Of a stretch of 64,000 bases of DNA, positions 1 to 64,000 are shown in pieces; positions within the stretch are counted from its first letter, which is position 1, and each line of letters starts with the position of its first letter. A program made the translations under genes and the position numbers. The notes beneath the pieces were generated by a model. The model saw only the letters and a list, made by a program, of their open reading frames with translations. It was not told the origin of the DNA and made no database searches. This stretch comes from an uncultured Pseudomonadota bacterium (GTDB taxonomy: Bacteria > Pseudomonadota > Gammaproteobacteria > Steroidobacterales > Steroidobacteraceae). The DNA is taken from positions 1 through 64,000 of the forward strand of contig CAIYLH010000047.1 in assembly GCA_903927005.1 (NCBI GenBank), written 5' to 3'.

Positions 1-104
1 ACCTGATTAACTTCAGTTGCCGCGGCCTCAAGCCACGGATAGGACTCGCGGCGGACCTTGAAGCGCAGCGTGCGAGTCACTGTCGGGATTGGAGTCTCGC
101 GCAT
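1..104 (-). CDS. IS605 OrfB/TnpB-like transposase, N-terminal fragment
   Basis: Reading leftward from an ATG at 104 gives 35 open codons before the window ends. The start reads MRETPIPTVTRTLRFKV and continues to ESYPWLEAAATEVNQV. The RTLRF-K...YPWL..AA.EVNQV pattern is how a group of proteobacterial IS605 OrfB/TnpB-family proteins (RNA-guided nucleases of IS200/IS605 elements) begins; this is from memory of the family. Catalytic residues, the zinc motif and any omegaRNA would lie to the left, outside the window, so completeness cannot be judged. No transposon right end was recognised in the following 330 bases. Confidence 0.5.
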   Translation of the reverse strand, partial: MRETPIPTVTRTLRFKVRRESYPWLEAAATEVNQ

Positions 105-438
105 TGGCGCGATTTTACTGGCGCCACCTGCTGCGGCGTACGCGAGAAATTGCCCAGTTCGTACAGATATCGAACGATCCAATGCAGCCCGGCAACGAGC
201 GCGGCATGAGCCCTAAACACTTGGCCGCAGCTCCTTGTGCTGGCGCAACTGTCGCAGCGGGGTCAGCGCGTCCCTGCGCTTCCGTGGAGCTGGGGGCCTG
301 ATCTTCCGTCCCAGGTTGCCGTCAATGACCCCAGTGGCCGGTTGCCTACTAGCCAGCTCTCCTGGCCGATCTGACGGCGCGGCACGCCGCCGCCATATCC
401 ATCAGTTGGTCGCTGGACCTAACGGCAAAGTCCTTAAA
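105..438. other. Intergenic stretch between TnpB-like start and MDR gene
   Basis: About 330 bases separating the TnpB-like start from the stop of the MDR oxidoreductase. Short open frames on both strands have no recognisable product or good ribosome binding site. It presumably holds the upstream region of the TnpB-like gene. I see no clear terminator, repeat or RNA gene. Confidence 0.4.
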
Positions 439-1500
439 TCAGGGCACCAGGACGATCTTGCCTACGTGGCGCTTCGCCAGGAACGCTTCCTGCGCCGCGC
501 AGATTTCCGCGAGCGGGTAGCTGGCCGCGACCAGCGGCTGGATCTCGCTCCGTTCTATGTAGCCGATCAGGTGGCCGAATACGTCGCGGTCCTGAATCGT
601 GCCGCCGATCAGCTGCAGATCCTTCAGGTATAGCGTGCGCAGGTCCAGCGACACGATCGGGCCTGCGATCGCGCCGGAGACCGCGTAGCGGCCGCCACGC
701 TTGAGGACCTCAAGCAGCGCTGGGAACTGGCTGCCGCCGACGACGTCAATGACCACGTTGACCGACTCCGCTCCAAGTTCGGCGACCAGGTCTGCCGAGC
801 GGCCCAGCACGCGCGCGGCGCCGAGGCGGCGGACCTGCTCGGCCTTCGACGGATCGGCGAGGGCGATCACTGTTGCGCCGCGGCGTCGCGCGAGTTGCAC
901 GGCGGCTGAGCCGACGCCGCCCGAGGCGCCCGTGACCAGCACGATCTGGTCGCGGCCGACGTGCGACCGCTCGAGCAGATTCTCTGCCGTCGAGTAGGAG
1001 CAGGGAAAGGAGGCCAGCTCCACGTCCGTCAGGGCGCTGTCGACCCGGAACGCATTTTCAGCCGGGGCGCAGGTGTATTCGGCAAAGGCACCGTTGCACT
1101 CCGAGGCGAAGTAGCCGGCCGGCGCTCCTATCGGGCGCAGCACCGGATCCACCAGCACTCGCTCGCCTAGGCGCTGTGGCGGCACGCCGTGGCCGACCGC
1201 GACAATTCGGCCGCAGGCATCCGTACCCTGGATTCGCGGAAAACCCAGCGCCGTGCCGGTCCAGGCGCCGTCGTCGCTGGCACCGGCCGCCTCGGTGACC
1301 GCATCAGTGGCGCCTTCGACGGACTTCGAATACCAGCCGATGCGGGTGTTGATGTCGGTGTTGTTGACGGCAGCGGCGCCCACCCGGATCAGCACTTCGC
1401 CTGCCTGTGGCACCGGCACCGGGACATCATCCCGGAGCTGCAGTTGCTCGAAACCGCCGTGGCCGAGCAGCAAAACCGCCTTCATGCGTGCCGGAATCAT
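439..1500 (-). CDS. MDR-family (quinone oxidoreductase-like) NAD(P)-dependent oxidoreductase
   Basis: A medium-chain dehydrogenase/reductase of about 353 residues. The N-terminal GroES-like fold contains VNNTD, the quinone-reductase form of the substrate loop without the zinc-binding Cys seen in alcohol dehydrogenases. GTDACGRIVAVG follows. A Rossmann domain carries the nucleotide-binding motif VTGASGGVGSAAVQLA. The start at 1500 is chosen because GGAGAT lies 8 bases upstream; an in-frame ATG at 1536 lacks this and another at 1485 begins MKAVLL. It is divergent from the XRE-cupin regulator, which may control it. The substrate is unknown; reduction of an enal or quinone is the family norm. Confidence 0.85.
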   Translation of the reverse strand: MIPARMKAVLLLGHGGFEQLQLRDDVPVPVPQAGEVLIRVGAAAVNNTDINTRIGWYSKSVEGATDAVTEAAGASDDGAWTGTALGFPRIQGTDACGRIVAVGHGVPPQRLGERVLVDPVLRPIGAPAGYFASECNGAFAEYTCAPAENAFRVDSALTDVELASFPCSYSTAENLLERSHVGRDQIVLVTGASGGVGSAAVQLARRRGATVIALADPSKAEQVRRLGAARVLGRSADLVAELGAESVNVVIDVVGGSQFPALLEVLKRGGRYAVSGAIAGPIVSLDLRTLYLKDLQLIGGTIQDRDVFGHLIGYIERSEIQPLVAASYPLAEICAAQEAFLAKRHVGKIVLVP

Positions 1501-1575
1501 CGGAATATCTCCGTCCCAGGGCGAGTCTGGGCTCAAGTGTAGGTCAGCGGCAGGGCAAGGCGCCGGCCCCTGCCG

Positions 1576-1613
1576 TGAAATTTATCGGTAAATTTTCATT
1601 CCTGTGAATTTCA
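1576..1613. promoter_or_regulatory. Inverted-repeat operator candidate upstream of the XRE-cupin regulator
   Basis: Two overlapping AT-rich inverted repeats in GC-rich DNA. AAATTTA (1578-1584), TCGG, TAAATTT (1589-1595) form a perfect 7-bp palindrome with a 4-base centre. TGAAATT (1576-1582) also pairs with AATTTCA (1607-1613). They sit between the divergent MDR gene and regulator, where an autoregulatory site would be expected. Binding by the adjacent regulator is inference. Confidence 0.5.
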
Positions 1614-1668
1614 GTGGTGGGTCAGCTATATTTCCCCCGCCGCGTACCGCGGCAATGGGGGGGCTGAC

Positions 1669-2304
1669 ATGGTGGCCAGGGCAGCGGTTCGTAAACGGCG
1701 TATCGCCGTGCCGCGCACGCCGCCAGCGGCGCCACCGACCGCCGCCGAGAGCCCCTTGGGCGGTCAGATTCGGGACCTGCGCGCGGCGCGCGGCATGCGC
1801 CTTGCTGAACTTGCCGCCTCAATCGGCAAGTCGATTGGTTACGTCAGCCAGATCGAACGCGGCCGTTCCGAAATCTCGATCTCGACGCTCAAAGCCATCA
1901 GCGACGCCCTCGAGGTGCAAATCAGCTGGTTCTTTCAGGGCTACGATCCGAGTGAACCGGCCGAGCACGGCTACGTCGTGCGCCGCGAACATCGCCGTCG
2001 ACTCAACTTCCCCGGCACCGGCATCGGCGAAGAGCTGCTCTCGCCGACCCTGGCCGGTGAAGCTGAATTGATTCTCAGCACTTTCGCTCCCGGTGCCCGC
2101 AGTGGCGACGAGCAGGTCTCGCGGATGGCCGAACAGTCCGGCTACGTGATCAGCGGTGAGCTCGAGCTCCTGGTCGGCATGCGGCGCTTCGCGCTCAGGG
2201 CGGGCGATGCCTTTCGCATCGGCCGCGGCGAACCTTTCACGGCGCACAACCCCGGCGCGGACACCTCCGTGTCGCTGTGGGTCATCGCGCCGCCTCGTTA
2301 CTGA
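1669..2304 (+). CDS. XRE-family HTH regulator with C-terminal cupin domain
   Basis: A 211-residue regulator. A basic N-terminal extension is followed by an HTH_XRE domain at about residues 33-88 (IRDLRAARGMRLAELAASIG, then GYVSQIERGRSEISISTLKA) and a cupin_2 domain at about 130-208 (GYVISGELELLVG, AGDAFRIGRGEPFTAHNP). This PuuR-like architecture commonly controls amine, amino-acid or betaine catabolism, with the cupin sensing the ligand. The stop is 29 bases before the first FAD/GcvT dehydrogenase, so the two are probably co-transcribed. Palindromes just upstream (1576-1613) suggest autoregulation. The ligand cannot be read from the sequence. Confidence 0.88.
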   Translation: MVARAAVRKRRIAVPRTPPAAPPTAAESPLGGQIRDLRAARGMRLAELAASIGKSIGYVSQIERGRSEISISTLKAISDALEVQISWFFQGYDPSEPAEHGYVVRREHRRRLNFPGTGIGEELLSPTLAGEAELILSTFAPGARSGDEQVSRMAEQSGYVISGELELLVGMRRFALRAGDAFRIGRGEPFTAHNPGADTSVSLWVIAPPRY

Positions 2305-2333
2305 TCTATAGAATTTTCCAGAGGACGAACCGG

Positions 2334-4793
2334 ATGGCACTCCCGAGTCATGCAAGTGTGGTCATCGTCGGCGGCGGCATCGCCGGCTGCTCGGTGGCCT
2401 ACCACCTCACCAAGCTGGGCCTTACCGACGTCGTGCTGCTGGAGCGCAAGCAGCTGACCTGCGGCACCACCTGGCACGCCGCGGGTCTCGTCGGCCAGCT
2501 GCGCGCCACGCGCAATCTCACCGAACTCGCCAAGTACACCGCTGACCTGTACCACTCGCTCGAGGCCGAGACGGGTCAGGCCACGGGATTTAAGCAGAAC
2601 GGTTCGGTCAGCGTCGCTAAGACCGTTGAGCGCTTCGAGGAGCTCAAGCGCGGCATGTCGATGGGCAAGGTGTTTGGCCTTGAGGTCGAGCTGCTGACCC
2701 CCGCCGACATCAAGCAGCATTGGCCGATGCTTGAGGTGGGCGATCTGGTCGGCGGCATCTTCCTGCCGAAGGACGGTCAGACCAACCCGATCGACACCAC
2801 CCAGGCGCTTGCCAAGGGCGCCAAGCAGCGCGGCGCGAAGATCTTCGAAAATACCCGCGTCATCCGCATCATCGTCGAGAACGGCCGTGCGGTCGGCGTG
2901 GAGACCGAGGAAGGCGTGATCCGCGCCGAGACCGTCGTGCTGTGTGGCGGCATGTGGTCGCACCATGTCGCGGCTGATATCGGTGTCGCCGTGCCGCTGC
3001 ACGCGGCCGAGCACTTCTACATCGTGACCGAGCCGGTCCCTGGCATGGCGTCGAACCTGCCGGTGCTGCGCGTGCAGGACGAGTGTGCGTACTACAAGGA
3101 AGACGCCGGCAAGATCCTGATGGGTTGCTTTGAGCCCATCGCCAAGCCCTGGGGCATGAAGGGCATCTCCGAGAACTTTTGCTTCGACACGCTGCCCGAG
3201 GACTACGACCACTTCGAGCCGATCCTCAACGACGCGGTGAAGCGCCTGCCGGCGCTGGCGACCGCCGGTATCCAGCTGTTCTTCAACGGCCCGGAGAGCT
3301 TCACGCCGGACGACCGCTATTACCTCGGCGAGACGCCGGAGGTTAAGGATTTGTTCCTCGCCACCGGCTTCAACTCGGTCGGCATCGCCGCCGCCGGCGG
3401 TGCCGGCAAGGTGCTTGCCGAGTGGATCGTCAAGCGTCATCCGCCGCTGGACCTGTGTGACGTCGACGTGCGCCGCATTCAGCCGTTCCAGAAGAACCGC
3501 AAGTATCTGCACGACCGCACGACCGAGACGCTCGGCCTGCTGTACGCGATGCACTGGCCCTACTACCAGTACCGGACTGCGCGCAATGTGCGCCGCACGC
3601 CGCTGCACGATCGGCTCGTCGCGGCTGGTGCCTGCATGGGTGAGTTGGCGGGCTGGGAGCGGCCGAACTGGTACGCGGAGCCGGGCTCAAAGCCCGAGTA
3701 CCGCTACTCCTACGGCCGCCAGAACTGGTTCGACGCCTGTCGCTCCGAATGCGAGGCGGTGCGGGATACGGTCGGTCTGTTCGATGAGACATGCTTTGCC
3801 AAGTTCCTGGTGCAGGGCCCCGACGCGCTGCCGCTGCTCGACCGGATCTCGGCGGCCAAGGTCGACGTTGTGGCCGGCAAGCTCATCTACACGCAGTGGC
3901 TCAACGAGCGCGGCGGTATCGAGGCGGACCTGACGATCACGCGCCTCGCCGAGCAGGAGTTCATGGTGGTCACCGCGGCCGCTTCCCACACTCGCGATCT
4001 GGCCTGGCTGCGTCGGCAGCGCGAGGACCTCGGGCTGAAGAGCTGTTGGATTACGGACATGACGCCGGGCATCGCGATGCTTGGGCTGATGGGGCCGAAC
4101 AGCCGGCCGTTGCTCGAGAAGCTGACGGGTCAGGATTTTTCCAACGCGGCGCATCCATTCGCGTGGTCGCGCGAGGTGGAGATTGGCTACGCGACAGTGC
4201 GCGCGAGCCGCATCACCTATGTCGGTGAGCTCGGTTGGGAGCTGTACTTTTCAGCCGAACATTGCCTCGACGTCTATGAGCAGATTCTGGAGGCGGGCAA
4301 GGAGTTCGGCTTGCGCCACGCCGGTTATCACGCGATGGCCTCGTGCCGGGTCGAGAAGGGCTACCGCAGCTGGGGCCATGACATCGCCGATGAGGACACG
4401 CCGCTGGACGCTGGTCTGTCGTTCACGGTTGCCTGGGACAAGGCCGGCGGCTTCATTGGCAGGGACGCACTGGTGGCGCAACGCACCCGCGGCGCGCTGC
4501 CCAAGCGTCTCGCGCAGGTAATGCTGCTCGACGCGTCGGAGGCGGCACCGCTGCTGTACCACGAGGAGCCGATTCTCCGCGACGGCGTCATCGTCGGCTC
4601 CATCAAGTCGGGCGCCTGGGGCCACCGCTTGCAGAGGTCGATCGGCATGGGTTACGTCAGCTGCGACGCTGGCGTGACCAAGGACTGGCTCGCGACCGGC
4701 ACCTGGGAGGTCGAAGTGGCCTGCAAGCGCTATGCGGCCAAGGTACAGCTGGAGCCGTTGTACGACCCGAAGAACGAACGCATCAAGGCCTGA
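2334..4793 (+). CDS. FAD-dependent dimethylglycine/sarcosine dehydrogenase-family protein (DAO + GcvT)
   Basis: An 819-residue fusion of an N-terminal FAD amine oxidoreductase domain (dinucleotide motif VIVGGGIAGCSVAYHL, residues 10-25) and a C-terminal aminomethyltransferase (GcvT-like) domain from about residue 420. TTWHAAGL places a His at residue 48, where mammalian DMGDH/SARDH attach FAD covalently. The GcvT part contains YVGELGWELYF and GYHAMASCRVEKGYRSWGHD. Such enzymes oxidatively demethylate N-methylglycines and pass the carbon to tetrahydrofolate as methylene-THF. The start at 2334 follows GAGGA and gives an N-terminus matching the next paralogue; an upstream in-frame start at 2277 overlaps the regulator. 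The N-terminal half is more like sarcosine dehydrogenase, but the substrate is unproven. Confidence 0.88.
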   Translation: MALPSHASVVIVGGGIAGCSVAYHLTKLGLTDVVLLERKQLTCGTTWHAAGLVGQLRATRNLTELAKYTADLYHSLEAETGQATGFKQNGSVSVAKTVERFEELKRGMSMGKVFGLEVELLTPADIKQHWPMLEVGDLVGGIFLPKDGQTNPIDTTQALAKGAKQRGAKIFENTRVIRIIVENGRAVGVETEEGVIRAETVVLCGGMWSHHVAADIGVAVPLHAAEHFYIVTEPVPGMASNLPVLRVQDECAYYKEDAGKILMGCFEPIAKPWGMKGISENFCFDTLPEDYDHFEPILNDAVKRLPALATAGIQLFFNGPESFTPDDRYYLGETPEVKDLFLATGFNSVGIAAAGGAGKVLAEWIVKRHPPLDLCDVDVRRIQPFQKNRKYLHDRTTETLGLLYAMHWPYYQYRTARNVRRTPLHDRLVAAGACMGELAGWERPNWYAEPGSKPEYRYSYGRQNWFDACRSECEAVRDTVGLFDETCFAKFLVQGPDALPLLDRISAAKVDVVAGKLIYTQWLNERGGIEADLTITRLAEQEFMVVTAAASHTRDLAWLRRQREDLGLKSCWITDMTPGIAMLGLMGPNSRPLLEKLTGQDFSNAAHPFAWSREVEIGYATVRASRITYVGELGWELYFSAEHCLDVYEQILEAGKEFGLRHAGYHAMASCRVEKGYRSWGHDIADEDTPLDAGLSFTVAWDKAGGFIGRDALVAQRTRGALPKRLAQVMLLDASEAAPLLYHEEPILRDGVIVGSIKSGAWGHRLQRSIGMGYVSCDAGVTKDWLATGTWEVEVACKRYAAKVQLEPLYDPKNERIKA

Positions 4794-4799
4794 ACATCA

Positions 4800-4820
4800 G
4801 GCGCTGCCGTCGGCAGCGCC
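4800..4820 (+). other. Perfect 9-bp stem-loop between two dehydrogenase genes
   Basis: GGCGCTGCC (4800-4808), loop GTC, GGCAGCGCC (4812-4820), starting 6 bases after the stop of the upstream dehydrogenase. There is no U-run, so it is more likely a transcript-stabilising or attenuating hairpin than an intrinsic terminator. Confidence 0.45.
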
Positions 4821-4865
4821 AGTAGCATTGCGGCGCAAGATGGCGCCTACGGAGTATCGAGCGAC

Positions 4866-7292
4866 ATGAAGACTCACGCACAGGTTGTCGTCATTGGTGG
4901 CGGTGCAGTTGGCTGCAGCGCCCTCTATCACCTGACCGAGATGGGCGTCACGGACGTCGTGCTGATCGAGCGCGACGAGCTGACGTCGGGATCGACCTGG
5001 CACGCCGCAGGTAACTGCCCGAACTTTTCGACGTCCTGGAACCTGATCAAGCTGCAGCGCCACAGCACCAAGCTGTACGCGGATCTCGCGCGGCGCACCG
5101 GCTACGATATCAATTATCACGTGACCGGCAGTATTCGCATCGCCCACAAGCGCGATCGCGTCGACGAGTTCAAGCATGTCGTCTCGCAGGCCCGCGCCCA
5201 GGGCCTGGAGTTCGAGATGATGACGCCGGCAGAGGTTGCCGCGAAACATCCGTACCTCGAGACAGGTGATGTGCTCGCCGGCCTGTGGGACCCGTACGAC
5301 GGTGACATTGATCCTGCGCAGTTGACTCAGGCGATGGCCAAGGGCGCGCGTGACAAGGGCGCCGAGGTTTATCGCAACACTAAGGTGACCGCGATTGAGC
5401 GCACCGCCTCGGGTGAGTGGCAGATCACCACCGACAAGGGCACGATCACGGCCGAGAAGGTCATCAACGCAGCCGGCTATCGCGGCGGTGAAGTGGCCGC
5501 CATGGTTGGCGTGTACCTGCCGATCATCACGCTGTCGCACCAGTACATGGTGACTGAGGACATTCCCGAGCTGGTCGCCCGCGGCACCGAGCGTCTGCCG
5601 CTGGTGCGCGACCCGGACGTCAGCTACTACCTGCGCCAGGAGCGTCACTCGCTGCTGCTCGGTCCCTACGAGTGGGATGCGACGGCGCACTGGCTGGACG
5701 GCATCCCGGACCAGTTCGCGAACCAGTTGTTCGACGACGACCTCGATCGTCTGGGCGACTACATCGAGCGGGCCATCGGCCAGGCGCCGATCCTCGGCAC
5801 CGTGGGCATCAAGACCGTCATCAACGGCCCAATCCCTTACGCGCCTGACGGCAATCCGCTGATGGGCCCTGCGCCGGGCCTGCCGGGCTTCTACCATGCC
5901 TGCGCGTTCACCTTCGGCATCGTGCAGGCGGGCGGCGCCGGCAAGTCGATTGCGGAGTGGGTCGTCAACGGCCATCCGGAGTGGGACATGTGGCCGCTTG
6001 ATGCGCGCCGCTATCTGCCGCATGCGAACAAGAAGTTCACACTGGCCAAAGCCATCGAAACCTACCAGCACGAGTACGGCATCGGCTACCCGCAGGAAGA
6101 GCGTCCCGCAGGACGTCCGGCGAAGACCTCGCCTGCCTACCAGCGGCTCAAGGACAAGGGCGCGGTATTTGGCGCGCGCGGTGGCTGGGAGCGGGCGGTT
6201 TACTTCCCGAAGCCCGGCGACACCGGCGGCGTTGACACTTGCTTCCGCCGTCCGCACTGGCACGAGGCGGTGAAGCGCGAGTGCGAGGCGGTGGAGAAGC
6301 GCGTGGCGGTGCTGGACCTGCCGGGCTTCACGAAGTTTGAGATCTCCGGAACCGGCGCGGCGGCGTGGATCGACCGGATGATCGCAGGTACGGTGCCTAA
6401 GATCGGCCGGACGGCGCTGAACTACTTCTGTGCCCCGAGCGGCGGCATCGTCACTGAAATGACGATCACGGCCCTCGAGAAGGACCGCTACTGGCTGATC
6501 AGCGCGGCGGCCGGCGAGCTGCACGACGAGCATTGGCTGCGTGAGCATCTGCCGGCGGGCAGCGATGAGGTCCGCTTCGACAACCAGAGCGCCCGCTACG
6601 GCACGTTGATCGTGGTCGGTCCGCGCTCGCGCGACGTGCTCGCGAAGCTGACCGAGTCTGACCTGTCCAATGCGGCGTTCCCGTGGCTCTCGGTGCGGAA
6701 CATCGACATCGGCTACGCCAAGGTCCTCGCGTTTCGCGTCAACTACGTCGGTGAGCTTGGCTGGGAGCTGCACGTGCCGGTCGAGCACGTCCAGTCGATC
6801 TACGACCTGGTGTGGGAGGCGGGCGAGGAGTTCGGCATTGCCGACTTCGGTCTGTACGCGATGGACAGCCTGCGCCTGGAGAAGTGCTACCGCTCGTGGA
6901 AGGCGGACCTTACGACCGAGTACACGCCGGCGATGGCGTCGCTCGATCGCTTCGTGAAGCTGGAGAAGCCGTCTGGCTTCATCGGACAGGAAGCTCTCAA
7001 GCGTGAAGCGGTCGCAGGCCCACCGGAACGGTTCGTGCCGTTGCTCATCGACGCGGCGGACGCCGATGCGCCGGCCGTGTCGATCGTCTACCACGGCTCG
7101 ACCGTCGTTGGCCTTGTAACCTCCGGCGGTTATGGCTACCGCCTCAACCAGAGCATCGCGCTCGCCTATGTGCGCACCGACCTTGCGGTGGCGGGAACCG
7201 AGCTTGAGGTGGAGATCCTCGGCGAGCGGCGTCGGGCCGTCGTGGCGGTAGAGCCGTTGTACGACCCGACCAACGCCAAGCTGCGCGACTGA
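4866..7292 (+). CDS. FAD-dependent dimethylglycine dehydrogenase-family protein (DAO + GcvT)
   Basis: An 808-residue paralogue of the upstream gene. It has an N-terminal FAD motif [26 protein letters not shown] with the predicted FAD-linking His at residue 46, a central FAO-type linker and a C-terminal GcvT domain containing NYVGELGWELHVP and LYAMDSLRLEKCYRSWKADL. Compared with the gene before it, the residues after the His (NCPNFSTSWN) differ, so a different N-methylated substrate is plausible. The predicted reaction is oxidative N-demethylation with methylene-THF as product. GGAG lies about 12 bases before the ATG. It lies 72 bases downstream of its paralogue and is probably in the same transcript. 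Confidence 0.87.
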   Translation: MKTHAQVVVIGGGAVGCSALYHLTEMGVTDVVLIERDELTSGSTWHAAGNCPNFSTSWNLIKLQRHSTKLYADLARRTGYDINYHVTGSIRIAHKRDRVDEFKHVVSQARAQGLEFEMMTPAEVAAKHPYLETGDVLAGLWDPYDGDIDPAQLTQAMAKGARDKGAEVYRNTKVTAIERTASGEWQITTDKGTITAEKVINAAGYRGGEVAAMVGVYLPIITLSHQYMVTEDIPELVARGTERLPLVRDPDVSYYLRQERHSLLLGPYEWDATAHWLDGIPDQFANQLFDDDLDRLGDYIERAIGQAPILGTVGIKTVINGPIPYAPDGNPLMGPAPGLPGFYHACAFTFGIVQAGGAGKSIAEWVVNGHPEWDMWPLDARRYLPHANKKFTLAKAIETYQHEYGIGYPQEERPAGRPAKTSPAYQRLKDKGAVFGARGGWERAVYFPKPGDTGGVDTCFRRPHWHEAVKRECEAVEKRVAVLDLPGFTKFEISGTGAAAWIDRMIAGTVPKIGRTALNYFCAPSGGIVTEMTITALEKDRYWLISAAAGELHDEHWLREHLPAGSDEVRFDNQSARYGTLIVVGPRSRDVLAKLTESDLSNAAFPWLSVRNIDIGYAKVLAFRVNYVGELGWELHVPVEHVQSIYDLVWEAGEEFGIADFGLYAMDSLRLEKCYRSWKADLTTEYTPAMASLDRFVKLEKPSGFIGQEALKREAVAGPPERFVPLLIDAADADAPAVSIVYHGSTVVGLVTSGGYGYRLNQSIALAYVRTDLAVAGTELEVEILGERRRAVVAVEPLYDPTNAKLRD

Positions 7293-7347
7293 TCGGCCTC
7301 AATTGCAGGCCTGCGGGCGCGCCGGTCAGTGCGCGTCTGCAGCCTCA

Positions 7348-7362
7348 GCCCCGGGCCGGGGC
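7348..7362 (+). terminator. Possible terminator hairpin after the paired dehydrogenases
   Basis: GCCCCG (7348-7353), GGC, CGGGGC (7357-7362), followed by CTATTTGG. The U-stretch is weak, so function is uncertain, but the position 55 bases after the stop fits the end of the two-gene dehydrogenase transcript. Confidence 0.35.
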
Positions 7363-7464
7363 CTATTTGGCATAGTCTTCAGGGCAAGTCCGGATTGCCC
7401 GCTGGCCGCATGAGCCTAGTAGCCGTAATGCTGCGCAGGTCGCGCTTGCGGTAGATGTTGGAGC

Positions 7465-7833
7465 ATGGATACACCCATCACCGTTGATCTTGCCGACGAC
7501 AAGCCCTGCAACCTGCGCTGCGGACTTGGTGCCTCCCGTGGCACGTACTGCGCCGGCTATCCGCATTGCGCGGCGGGATACCTGCACCGGATCGAGGCGC
7601 TGTTTGGGCGGTTGCATACCGTGCAGACGGTTGCCCGTCCGGAAATCAGGCGCTCGGCCCAAGGCGGCTATAGTCGGACGAGGATATTCAAGGATCCGCA
7701 GGACGGTTCGACGATCGAGGAAGTCGAGTTGCACTGTGAGACGTTGGCGTTTGAGTCGCTGGTGAAGAAGCGCCGTGAAGGCGCCAAGACGCCTGCTGCA
7801 ACGCTAGGCGCGCTGCACGATCCCGGCTTCTGA
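7465..7833 (+). CDS. Small cysteine-containing protein of unknown function
   Basis: A 122-residue open frame with codon use like its neighbours and TTGGAG 6 bases before the ATG. The N-terminal half carries five Cys (KPCNLRCGLG, TYCAGYPHCA and CET further on) plus several His, which could bind metal. The C-terminal half is charged, with EEVELHCETLAFESLVKKR. I do not recognise a family. It lies between the dehydrogenase pair and the convergent sox operon. An overlapping minus-strand frame (7363-7734) is less convincing because it lacks a ribosome binding site. Confidence 0.55.
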   Translation: MDTPITVDLADDKPCNLRCGLGASRGTYCAGYPHCAAGYLHRIEALFGRLHTVQTVARPEIRRSAQGGYSRTRIFKDPQDGSTIEEVELHCETLAFESLVKKRREGAKTPAATLGALHDPGF

Positions 7834-7895
7834 TCGAGTTCGTGCGGTTAACGAGGGCCCCGATCTTCGCGGCTCTCTAACGCGGATTGTCGCGG

Positions 7896-9020
7896 CTAGT
7901 GCGCGGTCTTGATGCGCGTCCATATGCGGGTACGGATCCGCTCCGTCTGCGGGCTGACCTCGGCCGTCAGGTACAGCCGCTGCATGATCTCCGGCGTCGG
8001 ATACAGCGTCGGGTCGGCCAGGATCGCCGGGTCCACCAATGCGTTTGCCGCCAGGTTTTCGTTGCCGTAGTGGGTGTCGTTGGTGATGGCCGCGATCACC
8101 TCGGGTCGAAGTACGAAGTTCAAGAACTCATGTGCCTCGGCGACATGAGGGGCGTCGACCGGTATCAGCAGCGCGTTGTATGTCGCGTTAGCGCCTTCCC
8201 GCGGCACGCTGAAGGCAAGCTTCACATCCAGCTTCGCCTCGCGAGCCCGCGCCATGGAGACCGCATAGTCGCTCGACCAGCTCATCGACATGCAGTACTC
8301 GCCGTTCGCAAGCCCGTTCAGGTAGTCGGACGAGTCGAAGGTCCTGATGTAGGGCCGCACGGTCATGACGAGCTTTTCTGCCGCCGCGTAGTCCTCGGCG
8401 CGTCCCGAGTTCGGGTCCAGGTGCAGGTAGCGCATCGCCAGCTGCAGCACGTCCTCCGGCGAATCGAGGAACGTGACGCCGCAATCGGCGAATCGGCTGA
8501 TGATGTCGGGCTTGAACAGCATGTCCAGACTATCTACCGGAGCGGTTGGCATCCGCTCGTGGATCATCCGCACGTTGTAGGCGAAGCCGTTGATCGCATG
8601 CAGGTAGGGCACGGCGTACTGGTTGCCGGGGTCAGCCTGGCCCATCATTTCCAGTATGCGTGGGTCGAGGTTCTTCCACAGCGGCAGCAGGCGTCGGTCG
8701 AGCTTGCGGTAGGCGCCCGCCTTGATCTGGCGGCTGAAGTAGTTGGTCGATGTGCTGACGACATCGTAACCGGAGCCGCCAGCCAGCAACTTCGCTTCCA
8801 GGGTCGAATCCGCATCGAAGGTGTCGTAGTCGGCCTTGATGCCGGTCGCCTGCTCGAAGTCGGCCACTGTGTGCTTGCCGATGTAGTCGGCCCAGTTGTA
8901 GATGCTGACAACGCGCTCGTGGGCGGCGTCGTGGCTGCAGCCCGTTGCCAGTAGCAGGCTGGCCAGCAGGGCGCAGGTGGCATGTGGCCAGCGCGGCGTG
9001 GCTTGCTGTGACGACTTCAT
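7896..9020 (-). CDS. PotF-like polyamine/amine ABC transporter substrate-binding lipoprotein
   Basis: A 374-residue periplasmic binding protein with a type II signal peptide ending in the lipobox LATGC (lipid-modified Cys 28). VSIYNWADYIGKHTVADFE, GSGYDVV, WKNLDPRILE, DCGVTFLDSPEDVLQLAMRY and a C-terminal RIRTRIWTRIKT match E. coli PotF/SpuD throughout. It is the last gene of the minus-strand sox operon, 26 bases after a close paralogue. No permease or ATPase genes are nearby. It may serve a transporter encoded elsewhere, bind a methylated amine in the periplasm, or act as a sensor. PotF-type ligands are putrescine and spermidine; the ligand here is unproven. Confidence 0.88.
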   Translation of the reverse strand: MKSSQQATPRWPHATCALLASLLLATGCSHDAAHERVVSIYNWADYIGKHTVADFEQATGIKADYDTFDADSTLEAKLLAGGSGYDVVSTSTNYFSRQIKAGAYRKLDRRLLPLWKNLDPRILEMMGQADPGNQYAVPYLHAINGFAYNVRMIHERMPTAPVDSLDMLFKPDIISRFADCGVTFLDSPEDVLQLAMRYLHLDPNSGRAEDYAAAEKLVMTVRPYIRTFDSSDYLNGLANGEYCMSMSWSSDYAVSMARAREAKLDVKLAFSVPREGANATYNALLIPVDAPHVAEAHEFLNFVLRPEVIAAITNDTHYGNENLAANALVDPAILADPTLYPTPEIMQRLYLTAEVSPQTERIRTRIWTRIKTAH

Positions 9021-9046
9021 TTTAGGCCAGCTCTCCGTGCGTGAAC

Positions 9047-10153
9047 TTACAGCGACGTCTTGATCCGGGTCCAGGTGCGAGTGCGGATGCGCTCGGTCAC
9101 CGCATCGACCTCACCGGGGATATAGAGCCGGGCGCGCATGGCGTCAGTCGGATAAAGCGTCGGATCGGCAAGAATGCCTTTGTCCACGAAGCGTCTGGCG
9201 GCGAGGTTGTCGTTGCCGTAGTGGGTGTCGTTGGTGACTGCGGCGATGACGTCGGGCCGCAGGATGAAGTTCAGGAACTCGTGCGCTTCAGCGACATCCG
9301 GAGCGTCGAACGGGATCAGGAAGGCGTTGAATGTCGCGTTGGCGCCTTCCCGTGGCACCGTGAACGCGAGTTTCACCTCGATGCCGGCGTCCCGTGCCCG
9401 CGACATGGCGATCGCGTAGTCGCTGGACCAGCTCATCGCGATGCACAGTTCCTTGTTCGCGAGCGCATTCATGTACTCCGACGAATCGAAGGTGCGAATG
9501 TAGGGGCGCACAGCGAGCAGGAGATTCTCGGCCGCCTTGAAATCTTCCGGTCGACGGGTGTTCGGGTCCAAGTGCAGGTAGTTCAGTGCCAGCTGCAGAA
9601 CATCTTCGGCAGAGTCCAGGAAGGTGACCCCACAGTCCGCGAAACGCTTGATCAGTTCGGGCTTGAACAGCAGGTCGAGGCTGTCTAGCGGCGCATCCGG
9701 CATCCGCTCACGCACCATCTCGACGTTGTAGGCGAAGCCGTTGATGGCGTGCAGGTAGGGCACCGCATGGCGGTTGCCCGGGTCGTAGTGCGCGAATATC
9801 TCGAGCACTCGCGGGTCGAGATTTTTCCAGTTGGGCAGCTTCGAGCGATCGACTGGCTGGAAGGCGCCTGCCTTGATCTGGCGGGCGAAGTAATTCTGGG
9901 AGGTCGTGACGATGTCGTAGCCGGACCCGCCGGTGAGCATCTTCGCCTCCATGGTGGTGTCGGAGTCGAAGGTGTCGTAGTTGACGCGGATTCCGGTCTC
10001 GCGCTCGAAGTCCGAGACCGTGTGCTGGCCGATGTAGTCGGCCCAGTTGTAGACGTTGAGGTGCCTGTCGCCGTGATCTGCGTGGCAGCCGGCGAGTGTC
10101 GCGACTAGGCATGCTGCCGCGAGCAGCCCGGCCGCGACGCGGCCGGGCTTCAA
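9047..10153 (-). CDS. PotF-like substrate-binding lipoprotein, TTG start overlapping soxG
   Basis: A paralogue of the following gene, about 368 residues. The best start is TTG at 10153, whose TTGA overlaps the soxG stop TGA (10152-10150). This directly gives a short basic N-terminus, a hydrophobic stretch and the lipobox ATLAGC (Cys 23). A GTG/ATG-type start at 10252 would instead add about 33 residues inside soxG. Family motifs include LNVYNWADYIGQHTVSDFE, GSGYDIVTTS, WKNLDPRVLEI, DCGVTFLDSAEDVLQLALNY and RIRTRTWTRIKT. The overlap implies translational coupling to soxG, linking ligand capture to sarcosine/dimethylglycine catabolism. No membrane subunits are encoded beside it. Confidence 0.85.
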   Translation of the reverse strand: MKPGRVAAGLLAAACLVATLAGCHADHGDRHLNVYNWADYIGQHTVSDFERETGIRVNYDTFDSDTTMEAKMLTGGSGYDIVTTSQNYFARQIKAGAFQPVDRSKLPNWKNLDPRVLEIFAHYDPGNRHAVPYLHAINGFAYNVEMVRERMPDAPLDSLDLLFKPELIKRFADCGVTFLDSAEDVLQLALNYLHLDPNTRRPEDFKAAENLLLAVRPYIRTFDSSEYMNALANKELCIAMSWSSDYAIAMSRARDAGIEVKLAFTVPREGANATFNAFLIPFDAPDVAEAHEFLNFILRPDVIAAVTNDTHYGNDNLAARRFVDKGILADPTLYPTDAMRARLYIPGEVDAVTERIRTRTWTRIKTSL

Positions 10154-10692
10154 GCGCTCAGCTCGATGGCCGCTTCCGCCAGCAGGCTGGTGACGTATTC
10201 GGCAAACGAGCGCCAGACTTCCAGGCGGAACGTGTCCGGGGCGGTGCGCCACAGTACGATCTCAGCCTTCAAGAACACCGTGCGGGTGCACATGCCGACC
10301 GGAAAGTGGCTAAGTTCCAGGTCAAGCGGGCAGCCGCTCTGCAGCAGCCATTCGGCATGCGCGCCGTGCACGACGAAGGCGACCTGGCGGTGGCTGATGT
10401 CGACCAGCGAGTGCGGAATGTCGCCTAGTGCGACGGTGAGGCTGTCGCGCAGTGTTGCAGCTTCGGATTCAGCACCGATCAGCAGTTGCTCGTCGGGACC
10501 TAGCCAAAGCGCTGCGCGCTCGCCGGCTACGTGGGCGCGACAGGCGACCTGCGACAGCTCGACCCCAAGCGCGCGCGACGCTGCGGCAGCCGCCTCGGAC
10601 GAGCCCCGGAAGCTGAAGCGGGTGGCGGCCGGCAGCGGCGCAAGCCAGTCCCGACGGTCGATGTGCGGCGGATGTCTCTTCAGCTTAGACAT
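10150..10692 (-). CDS. soxG: Sarcosine oxidase, gamma subunit
   Basis: A 180-residue SoxG-family protein, a GcvT-like fold without catalytic function that stabilises the heterotetrameric sarcosine oxidase. Recognisable stretches are WLGPDEQLLIG, DISHRQVAFVVHGAHAEWLL, CPLDLELSHFPVGMCTRTVF and FRLEVWRSFAEYVTSLL. It overlaps the soxA stop by 8 bases and is followed, with another overlap, by a PotF-like lipoprotein. The order soxB-soxD-soxA-soxG is the standard one. Confidence 0.9.
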   Translation of the reverse strand: MSKLKRHPPHIDRRDWLAPLPAATRFSFRGSSEAAAAASRALGVELSQVACRAHVAGERAALWLGPDEQLLIGAESEAATLRDSLTVALGDIPHSLVDISHRQVAFVVHGAHAEWLLQSGCPLDLELSHFPVGMCTRTVFLKAEIVLWRTAPDTFRLEVWRSFAEYVTSLLAEAAIELSA

Positions 10693-13600
10693 TGATACGG
10701 GCCCCCTGCGGGTCGTAGAAGACGGGCGAAACGATCTTCACGGGAATGTCCCCACCAGGCATTGCCACATAGAGGATCTCACCCATTCGCGCGCGGCCGT
10801 CGGCGACCGCGGCGAGCGCGATCGAACGGCCGAGAGCGGCGCTGTGGTAGGACGAGGTGACGTAGCCGATCATCACGTAGGGCACTGGCTGGTTGGCGGT
10901 CACGACGACCTGCGCGCCTTCCTCGAGGACCACTTTCGGATCCACCGTCTGCAGCCCCACCAGTTGCTTGCGGCCTGCGGCCTTGAGCGCCGGACGCTCG
11001 AGTCCGCGCTTGCCGATAAAGTCGGGCTTGGTCTTGCCAATCGCCCAGGCGACGGCGGCGTCATCCGGGGTCATCGTGCCGTCCGTATCCTGCCCGACGA
11101 TGATGTAACCCTTCTCGGCGCGCAGCACGTGCATCGCCTCGGTGCCGTAGGGCGTGATGCCGAACTCCTGGCCCGCGTCGTGGATGGCTTCCCAGACGAG
11201 GGTGCCGTAGTCCGCCGGCACGTTGACCTCGAAGCCCAGCTCGCCGCTGAAGCTGACGCGGAACAGCATGAGCGGTATGCCGCAGATCTCGCCGTGGGCG
11301 ATCGCCATGTGCGGCAGCGCCGTCGGCGACAGGTCAATGCCGGTCACGAGCTTGGTGAGCACATCGCGGGCGCGCGGCCCCTGCACGGCGACCACGGACC
11401 ACTGCTCAGTGGTGGAGGTGATCCAGACGGACAGGTCGGTCCACTCGGTCTGGATGTAGTCCTCCATCATGCCGAACACGCGCGCCGCGCCGCCGGTGGT
11501 GGTGGTGACGTGGAAGCGGTCGGCGGCGAGGCGGCCAATGACGCCGTCGTCGTACACGAAGCCGTCATCGCGCAGCAGAATGCCGTAGCGGGATCGACCT
11601 GGCGCGAGGCTCGACCAGTTGTTGACGTAGAAGCGGTTGAGGAACTCCGCCGCATCCTTGCCGACCACTTCGATCTTGCCGAGCGTCGATGCGTCGAACA
11701 TACCGACGCTATTGCGTACGCCCAAGCACTCGCGATCCACGGCCGCGTGCATGTCTTCGCGGCCGAGCGGGAAGAAGCGCGTGCGCTTCCACATGCCGAC
11801 GTCTTCGAACACGCCGCCGCGCGCCACGGTCCAGTCATGACTCGGCGTCTTGCGGACCGGATCGAACTGGTCGCCGCGGGCGAAGCCTGCGAACGCGCCG
11901 AAAGTCACCGGCGTGTACGGCATGCGGTAGGTGGTCAGACCCACCTCGCCGATACGCCGGTCCGACTCCGCCGCGACGAAGCCCAGCGCGTTCAGGCCCG
12001 AGGTCTTGCCCTGGTCGGTGGCCATGCCGGTGGTCGTATAGCGCTTGATGTGTTCTATCGACTCGAACCCTTCCCGACGTGCCAGCGCAAGGTCGCGTGT
12101 CGTGACGTCGTTCTGGAAGTCGACAAAGGCCTTGGCGGGCGGAATCGCCGCCGCCAGTTGCGGCAGCGCGCCAGGCACGCCGTCGATGCCAGCATCGAGG
12201 GCAGAAGCAACGAACCGTGGCGCCGTGGCCGCGTGACCGGTCGCGGTCGCCGCAGCGGCACCTGCGACAGCGCCGTCCTCCAGTGAGGCCGCCAGGCCGT
12301 TGATGCCGCGGCAGCTGCCTACAGAGCGACTGCGCTCGGCGGTCGCCGCCGGCACGAATGCCCCCAGCTCCTCGTTGAAGGCGAGTTTGCCGCGTGACTG
12401 CGAGTGCAGATGCACGCTCGGTGTGAATCCACCGGACATCAGCAGCACGTCGCAGGCGAGGGTTTCGGTCGGACTCACGTTGCCGTTGCTCGCAACGCTG
12501 CCGAGCTTGACGGCGGCGATGCGCAGCTTGCCGGTGGCCGCGAGCACCGTGGCGGACGAGCGGATCGGCAGGCCGGCGGCACGTGCCGCGGCCAGTCCAG
12601 GACCGTCCACGGCATTGGGGGCGCGCACGTCCGCGATCGCTGCGATCTGTATACCCGCGGCGGCAAGATCCACAGCCGCGGCAAACGCCGAGTCGGATCC
12701 TGCGGCGATGACAGCCCGCGTACCGACCCGAACGCCGTAGCGGTTCAGGTAAGTACGGGCTGCCGAGGCCAGCATCACGCCCGGCAGGTCGTTGCCCGGG
12801 AACAGTAGCGGTCGCTCGATGGCGCCGGTCGCGATCACGACCTCGTGGGCACGCACCTGCCACATCCGCTCACGTGGCGCAGAGGGCGAGGGTTGTGCGA
12901 GGTGCTCGGTGATGCGCTCGGACAGGCCGATGTTGTTGTGCGGGAAGTAGCCGAATGCGGTCGTGCGCGGCAACAGGCGCACGCGCTTCATGGCCGCAAG
13001 GCGGGCGAGGGTCGCGTCGGCCCAGGCGGCGGCCGGCTGGCCATCGATGGTGGCGTCGCGCTCGGACAGTAGTGAGCCGCCCATTTCAGCCTGCTCATCG
13101 CAGAGGATGACGCGGGCGCCAGCGGTCGCAGCAGCGAGCGCGGCCGCAAGTCCGGCGGGGCCGGCGCCGACGACCAGCACGTCGCAGTGCGCGAACTGCT
13201 GCGCGTAGCGATCGGGATCGGGAAGAGTCGGGGCGACGCCGAGGCCGGCGGCAGCTCGGATCGGCGGCTCCCACACCTTGTGCCACGCCGAGCGCGGCCA
13301 CATGAAGGTCTTGTTATAGAAGCCGGCCGGCAGGAACGGCGACAGCAGATTGTTGATCGCGCCAACATCGAACGTCAGGCTCGGCCAGCGGTGCTGGCTC
13401 TCGGCGACGAGGCCGTCATACAGCTCGACCTGGGTGGCGCGCAGGTTCGGCGTGTGTCGGGCGATGTCACGGTTGACCGTGACCAGCGCGTTGGGCTCTT
13501 CAGCGCCGGCGCCGAGGACGCCGCGCGGACGGTGATACTTGAACGAACGCCCCATCAGGTGCACGCCATTGGCGAGCAGCGCAGAGGCGAGCGTGTCGCC

Positions 13601-13693
13601 TGCGAAGCCCTGGTAGCGACGGCCATCAAAGGTGAACGTCAGTCGCTGCGTGCGATCGATCCGACCACCAGCTGCGGTACGCAGGGCGCTCAT
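10685..13693 (-). CDS. soxA: Sarcosine oxidase, alpha subunit
   Basis: A 1002-residue SoxA, the usual length. An N-terminal 2Fe-2S-ferredoxin-like fold includes GRSFKYHRPRGVLGAGAEEP. The NAD-binding domain has VLVVGAGPAGLAAALAAATA, and a C-terminal THF-binding GcvT-like domain contains SFSGELGFEVNVP and EAMHVLRAEKGYIIVGQDTD. In characterised heterotetrameric enzymes SoxA carries NAD and, at its interface with SoxB, FMN. The THF site traps the oxidised methyl group as methylene-THF. It starts 4 bases inside soxD and overlaps soxG. Confidence 0.95.
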   Translation of the reverse strand: MSALRTAAGGRIDRTQRLTFTFDGRRYQGFAGDTLASALLANGVHLMGRSFKYHRPRGVLGAGAEEPNALVTVNRDIARHTPNLRATQVELYDGLVAESQHRWPSLTFDVGAINNLLSPFLPAGFYNKTFMWPRSAWHKVWEPPIRAAAGLGVAPTLPDPDRYAQQFAHCDVLVVGAGPAGLAAALAAATAGARVILCDEQAEMGGSLLSERDATIDGQPAAAWADATLARLAAMKRVRLLPRTTAFGYFPHNNIGLSERITEHLAQPSPSAPRERMWQVRAHEVVIATGAIERPLLFPGNDLPGVMLASAARTYLNRYGVRVGTRAVIAAGSDSAFAAAVDLAAAGIQIAAIADVRAPNAVDGPGLAAARAAGLPIRSSATVLAATGKLRIAAVKLGSVASNGNVSPTETLACDVLLMSGGFTPSVHLHSQSRGKLAFNEELGAFVPAATAERSRSVGSCRGINGLAASLEDGAVAGAAAATATGHAATAPRFVASALDAGIDGVPGALPQLAAAIPPAKAFVDFQNDVTTRDLALARREGFESIEHIKRYTTTGMATDQGKTSGLNALGFVAAESDRRIGEVGLTTYRMPYTPVTFGAFAGFARGDQFDPVRKTPSHDWTVARGGVFEDVGMWKRTRFFPLGREDMHAAVDRECLGVRNSVGMFDASTLGKIEVVGKDAAEFLNRFYVNNWSSLAPGRSRYGILLRDDGFVYDDGVIGRLAADRFHVTTTTGGAARVFGMMEDYIQTEWTDLSVWITSTTEQWSVVAVQGPRARDVLTKLVTGIDLSPTALPHMAIAHGEICGIPLMLFRVSFSGELGFEVNVPADYGTLVWEAIHDAGQEFGITPYGTEAMHVLRAEKGYIIVGQDTDGTMTPDDAAVAWAIGKTKPDFIGKRGLERPALKAAGRKQLVGLQTVDPKVVLEEGAQVVVTANQPVPYVMIGYVTSSYHSAALGRSIALAAVADGRARMGEILYVAMPGGDIPVKIVSPVFYDPQGARINV

Positions 13694-13983
13694 CGGGCAC
13701 CCCCGGCGGGCAGTACCGGCGGCTTCTCACCTGCGCGGTAGGTGGCCAGGAAGTGATCCGTGGTCGTGTCGCGCAGGGCGTTGAAGAAGCGGCCACAGCC
13801 GCGGGCGTGACGCCAACGCTCCGCGAACACGCCGCGCGTGTTGTGGCGCAGGTACAGGAATTCGAGCCATTCCTGATCGGTGGCTTGCGACGGATCGGCC
13901 GGGCGGGCGACATGCGCCTGTCCGCCATGGGCGAACTCCGGCTCGGGCCGGGGACCGCAATAGGGGCAATCGATGATCAGCAT
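13690..13983 (-). CDS. soxD: Sarcosine oxidase, delta subunit
   Basis: A 97-residue SoxD with the zinc ligands of the characterised family in place: Cys6 and Cys9 in DCPYCG, then His59 and Cys63 in RHARGCGRFF. The LYLRHNTRGVFAERWRHARG core is typical. It lies between soxB (10-base gap) and soxA (4-base overlap). The C-terminal residues after TYRAGEKPP are variable in the family. Confidence 0.93.
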   Translation of the reverse strand: MLIIDCPYCGPRPEPEFAHGGQAHVARPADPSQATDQEWLEFLYLRHNTRGVFAERWRHARGCGRFFNALRDTTTDHFLATYRAGEKPPVLPAGGAR

Positions 13984-13993
13984 GCGAGGGCCT

Positions 13994-15247
13994 TCAGTGC
14001 GCGACGGCGGCTGCAGCCGCCTCGTCGATCAGGAGTCCGTCACGGAACCGCTCGATCGTGAACGGTGCGTTGATCGGGTGCGGCTCGTCGTTGGCGATGG
14101 TCCAGGCAAAGACGTGGGCTGAGCCCGGGGTTGCCTTGAAGCCACCCGTGCCCCAGCCACAGTTCACGTACAGGCCTTTGACCGGCGTCTTGGCGATGAT
14201 CGGCGAGCGGTCCGGCGTCGTGTCGACGATGCCGCCCCAGTTGCGCAGCATTTTCAGGCGCCGCACGACCGGGAACAGTTCGCAGATCGACTCCAGCGTA
14301 TGGGCGCTGATGTGCAGGCCGCCGCGCTGGGTGTAGGAGTTGTAGGCATCGGTGCCGGCACCGATGACCAATTCGCCCTTGTCGGACTGGCTCATGTAGG
14401 CGTGGATGGTGTTCGACATCACGACGCACGGCATGATCGGCTTGACGGGCTCGGAGACCAGCGCCTGCAGCGGGAAGCTCTCCAGCGGCAGTTTGATCCC
14501 GGCATAGCCGAGCACGACGCTGGTGTGGCCGGCTGCCGAGACGCCAACCTTGCGGGAGCGGATGTAGCCACGCGTGGTCTCGATGCCCTCGACTGCGCCC
14601 TGCGCGTCACGCCGGATACCGGTGACCTCGCAGTTTTCGATGATGTCGACGCCGAGCGCGTCGGCCGCGCGAGCGTAACCCCAGGCCACGGTATCGTGGC
14701 GGGCGGTGCCGCCGCGGCGCTGCAGTGCCGCGCCCAGGACCGGGTAGCGAATGTTCTGCTCGACGTTGAGGATCGGGCAGAACTCCTTCGCCTGTTCGGG
14801 CGACAGCCACTCGTTGTCTACGCCATTGCCACGGTTTGCGTGCACGTGCCGCTTGATGACCTGCATGTCGTGCACGGTGTGCGCGAGCATCATCACGCCG
14901 CGGGGCGAGAACATGACGTTGTAGTTGAGGACCTGTGACAGGTCCTCCCACATCTTCAGTGAATGGTCATAGAGACGCGCGCTTTCGTCGAACAGATAGT
15001 TCGAGCGAATGATCGTCGTGTTGCGGCCGGTGTTGCCGCCGCCGATCCAGCCCTTCTCCACGACTGCGATGTTCGTCAGGCCGTGTTCGGCCGCAAGGTA
15101 GTAGGCGGCCCCGAGGCCGTGGCCACCGCCTCCGACGATGATCGCGTCGTACTCCGCTTTCGGCGTCGCGCGCCTGTACTGCGACTTCCACCCCTGGTGG
15201 CCGCCGAAAGCTTCCTTGAACAGTGACCAGGCTGAGAACTTTTGCAT
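13994..15247 (-). CDS. soxB: Sarcosine oxidase, beta subunit
   Basis: A 417-residue flavoprotein that oxidises sarcosine to glycine. The FAD motif is [33 protein letters not shown] is the SoxB signature. His184 in [19 protein letters not shown] corresponds to the residue that holds FMN covalently at the alpha-beta interface of known enzymes. It begins with an ATG sharing one base with the TGA of the upstream dehydrogenase (TGATG), so translation is probably coupled. Confidence 0.94.
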
Positions 15248-17706
15248 CAGGCCCTCAGATCCTTGTTATCGGGGTCGTACGGAGACTCGACCAGCACAGT
15301 GGCCCGCTTGCGCTCGCCCAGAACCTCGATCTCGAGGCTCGTCCCGGGGGTCGCGTACTCGGGCTTCACGTAGCCGATGGCGAGGCTCTTCTTAATGGTG
15401 TGGCCATAGTAGCCCGCGGTGGCGCGGCCGATCAGCTGCCCCTTGGCGTCGAACAGCGGCTCGTTGCCGAGCGGGTCGGCATCGACGACGTCATGCACCT
15501 CGAGCGTGATGAAGCGGTGCGGCACACCGGCGGCGAGCTGCTTCTCCAGCGCCTCGCGACCGATGAACGGACCCTTGTTCATGCGAACGAAACGGTCCAG
15601 CGAGCACTCGAACGGCGTGTAGTCGCGCGTCATGTCGCTGCCCCACATGCGGTAGGACTTTTCCAGTCGCAGCGACTCCATCGCGCGCATGCCGACCATG
15701 CCGATGCCGTACTCCTCGCCTGCGGCGAAGACTGCATCGAACAGGCTGTGGGCGTACTCGATAGGGAAGTGCAGCTCCCAGCCCAGCGCACCGACGAAGT
15801 TCACGCGCAGTGCGTAGACATTGGTCGCGTAGCCGGCCTCGATCACCTGGCTGGTCAGCCACGGGAACGACGTGTTGTCGAGCGGCGCGTCGGTCAGCTT
15901 TGCCATCAGCTCGCGGGAGCGCGGGCCGGCAATCACGAAGCAGCCGCGGCTCATCGTGATGTCCTGCAGGCTCACCGAGCCATCGGTTGGCAGGTGCTTG
16001 TTCAGGTAGTCGCTGTCGTAACTTTCGGCGGCACCGGCGCTGACCACGTAGTAGTGGTGGTCGGCGATCTTGGTGATCGTGAATTCCGAGCGGATGCCGC
16101 CGCGCTTGGTCAGCGCGTGGCAAAGCGCGATGCGGCCGATCTTGGTCGGCACCTTGTTCGCGACCAGGCCATCGAGCCAGGCCTCGGCACCGGCGCCCTT
16201 GACCTCGTACTTGGTGAACGGGGCCAGGTCGATGACGCCGACCTTCTCGCGCATCAGGCGCACTTCGTTGCCAACGTGCTCGAAGTAGTTCGAACGACGG
16301 AAGCTCCAGACGTCCTTGGCCTCAACGCCCTTCGGCGCGAACCAGAGCGCGCGCTCCCAGCCGTAGCGCGCGCCGAATACGGCGCCCATGCGAGCAAGCT
16401 TGTCGTAGACGGGGCTGGTCTTCACAGGGCGGCCGTCCGGGCGCTCCTCGTCCGGGAAGTGGATCGTGAAGACGTCACGGTACGTCTCCTCGTTCTTCTG
16501 AACGACGTAACGCTTGGACGTGTACGGGCCATAGCGGCGTGGGTCGACGGCGAGCATGTCGATGCCCGGCTCGCCTTCCACGATCCACTCGGCCAGCTGC
16601 CAGGCCGAGCCGCCCGCCGCGGTGATGCCGAAGCTGTGGCCTTCGTTCAGCCACAGACCCCGCTTGTTCCAGGCCGGGCCCACCAGCGGGCTGCCATCGG
16701 GGGTGTACGAGATCGGGCCGTTGACGATGTCCTTGATGCCGCAGTTCTCAAGCGCCGGCACGCGACGCTGGGCCGCCTCGACGTGCGGCAGCAGCCGCTC
16801 GAGGTCGCCCTCGAACAGGCTCTTGCCGAACCAGTCGGGCACGCCGTCGGCGAAGCGGGCGGGGGCGCCTGCCTCGTACGGCCCGAGGATCCAGCCGAGG
16901 CGCTCTTCGCGCAGGTAATACGACTGGTCGGACTCGCGCAGCACGGCAAGCTCGCGGCCGCCGGCGGCGCGGTACGCCTCCAGCTCCGGTGACTTGTCAT
17001 AGACGATGTACTGGTGCTCGACCGGAATGGCCGGCACGTTGATGCCGAACATGCGGCCAGTCTGGCGGGCATAGTTGCCGGTCGCGCAGACGACGTGTTC
17101 GCAGGTGATCACGCCCTTGTTGGTGGTGATCTGCCACTCGCCGCTGGCTGTCTGGGCCACCGACTGCACTTCGGTCTGCTCGTAGATCTCGGCGCCGCCG
17201 GCGCGCGCACCCTTGCGCAGCGCCATGGTCAGATCCGCCGGCGCGATATGGCCGTCGTCGGGGTGGTACAGAGCACCGACAATCGGTGCCGTGCCGTTCT
17301 TGCCGCCGAGGTCCACAAGCGGCCAAAGCTCCTTGACCTGCGCAGGCGTGATGACCTGGAACGGCACGCCGATCGTGTTCGCGGTGCCACAGTACTTGTG
17401 GTACTCGTCCATGCGGTCGCGGTTGGTCGCAAGGCGCAGGTTGCCGGTGACGTGGAAGCTGACGTCCTGGCCGGTCTCGGCGGGCAGCCGCTTGTACAGG
17501 TCGACCGAGTACTTATGCAGCTGGCCGACCGTGTAGCTCATATTGAAGAGCGGCAGCAGACCGGCTGCGTGCCAGGTCGAGCCGGCCGTCAGCTCCGAGC
17601 GCTCCAGCAGCACGACGTCGGACCAGCCTTTCTTAGCGAGGTGATACAGGGTGCTGACGCCGACAACGCCGCCACCGATCACAACCACCCGGGCATGAGT
17701 CTTCAT
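15247..17706 (-). CDS. FAD-dependent dimethylglycine dehydrogenase-family protein (DAO + GcvT), first gene of the sox operon
   Basis: An 819-residue third copy of the FAD/GcvT architecture. It has [29 protein letters not shown] (predicted FAD-linking His46), a middle domain ending in [14 protein letters not shown], and a GcvT domain with [13 protein letters not shown] and [20 protein letters not shown]. It resembles mammalian dimethylglycine dehydrogenase, so dimethylglycine -> sarcosine + methylene-THF is the favoured reaction, feeding SoxBDAG downstream. GGAG lies 10 bases before the ATG. It is divergent from the AraC-type regulator across 185 bases that contain an inverted repeat. Confidence 0.87.
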
Positions 17707-17808
17707 TCTTAGAGGTCTCCGTACTGGCCGCTAGGCACCCGGCGGTCGCCGAATGGTAGGCACAAAATCAGCTGGAAAGTGTAACGGCAGGGCGTGGCGG
17801 CACGGCTC

Positions 17809-17835
17809 CATTTGCGACAAACTCTGACGCAAATG
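17809..17835. promoter_or_regulatory. Inverted-repeat operator candidate between sox operon and AraC regulator
   Basis: CATTTGCG (17809-17816), 11-base spacer, CGCAAATG (17828-17835): a perfect 8-bp inverted repeat about 103 bases upstream of the minus-strand dehydrogenase ATG and 57 bases upstream of the regulator GTG. Half-site length and spacing suit a dimeric activator of divergent genes. Ownership by the GlxA-type regulator is inferred from position. Confidence 0.55.
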
Positions 17836-17891
17836 CGCCAGTCGGCCGTATACTTCGGTTTACCCCTAACTCCGATCGTCGGGGAGGCCGC

Positions 17892-18905
17892 GTGAAGGCC
17901 CCGTTGCAGTTCCGCAAGAGTCGATTTGCGTTCCTTACGCTACCGCAATATTCGGCCATCGCGCTGACCAACGCGGTCGAGCCGCTGCGCATGGCCAATT
18001 CCCTGGCCGGTCAGGTCGCCTACGAGTGGGTGATCGCCAGCCTCGACGGCCAGTCCGTCACCGCCAGCAATGGACTCGCGCTCGCCCCCACGGTGGCCCT
18101 CGACCAGATCGGTCGCGTTGACGTGGTCTTCGTCTGTGGCGGGGTCAATGTTCGTGACGCGGTTTCCCCGGGGCTGCTGGCCGCGCTGCGGCGCCTGTCG
18201 GAGCAGCGAATCGGGCTCGGCGGCCTGTGTACCGGCGGCTACGCGCTCGCCCGTGCGGGCCTGCTGGATCGTTGCCGTGCAACGATTCACTGGGAAAACG
18301 TCTCGGCGCTGCGCGAGGAGTTTCCCCGCGTGATCATCTCCGACCAGGTGTTCACGATCGATCGCAACCGTTACACCGCCTCGGGCGGCGTCGCGCCGCT
18401 GGACCTGATGCTGAACCTGATCGAGGAAAAGCTGGGCAGCCAGATCTCCCAGCGGGTATCGGAACAGTTCATCGTCGATCGGATCCGCAGCGACAAGGAT
18501 CGCCAGTACGTGCCCCTGCGGGCCCAGGTGGGGGTGTCCCATCAAAGCCTGATCAAGGTCGCCGAGCTGATGCAGGCCAACGTCGAGCGACCGATGTCGC
18601 TGGAGCGTATTGCCCAGGAAACGGGGCTGTCGCGGCGCCAGATCGAGCGGCTGTTCAAGCGCCACCTGAACTGCGTACCGAAGCGCTATTACCTTGAATT
18701 GCGCCTCAAGCGGGCGCGCGAGCTGCTGCTGCAGACGGCCATGCCGATCATGGACATCACCACCGCCTGCGGCTTCCAGTCGCCGCCGCACTTCTCCAAG
18801 TGCTACCGCAAGCAGTTCGGCTATCCGCCCAGCGTCGAGCGCCAGACTCGCCACAAGGCGCCCCCCGCCCTCGTGCCCGAGGACGACCGTCCGATCGGCG
18901 TCTAG
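17892..18905 (+). CDS. GlxA/GbdR-type AraC-family transcriptional regulator
   Basis: A 337-residue protein starting at GTG after GGGGAG. An N-terminal DJ-1/PfpI amidotransferase-like sensor domain (residues about 10-195) includes VVFVCGG and the nucleophile-elbow-like GLGGLCTGGYALARAGLL. A C-terminal AraC HTH (about 220-315) includes MSLERIAQETGLSRRQIERL and DITTACGFQSPPHFSKCYRK. This is the architecture of GbdR, SouR and CdhR, which sense glycine betaine/dimethylglycine, sarcosine or carnitine in Pseudomonas and activate sox and dgc genes. Its divergence from a DMGDH-sox operon supports a similar role. The exact inducer is not shown. Confidence 0.9.
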   Translation: MKAPLQFRKSRFAFLTLPQYSAIALTNAVEPLRMANSLAGQVAYEWVIASLDGQSVTASNGLALAPTVALDQIGRVDVVFVCGGVNVRDAVSPGLLAALRRLSEQRIGLGGLCTGGYALARAGLLDRCRATIHWENVSALREEFPRVIISDQVFTIDRNRYTASGGVAPLDLMLNLIEEKLGSQISQRVSEQFIVDRIRSDKDRQYVPLRAQVGVSHQSLIKVAELMQANVERPMSLERIAQETGLSRRQIERLFKRHLNCVPKRYYLELRLKRARELLLQTAMPIMDITTACGFQSPPHFSKCYRKQFGYPPSVERQTRHKAPPALVPEDDRPIGV

Positions 18906-18906
18906 G

Positions 18907-18927
18907 CCCGCACGGGGTTCGTGCGGG
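18907..18927 (+). terminator. Hairpin immediately after the AraC regulator
   Basis: CCCGCAC (18907-18913), loop GGGGTTC, GTGCGGG (18921-18927), beginning two bases after the stop and followed only by TTG. It is a strong 7-bp stem but lacks a U-tract, so termination is possible rather than assured. Confidence 0.4.
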
Positions 18928-19217
18928 TTGTCGGAATGCGACGGTGGGCGGTGGGCCGGCCGTCGCCGGCTGGTCACATATTGCCGCGCTAACTAAAAGT
19001 AAATTTACTCATAGGCCTAGCGAAAAAAAGCACGGCCGTCGCCGTTGCCGCCCCGCATTGACAGCGACCGGTCTGCGGGGGAACTATGTCGCGTTCGGGC
19101 ATGTGTCAGTCGCGAAACCGCCACTGTCCCGGGTCGCCAGCCCGTACCATCGTGGCGCTGTGTGAGCCGCCCATCGGCGGGCTTCACCCTCTTGAATAAC
19201 GCTCTGGGAGTACGTCG
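18928..19217 (+). promoter_or_regulatory. Promoter and leader region of the corrinoid operon
   Basis: It contains a perfect 12-bp AT palindrome AGTAAATTTACT (18998-19009) that shares GTAAATTT with the repeat at 1587-1595. A consensus -35 TTGACA at 19058-19063 has a weak -10 (AACTAT, 19082-19087) 18 bases later, which would leave a leader of about 120 bases. The leader holds a short CCGCC-CATC-GGCGG hairpin. A GGGAG ribosome binding site precedes the ATG at 19218. I looked for a B12-box or other known riboswitch core in the leader and did not find one. Confidence 0.4.
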
Positions 19218-19910
19218 ATGGCCGACGAGCAGGAATTCGATCTCAACAGCCTGAACGATCAGGAACTCACCGAGCAGGTGCATGACGACCTGTACAACGG
19301 TCTGAAGAGTGAGGTCGAGGAAGCCACCCACATCTTCCTGAAGCGCGGCTGGTCGCCGGAGCGGACGCTCAACGAGGCGCTCGTCGAGGGCATGCGCATC
19401 GTCGGTGTCGACTTCCGTGACGGCATCTTATTCGTGCCCGAAGTGCTGCTCGCCGCCAACGCGATGAAGGGCGGCATGGAGATTCTCCGTCCGCTGCTCG
19501 CCGAGACCGGTGTGGAGCCGATTGGCAAGATCGTGATCGGCACCGTCAAGGGCGACATCCACGACATCGGCAAGAACCTCGTCGGCATGATGCTCGAGGG
19601 TGCGGGCTTCGAGGTCATCGACCTGGGTATCAACAACCCGGTCGAGAAGTACCTGGCCGCGATCGAGGAGCACAAGCCTGACATCCTCGGTATGTCGGCG
19701 CTGCTGACCACCACGATGCCCTACATGAAGGTTGTCATCGACACCCTCAAGGAAAAGGGCATCCGCGAGAATTTCATTATTCTCGTCGGTGGTGCGCCGC
19801 TGAACGACGAGTTCGGCAGGGCCGTCGGTGCGGATGCTTACTGCCGCGATGCCGCCATCGCGGTCGAGACCGCCAAGCAGCTCGTGGCGGCACGGCGCGC
19901 CGCACGCTGA
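19218..19910 (+). CDS. Corrinoid (B12-binding) methyltransferase protein, MtbC/MttC-like
   Basis: A 230-residue cobalamin-binding protein. An N-terminal helical cap (about residues 12-98) is followed by a Rossmann B12 domain with the signature GDIHDIGKN (112-120). His115 would be the lower cobalt ligand. GMSALLTTTMPYMKVVI and ILVGGAPLN complete the fold. In methylamine and betaine systems such proteins accept a methyl group from an MttB/MtbB-type enzyme and give it to THF through an MtrH-like enzyme. It is the first gene of a seven-gene plus-strand set carrying the other parts of that cycle. Confidence 0.93.
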   Translation: MADEQEFDLNSLNDQELTEQVHDDLYNGLKSEVEEATHIFLKRGWSPERTLNEALVEGMRIVGVDFRDGILFVPEVLLAANAMKGGMEILRPLLAETGVEPIGKIVIGTVKGDIHDIGKNLVGMMLEGAGFEVIDLGINNPVEKYLAAIEEHKPDILGMSALLTTTMPYMKVVIDTLKEKGIRENFIILVGGAPLNDEFGRAVGADAYCRDAAIAVETAKQLVAARRAAR

Positions 19911-19928
19911 TTGCCAGGAGAGGGTGCC

Positions 19929-20573
19929 GTGGATGATACGGGCCGCGTGCTCGTCATAGCCTGCGGCGCCCTTGCCAGGGAAATAACGGCACTCAAGCGG
20001 CTGAATGGCTGGGCGGCGGTGGACGTCAGCTGCCTGCCGCCTGAGCTGCACAACCGACCCGAGCGGATCCCCGGCAGCGTTGCGACGGCGATCCGCGAGG
20101 CGCGCGCCAGTTACCGGCAGATCTTCGTCGCTTACGCCGACTGCGGTACCGGCGGGGCACTCGATCGGGTATTAGCCGCCGAACAGGTCGAGCGCCTGCC
20201 AGGGGCGCACTGTTATGAATTTTTTGCGACGTCGGCCGTGTTTGCAGACCTGCACGACGCGGAGCCCGGGACTTTTTACCTGACTGACTTTCTGGTCAGG
20301 CACTACGAGCGACTGGTGAGGGTTGGGCTCGGCATGGATCGGCATCCGGAGCTCGCCGCCGAGTATTTTCGCAACTACCGCCGGGTTGTTTACCTCGTCC
20401 AGGCGCCGGATGCGGATCTGAAGAGGCGCGCGGTGGATATCGCGGCGAGCCTCGGGCTCGCCTACGAGGAACGGCAGACAGGCTACGGCGAGCTTGCGAC
20501 CACGCTGGTCGATGTAGTGCGCCGGGCTGGAGCGACTGTGGTTATCGAAGCGCCGCGTCCCACGACCGGCTGA
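19929..20573 (+). CDS. DUF1638-family protein in the corrinoid operon
   Basis: About 214 residues from GTG at 19929, which follows AGGAGAGG by a few bases; a TTG at 19911 would sit upstream of that site. RVLVIACGALAREI, SCLPPELHNRPERIP, ADCGTGGALD and HCYEFFATSAVF are typical of DUF1638, which recurs beside corrinoid methyltransferase genes but has no established function. Conserved Cys and His residues (CG, CLP, DCG, HCYEF) could bind metal or sulfur. An accessory role in corrinoid loading or methyl-acceptor handling is only a guess. Confidence 0.82.
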   Translation: MDDTGRVLVIACGALAREITALKRLNGWAAVDVSCLPPELHNRPERIPGSVATAIREARASYRQIFVAYADCGTGGALDRVLAAEQVERLPGAHCYEFFATSAVFADLHDAEPGTFYLTDFLVRHYERLVRVGLGMDRHPELAAEYFRNYRRVVYLVQAPDADLKRRAVDIAASLGLAYEERQTGYGELATTLVDVVRRAGATVVIEAPRPTTG

Positions 20574-20584
20574 GGATTGGCGGT

Positions 20585-20929
20585 ATGGCTCAACTGATCA
20601 TCATTTCCTGGCGCGACATTCCTGCGCAGGTCATCGCTAAGCGCGGCCGCGAGGTCGCCAAGATCCAGCTGTCGCACCGCTTCCAGGAAGCGGTCGATCG
20701 TGCCGCCATGCGGGCCGGCAAGGGCAGTTCCGACGCGTATCTTGCTGACTGGAAGCGCAGCGCTCCGGCCACGTGCGATGACGACCTTGAGGCCGTGGCG
20801 AGCGCCGCGGCCGCGGACATCGAGGCGCGCTACACGGACGAAGACCTCGATCGCATCATCCGCGCCAAAGGCAACGATGAGCGTCTCGCGCCGCCCCCGG
20901 CGAGCCCAGATCCGACAGAGGCTGGCTAA
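20585..20929 (+). CDS. Small Virulence_fact-family (PF13769-like) protein in the corrinoid operon
   Basis: A 114-residue acidic-tailed protein beginning MAQLIIISWRDIPAQVIAKR, with QLSHRFQEAVDRAAMRAG and AYLADWKRSAP. It resembles the short proteins labelled virulence factor that are repeatedly found beside DUF1638, MetF and corrinoid genes in alpha- and gammaproteobacteria. The name has no functional support. It lies 11 bases after the DUF1638 gene and one base before the MetV-like gene. Position suggests an accessory subunit of the methyl-THF module. Confidence 0.75.
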   Translation: MAQLIIISWRDIPAQVIAKRGREVAKIQLSHRFQEAVDRAAMRAGKGSSDAYLADWKRSAPATCDDDLEAVASAAAADIEARYTDEDLDRIIRAKGNDERLAPPPASPDPTEAG

Positions 20930-20930
20930 G

Positions 20931-21404
20931 ATGTATTCGGTGCGTCGCTGGTCAGTTCGCCATGCGGGCGGCCTTAACCGTGTCTACAACGCCCTCGAGA
21001 ACGTGCTGGTTGCGCTGGCGCCGATGTTCCGGGCGATCGGTTACGAGCGGCTGGAGCGGCCGATGGCGTTCCTAGAGCGCCACGTCAAGGGTCTGCTGTT
21101 CGACTGCAAGATGTGCGGCCAGTGCGTGCTCAGTTCGACCGGCATGTCCTGCTCCATGAACTGTCCGAAGAACCTGCGTAACGGGCCCTGTGGCGGCGTA
21201 CGCGCGAACGGCAACTGCGAAGTGAAGCCCGAGATGCGCTGCGTCTGGGTGGAAGCGTGGACAGGGGCCGGCCGGATCAAGGGCGGCCTCGATAAGATCC
21301 GCGTCGTGCAGTTGCCGGTGGATCGGCGCCTCGAGGGTCGCTCGTCGTGGCTCAAGGTGGTGCGTGAGCGGACTGATCCGCCGAAGACGGAGATGAAGAA
21401 ATGA
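20931..21404 (+). CDS. MetV-like protein (methylene-THF reductase C-terminal/zinc domain)
   Basis: A 157-residue protein carrying the MTHFR_C (PF12225-type) cysteine pattern: CKMCGQC (59, 62, 65), C74, C78, NGPCGG (C87), C96 and RCVW (C104). Eight Cys suggest an Fe-S and/or zinc site. In acetogens this domain is the separate MetV subunit that joins MetF to electron carriers. The same fold ends the fused MetF of other bacteria. The start at 20931 follows the upstream stop by one base, and the gene overlaps metF by four bases. A role in oxidising methyl-THF is the likely one here. Confidence 0.85.
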   Translation: MYSVRRWSVRHAGGLNRVYNALENVLVALAPMFRAIGYERLERPMAFLERHVKGLLFDCKMCGQCVLSSTGMSCSMNCPKNLRNGPCGGVRANGNCEVKPEMRCVWVEAWTGAGRIKGGLDKIRVVQLPVDRRLEGRSSWLKVVRERTDPPKTEMKK

Positions 21405-22414
21405 TCTTCGCGGACGAGCCGGAAGCCGGCCACCCCCTGCCCCAGCTGCCGGGACATAGCTCGCCGGGTCGCCTTGAGCGCGTGCTGCGCGCCGGTGGCT
21501 TCGCGATCACCACTGAATTGGCGCCGCCGGACTCGGCTGATCCCGAAGAAGTCTACAAGCGGGCGCGGGTATTCGACGGCTACGCTGACGCAATCAACGC
21601 GACGGATGGTTCGGGTGCCAACTGCCATATGTCCAGCCTCGCGGTTTGCGCGCTCCTGACGCGCATCGGCTACGCGCCGGTGATGCAGATCTCCTGCCGC
21701 GACAAGAACCGCATCGCGATTCAGGGCGATATCCTTGGCGGTGCCGCGATGGGCGTCTGCAACATGCTGTGCCTGTCGGGCGACGGCGTGCAGTCGGGGG
21801 ACCACCCGCAGGCGAAGCCGGTGTTTGACCTCGACTCGCTCTCGCTGCTGGAGATCGGTCGGACGTTGCGCGACGAGAGTCGCTTCCAGAGCGGCCGCAA
21901 GATCACCTCCGCACCGCGCGTTTTCTTCGGCGCCGCGGAGAACCCGACGGTCGTTCCGCTTGAGCATCGTGCCATGCGCCTTGCCAAGAAGGTTGCTGCC
22001 GGCGCGCAGTTCATCCAGACGCAGTATGTCTACGACATGGACCGACTGCGTGCGTTCATGCGCGGTGTCGAGGACCTCGGGCTGCTCGACAAGGTTTTCA
22101 TCCTCATCGGCGTAGGTCCTTTCAAGACCGCCAAGGGTGCGGAGTGGATGCGCAACAACGTGCCCGGCATGCATGTGCCGGATGCGCTGATCAAGCGAAT
22201 GGCCGGCGCCGAGGACCAGGCGCGCGAGGGCCGGCAGGTCTGCATCGACATGATTCAGGAAGCGCGGTCGATCAAGGGCGTGCACGGCGTGCATGTCATG
22301 GCGTACCGCCAGGAAGAGTCTGTAGCCGAGATCATCGACAGGTCCGGCGTGCTCGAAGGGCGGGTACCTTGGTACCCGGATCGCGACAAGAATTCCGACA
22401 GGAAGACATCATGA
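21401..22414 (+). CDS. Methylenetetrahydrofolate reductase, MetF-like
   Basis: A 337-residue flavin TIM-barrel enzyme with FAITTELAPPDSADP, QISCRDKNRIAIQGDILG, MLCLSGDG and QFIQTQYVYD, matching the catalytic region of MTHFR. It overlaps the MetV-like gene (ATGA) and the MtrH-like gene (ATGA), so the three are translationally linked. Beside a methyl-THF-forming corrinoid system it would run from methyl-THF to methylene-THF. The electron acceptor is unclear. A biosynthetic metF may exist elsewhere. Confidence 0.9.
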   Translation: MIFADEPEAGHPLPQLPGHSSPGRLERVLRAGGFAITTELAPPDSADPEEVYKRARVFDGYADAINATDGSGANCHMSSLAVCALLTRIGYAPVMQISCRDKNRIAIQGDILGGAAMGVCNMLCLSGDGVQSGDHPQAKPVFDLDSLSLLEIGRTLRDESRFQSGRKITSAPRVFFGAAENPTVVPLEHRAMRLAKKVAAGAQFIQTQYVYDMDRLRAFMRGVEDLGLLDKVFILIGVGPFKTAKGAEWMRNNVPGMHVPDALIKRMAGAEDQAREGRQVCIDMIQEARSIKGVHGVHVMAYRQEESVAEIIDRSGVLEGRVPWYPDRDKNSDRKTS

Positions 22415-23331
22415 CCGACACCGTAATCAGTTCGGCGACCCGCGAGGTCGTTATTGGCTTCAACCGCCCGTTCGTCATCATCGGCGAGCGCATCAACCCG
22501 ACCGGTCGCAAGATCCTCGCCGCCGAGATGGCCGCGGGTGACTTCAGTCGCGTCGAGGCCGATGCCCTGGCGCAGATCGAGGCCGGCGCCCACATGCTCG
22601 ACGTCAACGCGGGTATCCCGCTGGCCGATGAGCCGGCGATTCTCGCGCGCGCTATCCAGCTTGTGCAGTCGATCACCAACGTGCCGCTGTCGATCGACTC
22701 CTCGATCGTCGCCGCGCTCGAGGCGGGACTTGCCGTCTACAAGGGCAAGGCGCTCGTGAACTCCGTCACCGGCGAAGATGACCGGCTCGAGACCGTGCTG
22801 CCGCTGATCAAGAAGTACGGCGCGGCGGTAGTGGCGATCTCGAACGACGAGACCGGCATCTCCGAGGACCCGGACGTGCGCTTCCTGGTCGCCAAGAAGA
22901 TTGTCGAGCGCGCCTCGGACTACGGCATCCCCGCCTGCGACGTCGTCGTCGACCCGCTGGTGATGCCGATCGGTGCGATCAACCAGGCCGGCGTGCAGGT
23001 CATGCGGCTGGTTTACCGCCTGCAGACCGAACTGAAGGTCAACACGACCTGTGGTGCCTCGAACGTCAGCTTCGGCCTGCCGAACCGGCATGGCATCAAC
23101 GCGGCGTTCCTGACGATGGCGATTGGCTCTGGCATGACCTCTGCGATCACCAACCCGCTGCACCTCGAGACGATGCAGGCGGTCATGGGCGCGGACGTGA
23201 TGATGGGTCATGACCCGGATTGCGCGCGCTGGATCCGCAAGTATCGCGACGTGCCGGCTGCCGGCGCGCCGACCGAGGGCGCGGGCCGCGGTCGTCGTGA
23301 AGGCGGCCTGCGCCGTCGCACGACCCCCTGA
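22411..23331 (+). CDS. MtrH-like methyltetrahydrofolate:corrinoid methyltransferase (pterin-binding domain)
   Basis: A 306-residue DHPS-like TIM barrel with the pterin-binding start IIGERINPTGRKILAAEM, HMLDVNAGIP, IDSSIVAALEAGL and NSVTGEDDRLE, then TCGASNVSFGLPNRHGINAA. This is the family of AcsE, MetH pterin domains and the MtrH-like enzymes of betaine demethylation, moving a methyl group between Co(III)-corrinoid and THF. The last 25 or so residues form an unusual Arg/Gly-rich tail. It overlaps metF by four bases and is followed nine bases later by the RACo-like activator. Confidence 0.9.
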   Translation: MTDTVISSATREVVIGFNRPFVIIGERINPTGRKILAAEMAAGDFSRVEADALAQIEAGAHMLDVNAGIPLADEPAILARAIQLVQSITNVPLSIDSSIVAALEAGLAVYKGKALVNSVTGEDDRLETVLPLIKKYGAAVVAISNDETGISEDPDVRFLVAKKIVERASDYGIPACDVVVDPLVMPIGAINQAGVQVMRLVYRLQTELKVNTTCGASNVSFGLPNRHGINAAFLTMAIGSGMTSAITNPLHLETMQAVMGADVMMGHDPDCARWIRKYRDVPAAGAPTEGAGRGRREGGLRRRTTP

Positions 23332-23340
23332 GGAAATGCA

Positions 23341-25356
23341 GTGACCGAGCCTGACGCTCTCGTTGTATTCACGCCGTCCGGCAAGCGCGGACGGTTCCGG
23401 ATTGGTACGCCGTTGTTGTCGGCTGCCCGTACGCTGGGCGTGGACATCGACTCCGTCTGTGGCGGTCGTGCGATGTGCACGCGCTGTCAGGTGTTGATCC
23501 AGGAAGGCGAGTTTGCCAAGCACGGCGTGCGTTCCGCGGCGGACCATCTGTCGGCCATGACGACGCCGGAGCAGCGCCTGGCCAACCGCAAGGTGCTGGC
23601 AGCGGGCCGTCGCCTGTCGTGCCAGGCGCGCGTGCAGGGCGATGTCGTCGTCGACGTCCCGGAAAGCAGTCAGGTGCATCGGCAGGTGGTACGCAAGGCC
23701 GCCGAGGCCCGCGACATCGAGCTGTACCCGGTGATTACGCTGCACTACGTCGAGGTGACCGAGCCCGACATGCACGATCCGTCTGGCGACCTCCAGCGCA
23801 TGCAGGATGCGCTTGCGCGCGAGTGGCAGCTCACCGGGCTCGGCTGTGACCTGAAAGTGCTGCAGGGCCTGCAGGTCGCACTGCGCGCAGGCGACTGGAA
23901 AGTCACGGTTGCCGTGCATGGTCGTACGCAGATCGTCGCCGTCTGGCCGGGCTTTCGCGAGAAGGTCTACGGCATGGCGGTGGATGTCGGCTCGACCACG
24001 ATCGCGGCCCACCTGTGTGACCTGACCAACGGTGAGGTGGTCGCCTCGGCCGGGCTGATGAATCCGCAGATCCGCTTCGGCGAGGATCTGATGAGCCGCG
24101 TGTCGTATTCCATGATGAACCCGGGCGGTGCGGCGCAGATGACTGAGGTCGTGCGTACGGCGCTCAGCGATCTGGCCACCGACGTTGCGCGTTCCGCTGG
24201 TGTCGATCACAGCGCCATTCTCGAGATGACGCTGGTCGGCAACCCGATCATGCATCACCTGGTGCTGGGCCTGGATCCGGTTGAGCTCGGTGGCGCGCCG
24301 TTTGCGCTTGCCGTCGACAGTGCGACCACGGTCACTGCTGCCGAAATTGGCCTCACGCTCAATCCCAGCGCGCGGGTCTATGTGTTGCCGTGCATCGCAG
24401 GTCACGTCGGTGCCGACACCGCCGGCGTCGTGCTCGCCGAGCGCCCCGACCTTGCCACGGAGATGACGCTAGTCGTTGATGTCGGCACCAATGCGGAGAT
24501 CGTGCTCGGCAATCGCGACAAGCTGGTGGCCTGCTCAAGTCCCACCGGTCCCGCTTTCGAGGGTGCGCAGATCAGCTGTGGTCAGCGCGCTGCTCCCGGC
24601 GCGATCGAGCGCGTGCGCATCGATCGCGACACGCTCGAGCCGCGCTTCAAGATTATCGGCTCCGACCTGTGGTCGGATGAGCCGGGCTTTGCCGAGGTGG
24701 CCGCCAAGACCGGCATTACCGGCGTCTGCGGCTCCGGCATCATCGAGGTGATGGCAGAGCTCTATCTGACGGGCATCATCAATCAGGATGGCGTGGTGGA
24801 CGCCTCTTTTGCTGCGCGTTCGCCGCGCATCATCGCTAATGGTCGCACGCACGCCTACGTGCTGCATGAGGGTGAACAGCGCCTCGCGATCACGCAGAAC
24901 GACGTGCGTGCCATTCAGCTTGCAAAATCTGCGCTACACGCGGGCATTTTGCTGCTGATGGAGCGTCTTGGTATCGAGCGCGTTGAACGCATCCGCCTGG
25001 CGGGCGCGTTCGGCAGCCATATCGACGTCAAGTACGCGATGGTGCTCGGCCTGATACCCGACTGTGATCTTGCCAACGTCGCCTCGGCAGGCAACGCCGC
25101 GGGGACTGGCGCGCGCATCGCGCTGCTGGATTCTCGTTCGCGTGATGTGATCGAGAAGATCGTCCGCAAGGTCGAGAAGATTGAGACGGCGATAGAGCCG
25201 CGCTTCCAGGCGCACTTCGTCGAGTCGATGGCGTTCCCGCACAAGACGGCGCCGTACCCGAACCTGCGCAAGGTCGTCGACCTGCCGGAGCCGAAGGCGG
25301 TGGTGCAGACCGACGGTCGGGAGCGCCGTACCCGCCGCCCGGCGGCGCGCGAGTAG
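23341..25356 (+). CDS. RACo-like corrinoid activation protein (2Fe-2S + ASKHA/DUF4445)
   Basis: A 671-residue reductive activator of corrinoid proteins. An N-terminal plant-type 2Fe-2S domain uses Cys40, Cys46, Cys49 and Cys94 (VCGGRAMCTRCQ, RLSCQA). A linker domain follows, then an ASKHA ATPase region from about residue 210 with GMAVDVGSTTIAAHLCDL, LVVDVGTNAEIVLGN, CSSPTGPAFEGAQISCG and RLAGAFGSHID. Known homologues use ATP and an electron to restore Co(II) to Co(I) when the corrinoid is accidentally oxidised. That matters especially in an aerobe. The C-terminus is Arg-rich. It closes the corrinoid operon. Confidence 0.92.
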   Translation: MTEPDALVVFTPSGKRGRFRIGTPLLSAARTLGVDIDSVCGGRAMCTRCQVLIQEGEFAKHGVRSAADHLSAMTTPEQRLANRKVLAAGRRLSCQARVQGDVVVDVPESSQVHRQVVRKAAEARDIELYPVITLHYVEVTEPDMHDPSGDLQRMQDALAREWQLTGLGCDLKVLQGLQVALRAGDWKVTVAVHGRTQIVAVWPGFREKVYGMAVDVGSTTIAAHLCDLTNGEVVASAGLMNPQIRFGEDLMSRVSYSMMNPGGAAQMTEVVRTALSDLATDVARSAGVDHSAILEMTLVGNPIMHHLVLGLDPVELGGAPFALAVDSATTVTAAEIGLTLNPSARVYVLPCIAGHVGADTAGVVLAERPDLATEMTLVVDVGTNAEIVLGNRDKLVACSSPTGPAFEGAQISCGQRAAPGAIERVRIDRDTLEPRFKIIGSDLWSDEPGFAEVAAKTGITGVCGSGIIEVMAELYLTGIINQDGVVDASFAARSPRIIANGRTHAYVLHEGEQRLAITQNDVRAIQLAKSALHAGILLLMERLGIERVERIRLAGAFGSHIDVKYAMVLGLIPDCDLANVASAGNAAGTGARIALLDSRSRDVIEKIVRKVEKIETAIEPRFQAHFVESMAFPHKTAPYPNLRKVVDLPEPKAVVQTDGRERRTRRPAARE

Positions 25357-25377
25357 GCCGGTCACCGGCCCGCCGCC

Positions 25378-26622
25378 ATGTACGAGAAGGTACTTCTCTG
25401 GGCGACGCCGGTGTTCCTGCTCCTGATTGCGGTCGAGTGTGGGGTTGCGGCGCTACGCCATCGCAGCCCGTACCGAATCGGCGATGCAATAGGCAGTATC
25501 AGCCTGGGTGCGTTGTCGACTTACGTCGGCGTCTACACCCGCTTGTTCAGCTTCGGCATCTACGTCGCGCTGTACGACAGCGCGCGGCTGGCGACGCTCG
25601 ACCAGACGCGGGTCTGGGTCTGGGTGGCAGCGCTGCTGCTGTATGACTTCCTCTACTACTGGAACCACCGGCTCGGGCACGAGATCAATGTGCTGTGGGC
25701 GGCACACGTCGTGCATCACCAGAGCGAGGAGTTCAACCTGTCGACGGCGTTGCGCCAGACCTCCAGCGGGTTCCTGCTGTCGTGGCTGTTCTACGTGCCG
25801 ATGGCGCTGGCCGGTTTTCCGCCGCAGCTGTTCCTGTTCGTTAGCCTGATCGATCTGCTGTACCAGTTCTGGATTCATACCGAGCAGGTGGGCTCGCTCG
25901 GGGTCGTCGATCGCCTCCTGGCCACGCCGTCTAACCACCGCGTTCACCATGGGGTCAATGACGAGTACGTCGATCGCAACTATGGCGGGATCCTGATTGT
26001 CTGGGACCGCCTGTTTGGCACCTTCCAGCCTGAGCTTGCCTCGGTCCCGGTCGTCTACGGAACTCGGGATCCGCTGCGCTCATGGAACCCGCTGTGGGCC
26101 AACCTGCACACTTACGCCACTTTGCTGCGCGACGCCGCGCAGGCGCGCACGTGGTCTGATCGGCTGCGAGTCTTCGTTGCCCGCCCAGGCTGGCGACCCG
26201 CTGGCGTCGCCGAACGAGCGCCGAAGGCCGCCTTCCAGTTGGCGCGCTATTCGAAGTTCGCACCGCCACTGCCGTCCGCGCTCGGGTTGTATTGCGTGCT
26301 GCAGGGCTTGGTCGTACTCGGGATGGGGGCCTATTTCCTTACCGCGGCGCCAGGTTGGCCGGCGGGTACCGCGCTTGCGTGGCTGGCATTGCTGGCGGGC
26401 TCCCAATGGGCTCTGGGGGGGCTCACCGAGGCGCGGCGTGGCTTCGCATGGGTCGAGTGCGTGCGACTGGTAATGGTCGCGGGGCTCGCGCTGGCGTTAT
26501 TGCCCGCTGCAATTGATCAGCACTGGACGCCACTGGCGGCATTGACCATCACCCTTGCCGCTGGCTGTTTGGGCTGGCTATGGCTCGGGTTTCGCATGTT
26601 GCGAACCTCCGCAACCTCCTGA
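25378..26622 (+). CDS. Sterol desaturase/fatty acid hydroxylase-family membrane protein
   Basis: A 414-residue integral membrane di-iron protein with the histidine clusters HRLGH (about residue 97), HVVHH (about 110) and HRVHH (about 187), set among hydrophobic helices. The long C-terminal membrane extension resembles alkylglycerol monooxygenase-like members. These enzymes hydroxylate or desaturate lipids using O2. It lies 21 bases after the RACo-like gene. A link to demethylation, for example freeing choline from ether lipids, is speculation; it may only share the transcript. Its substrate cannot be assigned. Confidence 0.85.
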   Translation: MYEKVLLWATPVFLLLIAVECGVAALRHRSPYRIGDAIGSISLGALSTYVGVYTRLFSFGIYVALYDSARLATLDQTRVWVWVAALLLYDFLYYWNHRLGHEINVLWAAHVVHHQSEEFNLSTALRQTSSGFLLSWLFYVPMALAGFPPQLFLFVSLIDLLYQFWIHTEQVGSLGVVDRLLATPSNHRVHHGVNDEYVDRNYGGILIVWDRLFGTFQPELASVPVVYGTRDPLRSWNPLWANLHTYATLLRDAAQARTWSDRLRVFVARPGWRPAGVAERAPKAAFQLARYSKFAPPLPSALGLYCVLQGLVVLGMGAYFLTAAPGWPAGTALAWLALLAGSQWALGGLTEARRGFAWVECVRLVMVAGLALALLPAAIDQHWTPLAALTITLAAGCLGWLWLGFRMLRTSATS

Positions 26623-26741
26623 CCGAGAGGTATGAAGATGCGCGCCGCTGCCGTCGGCTGCCGCGCGTCTGACCGGCAGTCGGGGTGTGCGTCTGTACAC
26701 CGCCTCGGCTGAGTTGCCCGGCCTTGAGGCGGAGCTGCCGG

Positions 26742-26764
26742 CCGGTGCTCCACTCGAGCACCGG
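26742..26764. terminator. Hairpin between convergent genes
   Basis: CCGGTGCT (26742-26749), 7-base loop, AGCACCGG (26757-26764), followed by TTGTTG. It lies between the convergent sterol-desaturase-family and MttB-family genes, where a bidirectional terminator is expected. No coding sequence was recognised in 26623-26793. Confidence 0.4.
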
Positions 26765-26793
26765 TTGTTGCCGCTGCTCTGGCCGCCTGCGGC

Positions 26794-28365
26794 CTAGACG
26801 TTCGAATCCGGGAACGAGCTCTTGCGGCGGGTCATGTAGTCGAGCAGCGCCTCGTCGACCGCCGGATCGAGCGCCGGCGCCTCGTATTCGGCCAGCTGCC
26901 GCTTCCAGTAGGCGTTCGCGCGTACCGAGATGTCGTTTGCGCCCTCGGCTTCCCACTGCTCGAAGCTGTTGTTGTCCGTGAGCGGCGAGCGGTAGAACGC
27001 CGTTTCGAAGTTCGCCTGCGTGTGCGCGCAGCCGAGGAAGTGCTTGCCGGGGCCGACCTCGCGGATGGCGTCCATCGCCTGGCCGTTCTCGGTCATGTCC
27101 ACGCCCGCGAGGAAGGTCTGCATCATGCCGGCCTGGTCGGCGTCCATGACGAACTTCTCGTAGCCCATCGACAGGCCGCCCTCGAGCCAGCCGGCGGTGT
27201 GCAGCACGAAGTTGACTCCCGCGAGGCAGGTCGGCAGCAGTGTGTTCGCAGACTCATAGGCCGCCTGTGCATCCGGGATCTTCGAGCCGCACAGTCCACC
27301 GCCTGAGCGGAACGGCACGCCGAGTCGGCGGGCGAGGGCGGCCATGACGTACAGCACGAGCGCAGGCTCGGGTGTGCCGAACGTCGGCGCACCCGACTGC
27401 ATCGAGATCGACGAGGCAAAGCTGCCAAAGATGACCGGCGCGCCGGGGTTCACCAGCTGGGCGAACGCCATGCCAGCCAGTGATTCGGCGAGCGTCTGCG
27501 CGGCGGTTCCAGCCACGGTTACCGGCGACATGGCGCCAGCGAGGATGAACGGCGTGACGATGGTGGCTTGGTTCGCGCGCGCGTAGACCTTCAGCGCGCC
27601 GAGCATCGTCGCATCGAAAGTCATCGGTGAGTTGGCGTTGATCAGGCTGACCAGTACGGTCTTGTTGCGGCCGGTCACCGGGTCGATGAAGTCAGGCCCG
27701 AACAGGATCTTCGCCATCTCGACGGTGTCTTCGGCGCGCTCGGGCGCCGTGACGCTGCCCATGAACGCCTTGTCGCTGTACTTCATGTGGCTGTAAACCA
27801 TGTCGAAGTGCCGCTTGTTGACCGGCAGGTCGACGGGCTCGCAGATCGTGCCGCCTGAGTGATGCAGCGCAGGCGCCATGTAGGCCAGCTTGACGAAGTT
27901 TCTGAAATCCTCGATACGCGCGTAGCGGCGACCTTCGTCGAGGCTGCGGATGAACGGTGAGCCGTAAGCCGGCGCGAACACGGTGTTGCGGCCACCGATG
28001 ACGACGTTGCGGGCCGGGTTGCGGGCGTGCTGGACGAACTCGCGTGGCGCGCTCTTCTGCACCAGCGAGCGGCACAGGCCGCGCGGGAAGCGGACGCGTT
28101 CGCCATCAATCTCGGCGCCGGCCACCTTCCAGATTTCGAGGGATTCGGGGTCGTCGCGGAAGTCGATGCCGATCTCGGCAAGGATGGTGTCGGCGTTGGC
28201 CTCGATGGTCGCCAGTCCCTCCTCGCCGAGCACCTCGAAGTAAGGTATCGAGCGGGTGATGTACGGAATGGTGACTGCCGAGCGTGCCGCGCGTGCCGCG
28301 CGCTTCGCCTCACGGCCGCCGCCACGATTGCGTCGCGCCGACGCCTCTACCGGTTGCTCGTCCAT
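26794..28365 (-). CDS. Non-pyrrolysine MttB-family corrinoid-dependent methyltransferase (probable glycine betaine methyltransferase)
   Basis: A 523-residue TIM-barrel protein of the trimethylamine:corrinoid methyltransferase family. The frame has no internal amber codon, so it is of the MtgB type that lacks pyrrolysine; the one studied in Desulfitobacterium uses glycine betaine. SALVSLINANSPMTFDATML-like text in the core, LCGSKIPDAQAAYES and GWLEGGLSMGYEKFVMDADQ fit the family. The start at 28365 follows AGGAG; an ATG at 28389 lacks one. It lies next to the betaine-forming bet genes and near its presumed corrinoid partner, but on the other strand. Substrate assignment is inference from context. 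Confidence 0.85.
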   Translation of the reverse strand: MDEQPVEASARRNRGGGREAKRAARAARSAVTIPYITRSIPYFEVLGEEGLATIEANADTILAEIGIDFRDDPESLEIWKVAGAEIDGERVRFPRGLCRSLVQKSAPREFVQHARNPARNVVIGGRNTVFAPAYGSPFIRSLDEGRRYARIEDFRNFVKLAYMAPALHHSGGTICEPVDLPVNKRHFDMVYSHMKYSDKAFMGSVTAPERAEDTVEMAKILFGPDFIDPVTGRNKTVLVSLINANSPMTFDATMLGALKVYARANQATIVTPFILAGAMSPVTVAGTAAQTLAESLAGMAFAQLVNPGAPVIFGSFASSISMQSGAPTFGTPEPALVLYVMAALARRLGVPFRSGGGLCGSKIPDAQAAYESANTLLPTCLAGVNFVLHTAGWLEGGLSMGYEKFVMDADQAGMMQTFLAGVDMTENGQAMDAIREVGPGKHFLGCAHTQANFETAFYRSPLTDNNSFEQWEAEGANDISVRANAYWKRQLAEYEAPALDPAVDEALLDYMTRRKSSFPDSNV

Positions 28366-28861
28366 AGGTGCCCGATCTCCTGAATCCATGCGGCAGTATG
28401 GTCATGCAGCCTCGGCCGGTCTGATCAGTTTGCGGCATTGGCTTGCCTCGGGGCGCCTTAGGCCCGGCCCAAAGCCCGGATTACTTGCCGGCCCTGCGGA
28501 GGCCACCCAATCTATTGCCGCGTTACCCGGCGCCCGAAGTTCGCCCTGTCGGCGGCAGGGTCTTGAGGTCGCGTCTCGCGCCAGCGGGGCAGAGCGAGGT
28601 CTCTATAGCGCCTAGCGGCTCCCCGTGTGCTGCGAGGGCCCCAATCCGGCTCCCCCTTGACCCTGTTTATGCGTCGGCGGCATGATCTTCTCAAGGCGCG
28701 GCTGAATGGCCGTTCAACGGATCGGCCGTGAGCGCCGAACCGAATTCTGAACTATTTGATAATAAAGACAAATAATCGCAACCACTGACCTCGCAAAGGC
28801 CCCTAAAAAGGGCCATGCAGGCCAGCTTGCGCAGCCGCAGGCATCTACTGGGAGCACCACG
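28366..28861. promoter_or_regulatory. Divergent intergenic region upstream of the bet genes
   Basis: About 500 bases between the divergent mttB-like and betI-betB genes. No convincing small gene was seen. An AT-rich patch (28741-28776) in GC-rich surroundings contains TATTTG (28753-28758), ten bases, CAAATA (28769-28774), a 6-bp inverted repeat that could be a BetI-type operator. GGCCC (28798-28802) pairs with GGGCC (28810-28814) across a seven-base loop in the presumed leader. GGGAG lies 7 bases before the proposed CTG start. Confidence 0.45.
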
Positions 28862-30961
28862 CTGAACAATCAATCAAGCAAAGGCAGCCCTGCCGCCGAG
28901 TCCGACGCCGCAAAGCCGCCCGGCGGCGAACGGCTGGAGGAGGATCGGCGCGAACAACTGATCGAGGTCGCGATCGATTGCCTGGCTGAGCTTGGCTTTG
29001 TGGGCAGTACCCTGGCCCAGATCGCGGGTCGTGCCGGTGTTTCCGCGGGCCTGATTGGGCACTATTTTGGTGACAAAGATGGCCTGCTCGAGGCGGCCTT
29101 TCGCAGCCTCAGTCGCCGCGTTCACGCCAACGTCCGCGCCAAGCTGCGCCTTGCACGCACGCCCCGGGGCCGAGTGCAGGCGGTTATCGACGCAAACCTT
29201 GCGCCGGAAGAGTTCAGCCAGCGTACCGGTAATGCCTGGCTCGCGTTCTGGGGCCAGTTGCGCCACCTCCCGCCGCTGCTGCGCGTACAGAAGGCCTACC
29301 AGCGCCGGATGCTGTCGAACCTGCGGCATGCGCTGGGCCAGATGCTGTCGCCGGACGAGGCGCGCACGCTCGCGGCGATGATTGCCGCGATGATCGACGG
29401 GGTCTGGCTGCGTGCGGCGTTGTCGGACTGGGCCGAAGCGGATAGCGAGGCAGCCCGTGGGTTGCTGACGGCATTCGTCGAAGGCCGGTTGCGCGATCGG
29501 CCCTTGTCGCCGCTGCCGCCAGCCGCGGCTGCGGGCGTGAGCGTGGCTGCCGCGAGCGGGCACTTCCGTACGATCAATCCTGCCACCGGCGCGACGCTTG
29601 CCGAGTTGCGCATTGACGGTCCGGCGGAGGTCGACGCGGCCGTTGCGGCGGCGACTGAAGGTCAGAGGCGCTGGGCGGCCATGACGGGTGCTGAACGCGG
29701 CCGGGTGCTGCGTCGCACGGCCGATATCCTGCGCGCGCGTAATGCCGAGCTCGCCGCGCTTGAGACGCGCGACACGGGCAAGCCTATCCAGGAGACCAGC
29801 GCTGTCGATGTGCTCTCCGGGGCCGACTGTCTGGAGTATTACGCGGGCATCGCCGCAACGATTGCCGGCGAACACTTCGATCTCGGTCCCAGCGCTTTCG
29901 GTTATACGCGACGCGAGCCGCTCGGCGTCGTGGCGGGTATCGGGGCGTGGAACTACCCGATCCAGATCGCCTGCTGGAAGTCAGCGCCGGCGCTTGCCTG
30001 CGGTAACGCGATGATCTTCAAGCCCGCGGAGCTGACCCCGCTGACGGCGATCGAGCTTGGCAAGGCGTTTGATGCTGCCGGACTGCCGCCAGGCGTGTTC
30101 CAGGTGGTGCAGGGCAAGGCCGATACGGGCCGGCTACTGAGTCGGCATCCCGGTATTCGCAAGATCTCGTTGACTGGCGAAGTAGGCACCGGCAAGGCCG
30201 TCATGAGCGATGCTTCGAGCACGCTCAAGTACGTCACCCTTGAACTAGGCGGCAAGTCGCCGCTGATAGTGTTCGACGACGCCAAGCTCGACAATGCAGT
30301 GGGCGGCGCACTGCTCGCAAACTTCTATTCGGCTGGAGAAGTGTGCTCGAACGCCACCCGTGTGTTCGTTCATCGCAAGGTCAAGGCGGCGTTCCTCGAG
30401 AAGCTCAAGGCGCGTGTTGCGGCGATGCGGGTCGGAGATCCGATGGATCCGCAGACCCAGGTGGGCGCGCTGATCTCCGAAGCACACATGGAAAAGGTGC
30501 TCGGTTACATCGCGCGCGGCAAGGCGGAGGGCGCGAAGCTGCTGGTAGGTGGCTATCGCGTCACGACGGGTGACCTCGCCAACGGCTTCTTCGTCGCGCC
30601 AACGGTCTTTGATGGTTGTCACGACGACATGGCGATCGTGCGTGAGGAAATCTTCGGTCCGGTCATGAGCGTGCTTGAGTTTGATGACGAGGACGAGGTG
30701 GTCGCGCGCGCCAACGCGACCGAGTTTGGCTTGTCCGCCGGCGTATTCACCAACGATTTGACCCGTGGTCATCGCGTGATCGCCCGTCTCGAGGCGGGGA
30801 CGTGCTGGATCAATCACTACAACGTCACGCCGATCGAGCTGCCGTTTGGCGGCCACAAGCGCTCCGGGCTGGGCCGTGAAAACGGCCGTGCGGCGATTGA
30901 GCATTACACGCAACTCAAGAGTGTCTATGTCGCGATGGGTGACGTAGAGGCCCCTTACTGA
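28862..30961 (+). CDS. BetI-BetB fusion: TetR-type choline regulator joined to betaine aldehyde dehydrogenase
   Basis: One uninterrupted frame encodes a BetI-like TetR repressor (about residues 25-211; [47 protein letters not shown]), an Ala/Pro-rich linker, and a complete aldehyde dehydrogenase (about 234-699). The dehydrogenase has AWNYP (Asn364), LELGGKSP (Glu461) and [12 protein letters not shown] (catalytic Cys495), closest to BetB. The frame is open from 28766, yet the only ATG/GTG/TTG upstream of the HTH helix is GTG at 29000, which would cut off helix 1. CTG at 28862, seven bases after GGGAG, is the best start and gives 699 residues. betA follows ten bases later. A missed frameshift or sequencing join is possible but nothing in the frame suggests it. 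Confidence 0.85.
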
Positions 30962-30971
30962 AGGCGACGCC

Positions 30972-32633
30972 GTGGACAATTTGATTTACGACTACGTGAT
31001 CGTCGGCGCCGGCTCCGCTGGCTGCGTGCTCGCGGACCGGCTCAGCGCGGACGGTCGCAACACGGTCTTGTTGCTCGAGTACGGCGGCTCCGACCGCTCG
31101 ATCTTCATCCAGATGCCGTCGGCTCTTGCGATTCCGATGAATCGCGAGCGGTTCAACTGGCTCTACTACTCGGAGCCGGAGCCAGGCCTCGGTGGTCGCA
31201 GCATCCACACGGCGCGCGGCAAGGTGCTTGGCGGGTCCTCTTCGATCAATGGCCTGGTCTATATCCGTGGCAATGCGCTCGACTTCCAGCGTTGGGAGGC
31301 GGAAGGCGCGAGTGGCTGGAGTTACGCCGACGTGCTGCCGTACTTCAAGCGTGCCGAGAAGCGTGCCGAGGGCGGCACTGACTATCGTGGCGGCGACGGC
31401 CCGCTCGGGACCTGCTACGGCACCGTGAAGAATCCGTTGCACGCGGCGTGGCTTGGCGCGGCGAAGCAGGCCGGTTACCCGCTGACCGATGACGTCAACG
31501 GCTTCCAGCAGGAAGGTTTTGGCCGGATGGACATGACGGTCGATCGCGGCATCCGGGCGAGTGCTGCGAACGCCTACCTGCGGCCGGCAATGAAGCGCCA
31601 GAATCTGAAAGTCGAGACCCGCGCGCTTGCAAGCCAAGTGCTGTTCGAGGGGCGCCGCGCGGTCGGGGTGCGCTATACGCGGGGTGGCACTGAGCGGGTC
31701 GTGCGCGCCCGACACGAAGTTATTGTGTCGGCCGGCTCGATAGCGTCGCCGCAGCTGCTCAAGCTCTCTGGCGTAGGCCCAGGCGCGGAACTGCAGCAGC
31801 TTGGCATTCCCGTCGTGCACGATCTGTCGGGCGTTGGCGAGAACCTGCAGGACCATCTGGAGTTCTACTTCCAGGTGGCGTGCAAGGAGCCTGTCACGCT
31901 GTACTCGGTCATGAATCCGTTCGCCAAGCTCAAGCTGGGTGTCGAGTGGGTGCTGTTCAAGTCGGGCCTGGGTGCGACCAACCACTTCGAGACCTGCGGC
32001 TTCCTGCGCAGCCGCGCTGGCATCCCGTACCCGGACATCCAGTATCACTTCCTGCCGATGGCAGTCAGCTACGACGGCACGTCGCTTTGCAGCGAGCACG
32101 GCTTCCAGGCCCACGTCGGTCCGATGCGCTCGAAGAGTCGCGGCCACGTCAGGCTTGCGAGCCGCAACCCGCTCGACAAGCCGAAGATCCTGTTCAATTA
32201 CATGAGCCATCCGGACGACTGGGCCGAGATGCGAGCCTGCGTGCGGCTGACGCGCGAGATATTTTCACAGCAGAGCTTCGATCGTTATCGCGGCCGTGAA
32301 ATTCAGCCGGGTGATGCGGTGCAGACCGACGAACAGATCGACGAGTTCATCCGGCAGAAAGTGGAGACCGCCTATCACCCCTCGTGCTCCTGCAAGATGG
32401 GCGCGGCGGATGACCCGATGGCGGTCGTCGACCCGCAGACGCGGGTCTATGGGTTGGAGGGCTTGCGGGTGGTGGATTCGTCGATCATGCCGTCGATCAC
32501 CAACGGCAACCTCAACGCGCCAACGATCATGCTGGCCGAGAAGGCTGCTGATCACATCCTGGGCAAGGCGCTACTGCCCCGTTCGCAGGCGCCGTTCTAC
32601 GAGGCGCCCGACTGGCAGACTCGCCAGCGCTGA
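30972..32633 (+). CDS. betA: Choline dehydrogenase (GMC oxidoreductase)
   Basis: A 553-residue GMC flavoprotein. FAD motif YVIVGAGSAGCVLADRLS is at residues 6-23, GGSSSINGLVYIRGNALDFQ is the GMC signature 1, and SAGSIASPQLLKLSGVG is signature 2. The C-terminus carries the active-site region YHPSCSCKMG and NGNLNAPTIMLAEKAADHI. BetA oxidises choline to betaine aldehyde at the membrane, passing electrons to quinone. The start is a GTG ten bases after the betI-betB fusion stop, so the two steps to glycine betaine are co-transcribed. Other alcohols are possible for GMC enzymes, but the context favours choline. Confidence 0.9.
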   Translation: MDNLIYDYVIVGAGSAGCVLADRLSADGRNTVLLLEYGGSDRSIFIQMPSALAIPMNRERFNWLYYSEPEPGLGGRSIHTARGKVLGGSSSINGLVYIRGNALDFQRWEAEGASGWSYADVLPYFKRAEKRAEGGTDYRGGDGPLGTCYGTVKNPLHAAWLGAAKQAGYPLTDDVNGFQQEGFGRMDMTVDRGIRASAANAYLRPAMKRQNLKVETRALASQVLFEGRRAVGVRYTRGGTERVVRARHEVIVSAGSIASPQLLKLSGVGPGAELQQLGIPVVHDLSGVGENLQDHLEFYFQVACKEPVTLYSVMNPFAKLKLGVEWVLFKSGLGATNHFETCGFLRSRAGIPYPDIQYHFLPMAVSYDGTSLCSEHGFQAHVGPMRSKSRGHVRLASRNPLDKPKILFNYMSHPDDWAEMRACVRLTREIFSQQSFDRYRGREIQPGDAVQTDEQIDEFIRQKVETAYHPSCSCKMGAADDPMAVVDPQTRVYGLEGLRVVDSSIMPSITNGNLNAPTIMLAEKAADHILGKALLPRSQAPFYEAPDWQTRQR

Positions 32634-32641
32634 GCCTGATG

Positions 32642-32670
32642 GCAGCGGGCGGGAAAAGTCCGCCCGCTGC
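32642..32670. terminator. Long hairpin between convergent betA and permease genes
   Basis: GCAGCGGGCGG (32642-32652), loop GAAAAGT, CCGCCCGCTGC (32660-32670): a perfect 11-bp stem. It sits 8 bases after the betA stop and 16 before the end of the convergent permease. No U-run is present, but position and stability suit a two-way transcription barrier. Confidence 0.5.
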
Positions 32671-32685
32671 GTCCTGTCGGCTCGC

Positions 32686-34095
32686 TCAGGCGGGGTCGAG
32701 GCCGACGTCCGCCAGTGCGGCCTGGCGCGCCTCGGCTTCTACATCGAGCGAGCGACACGCCAGCAGGTAGACGATGGTCGAGACCGGCAGGCCCACCATC
32801 ATCGCGACATCCGCCCCACCGATCATCCGTGCGATGGGGCCGGTGAACACCTGCGTGCTGAAGAACGGCACCATCGACAAGAAGCCGACTGCATAGGCCA
32901 CCAGTCCGCGCCAGTTCCAGCGGCCGTACATGCCATACGGGTTGAAGATCTCGCGTACCGAATAGCGGCCGCGACGGACCCAGTAGAAGTCCACCAGGTT
33001 AATCGCTGTCCACGGCGTGAACAGGTACAGCAGGATCGCCAGAAACTCAGAGAACGTGTGCACGAAGTCCTTTGAGGCGGTGAGCGCGAGTGCCACCGAG
33101 ACGACCAATGACAGGGCAATAGTCGCGACCCGCTTCATGGCGGTGGCTTTGATCGGCTTGATCGAGTCGGCCACGCTCAGCAACGTCAGCGATGCACCGT
33201 AGAAGTTCAGTGTCGTGATCGTCACCAGCCCGAGCAGGGAGGCGATCAGTAGCGGTGTGCCCGAGCCTGGCAGGAGTTGGTCAGCAGCGGCCCTCAGCGC
33301 TGGCGTTAACCCAAGGGTGGGGAACATCGCCGCGGCAACTGTACCGACCAGCATCGTCCAGGAGCCGCCGATATAGGCACCAAGGTACGTCCACCAGAAC
33401 GAGGCCGCGACGCCGACGTCGCGTGGCAGGTAGCGCGAGTAGTCCGAGACATAGACCGACCAGGCGATCTGGTAGGACGCTGCGGCGAACACCTGCACGA
33501 GGAACGGCACGGGTTTGAAGTCGCCTAGGTAGAGCTGGGCGGGCTCGAAGTGGGCGGAGGTCGCGACGGCAACCGTCATCACAGCCAGGCCGGCTATCAG
33601 GATGAAGGCGAGGATGCGCTGGATGCGATGGATCCAGTCGTAGCCGACCACGGCGAGCAGGGCGGCAACGACGCCGACTATAGGCATCGTGATCTGTCGA
33701 TCACTGCCATACAGCGTGGTGAGCGTGTCGGCCGCGAGCAGCTGGTTGAAGGCATTGAAGCCGATGTAGGTGACCAGCGCAACGGCCCAGACGAGCAGCG
33801 CGCCCATGTAGCCGAACTGAGGCCGCGACTGGATCATCTGCGGCAGGCCGAGTTGCGGACCCTGCGTCGAGTGGAACGCCATGAAGAACGTGCCAAGCGC
33901 GGATCCGATCAGGACGGCGATCACCATCCACGCGAGGTTGCCGCCGAGGGCCATGCCCACGGCGCCGGTCGCGATCGTTGCCAGATGGGCGTCACCGGTG
34001 AACCACACTGGCCAGAGGTGCCAGACCTTGCCGTGTCGCTCCGCGAGCGGAACGTAGTCGATCGATCGGGCTTCGATAAAGGATCGTTGGGACAC
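32686..34095 (-). CDS. NCS1-family permease (purine/cytosine/allantoin permease type)
   Basis: About 469 residues from GTG at 34095, preceded by GAAGAGG. The protein begins with ARSIDYVPLAERHGKVWHLW and WFTGDAHLATIATGAVGMALG, the NCS1 N-terminal pattern, and continues through about 12 hydrophobic segments. FNPYGMYGRWNWRGLVAYAV near the end is typical of CodB-like members. An upstream in-frame start at 34389 would overlap the TonB-receptor gene and terminator and is rejected. NCS1 proteins import nucleobases, hydantoins, vitamins or related compounds by cation symport. With bet genes on one side and a TonB receptor on the other the cargo is uncertain. Confidence 0.88.
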   Translation of the reverse strand: MSQRSFIEARSIDYVPLAERHGKVWHLWPVWFTGDAHLATIATGAVGMALGGNLAWMVIAVLIGSALGTFFMAFHSTQGPQLGLPQMIQSRPQFGYMGALLVWAVALVTYIGFNAFNQLLAADTLTTLYGSDRQITMPIVGVVAALLAVVGYDWIHRIQRILAFILIAGLAVMTVAVATSAHFEPAQLYLGDFKPVPFLVQVFAAASYQIAWSVYVSDYSRYLPRDVGVAASFWWTYLGAYIGGSWTMLVGTVAAAMFPTLGLTPALRAAADQLLPGSGTPLLIASLLGLVTITTLNFYGASLTLLSVADSIKPIKATAMKRVATIALSLVVSVALALTASKDFVHTFSEFLAILLYLFTPWTAINLVDFYWVRRGRYSVREIFNPYGMYGRWNWRGLVAYAVGFLSMVPFFSTQVFTGPIARMIGGADVAMMVGLPVSTIVYLLACRSLDVEAEARQAALADVGLDPA

Positions 34096-34170
34096 GGGCA
34101 CCTCTTCAGGGAGTTTCCGCAAAGCGAAGGCCAAGAATACACGCTGGCGCGGTGCGCGGGCTTTTAGGGC

Positions 34171-34197
34171 AAAAAAAACGGGACCCGAAGGTCCCGT
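34171..34197 (-). terminator. Rho-independent terminator of the TonB-receptor gene
   Basis: On the minus strand ACGGGACC, loop TTCG, GGTCCCGT is followed by a run of T (34171-34178 are A on the plus strand). It has an 8-bp stem with a stable tetraloop, 57 bases past the receptor stop. It separates the receptor from the NCS1 permease read in the same direction. Confidence 0.85.
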
Positions 34198-34253
34198 CTG
34201 ATTTTCGCTCGGCGGGGGAGGCCTGCTGCCCCGGCCCCGCGGCCATTTGCAGT

Positions 34254-36890
34254 TTAGAACTTCCAGCCCATCGATACGCCCAGCACCCGCGGCCGCAGCG
34301 GCGTCTGCGCGACGATGAACTGGTCGGTGCTGGTGAAGGTCGCGGCGTTTGAGTTGGAGAGGTTCTCGCCCACGATCGACACGTTCCACTGGTCCTTGGA
34401 GATGCCGAACGAGGCGTCGTAGCTCGAGTAGGCCGGGTTCTCGAAGCGCAGCCGACCGGTGGTGATGCCACCGGCCTCGGCGATCGACGGGTTGGCGCCC
34501 GCCTGCGTGAACGAGTGACCGATATGCGCGGCGCCCGCCTGGAAGAACGCTTCGTACTCGCCGATCGAGAACTGATAGCGCGTGCGCAGGCTGAACTGCA
34601 TCGGCGGCGAGTTCGCGGTCGGCGAGCCGATCGGACCGAAGGGGTTGGTGACCGCGGAGCAGTTCGTGCCTTCGCTGTCGCAGTTCAGCGTGATCGGATG
34701 GCCGAAGTTGGCGCTCGCTGGGTTGTTGTCGATCAGTGCTGGTGAGTTGGTCTGCTTGCTCTGGTTCCAGGAGCCGCCAGCCTGCACGGTCAGTCCGGGC
34801 AACGGGCGTGCGACCAGCGACAGCTCCAGGCCCTTCAACTCGAAGTTCTGGCCATTGGTGTTGTAGAAGACATTGCCGACCAGGCCGGGGTTGAAGAAGG
34901 CGACCTGGACGTTGTCCCAGTTCTCCTTGTAGATCGCGCCATTGAACTGCAGGCGGCGATTGAAGAACTCGGCCTTCCAGCCGATTTCATTGTTGGCCAG
35001 CTTGTCCGACTGATACGACTTTGGCACCGCGTACTGCGGCTCGCCATCCTCGCCGTAGGCGTGCAGCGCACCGCCGTTCTGGTTGAAGCCGCCCGGGCGG
35101 AAGCCCTGCGAGTAGGTGTAGTACACCATCAGGTCCGGCGTGACGTGCCAGGTGAGGTTCGCGCGGCTCTTGTTGCCCGACTCGGTCTCCGCCAGCTGCT
35201 GGCTGTTGAGGTCATAGCCCATCACGCAGCCACCGGCCGGCAGTCCGCCCTGGAAGCAGCCGAAGCTGATGGCGACGTTGCCTTTGAGCGACTTCTTGAA
35301 CTGGAAGTGGCGCATGCCGAACGTCGCGGTCAGCACCTTCGGGATGATGTCGTAGTCGGTTGAGAAGAAGAACGCGGTCTGCTTCGTCTCGCGCACGTCA
35401 TCCTGGAAGAACGAGCTGTTCGGGTCGCGCACCCCGGGTCGGCCCACCGTCGTGCCCGGGAACTGACCGATCGGCGTGAAGCAGTCGGTGTTGCCGGGCG
35501 TGCCCGGATCGGTGTTTGCAGTGCAGGCCGGGACGGACTTGTAGCGCCAGTCGCTCTGGTCGAACAGCTTGTTGTCCTGGTAGTAGGCGCCGGCAATGAA
35601 GCGCAGGCGCCAGTCGTCCGGGCTCGACACGCGGAACTCATGCTGCATGTGCTCGTTGCGCTCGGCGGAGCGCCAAATCGCAGTCGGCGAGTAGCAGGTG
35701 GCCGGGTTGGACTCCGACGCGCCATGGCACTGGTAGTAGTCGGCATACACGCCGCGAGAGTAGTTCGTGTAGTCGTTGACCTGCTCGACCTTGCGGACCA
35801 TGTAGCCGCCGGTGTAGACGGCGCGCAGCGCGCCGATCTTGCCGTTCAGCGTCCATGCGGTGCTTTCGAACTTGTCCTTGTCGTAAGACGGGTTGAACAG
35901 CGTCACTTCCAGCGGCTTGAGCGTCTCGCCATTGGAGCCGGTCGGCTGCTGGTAGAACACGCCGTCAGCCTGCATGTTCTGGTACATCTGCGTGACCAGC
36001 AGGTCCCAGTCCTCGTTGAACTTGTAGTTCGCTTCGACGCGGATGCCCTGGTAGGTGGTCGGATTGATCGCGCGGGCGGCAATGGCGTTGTTGTTGGCCG
36101 ACGCGGTGCCCGGGGGCACGCACCAGCCGTTGTTCGGCAAGCCATCGGGGCATGCCCCCTCGACTGCGGCGTAGTTGGCGTAGTGCATGCCGACGTCGGT
36201 GTTGCGGCGCGTGAAGGTCGCCGGCACGTTGTCGATGTAGCCACCGCGGTGATCGGCGAAGACTACGGCGCGCACTGCCATCTTGTCGGTGATCAGCGGC
36301 AGGTTAAGGACCGCAGTCATGTCCGAGTTCGGGTCGCCGTGAGCGGTCACGCCGTAGCCGGCCTTGACGCTGCCTTCGGTCACGTTGAGCTTCGGCTCGT
36401 TGGTGATGTAGCGGATCATGCCCGCTTCGGCGCCGGAGCCGAACAGCGTGCCCTGCGGGCCCTCGAGCACTTCGATGCGGTTCAGGTCCGCAGCGTAGAT
36501 GTCCAGGTTTCGGCCCGGCAGCTGGCCCGACTGGTTGTCGAGGTAGATCGCGACGTTCGGGAACGCGGCGGTCGAGCCGCTGCCTTGGCTCGGCTGTGCG
36601 CCGGCGCTCAGGCCGCGCATGAAGACCTCGTTCTGGCCGGGGCCGTTGTTCGCCGAGGTGACGTTCGGCAGGTACTTGATGTAGTCGTCGAAGGTCGCGA
36701 CGTTCAGCTCGCCCAGCGTCTTCTCGGTGAAGGCCTGCATCGAAATAGGGACGTCCTGCATGCTTTCCGAGCGGCGCTGCGCGGTCACGATGATCTCACC
36801 CAGCGAGTCCGCGGCGGTCTCTGCGGCCGCCGCGCCGATGGCAACGCCGCCGAGGATGGCGGCAATCGCATAGGAGAGAGTCGACTTCAT
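34254..36890 (-). CDS. TonB-dependent outer-membrane receptor
   Basis: An 878-residue receptor. The signal peptide is MKSTLSYAIAAILGGVAIGA followed by Ala-rich cleavage residues. The TonB-proximal segment EIIVTAQRRSESMQDVPIS leads into the plug domain (IEVLEGPQGTLFGSGAEAGM), then a beta-barrel ending VLGVSMGWKF with the C-terminal Phe of outer-membrane proteins. The start at 36890 has AAGGAAG upstream; a frame-only start at 37043 would remove the signal peptide from the N-terminus. The VTAQRR class is abundant in oligotrophic Proteobacteria and imports siderophores, B12 or organic substrates. The ligand is unknown. A corrinoid or an NCS1 cargo would fit the setting, but neither is shown. Confidence 0.92.
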   Translation of the reverse strand: MKSTLSYAIAAILGGVAIGAAAAETAADSLGEIIVTAQRRSESMQDVPISMQAFTEKTLGELNVATFDDYIKYLPNVTSANNGPGQNEVFMRGLSAGAQPSQGSGSTAAFPNVAIYLDNQSGQLPGRNLDIYAADLNRIEVLEGPQGTLFGSGAEAGMIRYITNEPKLNVTEGSVKAGYGVTAHGDPNSDMTAVLNLPLITDKMAVRAVVFADHRGGYIDNVPATFTRRNTDVGMHYANYAAVEGACPDGLPNNGWCVPPGTASANNNAIAARAINPTTYQGIRVEANYKFNEDWDLLVTQMYQNMQADGVFYQQPTGSNGETLKPLEVTLFNPSYDKDKFESTAWTLNGKIGALRAVYTGGYMVRKVEQVNDYTNYSRGVYADYYQCHGASESNPATCYSPTAIWRSAERNEHMQHEFRVSSPDDWRLRFIAGAYYQDNKLFDQSDWRYKSVPACTANTDPGTPGNTDCFTPIGQFPGTTVGRPGVRDPNSSFFQDDVRETKQTAFFFSTDYDIIPKVLTATFGMRHFQFKKSLKGNVAISFGCFQGGLPAGGCVMGYDLNSQQLAETESGNKSRANLTWHVTPDLMVYYTYSQGFRPGGFNQNGGALHAYGEDGEPQYAVPKSYQSDKLANNEIGWKAEFFNRRLQFNGAIYKENWDNVQVAFFNPGLVGNVFYNTNGQNFELKGLELSLVARPLPGLTVQAGGSWNQSKQTNSPALIDNNPASANFGHPITLNCDSEGTNCSAVTNPFGPIGSPTANSPPMQFSLRTRYQFSIGEYEAFFQAGAAHIGHSFTQAGANPSIAEAGGITTGRLRFENPAYSSYDASFGISKDQWNVSIVGENLSNSNAATFTSTDQFIVAQTPLRPRVLGVSMGWKF

Positions 36891-37232
36891 TGGATACTTC
36901 CTTCGCTGTGTACGGGCGTTATCGTTTGCCAAGGGACGCGTCTCGGGCGATTGAACGCCTGGACAATGGCATCGTGCGTGGCAGATACGCTCAGTGTGTC
37001 GCAACAACATGTGTGACGCAAGATTGCCGCGCAAGTCACGCAATCAATTAAAAAGCCTGCAATTTTTTCATTGGTGCGTCGCAGCAATCAGTGGCCGTCT
37101 CGTTTGCGCAACAGGCCTGAACAGTCATTCAGCCCTACTGCGGTCGACGCCGATACCGCCTCCAGGCAGAGATCGAGCCGCGGCTTGCGCGCGTAGCGGC
37201 GGACCGTGCTGATTCAGCAGAGTAGGTAGTTT
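36891..37232. other. Divergent intergenic region, TonB receptor / glycine riboswitch
   Basis: About 340 bases without a credible gene. It includes an AT-rich patch near 37040-37072 (AATTAAAAAG, AATTTTTTCATT), likely part of the minus-strand receptor promoter. A run of short CGCAA repeats (37015-37046, as GACGCAAG, CGCAAGTC, CACGCAAT) is also present. Confidence 0.35.
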
Positions 37233-37235
37233 TTC

Positions 37236-37266
37236 TTCGCCGGCGCGTGGAACGCACCGCTATGAT
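37236..37266 (+). promoter_or_regulatory. Probable promoter of the gcv operon
   Basis: A near-consensus -10 TATGAT at 37261-37266 lies 25 bases before the riboswitch, with a poor -35 (TTCGCC, 37236-37241, spacing 19). The transcript would begin near 37273, placing the whole riboswitch in the leader. Confidence 0.5.
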
Positions 37267-37290
37267 TACCGCTTCGCGTTCAAGACATGT

Positions 37291-37493
37291 CCGGAGAGAT
37301 CGTGAGGCTGGTGCATTGAAGCTCCAGTACGCGCGACGCCGAAGGCGCAACCCGCCCGGAAACGCTCAGGCAAAGAAACGGCATGGTCTCGCGAACTCTG
37401 GAGAGCGATCCGGCGCAGTGCGTCAGGATCCACCGAAGGGGTGCGGCATGGCATGAGCTGTGCCCGATCTCTCAGGTCACAGGACAGAGGGGC
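37291..37493 (+). ncRNA. Tandem glycine riboswitch
   Basis: Two glycine aptamers in series. The first opens with GGAGAGAT (about 37292) and has GCCGAAGGCGCAA (37338-) and GAAACGCTCAGGCAAAGAAAC (written here as separate conserved pieces GAAAC, CTCAGGCAAAG). The second opens with CTGGAGAGCG (about 37398), has CACCGAAGGGGTG (37431-) and closes with ATCTCTCAGGTCACAGGACAG. These are the conserved cores of the family. It lies just upstream of gcvT, its commonest target. Glycine binding would let the cleavage operon be made when glycine is in excess. Confidence 0.93.
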
Positions 37494-37523
37494 GACAGGC
37501 GACGGCCTGTCGTTCCTATTTTA
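37493..37523 (+). terminator. Riboswitch expression-platform terminator
   Basis: CGACAGGC (37493-37500), loop GACG, GCCTGTCG (37505-37512), then TTCCTATTTTA. The hairpin begins at the end of the second aptamer, so glycine binding could compete with it. Control by premature termination is inferred from this arrangement. Confidence 0.7.
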
Positions 37524-37567
37524 TGGGGGCGGCGGGTCGTCCGGTGGTGTCTACCTCGGAGATCCGG

Positions 37568-38662
37568 ATGACTCAACAGACCCCCTTGTACGGGCAACAC
37601 GTTGCGCTTGGCGCGCGCGTGGTCGATTTCGGTGGCTGGGACATGCCACTGCACTACGGCTCCCAGCTTGATGAACACCACATTGTCCGCCGTGCGGCTG
37701 GCGTCTTCGACGTCTCGCACATGCGAGCCGTTGACGTTGAAGGCTCCGATGCGGTTGCCTTCCTTGGCCATCTGCTCGCCAACGACGTCCATCGGCTGCA
37801 GGTTCCCGGCAAGGCCCTCTACAGCTGCATGCTCAACGAACACGGCGGCGTACTTGACGACCTGATCGTTTATTACCGGGGCCCTGGTCGCTATCGCGTG
37901 GTGGTCAATGCCGGCACTGCGGCGAAGGACCTGGCGTGGATCCGTCGCCACGCCGAGCCATTCAGCGTGCGTATCGCCGAGCGTGACGACCTTGCGATGG
38001 TTGCGGTGCAGGGTCCTAAGGCCCGCGCCCTGACGGCGGGCCTGTGGGCCGCGGCGCATAGTGCGGCGGCGCTGGCGCTTGAGCCTTTCTTTGCAACCGA
38101 ATGGGGTGGCGAGTCGGGGCTGTTCGTCGGCCGCACCGGCTACACCGGTGAGGACGGCTTCGAGGTCATGTTGCCCGCCGCCGAGGCCGTCAGCTTCTGG
38201 CAACGATTGCTGGCAGCGGGGGTGCTCCCCTGCGGTCTGGGAGCGCGCGATACGCTCAGGCTCGAGGCCGGCATGAACCTGTACGGCAACGACATGGATG
38301 AGACGACGACGCCGCTTGAGTCGGGCCTCGGCTGGACGGTGGCGCTCAATACCCCGCGAGATTTCATCGGACGCGCTGCGCTGGAGGCGCAGCAGCGTAG
38401 CGGCGTGCCGCAGCGACTGGTCGGCCTGCTGCTCGAGGAGCGCGGCATTCTGCGTTCGCACCAGAGCGTCCATTCGCCCGCGGGCGAGGGACACACCACC
38501 AGTGGCACGTACTCGCCAACGCTGGAGCGCTCAATCGCGCTGGCGCGCGTGCCTGCGGGCACCGGCGCCGAGGTCGAAGTCGACATTCGCGGCAAGCGCC
38601 TGCGCGCGCGGGTGGTCAGGCCGCCGTTCGTGCGCCATGGCAAGGCCATGATCTCACTCTGA
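37568..38662 (+). CDS. gcvT: Glycine cleavage system T protein (aminomethyltransferase)
   Basis: 364 residues, the usual size. TPLYGQHVALGARVVDFGGW, DVSHMRAVDVEG, GFEVMLPA, DTLRLEAGMNLYGNDMDETT and GLGWTVAL are GcvT signatures. It releases ammonia from the lipoyl-bound aminomethyl group and makes methylene-THF. The start at 37568 follows GGAGATCC. An in-frame start at 37460 would begin inside the riboswitch and is rejected. It is the first gene after the riboswitch. Confidence 0.96.
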   Translation: MTQQTPLYGQHVALGARVVDFGGWDMPLHYGSQLDEHHIVRRAAGVFDVSHMRAVDVEGSDAVAFLGHLLANDVHRLQVPGKALYSCMLNEHGGVLDDLIVYYRGPGRYRVVVNAGTAAKDLAWIRRHAEPFSVRIAERDDLAMVAVQGPKARALTAGLWAAAHSAAALALEPFFATEWGGESGLFVGRTGYTGEDGFEVMLPAAEAVSFWQRLLAAGVLPCGLGARDTLRLEAGMNLYGNDMDETTTPLESGLGWTVALNTPRDFIGRAALEAQQRSGVPQRLVGLLLEERGILRSHQSVHSPAGEGHTTSGTYSPTLERSIALARVPAGTGAEVEVDIRGKRLRARVVRPPFVRHGKAMISL

Positions 38663-38727
38663 CGTTGTAGCCACGTTTTCATCTCTCACTTAAATCTTCA
38701 AATTCAACCGATTTCAAGGATGCCTAC

Positions 38728-39126
38728 ATGAGCAACAACCTGCCCGCCGAGCTTCGTTACACCAAGACGCACGAGTGGGTGCGCCGCAATTCGGACGGCA
38801 CCGTGACCATTGGCATCACCGACCACGCTCAGCATGCGCTGGGTGACATTGTGTTTGCCGAGACGCCTGAGTCCGGTCGCGCGCTCGCCGCCGGTGACGC
38901 CTGTGCTGTCGTGGAGTCGGTGAAGGCAGCGTCCGACGTCTACAGCCCGCTGGCCGGTACGGTCGTCGCCGGCAACGCAGCGCTGGCGGATGCGCCGGAG
39001 AAGATCAACACCGATCCGTATGGCGAGGGCTGGTTGTGGCAGCTGACGCCAGCCGACGTCGGGGCGGTGGACGCGCTACTGGATGCCGCGGGCTACCAGA
39101 GTGTGCTGGCCGAGTCAGAAGAGTAG
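38728..39126 (+). CDS. gcvH: Glycine cleavage system H protein
   Basis: A 132-residue lipoyl carrier with [10 protein letters not shown] at the start, [17 protein letters not shown], and the lipoylation site at Lys66 in [20 protein letters not shown]. It shuttles the aminomethyl group between GcvP and GcvT. It lies 65 bases after gcvT and is preceded by AAGGATG spacing typical of a ribosome binding site. Confidence 0.97.
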
Positions 39127-39149
39127 GTCTGACTACCCCGGAGGGCGAC

Positions 39150-40523
39150 ATGGCATTCATCCCGCATACCGCGGACGACGTCCGCGAAATGCTCGACACG
39201 ATCGGCGTGGCGAGCATAGAGCAGCTGTTCGACGAGATCCCGGCCGCCTTGCGCGCCGGGCCCCTGACCGGTATCCCGGCGGCCCTGTCCGAAATGCAGA
39301 TCGGGCGCCTGATGTCGGAGCGCGCGGCGCGTGACGGGCGTCCACTGAACTTCATCGGCGCCGGTGCCTACGAGCATCACATCCCGGCAGCAGTATGGGC
39401 AATTACGACGCGCGGTGAGATCTACACCGCCTACACGCCCTACCAGGCCGAGGCGAGCCAGGGCACGCTGCAGACGATCTACGAATACCAGACGATGATT
39501 GCGAACCTGACCGCGATGGAGGTCTCCAACGCGTCGCTGTACGACGGCGCGTCGGGACTTGCGGAGGCTTGCCTGATGGCGGTGCGCGCAAATCGGCGCT
39601 CGAAGGCAGCGCGGATCTTGATGCCTCGCGCGGTCAACCCGACCTACCGCAAGTGCGTCGAGGCGATTGCAAGCAACCAGGGACTTATCTTCGAGGAAGT
39701 ACCGTTTGATCCGGCCACAGGCCAGACTGCCCTGGACGCGCTGGCCCGCTTCGAGGGCGAGGACATCACGGCCATCGTGATCCAGCAGCCGAACTTCTTC
39801 GGTGTACTCGAGGATGTCGATAGCCTCACCGAGTGGGGTCATGCGCACGGCGCATTGGTCATCGCGGCGGTGAACCCGACCTCGCTTGCGCTGCTCAAGC
39901 CGCCGGGCGAGTGGGGCGCAAAGGGCGTCGATATCGCGGTAGGCGAGGGCCAGCCGCTGGGTGTACCGCTCTGCTCCGGTGGACCGTACTTTGGCTTCAT
40001 GGCGACGCGCATGGAGCACGTGCGCCAGATGCCCGGGCGCATCGTCGGTCGAACGCTGGATCTGGACGGCCGACCGGGTTTCACGCTGACCTTGCAGGCG
40101 CGCGAGCAGCATATCCGTCGCGGCAAGGCGACCTCCAACATCTGCACCAATCAGGGCCTGCTGATGACTGCAGCGACGATCTATCTGGCGATTGTCGGTC
40201 CCGAGGGGCTGGAGCGGGTCGCATCGGCCTCGATGGTTCGCACGACTGAGCTGGCATCTGCGGTCAGCACGATCCCCGGTGTGCACGCGGCGTTCAGCGC
40301 GCCGCACTTCCATGAGGTCCTGTTGCGGCTGGACCGGCCGGTGGGTCCGGTCCTCGACGAGTTGGCCGCGCAGGGTATCGCCGGGGGCTACGACGCTTCA
40401 CGCGACTATCCGGAGCTCGGCCCGGTGCTGCTTGTGTGCGCCACCGAGACCAAGACCTGCGACGACATCGAAACCTACGCGAAGGCGCTCGCGGCTGCGC
40501 TCGGCGCGCCGCGCGCGACCTGA
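39150..40523 (+). CDS. gcvPA: Glycine dehydrogenase (decarboxylating), subunit 1
   Basis: 457 residues corresponding to the N-terminal half of Gcv[73 protein letters not shown]-type text and [20 protein letters not shown] are family signatures. The start at 39150 follows GGAGGGCGAC; an earlier in-frame start at 39036 lies inside gcvH. It pairs with the next gene to decarboxylate glycine using PLP. The split P-protein is found in many bacteria and archaea. Confidence 0.96.
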
Positions 40524-40537
40524 CCCAGGAGTCCGTC

Positions 40538-42025
40538 ATGACCTCGACCCCCATCAGTGCCGTCGTCGCGCCACGCGAGCCGACGATATTCGACCTGTCC
40601 CGGCCCGGCCGGTGTGCGCAGGCGCAGCTGCCGCCGGCTCTGGCCGCCGACATTCCGGCCGCATTGCGTCGTCGCCGCCGTCCGCTGCTACCGGAAGTCT
40701 CGGAGCTGCAGGCCGTGCGCCACTACACGCGCCTGTCGCAGTTGAACTTTTCCATCGATACCCATTTCTATCCGCTGGGCTCGTGCACGATGAAGTACAA
40801 CCCGCGCGGCTGTAACCAGTACGCGATGCTGCCGGAGTTCCTCGGTCGCCATCCGCTGGCGCCGGCCGTGCAGGGGCAGGGTTATCTCGCCTGCATGCAC
40901 GAGCTGCAGGAAATGCTCAAGGAAGTCACTGGCATGCAGGGAGTGTCGCTGACGCCGATGGCCGGCGCACAGGGTGAGTTCGCTGGCGTCGCGATGATCC
41001 GCGCTTACCACCACGCGCGCGGCGATTTTGAGCGGACCGAGGTCATCGTGCCGGAGGCGGCGCACGGCACCAACCCGGCCACGGCGACAATGTGCGGCAT
41101 GAAGGTGATCGAGATCCCCTGCAATGCCGATGGCGATTGCGACATCGAGGCGCTGCGCAAGGTCGTCGGCCCGCGGACGGCGGGCATCATGCTCACCAAC
41201 CCCTCGACGCTAGGCGTGTTCGAGCGGCACATTGCGGAACTGCGCGCATTGGTTCACGACGCCGGCGGCCTGCTTTACTACGATGGCGCCAACCTCAACG
41301 CGATTCTTGGCAAAGTGCGGCCCGGCGACATGGGCTTCGATGTCATCCACATGAACCTGCACAAGACCTTCTCGACGCCGCACGGTGGCGGCGGTCCTGG
41401 GGCGGGTGCGGTGGGTGTCGCCGCCAGGCTGCTGCCGTACCTGCCGATCCCGGTAGTCGGGCGCGAGGGGGACAAGTACCGGTATCTGGAGGAACGTGAC
41501 CTGCCGCAGTCGATCGGGCGCCTGTCCGGCTTCATGGGCAACGCCGGCGTGCTGCTGCGGGCCTATATCTACATGCGCATGATCGGGCGGGAGGGTATGC
41601 AGCGGATCGGGGAATACGCGACGCTCAACGCCAATTATCTGCAGGCGCGGTTCCGCCAGGAAGGCTTCGAGCTGGCGTATCCGTCGCGGCGCGCGACCCA
41701 TGAGTTCATTCTCACGATGAAGCACTCGGCGCGTGATCTGGGTGTCACGGCGATGGACTTTGCCAAGCGTCTGCTCGATTTTGGCTATCATGCACCGACG
41801 ACCTATTTCCCCCTGCTGGTTCCGGAGTGTCTGCTGATCGAGCCGACCGAGACCGAGGCCAAGGAGGCGCTTGACGGCTTCGTCGGGGCGATGGTCGCGA
41901 TCAAGAAGGAAGCCGCGGTAGACGCGGCAAGGCTCAAGGGCGCACCCCATACACTGCCCGTGCGACGTCTCGACGATGTACGCGCGGCCAAGCAACTCGA
42001 TCTGATCTGGAAACCTGCTGCATGA
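40538..42025 (+). CDS. gcvPB: Glycine dehydrogenase (decarboxylating), subunit 2
   Basis: 495 residues, the C-terminal half of Gcv[52 protein letters not shown] and the PLP lysine in [20 protein letters not shown] are clear. The start at 40538 follows CCAGGAG. It lies 14 bases after gcvPA and overlaps dgkA by four bases (ATGA). The riboswitch at 37291-37493 should govern the whole gcvT-H-PA-PB transcript. Confidence 0.97.
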
Positions 42026-42417
42026 CTGACGTATCCGCCCGCCACCAAGTTCGTCCCGGTGACAAGCCGACCGGCGCCTCGCGACTGTTGCAGGCTTTCG
42101 GCAACACCTGGAAGGGGCTGGCGGGCTGCTGGCGGGAGGAGGAGGCCTTCCGCCAGGAGTGCCTGCTCTCGCTGGTCGTGCTGCCTGGCGCCCTGTGGCT
42201 CGGGCGGTCGGGCGTCGAGCGGGCGCTACTGATCGCGCCGATGCTGCTGGTGCTGATCGTGGAACTGCTCAATAGTGCGGTGGAAGCGGCAATCGATCGC
42301 ATCGGTACGGAGCGGCACGCGCTTTCAGGGCTGGCCAAGGACCTGGGATCGGCGGCCGTATTCATCTCCTTCCTGTTGCTGGCGGTCGTCTGGGCGCTGG
42401 TGCTTCTCGCGCGCTGA
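42022..42417 (+). CDS. dgkA: Diacylglycerol kinase
   Basis: A 131-residue DgkA. A cytoplasmic N-terminus with [17 protein letters not shown] is followed by three membrane helices. The active-site motif is [15 protein letters not shown], followed by [13 protein letters not shown]. The enzyme recycles diacylglycerol from membrane-derived processes to phosphatidate. It overlaps gcvPB by four bases, so it shares the gcv transcript although the function is unrelated. Confidence 0.95.
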
Positions 42418-42450
42418 TCCGGCCTTTCTTCCTAACGTTAACCCTTGTCG

Positions 42451-42474
42451 CGGTGGCGGCCGACGGCCGCCGCC
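42451..42474 (+). terminator. Probable terminator of the gcv-dgkA operon
   Basis: CGGTGGCGGCC, GAC, GGCCGCCGCCG forms an 11-pair stem (one G-U) 33 bases after the dgkA stop. A T-run (TTTTT) occurs only about 16 bases beyond, so termination may be partial and the next gene may have some read-through. Confidence 0.5.
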
Positions 42475-42507
42475 GGTATCGTGTTCGTTTTTGCGCGGAG
42501 AACCCTG

Positions 42508-43440
42508 ATGACCGTGATGATCTGCGGCTCGATCGCCTACGACACCGTGATGGTGTTCGATGGTCGCTTCAAGGAGCACATCCTGCCGGACAGCATTCAT
42601 ATGCTGTCGGTTTCGTTCCTGGTCCCGCAGATGCGCCGCAACTTCGGCGGCGTCGCCGGCAACATCGCCTATAACCTGTCGCTGCTCGGCATCCGATCCG
42701 AGGTGCTCGCCACCGTGGGCGAGGATTTCGACGCCTACGAGACCTGGATGCGCCGTCACGACCTGAGCCTGCAGTACGTTCGCAGGATCCCGGACTCGTA
42801 CACCGCCCAAGCGTTCATCACGACGGATCTGGACGACAACCAGATCACGGCCTTCCATCCCGGCGCGATGCAGCAGTCGGGCGAGTATGCCGTGCCTACC
42901 GATGCTGGCGTGACGCTGGGGCTGGTCGGTCCGGACAGCCGCGATGGGATGATCAACCACGCCCGGCAATTGGCTGAGGCCGGTGTGCCGTTCATCTTTG
43001 ACGTCGGCCAAGGGCTGCCGATGTTCGACGGCGAGAGTCTGGCGGTGTTCATCGAGCAGGCGAGTTGGGTCATCGTCAACGACTACGAGGGGCAGCTCAT
43101 TCAGGAGCGGACCGGCCTCACGCCGGAGCAGATTGCTGCTCGCTGCCGCGCTTACATCGTGACGCGCGGCGCGCAGGGCTCGATCGTTTACGCTGACGGC
43201 AAGGTCACCGACATCCCGCCGGTCACGGCGGCGAAGGTCGTTGATCCTACCGGCTGCGGTGATGCCTACCGGGCAGGCATTCTCTACGGGTTGATCAATG
43301 GGCTCGACTGGGCCACCACCGGCAGGCTTGCCTCGCTGATGGGTTCGATCAAGATCGCCCACCACGGAACGCAGTCGCACAGCTTCACGCTGGACGACAT
43401 TCAGGAGCGTTTCCACGCGTCGTTCGGATATCGGTTCTAG
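42508..43440 (+). CDS. PfkB-family carbohydrate/nucleoside kinase (adenosine kinase-like)
   Basis: A 310-residue ribokinase-fold kinase with MICGSIAYDTVMVFDGRFKE, the PfkB first signature GGVAGNIAYNLSLLG, and the catalytic anion hole/base motif DPTGCGDAYRAGILYGLING (Asp in GCGD). The order and length match the adenosine-kinase-like group of gammaproteobacteria. The start at 42508 follows GGAG. A kinase for adenosine would fit salvage of the S-adenosylhomocysteine product, but sugar substrates cannot be excluded from sequence alone. Confidence 0.88.
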   Translation: MTVMICGSIAYDTVMVFDGRFKEHILPDSIHMLSVSFLVPQMRRNFGGVAGNIAYNLSLLGIRSEVLATVGEDFDAYETWMRRHDLSLQYVRRIPDSYTAQAFITTDLDDNQITAFHPGAMQQSGEYAVPTDAGVTLGLVGPDSRDGMINHARQLAEAGVPFIFDVGQGLPMFDGESLAVFIEQASWVIVNDYEGQLIQERTGLTPEQIAARCRAYIVTRGAQGSIVYADGKVTDIPPVTAAKVVDPTGCGDAYRAGILYGLINGLDWATTGRLASLMGSIKIAHHGTQSHSFTLDDIQERFHASFGYRF

Positions 43441-43460
43441 GCCCCACGTCGGAGAGCTGC

Positions 43461-46340
43461 ATGAGTCGGATCCCTACAGGTGCGCTGCTCGCGACCGTGG
43501 CGTGGCTGTGCCTGACCGACGTGGCAATTGCCGCCGGCGGCGCGGTGGCGATGGCCGCTACGCCGCGGCGCGCGGCCACCGGCGCGTCCGCGCCGGTGGC
43601 CGGTGTCGAGGAGCGGCCCGAGTGGGCGCGCACGCTTGAAGAAATCGCACTTGGCGTGGTCGCGATCCAGGTGGATCAGACGCGGGCCTTCGATACCGAA
43701 TGGAACACTTCCGCGCAGGCGACCGGCTTCGTCGTCGATGCCAAGCGCGGCCTGATCCTCACAAACCGCCACGTGGTAACCCCGGGGCCGGTGACGGCCC
43801 AGGCGGTATTTGTTAACCGCGAGGAGGTGCAGCTGTATCCGGTCTACCGCGATCCGGTGCACGACTTCGGCATCTATCGCTACGATCCGGCCAAGCTGAA
43901 GTTCATCCAGCCGCACGAGATCCCGCTCGCGCCAGACGGCGCGAGGGTCGGTACGGAGATCCGCGTGGTCGGCAACGACGCGGGTGAGCAGCTGTCGATC
44001 CTGGCCGGCACGCTGGCGCGCCTGGATCGCGATGCGCCAGCCTACGGGGTTGGCAAGTACAACGATTTCAACACGTTCTACTATCAGGCGGCATCAGGAA
44101 CCTCAGGCGGCTCCTCCGGCTCGCCGGTCGTCGATGTACGCGGGCGCGCCATTGCCCTCAATGCCGGCGGCTCCTCCCAGGCGGCCACGAGTTTCTACCT
44201 GCCACTGGACCGGGTGGTGCGTGCGCTGCGCCTGATTCAGGACGATAAGCCGGTCGCGCGCGGGACGCTCGAGACCGTCTTCGAGTACACCCCCTACGAC
44301 GAGTTGCGCCGGCTTGGGCTGAAGGCCGAGACCGAGGCCGAGGTGCGGAGCGCGTTTCCGCGTCAGGTGGGCATGCTGGTGGTCAAGGAAGTCCAGTCCG
44401 GCTCGCCTAGCGACGGCGTGCTCGCGCCGGGCGATGTGCTGGTGCGCGTCGATGGGCATTACGTCACTGAGTTCCTCTCGCTCGACGCGCTGCTGGACGA
44501 ATCGGTTGGCGCTAAGCTGAGCATCGAGCTGCAGCGGGGCGGCGAAACCCTCCGTCGTGAACTACCGGTCGTTGACCTGCATTCGATCACTCCTGATGAC
44601 TACATCGAGTTTGGCGACGCCGTCGTGCATCGCCTGTCCTACCAGATGGCGCGTCACTTCAACGTGCCCCTGCGCGGCGTCTACGTTTCCAATCCCGGTT
44701 ATGCGCTAGGCGCGGCTGGCGTGCCGCGTGGCGCGGTTGCGACCTCCTTCAATGGCAAGTCGATCTCGACTCTGGATGACTTCGAAAAGGCGCTCGAGGA
44801 TCTCGCGCAGGGCGACCGGGCGACGCTGCGCTTCTTTACGCTCGACGACCCACGCTCACCGCAGTTGCGGGTGATCCGCGTCGATCGGCAGTGGTTTCCC
44901 AGTCGGCGCTGTCATCGTGACGATGTCGCCGGCTGGTGGCCGTGCAGGGATTTGCCATCTGGACCTGCGTTGACGCACGTGCAGCCGGCCAGCACGACGT
45001 TCGCACAGACCGGCGACGCGCGGGCCGATCGGCTTGCGCCCTCGCTGGTGGTGGTCAATTTCGACATGCCGTATTCAGTCTCCGGGGTGACCGAGCGCGG
45101 TTATCGCGGCACTGGGGTTGTCGTTGATGCCAAGCGCGGACTGGTGGTCGTCGATCGCAACACCGTTCCGGTGGCGCTGGGGGATGTGCGCCTTACCTTC
45201 GCAGGTACCATCGAGGTTCCGGGCAAGGTTGAGTATGTGCACCCGCTGCACAATTTGGCGGTCGTTTCCTACGACCCGCGACTGGTGGGCACCACGCCGG
45301 TGCGCGCCGTGCGGCTGGCGACGCGGGAACTGGGGTCTGGGGATGACGTATGGGTGGTGGGCCTGCGCGCCGACCAGAGGATCGCCTCGCTACAGAGCAA
45401 GGTCGCATCGGTGGAGCCGGCGCAGTTCCCACTGTCGCGTACGCTCGCCTTCCGTGACTCGAACCTTGACGTGGTCACGCTGGTTACCGGGCCGAGTGAT
45501 TTCGACGGCGTCATTACCGACGTCGCGGGCGACGTGCGCGCGTTGTGGTCGAGTTTCGCATTCGACAGCGGTCGCGAACTGCAGCAGCAGAGCCTCGGCA
45601 TCCCCGCTGGCGTCGTCGCCGACATGCTCGACGTCGTTCAGAGCGGTCGTGCGTTGCGTTCCCTGGAGGCGGAGCTGCAGCCGGTGCCGCTGTCGGTGGC
45701 GCGCAAGCTTGGCCTCGGCGAGGACTGGGTTCACCGCATCGAGTCACACAGTCCGGCACGACGCCAGGTGCTCGGTGTTGGCCGGTTGGTGGCAGGTTCC
45801 CCGGCCGCCGCCACGCTGCAGTCGGGCGACCTGCTACTGGCCATCGAGGGGCATGTCGTCACCCGCTTCGGCGAGGTGGATGCCGCGAGCCAGCGCGAGC
45901 TCGTTCACCTGACGGTGCTGCGTGATGGGACGGAGCGGCAGCTCGAGGTCGGCACGGCAGCGCTGCGTGGCGCGGACATCGAGCGGGTCGTCGTCTGGGC
46001 AGGCGCCGTGCTGCAGGCGCCGCATCGGGCGATCGCCGTGCAGCGCGGCGTCATTCCGGATGGGGTGCTGGTGGCGTCGTTCATCTCCGGTTCGCCTGCG
46101 ACCCGCTCCGGCCTGTGGAGTGGTCGCCGCATTGTTGAGGTGGACGGCAAGCCAACCCCGGACCTGGATGCGTTTCTCGGCGCCGTTGCCGGCCGTGAGG
46201 ACCGCAGCTCGGTGCGGCTGAAGACCCTGACCTGGAACGATTCGGTCGAGGTCATCACGCTCAAGCTCGATAAGCACTACTGGCCGTCCTACGAGCTGCG
46301 CCGGGGGGGCGAGGGCTGGCAGCGCCGCCCGCTGGAGTGA
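43461..46340 (+). CDS. Large HtrA-like serine protease with duplicated protease-PDZ halves (Nma111/Deg7-like)
   Basis: A 959-residue exported protein with an N-terminal signal sequence (about residues 1-25). The first half is an active-looking trypsin fold: His104 in LTNRHVV, Asp135 in VHDFGIYRYD and Ser219 in GGSSGSPVV, followed by PDZ domains (GVLAPGDVLVRVDGHYVTEF). The second half repeats the fold (TGVVVDAKRGLVVVDRNTVP, HPLHNLAVVSYDP) but His is replaced and no Ser motif remains, so it is degenerate, then more PDZ (AATLQSGDLLLAIEGHVVTR; RSGLWSGRRIVEVDGKP). This matches yeast Nma111 and plant Deg7. It probably acts in the periplasm on misfolded proteins. Confidence 0.9.
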   Translation: MSRIPTGALLATVAWLCLTDVAIAAGGAVAMAATPRRAATGASAPVAGVEERPEWARTLEEIALGVVAIQVDQTRAFDTEWNTSAQATGFVVDAKRGLILTNRHVVTPGPVTAQAVFVNREEVQLYPVYRDPVHDFGIYRYDPAKLKFIQPHEIPLAPDGARVGTEIRVVGNDAGEQLSILAGTLARLDRDAPAYGVGKYNDFNTFYYQAASGTSGGSSGSPVVDVRGRAIALNAGGSSQAATSFYLPLDRVVRALRLIQDDKPVARGTLETVFEYTPYDELRRLGLKAETEAEVRSAFPRQVGMLVVKEVQSGSPSDGVLAPGDVLVRVDGHYVTEFLSLDALLDESVGAKLSIELQRGGETLRRELPVVDLHSITPDDYIEFGDAVVHRLSYQMARHFNVPLRGVYVSNPGYALGAAGVPRGAVATSFNGKSISTLDDFEKALEDLAQGDRATLRFFTLDDPRSPQLRVIRVDRQWFPSRRCHRDDVAGWWPCRDLPSGPALTHVQPASTTFAQTGDARADRLAPSLVVVNFDMPYSVSGVTERGYRGTGVVVDAKRGLVVVDRNTVPVALGDVRLTFAGTIEVPGKVEYVHPLHNLAVVSYDPRLVGTTPVRAVRLATRELGSGDDVWVVGLRADQRIASLQSKVASVEPAQFPLSRTLAFRDSNLDVVTLVTGPSDFDGVITDVAGDVRALWSSFAFDSGRELQQQSLGIPAGVVADMLDVVQSGRALRSLEAELQPVPLSVARKLGLGEDWVHRIESHSPARRQVLGVGRLVAGSPAAATLQSGDLLLAIEGHVVTRFGEVDAASQRELVHLTVLRDGTERQLEVGTAALRGADIERVVVWAGAVLQAPHRAIAVQRGVIPDGVLVASFISGSPATRSGLWSGRRIVEVDGKPTPDLDAFLGAVAGREDRSSVRLKTLTWNDSVEVITLKLDKHYWPSYELRRGGEGWQRRPLE

Positions 46341-46435
46341 TGCCGTTCGGGCTTGATGTCGCCGATGTGAAGTGCGTGGTTGCCGGGCTCCCCGGCATTC
46401 TTTAAGTTGCAGGTTACTTCGGCCCGGCCAACCCA

Positions 46436-47452
46436 GTGCTTCCCGACCTTGCAACCCAGTTCGAACTGTTCTCCACCGGCGGCTCCGACGCTGACCTGAT
46501 CGGCGTGGCGGCGCTATTGGCGGATTTCGAGCACTTGCCGGCGCTGATGCCGGAGGGTCTGCGGATGGGGACCTCCAGCTGGTCATTCCCGGGCTGGGCC
46601 GGGCTGGTCTATGCCAACCGTGTTGGCGAGCAGATGCTCTCGCGCGAGGGGCTCGGCGCGTATTCTCGCCATCCGTTGCTGCGCGCCGTCGGCGTGGATC
46701 GCACTTTCTACGCGCCGATGACCGCCGACGAGTTCCGCCACTACGCCCAGCTGGTGCCGCCGGAGTTCCGCTTTGTCGTGAAGGCGCATGCCGCGTTGAC
46801 CACGCCCATCGATCGTCAGGCGCGCAATATCGCCGTGCAGCCGGACATTGATCGCTTTCTCGACCTGCGCTATGCCATCGACCGTATCGTGACGCCGGCG
46901 GTCGAAGGTCTGGGCGAGCGCCTCGGTGCGTTGCTGTTCCAGTTCCCGCCGCTCGGCCTGCCTTATGCACGTGAGCCGCAGCTGTTCATCGATGCGCTAG
47001 GCGCGTTCCTCGACCAGTTGCCGCGCGGACCGCAGTACGCGGTCGAGGTCCGCAACCGGGAGATCCTCGGCCCTGAATATGCCGATGTGCTGGCGCGTAA
47101 TGGCGTGACTCACTGCTTCAACGTGCACCCTCGAATGCCGAGCGTGCTCGAGCAGGCGGATCTGCTCGGTGACCACAGCTGGCTGTCAGGCGCCGTCGTG
47201 ATCCGCTGGATGTTGCATCCCACACAGGATTACGAAGCGGCCCGTGAACGCTACTTCCCGTTCGACCGGATCGTGGACCCTGACGTGGCGAATCGATCTG
47301 CCGTTGCTACGCTGCTCGAGCGCATCCTCAGCCGAGGCAATGAAGCGATCGTGGTGGCCAACAACAAGGCTGAAGGCTGCGCGCCGCTGAGCCTGTTCGG
47401 TCTCGCCCGCGAGATCGGACGCCGCGCACAGCCGCCTGCGCCCGCGCCATGA
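46436..47452 (+). CDS. DUF72-family protein
   Basis: A 338-residue TIM-barrel-like protein with the DUF72 start MGTSSWSFPGWAGLVYANR at about residues 43-61, VDRTFYAPMTADEFRHYAQ, FVVKAHAALT and AVEVRNREIL. The family (YecE-like) has no settled biochemical role. The annotated start is GTG at 46436 without an obvious ribosome binding site; the roughly 40-residue extension is seen in relatives. It overlaps the tsaC gene by four bases. Confidence 0.85.
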   Translation: MLPDLATQFELFSTGGSDADLIGVAALLADFEHLPALMPEGLRMGTSSWSFPGWAGLVYANRVGEQMLSREGLGAYSRHPLLRAVGVDRTFYAPMTADEFRHYAQLVPPEFRFVVKAHAALTTPIDRQARNIAVQPDIDRFLDLRYAIDRIVTPAVEGLGERLGALLFQFPPLGLPYAREPQLFIDALGAFLDQLPRGPQYAVEVRNREILGPEYADVLARNGVTHCFNVHPRMPSVLEQADLLGDHSWLSGAVVIRWMLHPTQDYEAARERYFPFDRIVDPDVANRSAVATLLERILSRGNEAIVVANNKAEGCAPLSLFGLAREIGRRAQPPAPAP

Positions 47453-48408
47453 GTGCGGCCGACCCCATTGGGCTGGCCTGTGCACTGCTGCGGTCTGGGC
47501 AGTTGGTGGCCATGCCGACCGAGACGGTCTATGGGCTCGCCGCAAATGCCCGCGACGACGCCGCGGTTGCCCGGATCTATGCCCTCAAGGGTCGCCCCGT
47601 CGGCCATCCGCTGATCGTGCACCTCGCCGACGTCGCGCAAGTGCCGGCCTGGGCCGCTGAGGTGCCCGCGGTGGCGCTGCGCCTGGCGGCGCGGTTCTGG
47701 CCCGGTCCGCTAACGCTGATCCTGCGGCGCGCCGCCGGCGTCAGCGACGGGGTGACCGGGGGCCAGGACACGGTAGGACTGCGTGTGCCGTCGCATCCCG
47801 TCGCGCAGCGACTGTTGCGGGCGTTTGGCGATGGCATCGCCGCGCCGTCGGCGAACCGCTATGGTCGGGTGAGCCCGACGACGGCGGCGCACGTGCGCGA
47901 GGAGTTCGGTGCCCAGACGCCGTTCCTGCTGGAGGGGGGTGACTGCGAGGTTGGGCTCGAGTCGACCATCGTCAGCCTCGCAGGGGAGCCGTTGTTGCTG
48001 CGCCCCGGCGGCATCCCGCAGGCAGATCTCGAGCAGATCACCGGTCCCCTGCGGCGAGCGGCGCCCGGGGAGGGTCCCCGGGCGCCGGGTACCACCGTCG
48101 CGCACTACGCCCCGGCGACTACGCTCAGTCTGATCGCCACGGCAGCGCTGACCGCCGGCCTGCCAACCGAGGTCGCGGTACTTGCGCGCGGGCCTGCACC
48201 AGCGGGCTTTGGCGGCAGGCTCTGGCTCGATGCGGGGACCGACCCGCAGCGCTACGCGCACGATCTCTACGCGAACCTCCGACAGCTCGATCGGGCCGGT
48301 GCCGGCAGCATCCTGGTTGAGTCCGTGCCGGACACAGCGGCCTGGGATGCGATCCGCGATCGCCTCGCGCGTGCGGCTGCGGCTTGCGCGGCAGAGGATT
48401 TGGCCTAG
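47449..48408 (+). CDS. L-threonylcarbamoyladenylate synthase (Sua5/TsaC, long form)
   Basis: 319 residues: an N-terminal YrdC domain with MPTETVYGLAANA, IYALKGRPVGHPLIVHL, RFWPGPLTLIL and TVGLRVPSHPVAQ, then APGTTVAHYAPAT linking to the C-terminal Sua5 domain. It makes threonylcarbamoyl-AMP for t6A37 of tRNAs. The gene starts in an ATGA overlap with the DUF72 gene. Confidence 0.94.
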   Translation: MSAADPIGLACALLRSGQLVAMPTETVYGLAANARDDAAVARIYALKGRPVGHPLIVHLADVAQVPAWAAEVPAVALRLAARFWPGPLTLILRRAAGVSDGVTGGQDTVGLRVPSHPVAQRLLRAFGDGIAAPSANRYGRVSPTTAAHVREEFGAQTPFLLEGGDCEVGLESTIVSLAGEPLLLRPGGIPQADLEQITGPLRRAAPGEGPRAPGTTVAHYAPATTLSLIATAALTAGLPTEVAVLARGPAPAGFGGRLWLDAGTDPQRYAHDLYANLRQLDRAGAGSILVESVPDTAAWDAIRDRLARAAAACAAEDLA

Positions 48409-48411
48409 AAT
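48384..48411 (+). promoter_or_regulatory. Possible promoter of the decarboxylase gene
   Basis: TTGCGC (48384-48389), 16 bases, TAGAAT (48406-48411). The -10 overlaps the tsaC stop codon and lies 24 bases before the GTG start of the decarboxylase. Confidence 0.4.
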
Positions 48412-48435
48412 CCGCGCCCCCGCAGGAGTCGCCCA

Positions 48436-49638
48436 GTGCCCAAGCCCGCTCTCTCGTTTCGCCCGCGCGATGTCGCCCAGTCGCCGCGCCTCGCGGCGCC
48501 GTACCAGCGACCCGAGCTGGAGGCGCTGGTCGCACGGCATGGATCGCCGCTGCTGCTGGTCGACTGCGACGTCATCCGTGCGCAGTACCGGCGCCTGGCA
48601 GCGGCGTTGCCGGGCGTTGACCTGCATTACGCGCTCAAGCCTCTGCCGGAACCGGCGGTTGTGCAGGCGCTCAAGCAGATCGGCGGTTTCTTCGATCTCG
48701 CCAGCAGCGGTGAGGTGGAACTCGTGCGCAGTGCAGGCGTCGACGCTGAGCGTTGCATCCATACCCATCCGATCAAGCGCGACGCTGACATCCGCGATGC
48801 GCTGCGATTCGGCGTGCGCACCTTCGTTGCCGACAACGCCGATGAACTGGGCAAGTTCATCCGTCACCGCAAGCGTGTGCGGGTGCTGCTGCGGGTTGCG
48901 TTCCGCGCGGTCGATGCGGTCTGCGATCTGTCGCGCAAGTTCGGTTGCGATCCGGAGGCGGTGCCCGAGCTGCTTACGCTGGCGCGGACGATGGGCGTCG
49001 AGGTGGTGGGCCTGTCGTTCCACGTTGGCTCGCAGACGCCCACTCCGGCGATGCACGTGGCGGCGGTGGAGGCCTGTGGCGCGCTGATCGCAGCCGCCCG
49101 GGTCGCAGGACACAACCTGTCCGTCCTCGATATCGGCGGCGGGTTTCCGGTCGACTATCGCGATACGGCGATGTCGATCGAGGAATTCTGCGCCCCGATC
49201 CGACTTGCGCTGGCGGCGCTGCCGGCCGGCCTGCGGCTGCTGGCGGAGCCTGGCCGCTACATCAGCGCGCCGGCGGGGACCTGTGTCGCCACCGTGGTCG
49301 GTCGCGCGCTGCGTGATGGCCGCTGGTGGTTCTATCTCGACGACGGCGTCTATGGCTCGTTCAGCGGGCAGATCTACGACCACGCGCGCTATCCGTTGCA
49401 CGCGCTGCGCGAGGGCGGCCAAAAGGTCCCGGCCGTACTCGCTGGCCCAACCTGCGACAGCATTGACGTCATCGACGATCAGATCGAACTGCCGCTGCTG
49501 GAAGTGGGCGACCTCGTCGTGGGTCAGCAGATGGGTGCGTACACCTCGGCCTGCGCGGGCGATTTCAACTTCATCCCGCATGCCCGGGTGCTGGCGGTCA
49601 ATGCCCAGGATCCGGTGCCTGGAGCCGGTCAGGCTTGA
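48436..49638 (+). CDS. Ornithine-decarboxylase-type PLP enzyme (fold type III)
   Basis: 400 residues from GTG, preceded by GCAGGAG. The PLP lysine is Lys68 in HYALKPLPEPAV. SFHVGSQ, DIGGGFPVDY, EPGRYISAPAG and GPTCDSIDVI follow, with the catalytic Cys of ornithine decarboxylases near the C-terminus. The ASSGEVELVRSAGV segment is also typical. The expected product is putrescine. Lysine/ornithine or carboxynorspermidine decarboxylase activity would give a similar pattern, so the exact substrate is open. The SSxE-type specificity helix was not analysed structurally. Confidence 0.85.
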   Translation: MPKPALSFRPRDVAQSPRLAAPYQRPELEALVARHGSPLLLVDCDVIRAQYRRLAAALPGVDLHYALKPLPEPAVVQALKQIGGFFDLASSGEVELVRSAGVDAERCIHTHPIKRDADIRDALRFGVRTFVADNADELGKFIRHRKRVRVLLRVAFRAVDAVCDLSRKFGCDPEAVPELLTLARTMGVEVVGLSFHVGSQTPTPAMHVAAVEACGALIAAARVAGHNLSVLDIGGGFPVDYRDTAMSIEEFCAPIRLALAALPAGLRLLAEPGRYISAPAGTCVATVVGRALRDGRWWFYLDDGVYGSFSGQIYDHARYPLHALREGGQKVPAVLAGPTCDSIDVIDDQIELPLLEVGDLVVGQQMGAYTSACAGDFNFIPHARVLAVNAQDPVPGAGQA

Positions 49639-49673
49639 GTTTGGGCGAGGGGTCGGCAACACTTCGGCCCCTG

Positions 49674-50240
49674 ATGCTGATTCACGACCCCTCTGCCAAG
49701 CGCCTGACCCGCCGTACCCTGCTCGCCTGGGGCGGAGCGGCGGCGCTTGCCTGCGTGGCGCGGCCGGTCGTGGCGCGCGTGCCAGAGACTGGTTCGCGGC
49801 GTATTGTCCTGCACAATACCCATACACAGGAATCTCTGGTCACCGACTACTGCCGCGATGGCGCCTATTGCACGCCGGCGCTGCAGGACGTTGCCCACCT
49901 GCTGCGCGACCACCGCAACGGCGCGGTGCATGACATCGACCCGAACCTGCTCGACCTGCTGTGTGCTGCCGCCGAGCGCTGTGGCCGTGACGCAGAGTTC
50001 GAAGTGATCTCCGGCTACCGCTCGCCCGAGAGCAACGCCGCGATGCATGCCCGTTCGCCGGGCGTTGCCTCCCACAGTCTGCACATGGACGGCCGCGCGA
50101 TGGACGTCCGGCTCGTCGGCTGCGACCTGGCGCGACTGCGCGACAGTGGCCTGGTGCTGGCGCGCGGCGGCGTTGGCTTCTATCGCGACCTGCAGTTCGT
50201 TCATCTTGATACCGGCCGGGTGCGGGTCTGGAACGGCTGA
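49674..50240 (+). CDS. Tat-exported DUF882/M15-type murein endopeptidase (YcbK/MepK-like)
   Basis: About 188 residues with a Tat-type signal (KRLTRRTLLAWGGAAALA). The metallopeptidase core has FEVISGYRSPESNAAMH, SHSLHMDGRAMDVRL and a late FVHLDTG, giving the His/Asp/His zinc ligands of the family. Such enzymes cut peptidoglycan cross-links in the periplasm. The ATG at 49674 is preferred over a TTG at 49635 that overlaps the upstream stop, because it places the twin-Arg motif near the N-terminus. The choice is not certain. Confidence 0.85.
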   Translation: MLIHDPSAKRLTRRTLLAWGGAAALACVARPVVARVPETGSRRIVLHNTHTQESLVTDYCRDGAYCTPALQDVAHLLRDHRNGAVHDIDPNLLDLLCAAAERCGRDAEFEVISGYRSPESNAAMHARSPGVASHSLHMDGRAMDVRLVGCDLARLRDSGLVLARGGVGFYRDLQFVHLDTGRVRVWNG

Positions 50241-50251
50241 ACGGGTCAGTG

Positions 50252-50683
50252 ATGGCTCCTGCGACGCCTCTGTGCCGGCCGGTTGTCCGGCTCCTGCTCG
50301 TATTGCTGACGGCGCTCATCGCAGCCTGTGGCCCGGCGCGGCCTGGCGCTGGCGCAAGTCCTGGCGCGCGCCTCTACGCCGTTAATTGCAGCGGTTGCCA
50401 CGGCGCGGTCGGCACGGGCGTGCGCGGCATGCAGCCACCGCTCGCCGGGACGCCGGTGCCCAATGGCGAGCCGGACGTGCTGCTGGCCTGGGTGATGTTC
50501 GGGCGACGCCCGGCCGTGCTGCCGCGCGGCATCTATGCAGGCGTCATGCCGCAGTTCGCCTTCCTCACGGACGCGGACCTGGCGGCGCTGCTGAGTTGGG
50601 TCCGCGCCAGCTTCGGCAACCACGCCGAGCCGGTGACGCCGCAGATGGTCGCTGCGGCCCGTCTCGCTCATCCGCGCAGCTGA
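50252..50683 (+). CDS. Small c-type cytochrome lipoprotein
   Basis: About 143 residues. A hydrophobic leader ends in a lipobox-like LIAAC, so the protein may be membrane-anchored through lipid. The haem-binding motif is CSGCH in LYAVNCSGCHGAVGTG, and MPQFAFLTDADLAALLSWVR supplies a Met that could be the sixth ligand. It is a class I cytochrome c of the CccA/cytochrome-oxidase-associated type, an electron carrier whose partner is not shown. It may start one codon earlier at a GTG. It lies 11 bases after the murein peptidase gene. Confidence 0.85.
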   Translation: MAPATPLCRPVVRLLLVLLTALIAACGPARPGAGASPGARLYAVNCSGCHGAVGTGVRGMQPPLAGTPVPNGEPDVLLAWVMFGRRPAVLPRGIYAGVMPQFAFLTDADLAALLSWVRASFGNHAEPVTPQMVAAARLAHPRS

Positions 50684-50733
50684 GCGCAGGCTCGGGGGGA
50701 GCGGGCGTTCTACTACGTGTTCAGGGGGCAGTG

Positions 50734-51201
50734 ATGAATGAGCCGACGCCGACTGCGATACACCGCCGCGTGGCCGGCTTGCGGGCCGGGACCGACCCGA
50801 CGCTGGTCGCGCGCCTGCCGGTTGGCTGGGTGGTGCTCGGCGACCCGCAGGTTCTCGATGGCTACTGCTTGCTGCTGCCCGATCCGGTCGTGCCGCATCT
50901 GAACGCGCTGGGCGCGCCGGCGCGCACGGCCTTCCTGGCGGCGATGGCGGCATTCGGTGATGTGCTGCAGGCCGAGTGCGGCGCCGTGCGCATCAACTAC
51001 GCGATTTTCGGCAACGTGGAGCCGGCGCTGCATGCGCATTTGTTCCCGCGTCGTCACGACGAGCCGGCCGTGCGGGCCACTGCACAGCCTTGGGCCTGGG
51101 ACTGGACGATCGCGCCGCCGTTCAGCGAGGCGGTGCACGGGCCGCTGCGGGAGCGGCTGCGCCGCGCGGTGCTGCGCGCTATGCCCGGCGCGCTGGCTTA
51201 G
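50734..51201 (+). CDS. HIT-like hydrolase/transferase
   Basis: A 155-residue protein with [20 protein letters not shown], then [20 protein letters not shown]. The HAHLFPR string is the HIT/GalT-type H-x-H motif with a following Arg, in a form common to diadenosine tetraphosphate phosphorylase-like or FHIT-like proteins. A nucleotide hydrolase is likely, with no known substrate. ATG at 50734 follows CAGGGGG. Its last four bases overlap, tail to tail, with the convergent gene. Confidence 0.7.
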
Positions 51202-53288
51202 GTCGCGATGCCGTCACGCAGGCGGCGGACCAGCGTTGCGAACTCATCGATTGGCGCTTCGCAGCTCGTGCCGGTACACACGTAGGCGATGCCTGTCGCC
51301 GCCGCCGGCTTGCTCGCCAGCGTCGCCGGCAGCGGTGCTGCGTCATCGTCGATTGCGAGAATCATCCGTCGCGGGGCGTAGAGCCGGTTGAGCTGTCGCT
51401 GCCAGTCGCTGATGACGCTTGCCGGCCCGCGCAGTACCACGATCTCGGTGGGTGCAAGTTGTTCTTCCAGTGCGTCCAGCAGCGCGGCGTGGGCTGACGG
51501 GTAACGCTCCATCGCACTCCACGCTGCTTGCAGCGTGCGCTCAGATGCCTGCAGATACCGCGGCTCGCCCAGCAGGTAGCCGAGTCGTGCGAGTACGCGG
51601 GCAGCGACGCCGTTGCCGGCCGGCAATGCCTCGTCGGCGAACGCCTTGCTGCGGTGGATCAGCGCCTCGCTGTCGTCGGCGGTGAACCAGAAGCCGCCAT
51701 CGGCGTGATCATAGAAGTGGGTGAGTGCCGCTTCGGTGAGCGCCACGGCGAACTCGAGGTCGGCGGCGCGCCAGCGAACCTGCAGTAGCTCCAGCAGGGC
51801 GTCGGCAAGAAAGACGTAGTCGTCGAGGTATGCGGCGAGGTGCGAGCGGCCGTCCTTGTGGGTTGCGTAGAGTCGCCCGTCTTGCCACAGCTCGCGCCGA
51901 ATGAAGTCGATCGCTCGGGTCGCGGCGGCTTCCAGATCGGGCCGCTCCAGCGCACGGGCGCCGATCGCCAGGCCACGCACCATCAGCGCGTTCCAGGACG
52001 TCAGGATCTTGTCGTCGCGCCCCGGAGCGACGCGCAGCGCGCGCGCCTGCAGCAGCCGTGCCAGCCCCTGGCGGATGCGTCCTTGTGTGCTGTTCGCACA
52101 CTTTCCCGTGGCGGTTGCGACCTCACTGAGCGGCGCGAAGGCGTGTAGGTGCCAGAGGCGTCCCTCGAAGTTCGGCGGGCGATCCAGCCCGAAGCGTGCC
52201 GCGAGCGCCAGATACTCGTCGGCAGGGAGCAGCGCCGCGACCTCTGCGGCGTCCCAGACGTAGTAGCGGCCTTCCTCGCCCTCGGAGTCGGCATCGATGC
52301 TGGAGTAGAAGCCGCCCTCGGCAGCCTGCATCTCGCGCAGTACCCAGTCGGCGGCGGCGTTGGCCGCGTCACGGTAAAGCGAGTCACCGGTCGCGATCGC
52401 CGCCTGCGCGTACAGCGCCAGCAGCGGCCCGTTGTCGTAAAGCATCTTCTCGAAGTGCGGGATCATCCACCAGGCGTCAACCGAGTAGCGGGCGAAGCCG
52501 CCGCCAACATGATCGTACAGCCCGCCCTCGGCCATGCGTGCCAGCGTCAGCGTCGCCATGTACAGCGCCTGCAGGTCTGGCGATTCCTGATGCTGGCTGG
52601 CTGACCAGTGTCGCAGTAGCCGCTCGATGCTGCCGGCGTTGGGAAACTTCGGCGCCGAGCTGAAGCCGCCGAACTCCTTGTCGAAGCTCTGCTCGAGTGC
52701 GGCCCGTGCTGCGAGTAGCGGCGCTCCGTCCAGTCGCGTGCCCGGCGCCGGCGGTGATGGCGCGAGGTCGGCAAATACCGCCGCGAGCCTGGCGTTCTGC
52801 TCGCGCAGGGCGGGCTGCTGTTCGCGGTAGTACAACGCGACTCGTTGCAGCAGGTCGGCGAAGGCAGGCAGGCCGTGGCGTGCGTCTCGTGGGAAGTACG
52901 TGCCGCCGAAGAAGGGCAGCTGATCATCCGGGCTCAGGAACATCGTCAGCGGCCAGCCGGCGCCGCGCTGCGTGATGATCTGCTGCGCGACCTGATAGAC
53001 GCGGTCGATGTCCGGGCGCTCCTCGCGGTCGACCTTGATGTTGACGAACAGCTCGTTCATGACCTGTGCGGTGGGCTCGTGCTCAAACGACTCGTGTGCC
53101 ATCACGTGGCACCAGTGGCAGGCCGAATAGCCAATCGACAGCAGGATCGGTGTGTTGGTGCGGCGGGCGAGTTCCAGCGCCTCGGCCGACCACGGATGCC
53201 AGTCGACCGGGTTGCTGGCGTGCTGACGCAGGTAGGGGCTGGTTTCGAGCGCGAGGCGGTTGTCGCGGCGGTTGGGCGGAGAAGGCAT
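51198..53288 (-). CDS. YyaL-like thioredoxin-domain protein (DUF255/SSP411)
   Basis: A 696-residue protein: an N-terminal thioredoxin-like DUF255 domain ([20 protein letters not shown], then [15 protein letters not shown] with CxxC) and a long C-terminal alpha/alpha toroid similar to glycoside-hydrolase barrels ([35 protein letters not shown]). Homologues such as human SPATA20 and B. subtilis YyaL have no defined reaction. It is single-copy, transcribed away from rlmI, and convergent with the HIT gene. It is cytosolic by prediction, as no signal peptide is visible. Confidence 0.9.
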
Positions 53289-53399
53289 GGCTGAAAGTCC
53301 GGGGCGGATCGGGCGGGTCGGCTAGAATGAGGCGACTGCGAACTATACGCGACCCCTCCGGCGCTCCCGCAGACCCCCCCCCGCCAGCCGAGACGCCCG

Positions 53400-54629
53400 A
53401 TGAGCCACGATCCCGAATTCCAAGCCGACGAGTCCAGTGCCGTCGAGCTGCCCGTGTTGCGGCTCAAGCATCATGAGGAACGGCGGGTCGCGGCCGGTCA
53501 TCTGTGGATCTTCAGCAACGAGGTCGATACGAAGGCAACGCCGCTGACCGCGTTCGCCCCCGGTGCGCTGGCCGCTGTCCGCTCAGATCGCGACAAGTTC
53601 CTCGGCTACGCTTACGTCAACCCGCATTCGCTGATTGCGGCGCGCATCGTCGGTCGGGCGCGCGGCTTCGCGCCGGGCCCGTCGCTGATCGTGCATCGCC
53701 TGCGGGTCGCGCTCGCGCTGCGCGAGCGGCTGTACACGGAGCCGTATTACCGCCTCGTCCATGGTGAGTCGGACGCACTGCCGGGCCTGGTAGTCGATCG
53801 TTACGGCGACGTGCTGGTGGCGCAGATCGCCACCGCCGGCATGGAAGTTCAGAAGGAGGCGATCGTCGCGGGTCTTGAAAAGGTAGTGAAGCCGCGCGTG
53901 ATCGTATTCAAGAACGATTCCGGTTCGCGCGAGCTGGAGAACCTGCCGAAGTACGTCGAGGCGGCGCTGGGCGAGCTGCCTGAGACCGTCAGCGTGCGCG
54001 AGCAGGGGCTGTCGTTCACGGCGCCGCTCGCGGCCGGCCAGAAGACCGGCTGGTTCTATGATCAGGCGGCTAACCGCCGGCAGTTTCTGCCGCTGCTCAA
54101 GGGGGCTGCGCGGGTGCTGGACGTATTTAGCTACGCCGGTGGCTGGGCCGTTGCTGCCGCACGCGATGGTGCGGAGGTCACTTGCATCGACTCTTCGGCG
54201 GGTGCCCTTGAGGCGGCCGAGCGTAATGCCGCCGCCAACGGCGTCTCGATCCGCACGATCAAGGACGACGCGTTCACGGCGCTCGAGGCACTGCATGCGG
54301 CGGGCGAGAAATTCGACGCGGTGATCATCGATCCGCCGGCGTTCATCAAGCGCCGCAAGGACGCGCCGAAGGGCGAGGCGGCCTATAAGCGCATCAACCA
54401 GCTGGCCATGCAGCTGCTGCCGCGCGACGGCCTGCTGGTGTCCTGCTCATGTTCCTACCACCTGGAGTCGGATGCGTTGCTCGATGCGATCCAGCGCAGC
54501 GGTCGCCACCTGAGTCGCTTCGTGCAGGTGCTCGCCAGCGGCGGACAGTCGCCGGACCACCCGGTGCACCCGGCGATCCCGGAAACGCGTTACCTGAAGG
54601 CGTTCCTGTGCCGGGTTACGCACGACTGA
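53400..54629 (+). CDS. rlmI: 23S rRNA (cytosine1962-C5)-methyltransferase
   Basis: A 409-residue RlmI/YccW-like enzyme: a PUA domain at the N-terminus (LKHHEERRVAAGHLWIFSNE), an EEHEI-like linker, and a SAM-binding Rossmann domain with DVFSYAGGWAVAAARDGAEV, IIDPPAFIKRRKDAPKG and LVSCSCSYHLESDALL carrying the catalytic Cys residues. It methylates C1962 of 23S rRNA in E. coli. It starts at an ATG immediately after a TAGAAT-containing divergent region (53289-53399). Confidence 0.9.
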   Translation: MSHDPEFQADESSAVELPVLRLKHHEERRVAAGHLWIFSNEVDTKATPLTAFAPGALAAVRSDRDKFLGYAYVNPHSLIAARIVGRARGFAPGPSLIVHRLRVALALRERLYTEPYYRLVHGESDALPGLVVDRYGDVLVAQIATAGMEVQKEAIVAGLEKVVKPRVIVFKNDSGSRELENLPKYVEAALGELPETVSVREQGLSFTAPLAAGQKTGWFYDQAANRRQFLPLLKGAARVLDVFSYAGGWAVAAARDGAEVTCIDSSAGALEAAERNAAANGVSIRTIKDDAFTALEALHAAGEKFDAVIIDPPAFIKRRKDAPKGEAAYKRINQLAMQLLPRDGLLVSCSCSYHLESDALLDAIQRSGRHLSRFVQVLASGGQSPDHPVHPAIPETRYLKAFLCRVTHD

Positions 54630-54637
54630 GGCCGTTC

Positions 54638-55393
54638 ATGGATGCTGAGCACGCGCTGCGCGCGATCGTCCGCTCCGTCTTCCTGCTGCCACTCGGGCCG
54701 ATTCTCGTCGCTGCGCTAGGCCTGTGGCTGGCCCGCCGCAGGCCGCTGGCGGGTCACTCGCTGGCTGCCGCCGCGCTTGCGGCGCTGCTGCTGCTATCGG
54801 TGCCGGTTGTCGCCTCGCGCCTGACGAGGCTGGTCGAGAGCTATCCGCCGCTTGCGCCTGCCGCGCTGGTCGAGGCCGACGTCATCGTCGTGCTGGGGGG
54901 CGGCTTGCGACGCGCTGACGACCCCTCAGCGTGGACCTTGGCGCCCGTCTCACTGGGGCGCCTTGCCGCCGCCGCGGCGCTGGTGCGTCGCACCGGTCTG
55001 CCCCTGCTTCTGTCAGGTGGCAACCTGGAGTCCGGGCCGTCCGAGGCCGAGGTCATGCAGCTGACGCTGCGTCGGGCGTTCGGTCTGGAGGCCCGCTTTG
55101 TCGAGTCACACTCGCGGGATACCCATGAGAACGCGCGCGAGAGCGCGCGGATGCTTCGCCCTCTGGGCCTGCGGCGGGTGGTGCTGGTGACCTCGGCCGT
55201 GCATATGCGACGTGCAGTCGATGAGTTCACCGCTGCAGGTCTGCGGGTGATCGCCGCCCCGGTGGCCGCCGGTGTCGAGTCTGGCGCTGACCTTGGCGAC
55301 TGGCTACCGCGTGCCGCAGCGCTGGAAGTGAGCTATGAGGCTCTGTACGAGTGTGGGGGGCGGCTCGTCGCCTGGCTGGGGGTGCGTAGCTGA
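54638..55393 (+). CDS. YdcF-family membrane protein (ElyC/SanA type)
   Basis: About 251 residues. Two N-terminal hydrophobic segments lead to a DUF218 domain with VDVIVVLGGGLRR-like text, LPLLLSGGNLESGPSEAEVM, SHSRDTHENARESARML and VLVTSAVHMRRAVDEF. ElyC and YdcF are linked to envelope (enterobacterial common antigen/peptidoglycan) homeostasis without a defined reaction. The start at 54638 is eight bases after the rlmI stop, so the two are probably co-transcribed. Confidence 0.85.
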   Translation: MDAEHALRAIVRSVFLLPLGPILVAALGLWLARRRPLAGHSLAAAALAALLLLSVPVVASRLTRLVESYPPLAPAALVEADVIVVLGGGLRRADDPSAWTLAPVSLGRLAAAAALVRRTGLPLLLSGGNLESGPSEAEVMQLTLRRAFGLEARFVESHSRDTHENARESARMLRPLGLRRVVLVTSAVHMRRAVDEFTAAGLRVIAAPVAAGVESGADLGDWLPRAAALEVSYEALYECGGRLVAWLGVRS

Positions 55394-55431
55394 CATGGGG
55401 CCGGGCCCCGGATTTCGCTACACTCTGTCGC

Positions 55432-56253
55432 ATGCTGCACTACCCCGGATTCGATCCCGTCGCGCTGGCCCTAGGGCCCATCAAGTTGCGTTGGTACGGA
55501 ATCATGTACGTGATCGGGTTCCTCTCCGCGTGGGGCCTGGCGCGGCATCGCGCCGCCAAGCCCGGCTCGACCTGGACGCCGCTCGACGTCGACGATGTGC
55601 TCTTTTTCGCGGTGTTTGGCGTGATCCTCGGTGGCCGGATCGGTTGGCTGCTGTTCTACGGACAGCAGGCGCTGCAGGAAGACCCGTCCTATTGGTACAA
55701 GATCTGGCTGGGCGGCATGAGCTTCCACGGTGGGCTGATCGGTGTACTGGTGGCGCTGTGGTTCTTCGCCTGGCGTCGCGGCCGGCGGCTGGTTGACGTG
55801 TTTGATTTCGCCGCGCCCCTGCCCGCGATCGGCATCGGCGCCGGTCGCATTGGCAATTTCATCAATGGTGAGTTGTGGGGCAAGCCTACCGACGTGCCAT
55901 GGGCCTTTCAGGTGACGCGCGAGGATGGCGTGGTGCAGGCGTTGCACGCGTCGCAGCTGTACGAGGCCGCGCTGGAAGGGCTCATGCTGTTTGCGATCCT
56001 GTGGTGGTTTACGTCGCGGCCGCGGCCGCGCTGGGCCCCGTCGGGGCTGTTCCTGGCGTGCTACGGCTTGTTCCGCATTCTGGTTGAGCTGGTGCGCGTC
56101 CCGGATGCGCAGCTGGGTTACCTGGCGGGTAGCTGGCTGACGATGGGGATGATCCTGTCCAGTCCGATGCTGCTGGCCGGCATTGCGATGCTGGCCTATG
56201 CCTACGCGACGCGCACCTCAAGTGGCAACTTCACCGCTGCCGTGGCCGGGTGA
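55432..56253 (+). CDS. lgt: Prolipoprotein diacylglyceryl transferase
   Basis: A 273-residue polytopic membrane enzyme with [47 protein letters not shown] and the family signature [17 protein letters not shown]. Its product attaches diacylglycerol to lipobox Cys residues, as in the lipoproteins predicted elsewhere in this window. It lies 38 bases after the ydcF-like gene; a GGGGCC-rich hairpin sits between them. Confidence 0.96.
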
Positions 56254-56260
56254 GCAGGGG

Positions 56261-57055
56261 ATGAAGCAGTACCTCGACCTTCTGCGCCACGTCCGTGAGC
56301 AGGGCACTCCCAAGTGCGACCGCACCGGGGTGGGTACGTTGGCGAGCTTCGCCTGGCAAATGCGCTTCGACCTGAACGCAGGTTTCCCGCTGGTCACGAC
56401 CAAGCGTCTGCATGTGAAGAGCATCGTGCACGAGCTGCTGTGGTTCCTGCGTGGCGAGACCAACGTTCGCTCGCTGCAGGAGGCGGGTGTCACGATCTGG
56501 GACCAATGGGCCGATCCGGACGGCAACCTCGGTCCGGTCTACGGCAAGCAGTGGCGCGACTGGATTGGCCCGGATGGTCGGCACATCGACCAGATCAAGG
56601 TTGCGCTCGATACCTTGCGCTCCAATCCCAACTCGCGCCGCATCATCGTCAGTGCCTGGAACGTCGGCGAGCTGGAGCAGATGGCCCTGCAGCCGTGCCA
56701 TGCTTTCTTCCAGTTTTTCGTGGCGGACGGGCGTCTGAGCTGCCAGCTGTACCAACGCAGCGCGGACCTGTTTCTCGGCGTGCCGTTCAACATCGCCAGC
56801 TACGCGCTGCTGACGCACATGGTTGCGCAGCAATGTGATCTTGCCGTGGGCGACTTTGTCTGGACCGGTGGCGACTGCCACATCTACACCAATCATTTCG
56901 AGCAGGTCGACACGCAGCTAGCGCGCTCGCCACTGCCGCTGCCGCGGCTCGCGATCCGGCGCCGGCCGCCGACCTTGTTCGATTACACCTACGAGGACTT
57001 CGAGTTCCTCGATTACCAGTATCATCCGGCCATTCGGGCCGAGGTCGCTGTCTGA
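56261..57055 (+). CDS. thyA: Thymidylate synthase
   Basis: 264 residues, exactly the common length. Cys146 in [10 protein letters not shown] is the catalytic nucleophile. [58 protein letters not shown] and DCHIYTNH are textbook ThyA. It turns dUMP to dTMP using methylene-THF, the same C1 carrier produced by the demethylation and glycine-cleavage genes upstream. The start at 56261 follows GAGCAGGGG. It lies seven bases after lgt. Confidence 0.98.
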
Positions 57056-57100
57056 CCGCGGCCGTCGATTTTCCACTAGCCTGAGTTCTGAGGATCCCGC

Positions 57101-57751
57101 ATGAAGAGTTCCAGCGGTTCGCCGCTCATTCGCGTCCGTCGTTCCAAGGTGCACGGTACCGGCGTTTTCGCCGCACGCGCGATCAAGAAGGGCGCGCGCA
57201 TCGTCGAGTACGTTGGTGACCGCATCTCGCACGCCGAAGCGGATCGTCGCTACGCGCACAAGTCGATCGACGACAACCACACGTTCCTGTTCACCGTCGA
57301 TTCGCGCACTGTCATCGACGGTGGCATCGGCGGCTGCCCGGCGCGGTTCATCAACCACAGCTGTGACCCGAACTGCGAGACGGTGATCGATGACAAGCGC
57401 GTGTTCGTCGAGGCGGTACGCAGCATCGCCGTCGGTGATGAGATCGGTTACGACTACATGATCGAGCGCGACGCGAGCGACCCGCCGAACATGGCGGAGA
57501 TCTTCGGCTGTCGTTGCGGCGCGAAGAACTGCCGCGGCACGATGCTGCTGCCGCCGAAGAAGAAGCGCCGCAAGAAGTCTGCAGCCAAGAAGAAGGCCGG
57601 GGCGGCGGTTGCGAAGAAGTCGAGCAAGAAGGCAGCCAAGAAGGCCGTCCGCAAGGCGGCCAAGAAAGTGGTCAAGAAAGCCGCCAGAAAGGCGATCCGC
57701 AAGGTGGCCAAGAAGGCAGTCCGCAAGGCTGCCGGCAAGCGCGCCGGCTGA
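57101..57751 (+). CDS. SET-domain lysine methyltransferase-like protein with histone-H1-like tail
   Basis: A 216-residue protein in two parts. Residues 9-148 form a SET domain: VHGTGVFAARAIKKGARIVEY, FINHSCDPNCETVID (85-98) and GDEIGYDYMIERD, followed by a post-SET CRCGAKNCRG (Cys137, 139, 144). Residues 151-216 are almost only Lys, Ala, Arg and Val in KKAAKKAVRKAAKK-type repeats, like histone H1 or AlgP tails. The tail would bind DNA or RNA. The target of methylation is unknown. The gene is followed two bases later by a 2OG-Fe oxygenase. Confidence 0.88.
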   Translation: MKSSSGSPLIRVRRSKVHGTGVFAARAIKKGARIVEYVGDRISHAEADRRYAHKSIDDNHTFLFTVDSRTVIDGGIGGCPARFINHSCDPNCETVIDDKRVFVEAVRSIAVGDEIGYDYMIERDASDPPNMAEIFGCRCGAKNCRGTMLLPPKKKRRKKSAAKKKAGAAVAKKSSKKAAKKAVRKAAKKVVKKAARKAIRKVAKKAVRKAAGKRAG

Positions 57752-57753
57752 TC

Positions 57754-58374
57754 ATGAAGGCGGCCGACCCGTTGACGGGACGGCTCGCCAATGCCCTCGC
57801 CGGGCCCGGCTATGGGGTCGAGCCCGGCTTCGTGACGATGCCGGTCGTGCGGCAGCTGGTCACTTCGCTGCGTGCCCGTGACGCAGCGGGTGGGTTCCAT
57901 GCCGCCGGCATCGGTGCGGGTGCGGAGCGCAGGGTTCGCCCGGATATCCGCGGCGATCGCATCTGTTGGCTGGACGGCCCGCAAGGGGCCGCCGAGCGCG
58001 CTATCTATGCGTCGTTCGAGGTGCTGCGGGTTGCGCTCAACCGCAAGCTGATGCTCGGCCTCACCGAGCTGCAGTTGCACTACGCGCTGTATCCGCCGGG
58101 CGCCGGCTATCAGCGTCATCTGGATCGCTCACCGCGCGGCATAGAGCGTGTCGTGACGGTGATCGTCTACCTCAATGAAGACTGGGATGTCGCGGATGGC
58201 GGCGAGCTGGTCATGGCGACTGACACGGGCGAGCTCGTGATCAGTCCGACGGCGGGGCCACTCGTGCTGTTCCTCAGTGCGGGCTTCGAGCACGAGGTGC
58301 GGGCCGCGCGCCGCGAGCGGCTGAGCCTGACTGGCTGGTTCAGCCGCGCCGCAGCGGGGGGGCTGCCTTACTAG
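57754..58374 (+). CDS. 2-oxoglutarate/Fe(II)-dependent dioxygenase family protein
   Basis: About 206 residues with a double-stranded beta-helix. The HxD pair is in YQRHLDRSPRG, then VTVIVYLNEDWDVADGGELV, FLSAGFEHEVRAARRERLSLTGWF-like text supplies the distal His and the Arg for 2-oxoglutarate. It resembles SM-20/PHD or PiuC-type hydroxylases. The start at 57754 lies two bases after the SET-protein stop, so the two are co-expressed. A protein substrate in common with the SET enzyme is possible but unsupported. Its stop overlaps that of the convergent MocR gene (CTAG). Confidence 0.83.
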   Translation: MKAADPLTGRLANALAGPGYGVEPGFVTMPVVRQLVTSLRARDAAGGFHAAGIGAGAERRVRPDIRGDRICWLDGPQGAAERAIYASFEVLRVALNRKLMLGLTELQLHYALYPPGAGYQRHLDRSPRGIERVVTVIVYLNEDWDVADGGELVMATDTGELVISPTAGPLVLFLSAGFEHEVRAARRERLSLTGWFSRAAAGGLPY

Positions 58375-59765
58375 GCCTGTGCGTCGCGGGCGGCTACGCC
58401 GTCTAGGAACCGACCTAGTTCACCGCCGTCGCAGTGCGCGACGTTGAAGCGCCAGTAAGGCGTTGCCCGCCCGTCTGGCCGGAACAATTCGCCTGGCGCG
58501 AGCAGTACGCCTGCCTCCGCCGCCGTGCGCCACAGCTTGCCGACGCTCTCGCGGGAGCGGAGCCGGCCCCACAGGAACATTCCAGCCGCCGGTCTGAATG
58601 CGAGGTCGACGCCGCGCGCGAGCAGCGCTTCCTGCACGCTTTGCTGTGACGCGGCCAGGCGGCGGCGTAGCGATTCGAGGTGGCGGCGGTAGTGGGGTTG
58701 GGTCAGCGCGTCGAGTACCAGCCGCTCCGACAGTTCGCTCGATGCCAGCGCGCTGAGGGTCTTTAGCCGTACCAGCCGGGGCGCCGCTTCCGGTGGTGCG
58801 ACCAGGTAGCCGACGCGCAGCGTGGGCGAGATCGTCTTGGAAATGCTCGAGATATAGACGACCCGACGGCACTGATCGAGCGTCGCCAGCGTCAGTACCG
58901 GCACTGGCGAGAGCTCCGCGAAGATGTCGTCCTCGACGATCAGCAGGCCGTACTGTTCTGCCAGTTCAAGCACGCGTCTGGCGACCGGCACCTCGGTGCT
59001 GGTGCCGGTCGGGTTCTGCAGCGTGGTGTTGGTGAAGAATGCCCGGATCGGGTGCTGTTGCAGCGCGCGCCCGAGTGCTTCGGTGTCCGGCCCGTTGACG
59101 AGGCGCGGGATCCCGATCAGTTGCACCCCGCGCGCGCGTAGCAGTTCGAGCGTCGGTGGATAGCCCGGGTCCTCGACAGCGACGACGTCGCCCGGCTCGA
59201 GCAGCGCGCGCACGACCAGGTCCAGCGCCTGGCTCGCGCCCTGCGTCAGCACGATTTGGTCGATCGATACGGCAAGCCCGCGGCTGCGCAACTGGGTGGC
59301 GAAGTGGCTACGCAGTCCGAGCAGGCCTAGCGGTGAGCCGTAGCCCTCGCTGTGCGCCGGGTGACGCGCGAGGCTGCGCATTGCTGAACGCACGCCGCTG
59401 CCGAACTGCCACGCTTCCGGCAGCCAGCCGCCACCAGCGTCGACCAGGATCGGCTGCGCGCCGGCCTCGAGGCGCCGCTCCCACAGCGCATCTGCGGTGG
59501 CGCCCGGGGAGGGCCCGAGTGGGGTGGGGGCAGGGCTGCCAGCGACGAAGTAGCCGCTGCCGCGGCGCGCCTCGACCAGGCCGGCGGCGGTCAGCAGGTT
59601 GTAGACCTCGGCGGCGGTGAACGCACTGACGCTGCGGTCGCGGGCGAGTCGTCGGACGGAGGGCAGCGCCATCCCGGGCGCCAGCTCACCGCTGGCGATG
59701 AGCTGGCGCAGTTCGTCGGCGAGCTGCAGCCGTAACGGCCGTGCTGGGGTGGGAGCGCGCTTCAT
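58371..59765 (-). CDS. MocR-type transcriptional regulator (GntR HTH + aminotransferase domain)
   Basis: A 464-residue regulator. A GntR winged helix at about residues 10-75 (LRQLIASGELAPGMALPSVR, DRSVSAFTAAEVYNLLTAAG) precedes a fold-type I PLP domain (EDPGYPPTLELLRARGV, NPTGTS, SSISKTISPTLRVGYLV, the last with the PLP lysine). Such regulators bind PLP and an amine or amino acid. It is divergent from the omega-amino-acid aminotransferase and probably controls it and mmsA. A TATAAT box 8 bases before its ATG suggests an almost leaderless transcript. Confidence 0.9.
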   Translation of the reverse strand: MKRAPTPARPLRLQLADELRQLIASGELAPGMALPSVRRLARDRSVSAFTAAEVYNLLTAAGLVEARRGSGYFVAGSPAPTPLGPSPGATADALWERRLEAGAQPILVDAGGGWLPEAWQFGSGVRSAMRSLARHPAHSEGYGSPLGLLGLRSHFATQLRSRGLAVSIDQIVLTQGASQALDLVVRALLEPGDVVAVEDPGYPPTLELLRARGVQLIGIPRLVNGPDTEALGRALQQHPIRAFFTNTTLQNPTGTSTEVPVARRVLELAEQYGLLIVEDDIFAELSPVPVLTLATLDQCRRVVYISSISKTISPTLRVGYLVAPPEAAPRLVRLKTLSALASSELSERLVLDALTQPHYRRHLESLRRRLAASQQSVQEALLARGVDLAFRPAAGMFLWGRLRSRESVGKLWRTAAEAGVLLAPGELFRPDGRATPYWRFNVAHCDGGELGRFLDGVAARDAQA

Positions 59766-59804
59766 CTGTATTGATTATATCACCAGTACAGTACAGTTGA
59801 TAAT
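59766..59804. promoter_or_regulatory. MocR promoter/operator region
   Basis: On the minus strand TATAAT occupies 59779-59774, eight bases before the ATG of the MocR gene, leaving almost no 5' leader. Just upstream, CAGTACAGTACAGT (59784-59797) contains three CAGTA-type units in direct repeat, and TTGATAAT follows. MocR regulators usually bind short direct repeats, so this is a candidate site. Confidence 0.5.
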
Positions 59805-59923
59805 GCCTTGCGCCGTGACTGGCCGCTATGGCCAGTGGCGCGCACTCTGCCCTTCCGCGACGTACCCCAAGGTGCGTGCAGCCCCCATCTTGAGCTCGGG
59901 CATCGCCCGATGAGGAGAGGACC

Positions 59924-61270
59924 TTGAACGCCGTCAATCAGCTGCACCCGGATGCGAGTGAAGAGGCGCTGCGCGCCTGGTGGATGCCCTTTACCCACAA
60001 CCGCATGTTCAAGGCCAAGCCGCGCCTGATTGCCTCGGCCAAGGGCGCTTACTTCACGATGAAGGACGGGCGCCGGTTGTACGACTGTCTGTCGGGCCTG
60101 TGGTGCTCGCCATTGGGTCATTCGCACCCGCGTGTGGTGGAGGCGGTCAAGCGGCAGCTCGATACGCTCGATTTCGCGCCCAGTTTCCAGATGGGCCACG
60201 AGCCGGCTTTCGAGCTCGCCACCCGCATCACGCAGCTGGCCGGTCGCCCGAAGGACCGGGTGTTCTTCGTCAACTCCGGCTCAGAGTCGGTCGACACCGC
60301 GCTGAAGATCGCCGTTGCCTATCATCGCGCGCGCGGTGAGGCCTCGCGCACCCGCATCATTGGTCGGGAGCGTGGCTACCATGGCGTCGGCATGGGCGGC
60401 ATCTCGGTCGGCGGCATTGCCCCGAACCGCAAGATGTTCGCGCCGCTGATGATCCCCGGTGTCGACCACTTGCCGCACACCTACAATCCGGCCGAGATGG
60501 CCTATAGCGTCGGTCAGCCGACCTGGGGCGCGCACCTCGCCGATGACCTCGAGCGCATCGTGGCCCTGCATGACGCGTCGACCATCGCTGCGGTGATCGT
60601 CGAGCCGATGCAGGGTTCGACTGGCGTCGTCGTGCCGCCGAAGGGCTATCTGCAGCGCCTGCGGGAGATCTGCACCAAGCACGGCATCCTGCTGATTTTC
60701 GACGAGGTCATTACCGGTTTCGGTCGCCTGGGCACGCCGTTCGGCGCCGATTACTTCGGTGTCCAGCCCGATCTGACCACGTTTGCCAAGGCCGTCAACA
60801 ATGCGACCGTGCCGCTTGGTGGCGTGATTGCGCGCGATGAGATCTACGAGACGTTCATGACCGGCCCTGCCCACATGATCGAGTTCTTCCACGGCTACAC
60901 CTACTCGGCGCATCCGCTGGCGATCGCGGCTGGACTGGCGACGCTGGACGTCATGGCCGACGAGAAGCTGATCGAGAAGGCAGCGGCGCTCGCGCCGGTG
61001 CTGGAGCGTGCGGTGCACTCCCTCAAGGGCGAGCCGAACGTCATCGACATTCGCAACGTGGGCCTTGCCGCCGCGATCGAGCTTGCACCGATGGCCGGAA
61101 AGCCCGGCATGAAGGCGATCCAGGTGTTCGAGAAGGCGATGGAGGAAGGCCTGCTGGTGCGGTTCAGTGGCGACATCCTCGCCGTCGCGCCGCCGTTCAT
61201 CAGCAGTGTCGACGAAGTTGAGTCCATGGTCGAAGGCCTGCGGCGCGCGCTGCGTGCCGCGGCCGTCTGA
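59924..61270 (+). CDS. Omega-amino acid:pyruvate aminotransferase (beta-alanine aminotransferase type)
   Basis: 448 residues from TTG at 59924, preceded by GAGGAGAGGA. Class III PLP aminotransferase signatures include [85 protein letters not shown] (PLP lysine in FAK) and [11 protein letters not shown]. They fit the beta-alanine:pyruvate group. The product, malonate semialdehyde, is a substrate of the mmsA-type enzyme encoded next, so the two genes form a short pathway to acetyl-CoA. Taurine or other omega-amines cannot be excluded. Confidence 0.88.
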
Positions 61271-61292
61271 AGATAGAGCAGAGGAACAGGAT

Positions 61293-62828
61293 ATGAGCGC
61301 TCAGCTGCAGGTTTCGGGTCTGGCCAAGCCGGCCGACGTTGCCACCCACTACATTCACGGCAAGCTCGTGCCGGCCGGCACTGCCCGTCGCCAGCCCGTT
61401 TACAACCCCGCGCTCGGCCGCCCGGTGCGCGAGGTCGTGCTGGCCGCGAGCGCTGACGTTGACGCTGCCGTGCAGAGCGCGCGCGCTGCGCAGCCGGCCT
61501 GGGGGCGGACGCCTGCGCTGACGCGTGCGCGGGTGATGTTCCGGTTCAAGGAACTGATCGTCCAGCACGCGAAGGAGATGGCCAAGACGCTGTCCGAGGA
61601 GCATGGCAAGACGTTGGCTGATGCCGAGGGTGAGATTACCCGCGGCATGGAGGTTGTCGAGTTCGCTTGCGGTGCGCCGCAGCTGCTCAAGGGTGAGTTC
61701 AGCGAGAGTGTGGGCACAGGCGTCGACAGCTACGGCATCCGCCAGCCGCTGGGCGTGGTCGCCGGCATCACGCCGTTCAATTTCCCGGCAATGGTGCCGA
61801 TGTGGATGTTCCCGGTGGCGCTTGCCTGCGGCAATGCGTTCATTCTCAAGCCGTCGGAGCGCGACCCATCGACGGCGCTGCTGCTGGCCGACCTGCTCAA
61901 GCAGGCCGGCCTGCCGGACGGCGTGTTCAACGTCGTGCAGGGTGACAAGGTCGCGGTCGACGCGATCCTGCAGCATCCGGGGATTGCCGCGGTCAGCTTC
62001 GTCGGCTCCACGCCGATCGCACGCTACATTCAGGAGCAGGCGCAGCAGCATGGCAAGCGTGTGCAGGCGCTCGGCGGCGCCAAGAACCACGCGGTCATCA
62101 TGCCGGATGCGGACCTCGATGCCGCAACCGAGGCGATCATCGGCGCCGCCTACGGCTCAGCAGGCGAGCGTTGCATGGCAATCTCGGTGGCAGTGGCCGT
62201 CGGTGACGCCACCGCGGACGCGCTGGTCGAGCGTCTGGCCCGTCGCGTCGGTACTCTCAAGGTCGGTGCGCCGGATGCTGCGGGTGTCGACATGGGTCCG
62301 CTGGTGACCGATGCCGCGCGCGAGCGCGTGGTCGGCTACATCGATTCCGGCGTTGGCGAGGGCGCGACCCTCGTGACCGACGGTCGTGGCGTTTCGGTGC
62401 CCGGGTGCGAACAGGGCTACTTCGTCGGTCCCACACTGTTCGATCGCGTGCGTCCCGAGATGCGCATCTATCGCGAAGAGATCTTCGGGCCGGTGCTGTC
62501 GGTGGTGCGCGTGCCCGACTATGCCTCGGCGGTGAAGTTGATCAACAGTCACGAGTTCGCGAACGGTACTGCGGTGTTCACCCGCAGCGGCGCTGTCGCT
62601 CATGCGTTCGTGCGTGACATCGAGGTTGGCATGGTTGGCGTCAATGTGCCGATTCCGGTGCCGATGGCGTTCCATAGCTTCGGTGGTTGGCGCTCGTCGC
62701 TGTTCGGCGATCACCACATGCACGGCCCCGAAGGCGTGCGGTTCTACACGCGCCTGAAGACGGTGACGCAGCGCTGGCCGGAGCCGGAGTCGGTTCGCGC
62801 CGACTTCTCCATTCCTACGATGAAGTGA
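61293..62828 (+). CDS. mmsA: Methylmalonate/malonate-semialdehyde dehydrogenase (CoA-acylating)
   Basis: A 511-residue aldehyde dehydrogenase of the MMSDH type: [39 protein letters not shown] and the CoA-acylating signature [18 protein letters not shown] with the catalytic Cys. [18 protein letters not shown]-like text ([18 protein letters not shown]) ends the family pattern. It gives acetyl-CoA from malonate semialdehyde or propionyl-CoA from methylmalonate semialdehyde. ATG at 61293 follows GAGGAACAGG; an upstream in-frame start at 61167 lies in the aminotransferase gene. It is 22 bases after that gene. Confidence 0.93.
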
Positions 62829-62974
62829 TGCTTCGATAAGCGCTGGTGATGAGCCCCGGCCCTTGTCGGTGGTAGCCTAAGTCCACATGATCGAGCCGGC
62901 CAGCCGCTGGCGGACCTCGCGGTTCGCCGGCGGATGTTGCGATCACGCAACGGGCCGGCGGTACATTGGAAATC

Positions 62975-63012
62975 GGGCTGCCCCTGCCTGTCCGCGCCCG
63001 GGGTGGCAGCCC
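62975..63012 (+). other. Inverted repeat in the TonB-receptor leader
   Basis: GGGCTGCC (62975-62982) and GGCAGCCC (63005-63012) are perfect complements 22 bases apart, ending 34 bases before the receptor ATG. The rest of 62829-63046 holds no gene. A leader RNA structure is possible, but I match it to no known riboswitch. Confidence 0.35.
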
Positions 63013-63046
63013 GCAGGTGTCGGGCGTCGTTGACCGGAGTATTCAG

Positions 63047-64000
63047 ATGAATTCCACCAAGATTTTCTACTCCCGCGTTGCGTTGGTAGTCTCAGGCGTC
63101 CTTGCGGCAGCAACCGCCGCTGCCGCCCCGGCGATCGATACCGGCCGGCTCGAAGAAGTCGTCGTCACGGCCCAGCGACGCGCCGAGTCGGCGCAGGACG
63201 TCGGCATCGCGCTGTCGGTGCTGTCGGTCGACAGCCTCAAGGACGCTGGCGTCGCGAACGTCAACGATCTGCAGAATGCCACGCCGAGCCTCGAGGTCGA
63301 GCCGGCGTTCGGCAGCGGCCAGCCTCAGTTCCGCCTGCGCGGCGTGGGCTTCATCGACTACACCTCAAACAACAGCTCGCCGGTCGGCGTCAGCGTCGAT
63401 GGTGTCGCGCTGCCGTTTCCGATCCAGACGCAGGGGCAGGTGTTCGACGTGAGCCGCATCGAAGTGCTGCGCGGCCCGCAGGGCACGCTCTATGGCCGCA
63501 ACACGACTGGCGGTGCGGTCAACTTCATTTCGAACCGGCCGACGCGCGAGTTGCATGCTGGCGCCGACGTCGAGTTCGGCTCCCATAATGCGCTGGTGAC
63601 CGAGGCCTTCCTGTCCGGTCCGCTCGGTGAGTCTCTCAGTGGCCGCATCGCGGTTGCCGCCGAACAGGGGGGTGCCTGGCAGCGCAATCGCGCCACCGGC
63701 GAGGAGCTGGGCGACAAGGACAAGCTCGCGGCCCGCGTTCAGCTGCTGTGGACGATCTCCGATGGCACGGACGTGCGGTTGTCGCTGCACTCCTCCAAGG
63801 ACAAGTCGGACGCCTACGGTCTGCAGCTGTTCTCGTCGTTCACGCCGGCGCCGACCGATGGCGAGGGCGTGCCGCTGTTCCCGAATCTTGCGGCAGACAC
63901 GAGCCCCTACGCGACCGGCTGGAGCCTTCGCCCGGCCTTCGCGCAGGCGGTCGGTATCTCGCCGAACTCCAAGCCCGGGGTCAACAACACCAATAACGGC
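63047..64000 (+). CDS. TonB-dependent outer-membrane receptor, N-terminal part (cut by window end)
   Basis: 318 codons open to the window end from ATG at 63047, preceded by CGGAG. A signal peptide (about residues 1-27, Ala-rich) is followed by RLEEVVVTAQRRAESAQDVG, the plug domain with QFRLRGVGFIDYTSNN, IEVLRGPQGTLYGRNTTGGA and VNFISNRPT, and the first barrel strands. It belongs to the same VTAQRR class as the receptor at 34254-36890, but the sequences are clearly different. Ligand unknown. Confidence 0.93.
   Translation, partial: MNSTKIFYSRVALVVSGVLAAATAAAAPAIDTGRLEEVVVTAQRRAESAQDVGIALSVLSVDSLKDAGVANVNDLQNATPSLEVEPAFGSGQPQFRLRGVGFIDYTSNNSSPVGVSVDGVALPFPIQTQGQVFDVSRIEVLRGPQGTLYGRNTTGGAVNFISNRPTRELHAGADVEFGSHNALVTEAFLSGPLGESLSGRIAVAAEQGGAWQRNRATGEELGDKDKLAARVQLLWTISDGTDVRLSLHSSKDKSDAYGLQLFSSFTPAPTDGEGVPLFPNLAADTSPYATGWSLRPAFAQAVGISPNSKPGVNNTNNG

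Follow-up and report, generated by a model that had tools for sequence, protein, structure and literature searches.

This locus raises the question of how a repressor and a dehydrogenase of the choline operon, BetI and BetB, come to share one reading frame, whether that frame is real, and what the union would mean for the control of the operon. It lies in a stretch of 64,000 nt, hereafter the window (contig CAIYLH010000047.1 of GCA_903927005.1, from an uncultured Steroidobacteraceae), on which all coordinates are given. The first-pass annotation had described a single frame of about 700 codons in which BetI, a linker and BetB follow one another, and this description holds: the frame is open, without an internal stop, and contains the Pfam domains in that order. 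The features of the coding part, and the gene that follows, are these:

28862 to 30961, plus strand: fused gene, BetI repressor, linker and BetB dehydrogenase, 699 codons plus stop (open frame, Pfam, NCBIfam)
28958 to 29098, plus strand: TetR_N helix-turn-helix domain (Pfam PF00440, residues 33-79)
29162 to 29491, plus strand: TetR_C_6, the BetI-type ligand and dimer domain (Pfam PF13977, residues 101-210)
29501 to 29554, plus strand: Ala/Pro linker, predicted to be disordered (residues 214-231, pLDDT below 50)
29549 to 30925, plus strand: aldehyde dehydrogenase domain of BetB type (Pfam PF00171, Aldedh, residues 230-688; NF009725)
29951 to 29953, plus strand: codon of Asn364, invariant
30242 to 30244, plus strand: codon of Glu461, invariant
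30344 to 30346, plus strand: codon of Cys495, the catalytic thiol, invariant
30972 to 32633, plus strand: betA, choline dehydrogenase, the next gene of the operon (TIGR01810, 833.5 versus 732.1)

All three Pfam domains score above their gathering thresholds (42.9 versus 24 bits for TetR_N and 78.8 versus 27 for TetR_C_6). Compared with the NCBIfam models, the BetI half lies above the cut-off of NF001978 (182.9; cut-off 118) and 8 bits short of that of TIGR03384 (193.1; cut-off 201.3), while the BetB half lies above that of NF009725 (780; cut-off 593) and about 2 bits short of that of TIGR01804 (666.3, or 667.4 when scanned alone; cut-off 668.6). The three active-site residues named in the first-pass annotation, numbered from 28862, are present and do not vary when the window protein is aligned with 56 fused relatives. 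Like known BetB enzymes, solved relatives such as 2wme and 6wsa included, the dehydrogenase half has the catalytic Asn, Glu and Cys, and it has 127 columns in common with unfused BetB; unlike them, it bears an N-terminal repressor, and roughly the first 16 positions of the BetB profile are unmatched. The single-chain AlphaFold2 model of the fusion consists of two domains (mean pLDDT 81, pTM 0.63), with pLDDT values below 50 in residues 1-24 and 214-231 as well as in the dehydrogenase stretches 344-348, 647-650 and 658-692, and in this model the two halves look as if they were joined by a disordered tether. The gene betA begins 10 bp after the stop codon of the fused gene.

The fusion of BetI and BetB is a real and conserved arrangement. 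A scan of GTDB genomes gave 565 stretches encoding a relative, from which similarity to the whole protein was used to select the best 80, a choice that yields no rate; all 80 are in-frame fusions, joined without a stop codon in spite of linkers of differing length, so the joined frame is not a matter of chance. The domain pair that the first-pass annotation had proposed to look for in related genomes is thus found there, down to 65% identity among these 80 loci, which belong to gamma- and alphaproteobacteria and include metagenome-assembled genomes of several projects and, according to record titles, cultured Ancylobacter, Methylobrevis, Acidocella, Faunimonas and Azorhizobium. The window does come from a draft of 139 contigs, but the fusion recurs in genomes from many separate records, some of them of cultured strains, and on the Komagataeibacter saccharivorans plasmid NZ_CP023037.1 it is a single RefSeq CDS, named betB and followed by betA, so that the chance of an artefact of assembly or sequencing is negligible. 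Burkholderia plasmid records (H4 and H5) may be further cases, with one-piece matches across both halves at 53-56% identity.

Separate betI and betB genes are nevertheless the rule, as had been supposed from the start, and the fusion is a minority form. Genomes were sampled at several taxonomic levels and judged by the open frame of the BetI match (E at most 1e-30), a procedure that favours near relatives. On this basis, BetI was found in 14 of 196 genomes of the order (13 fused, all within the family of the window, and one split), in 9 of 369 genomes of the class (the only one fused by open frame being the window's own), in 69 of 398 genomes of the phylum (at least five fused) and in 29 of 385 alphaproteobacterial genomes (three fused, one of these to a degenerate enzyme). 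Thirteen close relatives with a near BetI, the window excluded, comprise ten fused loci, two split loci and one that is undecided, its stretch coming to an end. The linkers of 92 fused loci are rich in Ala, Pro and Gly and range from 6 to 54 residues (median 27), and some of them (e.g., L131 and L133) look as though they retain the old N-terminus of BetB. In this count, in the two-box counts and box distances, in the BetB tree and in the survey of upstream neighbours, 18 loci were dropped as repeats, together with loci lacking an adjacent betB; two of the dropped loci (L019 and L159, both from genome G011) have no twin among the kept rows, and they are fused, with boxes of 9 and 8 letters.

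The region before the gene has its own peculiarities, which are listed below with the candidate operators:

28657 to 28686, plus strand: weak promoter-like site with 9 of 12 letters; its end lies 15 bp upstream of O1
28702 to 28717: candidate box O1, CTGAATGGCCGTTCAA, 9 of 10 letters of TTGAA-N6-TTCAA; a box is similarly placed in many relatives
28850 to 28854, plus strand: GGGAG, likely ribosome-binding site by its sequence, 7 nt before the CTG
28862 to 28864, plus strand: CTG, likely start codon (start-codon survey and upstream sequences of relatives)
28862 to 28877: candidate box O2, CTGAACAATCAATCAA, 8 of 10 letters, with the start codon inside it

Between the upstream stop codon and the helix-turn-helix, the window gene has no in-frame ATG, GTG or TTG. 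The CTG at 28862 is a likely start position shared with the nearest relatives (loci L041-L046), and most of the nearest relatives listed have a GGAG-like motif where the window has GGGAG. In many wider gammaproteobacterial relatives a TTG stands at the position of this CTG as the likely start, and the box at the O2 position has 9 of 10 letters, the sequence there reading ATTGAAC; in the nearest relatives that position mostly reads CTGAA, so that the same T-to-C difference makes both the box and the start codon weaker. CTG is a poor start codon, and with this start and an O2 of 8 letters the expression of the window fusion may be low. A gene caller restricted to ATG, GTG and TTG places the start at GTG 29000, within the helix-turn-helix; if CTG is the start, as is likely, calling of this kind truncates the window's repressor inside its DNA-binding domain.

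It seems improbable that the frame yields two proteins after all, through an internal start or cleavage of the linker. An in-frame ATG, GTG or TTG does lie in or beside the linker in 63 of the 92 fused loci, and the split loci L022 and L023 show that a separate betB start can arise (GTG and TTG, respectively); however, a ribosome-binding core precedes such a start in only 7 of the 92, the TTG and GTG of the window's linker lack one, and no promoter-like site occurs in 29400-29650.

If the repressor had become a mere tail of the enzyme, it should drift faster than its partner. In 12 hand-picked fused pairs, some with a common member, dN/dS ranges from 0.027 to 0.143 for BetI and from 0.021 to 0.139 for BetB, and the two values are similar within most pairs, some dS values being near or above 1; in a thirteenth, re-split pair the BetI dS is saturated, and dN is 0.152 for BetI and 0.082 for BetB. 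Both halves are therefore under similar purifying selection, which argues that both are in use. At 17 BetI columns, among them those of His67-Tyr68-Phe69 and Lys72 in the DNA-binding part, and at the 127 BetB columns mentioned above, one and the same residue occurs in 95% or more of the 92 fused proteins and likewise of the 28 unfused ones.

With regard to its history, the fusion probably arose once and was long retained, as far as the trees of the two domains indicate. The BetI tree, built by a careful method from 92 fused and 28 unfused rows, needs two label changes, one at the boundary of a single fused group and one within it (L022 and L023), which are read as one gain and one re-splitting. 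The BetB tree, built by a quick method and containing two pairs of kept rows with identical BetB, needs three changes and has weak deep forks (78), which leaves a single origin less than firm. In this tree L022 and L023 are also nested within the fused group (SH-aLRT 96-98), and since the nesting appears for both domains, these two congeneric loci (genomes G014 and G006) are placed by phylogeny as re-split from a fusion. In both, betI ends in a stop codon and betB has its own start after AAGG, the GTG or TTG mentioned above.

Is the repressor half still a repressor of its own gene? TTGAA-N6-TTCAA with at least 9 of 10 letters lies upstream of 75 of 79 fused loci, compared with a mean of 0.76 and a maximum of three loci in 100 shuffles, although the 79 loci are related and thus represent fewer independent cases, with the box occurring in both classes at varying places; loci with short upstream sequence (L069 and L085) were left out of this count and of the two-box counts. 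A similar palindrome, ATTGACG-CGTCAAT, is the betI box footprinted in Ruegeria pomeroyi (PMC12442346), and many of the unfused betI genes in the set have ATTGAACGTTCAAT or near forms upstream. Given how regularly such betI-like palindromes precede the fused genes, autorepression by the BetI half has probably been retained. By itself the motif lacks specificity, since the whole genome of the window has 48 places at 9 of 10 letters, compared with 21 for the reversed pattern. A genome-wide regulon was considered and, on the exact matches to the box, rejected: the genome has two exact matches, for which no link to choline was seen, one downstream of apparent electron-transfer flavoprotein genes and the other inside a TPR-sulfotransferase-like frame (genes identified by eye). 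The Komagataeibacter plasmid locus (L188) has three upstream boxes at 9 of 10 letters.

On this evidence it is likely that one protein unites the repressor of the bet operon, responsive to choline, with the operon's betaine aldehyde dehydrogenase, and that it regulates its own synthesis. The effector of the characterised, unfused BetI is choline, according to the account in PMC12442346. When choline is absent, the BetI half, as a dimer, would occupy boxes at its own start and further upstream, keeping betIB and betA off; when it is present, the BetI half would release the DNA, BetA would convert choline into betaine aldehyde, and the BetB half would convert betaine aldehyde into glycine betaine. 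Each enzyme chain would bear a repressor, fixing the ratio of the two at 1:1, and through this lock the level of the enzyme would feed back on its own synthesis. We infer the binding, the choline response, the enzyme activity, the dimeric state and the 1:1 feedback; binding, release and activity are taken from knowledge of the families.

Many fused loci have more than one box. In a strict count, which takes matches of 9 of 10 letters with N6 or N2 spacing over 450 bp, two or more boxes are found at 51 of 90 fused loci, a single one at 38 and none at one, in contrast to the 28 unfused loci, of which one has two boxes and 27 have one; among further loci, all three fused ones have two or more, and the nine unfused ones comprise one with two, six with one and two with none. 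The window and its nearest relatives fall into the one-box class, O2 having 8 letters. These differences could be explained by looping: the dehydrogenase, as a dimer of dimers, would bear two BetI dimers and loop O1 and O2 in the manner of LacI, so that the enzyme half would also be an oligomerisation module and the enzyme tetramer the scaffold of its own repressor. Tetrameric aldehyde dehydrogenases are described as typically dimers of dimers (PMC8160307), which counts for this proposal, as does the state of the re-split loci L022 and L023: each has a single box and none at the start codon, no match in the 120 bp preceding the BetI domain exceeding 6 of 10 letters (in L023 a match of 8 letters is also found far upstream). 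However, the excess of two-box loci among the fused ones is confounded by neighbouring genes and kinship.

In gamma loci (here and in the counts by upstream gene, the label gamma is our own, taken from record titles and trees) the distances between the two best boxes (at least 8 letters) fall into groups of 137-142, 148-152 and 158-162 bp, with centres near 139, 150 and 161 bp, and a Rayleigh test at 10.5 bp, in which kinship is ignored, gives R=0.56 and p of about 4e-6 for the 37 distances above 100 bp, or R=0.52 and p of about 7e-6 for all 41, as a loop would favour. Against this, the three groups are largely three clades of the BetB tree, and when the tree is read for changes of distance, off-phase ones (133-134, 145 and 41 bp) are found as well, with about four of seven in phase, which is not significant; two loci with an APC neighbour have distances of 41 and 66 bp, and 21 other, mostly alphaproteobacterial, loci are not phased (p=0.37). 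Helical phasing was accordingly dropped as a claim, the distances following clades, and is retained only as a hint.

An explanation that needs no loop is that the two boxes serve two divergent promoters, that of betIB and that of an upstream gene for choline or betaine, the fusion being a neutral tether without regulatory effect. In the mostly alphaproteobacterial loci tested, two boxes occur in 17 of 27 with a divergent ProX-ProW-like transporter and in none of 12 without it, and the linker, disordered in the model and variable among loci, also fits a neutral tether. The gamma loci behave differently: two boxes are found in 11 with the transporter, in eight with other reference genes and in four matching none of the four reference genes, so that in this group they do not hinge on the transporter, the 11 loci that have it standing beside 12 tested ones that do not, a point in favour of looping (9 gamma and 7 other loci fall outside this count, having too little upstream sequence or not having been surveyed). 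Distances of 137-142 bp occur with the transporter, an FAD oxidoreductase or an APC permease upstream; apart from those assigned by a family search, upstream genes were named by eye. L052, whose upstream gene is codirectional with betIB, nevertheless has two boxes, of 9 and 8 letters, at a distance of 158 bp. The retention of the fusion down to 65% identity and its strong clustering on the trees also speak against neutrality. Altogether, the reading with two divergent promoters is a serious possibility, if a somewhat less than even one, and it gains on looping because in the alphaproteobacteria the two boxes track the transporter gene so closely.

A further test of these proposals is offered by L189 (genome G1191), in which BetI and a degenerate dehydrogenase form one frame of 498 residues (607-2103, minus strand). 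The dehydrogenase part matches positions 26-195 of 461 of the Pfam model with 67 bits; in the alignment with the window protein Asn364 is replaced by His, Cys495 by Ala and Glu461 by Asp, and the enzyme lacks its C-terminal part. Directly downstream lies betA, and upstream there are two full boxes. By inference from this shortening, the enzyme part of L189 probably does not assemble into the usual tetramer, and the locus thus speaks against looping as the reason for its two boxes. Looping is rated as unlikely, the more so on account of this locus, which has two boxes in spite of its cut-short enzyme, and of the alphaproteobacterial two-box loci that follow the transporter gene. A match was found in two of six genomes of the genus; the congeneric L215 is a fusion with all three residues whose frame is broken near the end of the enzyme, and L189 may be a single case of decay in progress. 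As judged from its sequence, L189 shows that the repressor and its predicted boxes can outlast catalysis.

The same locus bears on the idea, raised in the first-pass annotation, that attachment to the enzyme removing its signal could let a repressor sense flux. The join to BetB stands; the removal of the signal does not follow, given that the known effector, choline, is used by BetA, and BetB could play that part only with betaine aldehyde as the signal. As a mechanism, the dehydrogenase half would change shape with betaine aldehyde or NAD and pass this on to the repressor. A precedent exists in PutA, in which, as described in PMC5293562, proline and the flavin state switch the protein from DNA to the membrane. 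However, the disordered linker of the model, the identity of the BetI effector (PMC12442346) and L189, which has kept BetI and two full boxes without the catalytic Cys and Asn, make such a sensor very improbable.

Returning to the self-regulating dehydrogenase, the comparison with known systems helps to place it. Its repressor half resembles BetI in its TetR_N and TetR_C_6 domains, its conserved DNA-binding part, its upstream betI-type box and its first place in the bet operon; it differs in being joined in frame to BetB, and the fused loci differ in often having two boxes, of which one covers the start codon in many gamma loci. Few enzymes act as repressors of their own genes, and among these PutA serves as a main model. 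In the account of PMC5293562, type C PutA represses putA and the transporter gene putP, and it resembles the fusion in combining an N-terminal DNA-binding domain with an enzyme containing an aldehyde dehydrogenase domain; it is an autogenous repressor of a catabolic operon, a role that the architecture and boxes of the fusion would fit. Unlike the window protein, it has a ribbon-helix-helix instead of a TetR domain, a flavin dehydrogenase domain and another substrate. The Pfam result for the window protein contains no proline dehydrogenase domain, and its DNA-binding domain is TetR_N and not a ribbon-helix-helix; because these two defining domains are absent, PutA is an analogue of the fusion and not a member of the same family. 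BdhE, an ALDH-ADH fusion near betaine aldehyde dehydrogenase, is alike in having a fused BetB-like ALDH and is tetrameric, whereas its partner is an alcohol dehydrogenase and not a regulator (as described in PMC12454647). Compared with pairings of an enzyme and a DNA-binding domain in which the enzyme is degenerate, the window's enzyme half keeps its catalytic residues, and L189 may be the closer parallel to them.

Searches of open-licence PMC papers on this fusion and on enzyme-regulator fusions in general found no fusion of BetI with BetB, and PMC7824335 was set aside, since the fusions it speaks of are of methyltransferases and not of BetI. The families and the PutA-type principle are known, and the combination of BetI and BetB seems to be new. 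It looks like a second case of a self-repressing enzyme, made from different parts and found in two bacterial classes, and its relatives provide natural controls (re-split, one-box and two-box loci and one with a degenerate enzyme half), so that the effect of joining a regulator to its enzyme can be studied. It also exposes an annotation gap, as the one fused protein that was looked up is called merely betB in RefSeq.

A last feature of the region is the gene on the other side of the candidate operators:

26794 to 28389, minus strand: divergent MttB-family methyltransferase gene (TIGR02369, 261 bits, below the cut-off of 525, hence assigned at family level only)

This frame is open without read-through beside the bet operon, and the methyltransferase is possibly a later step in the use of betaine. 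Frames related to it also lie near betIB in L041, L042 and L052.
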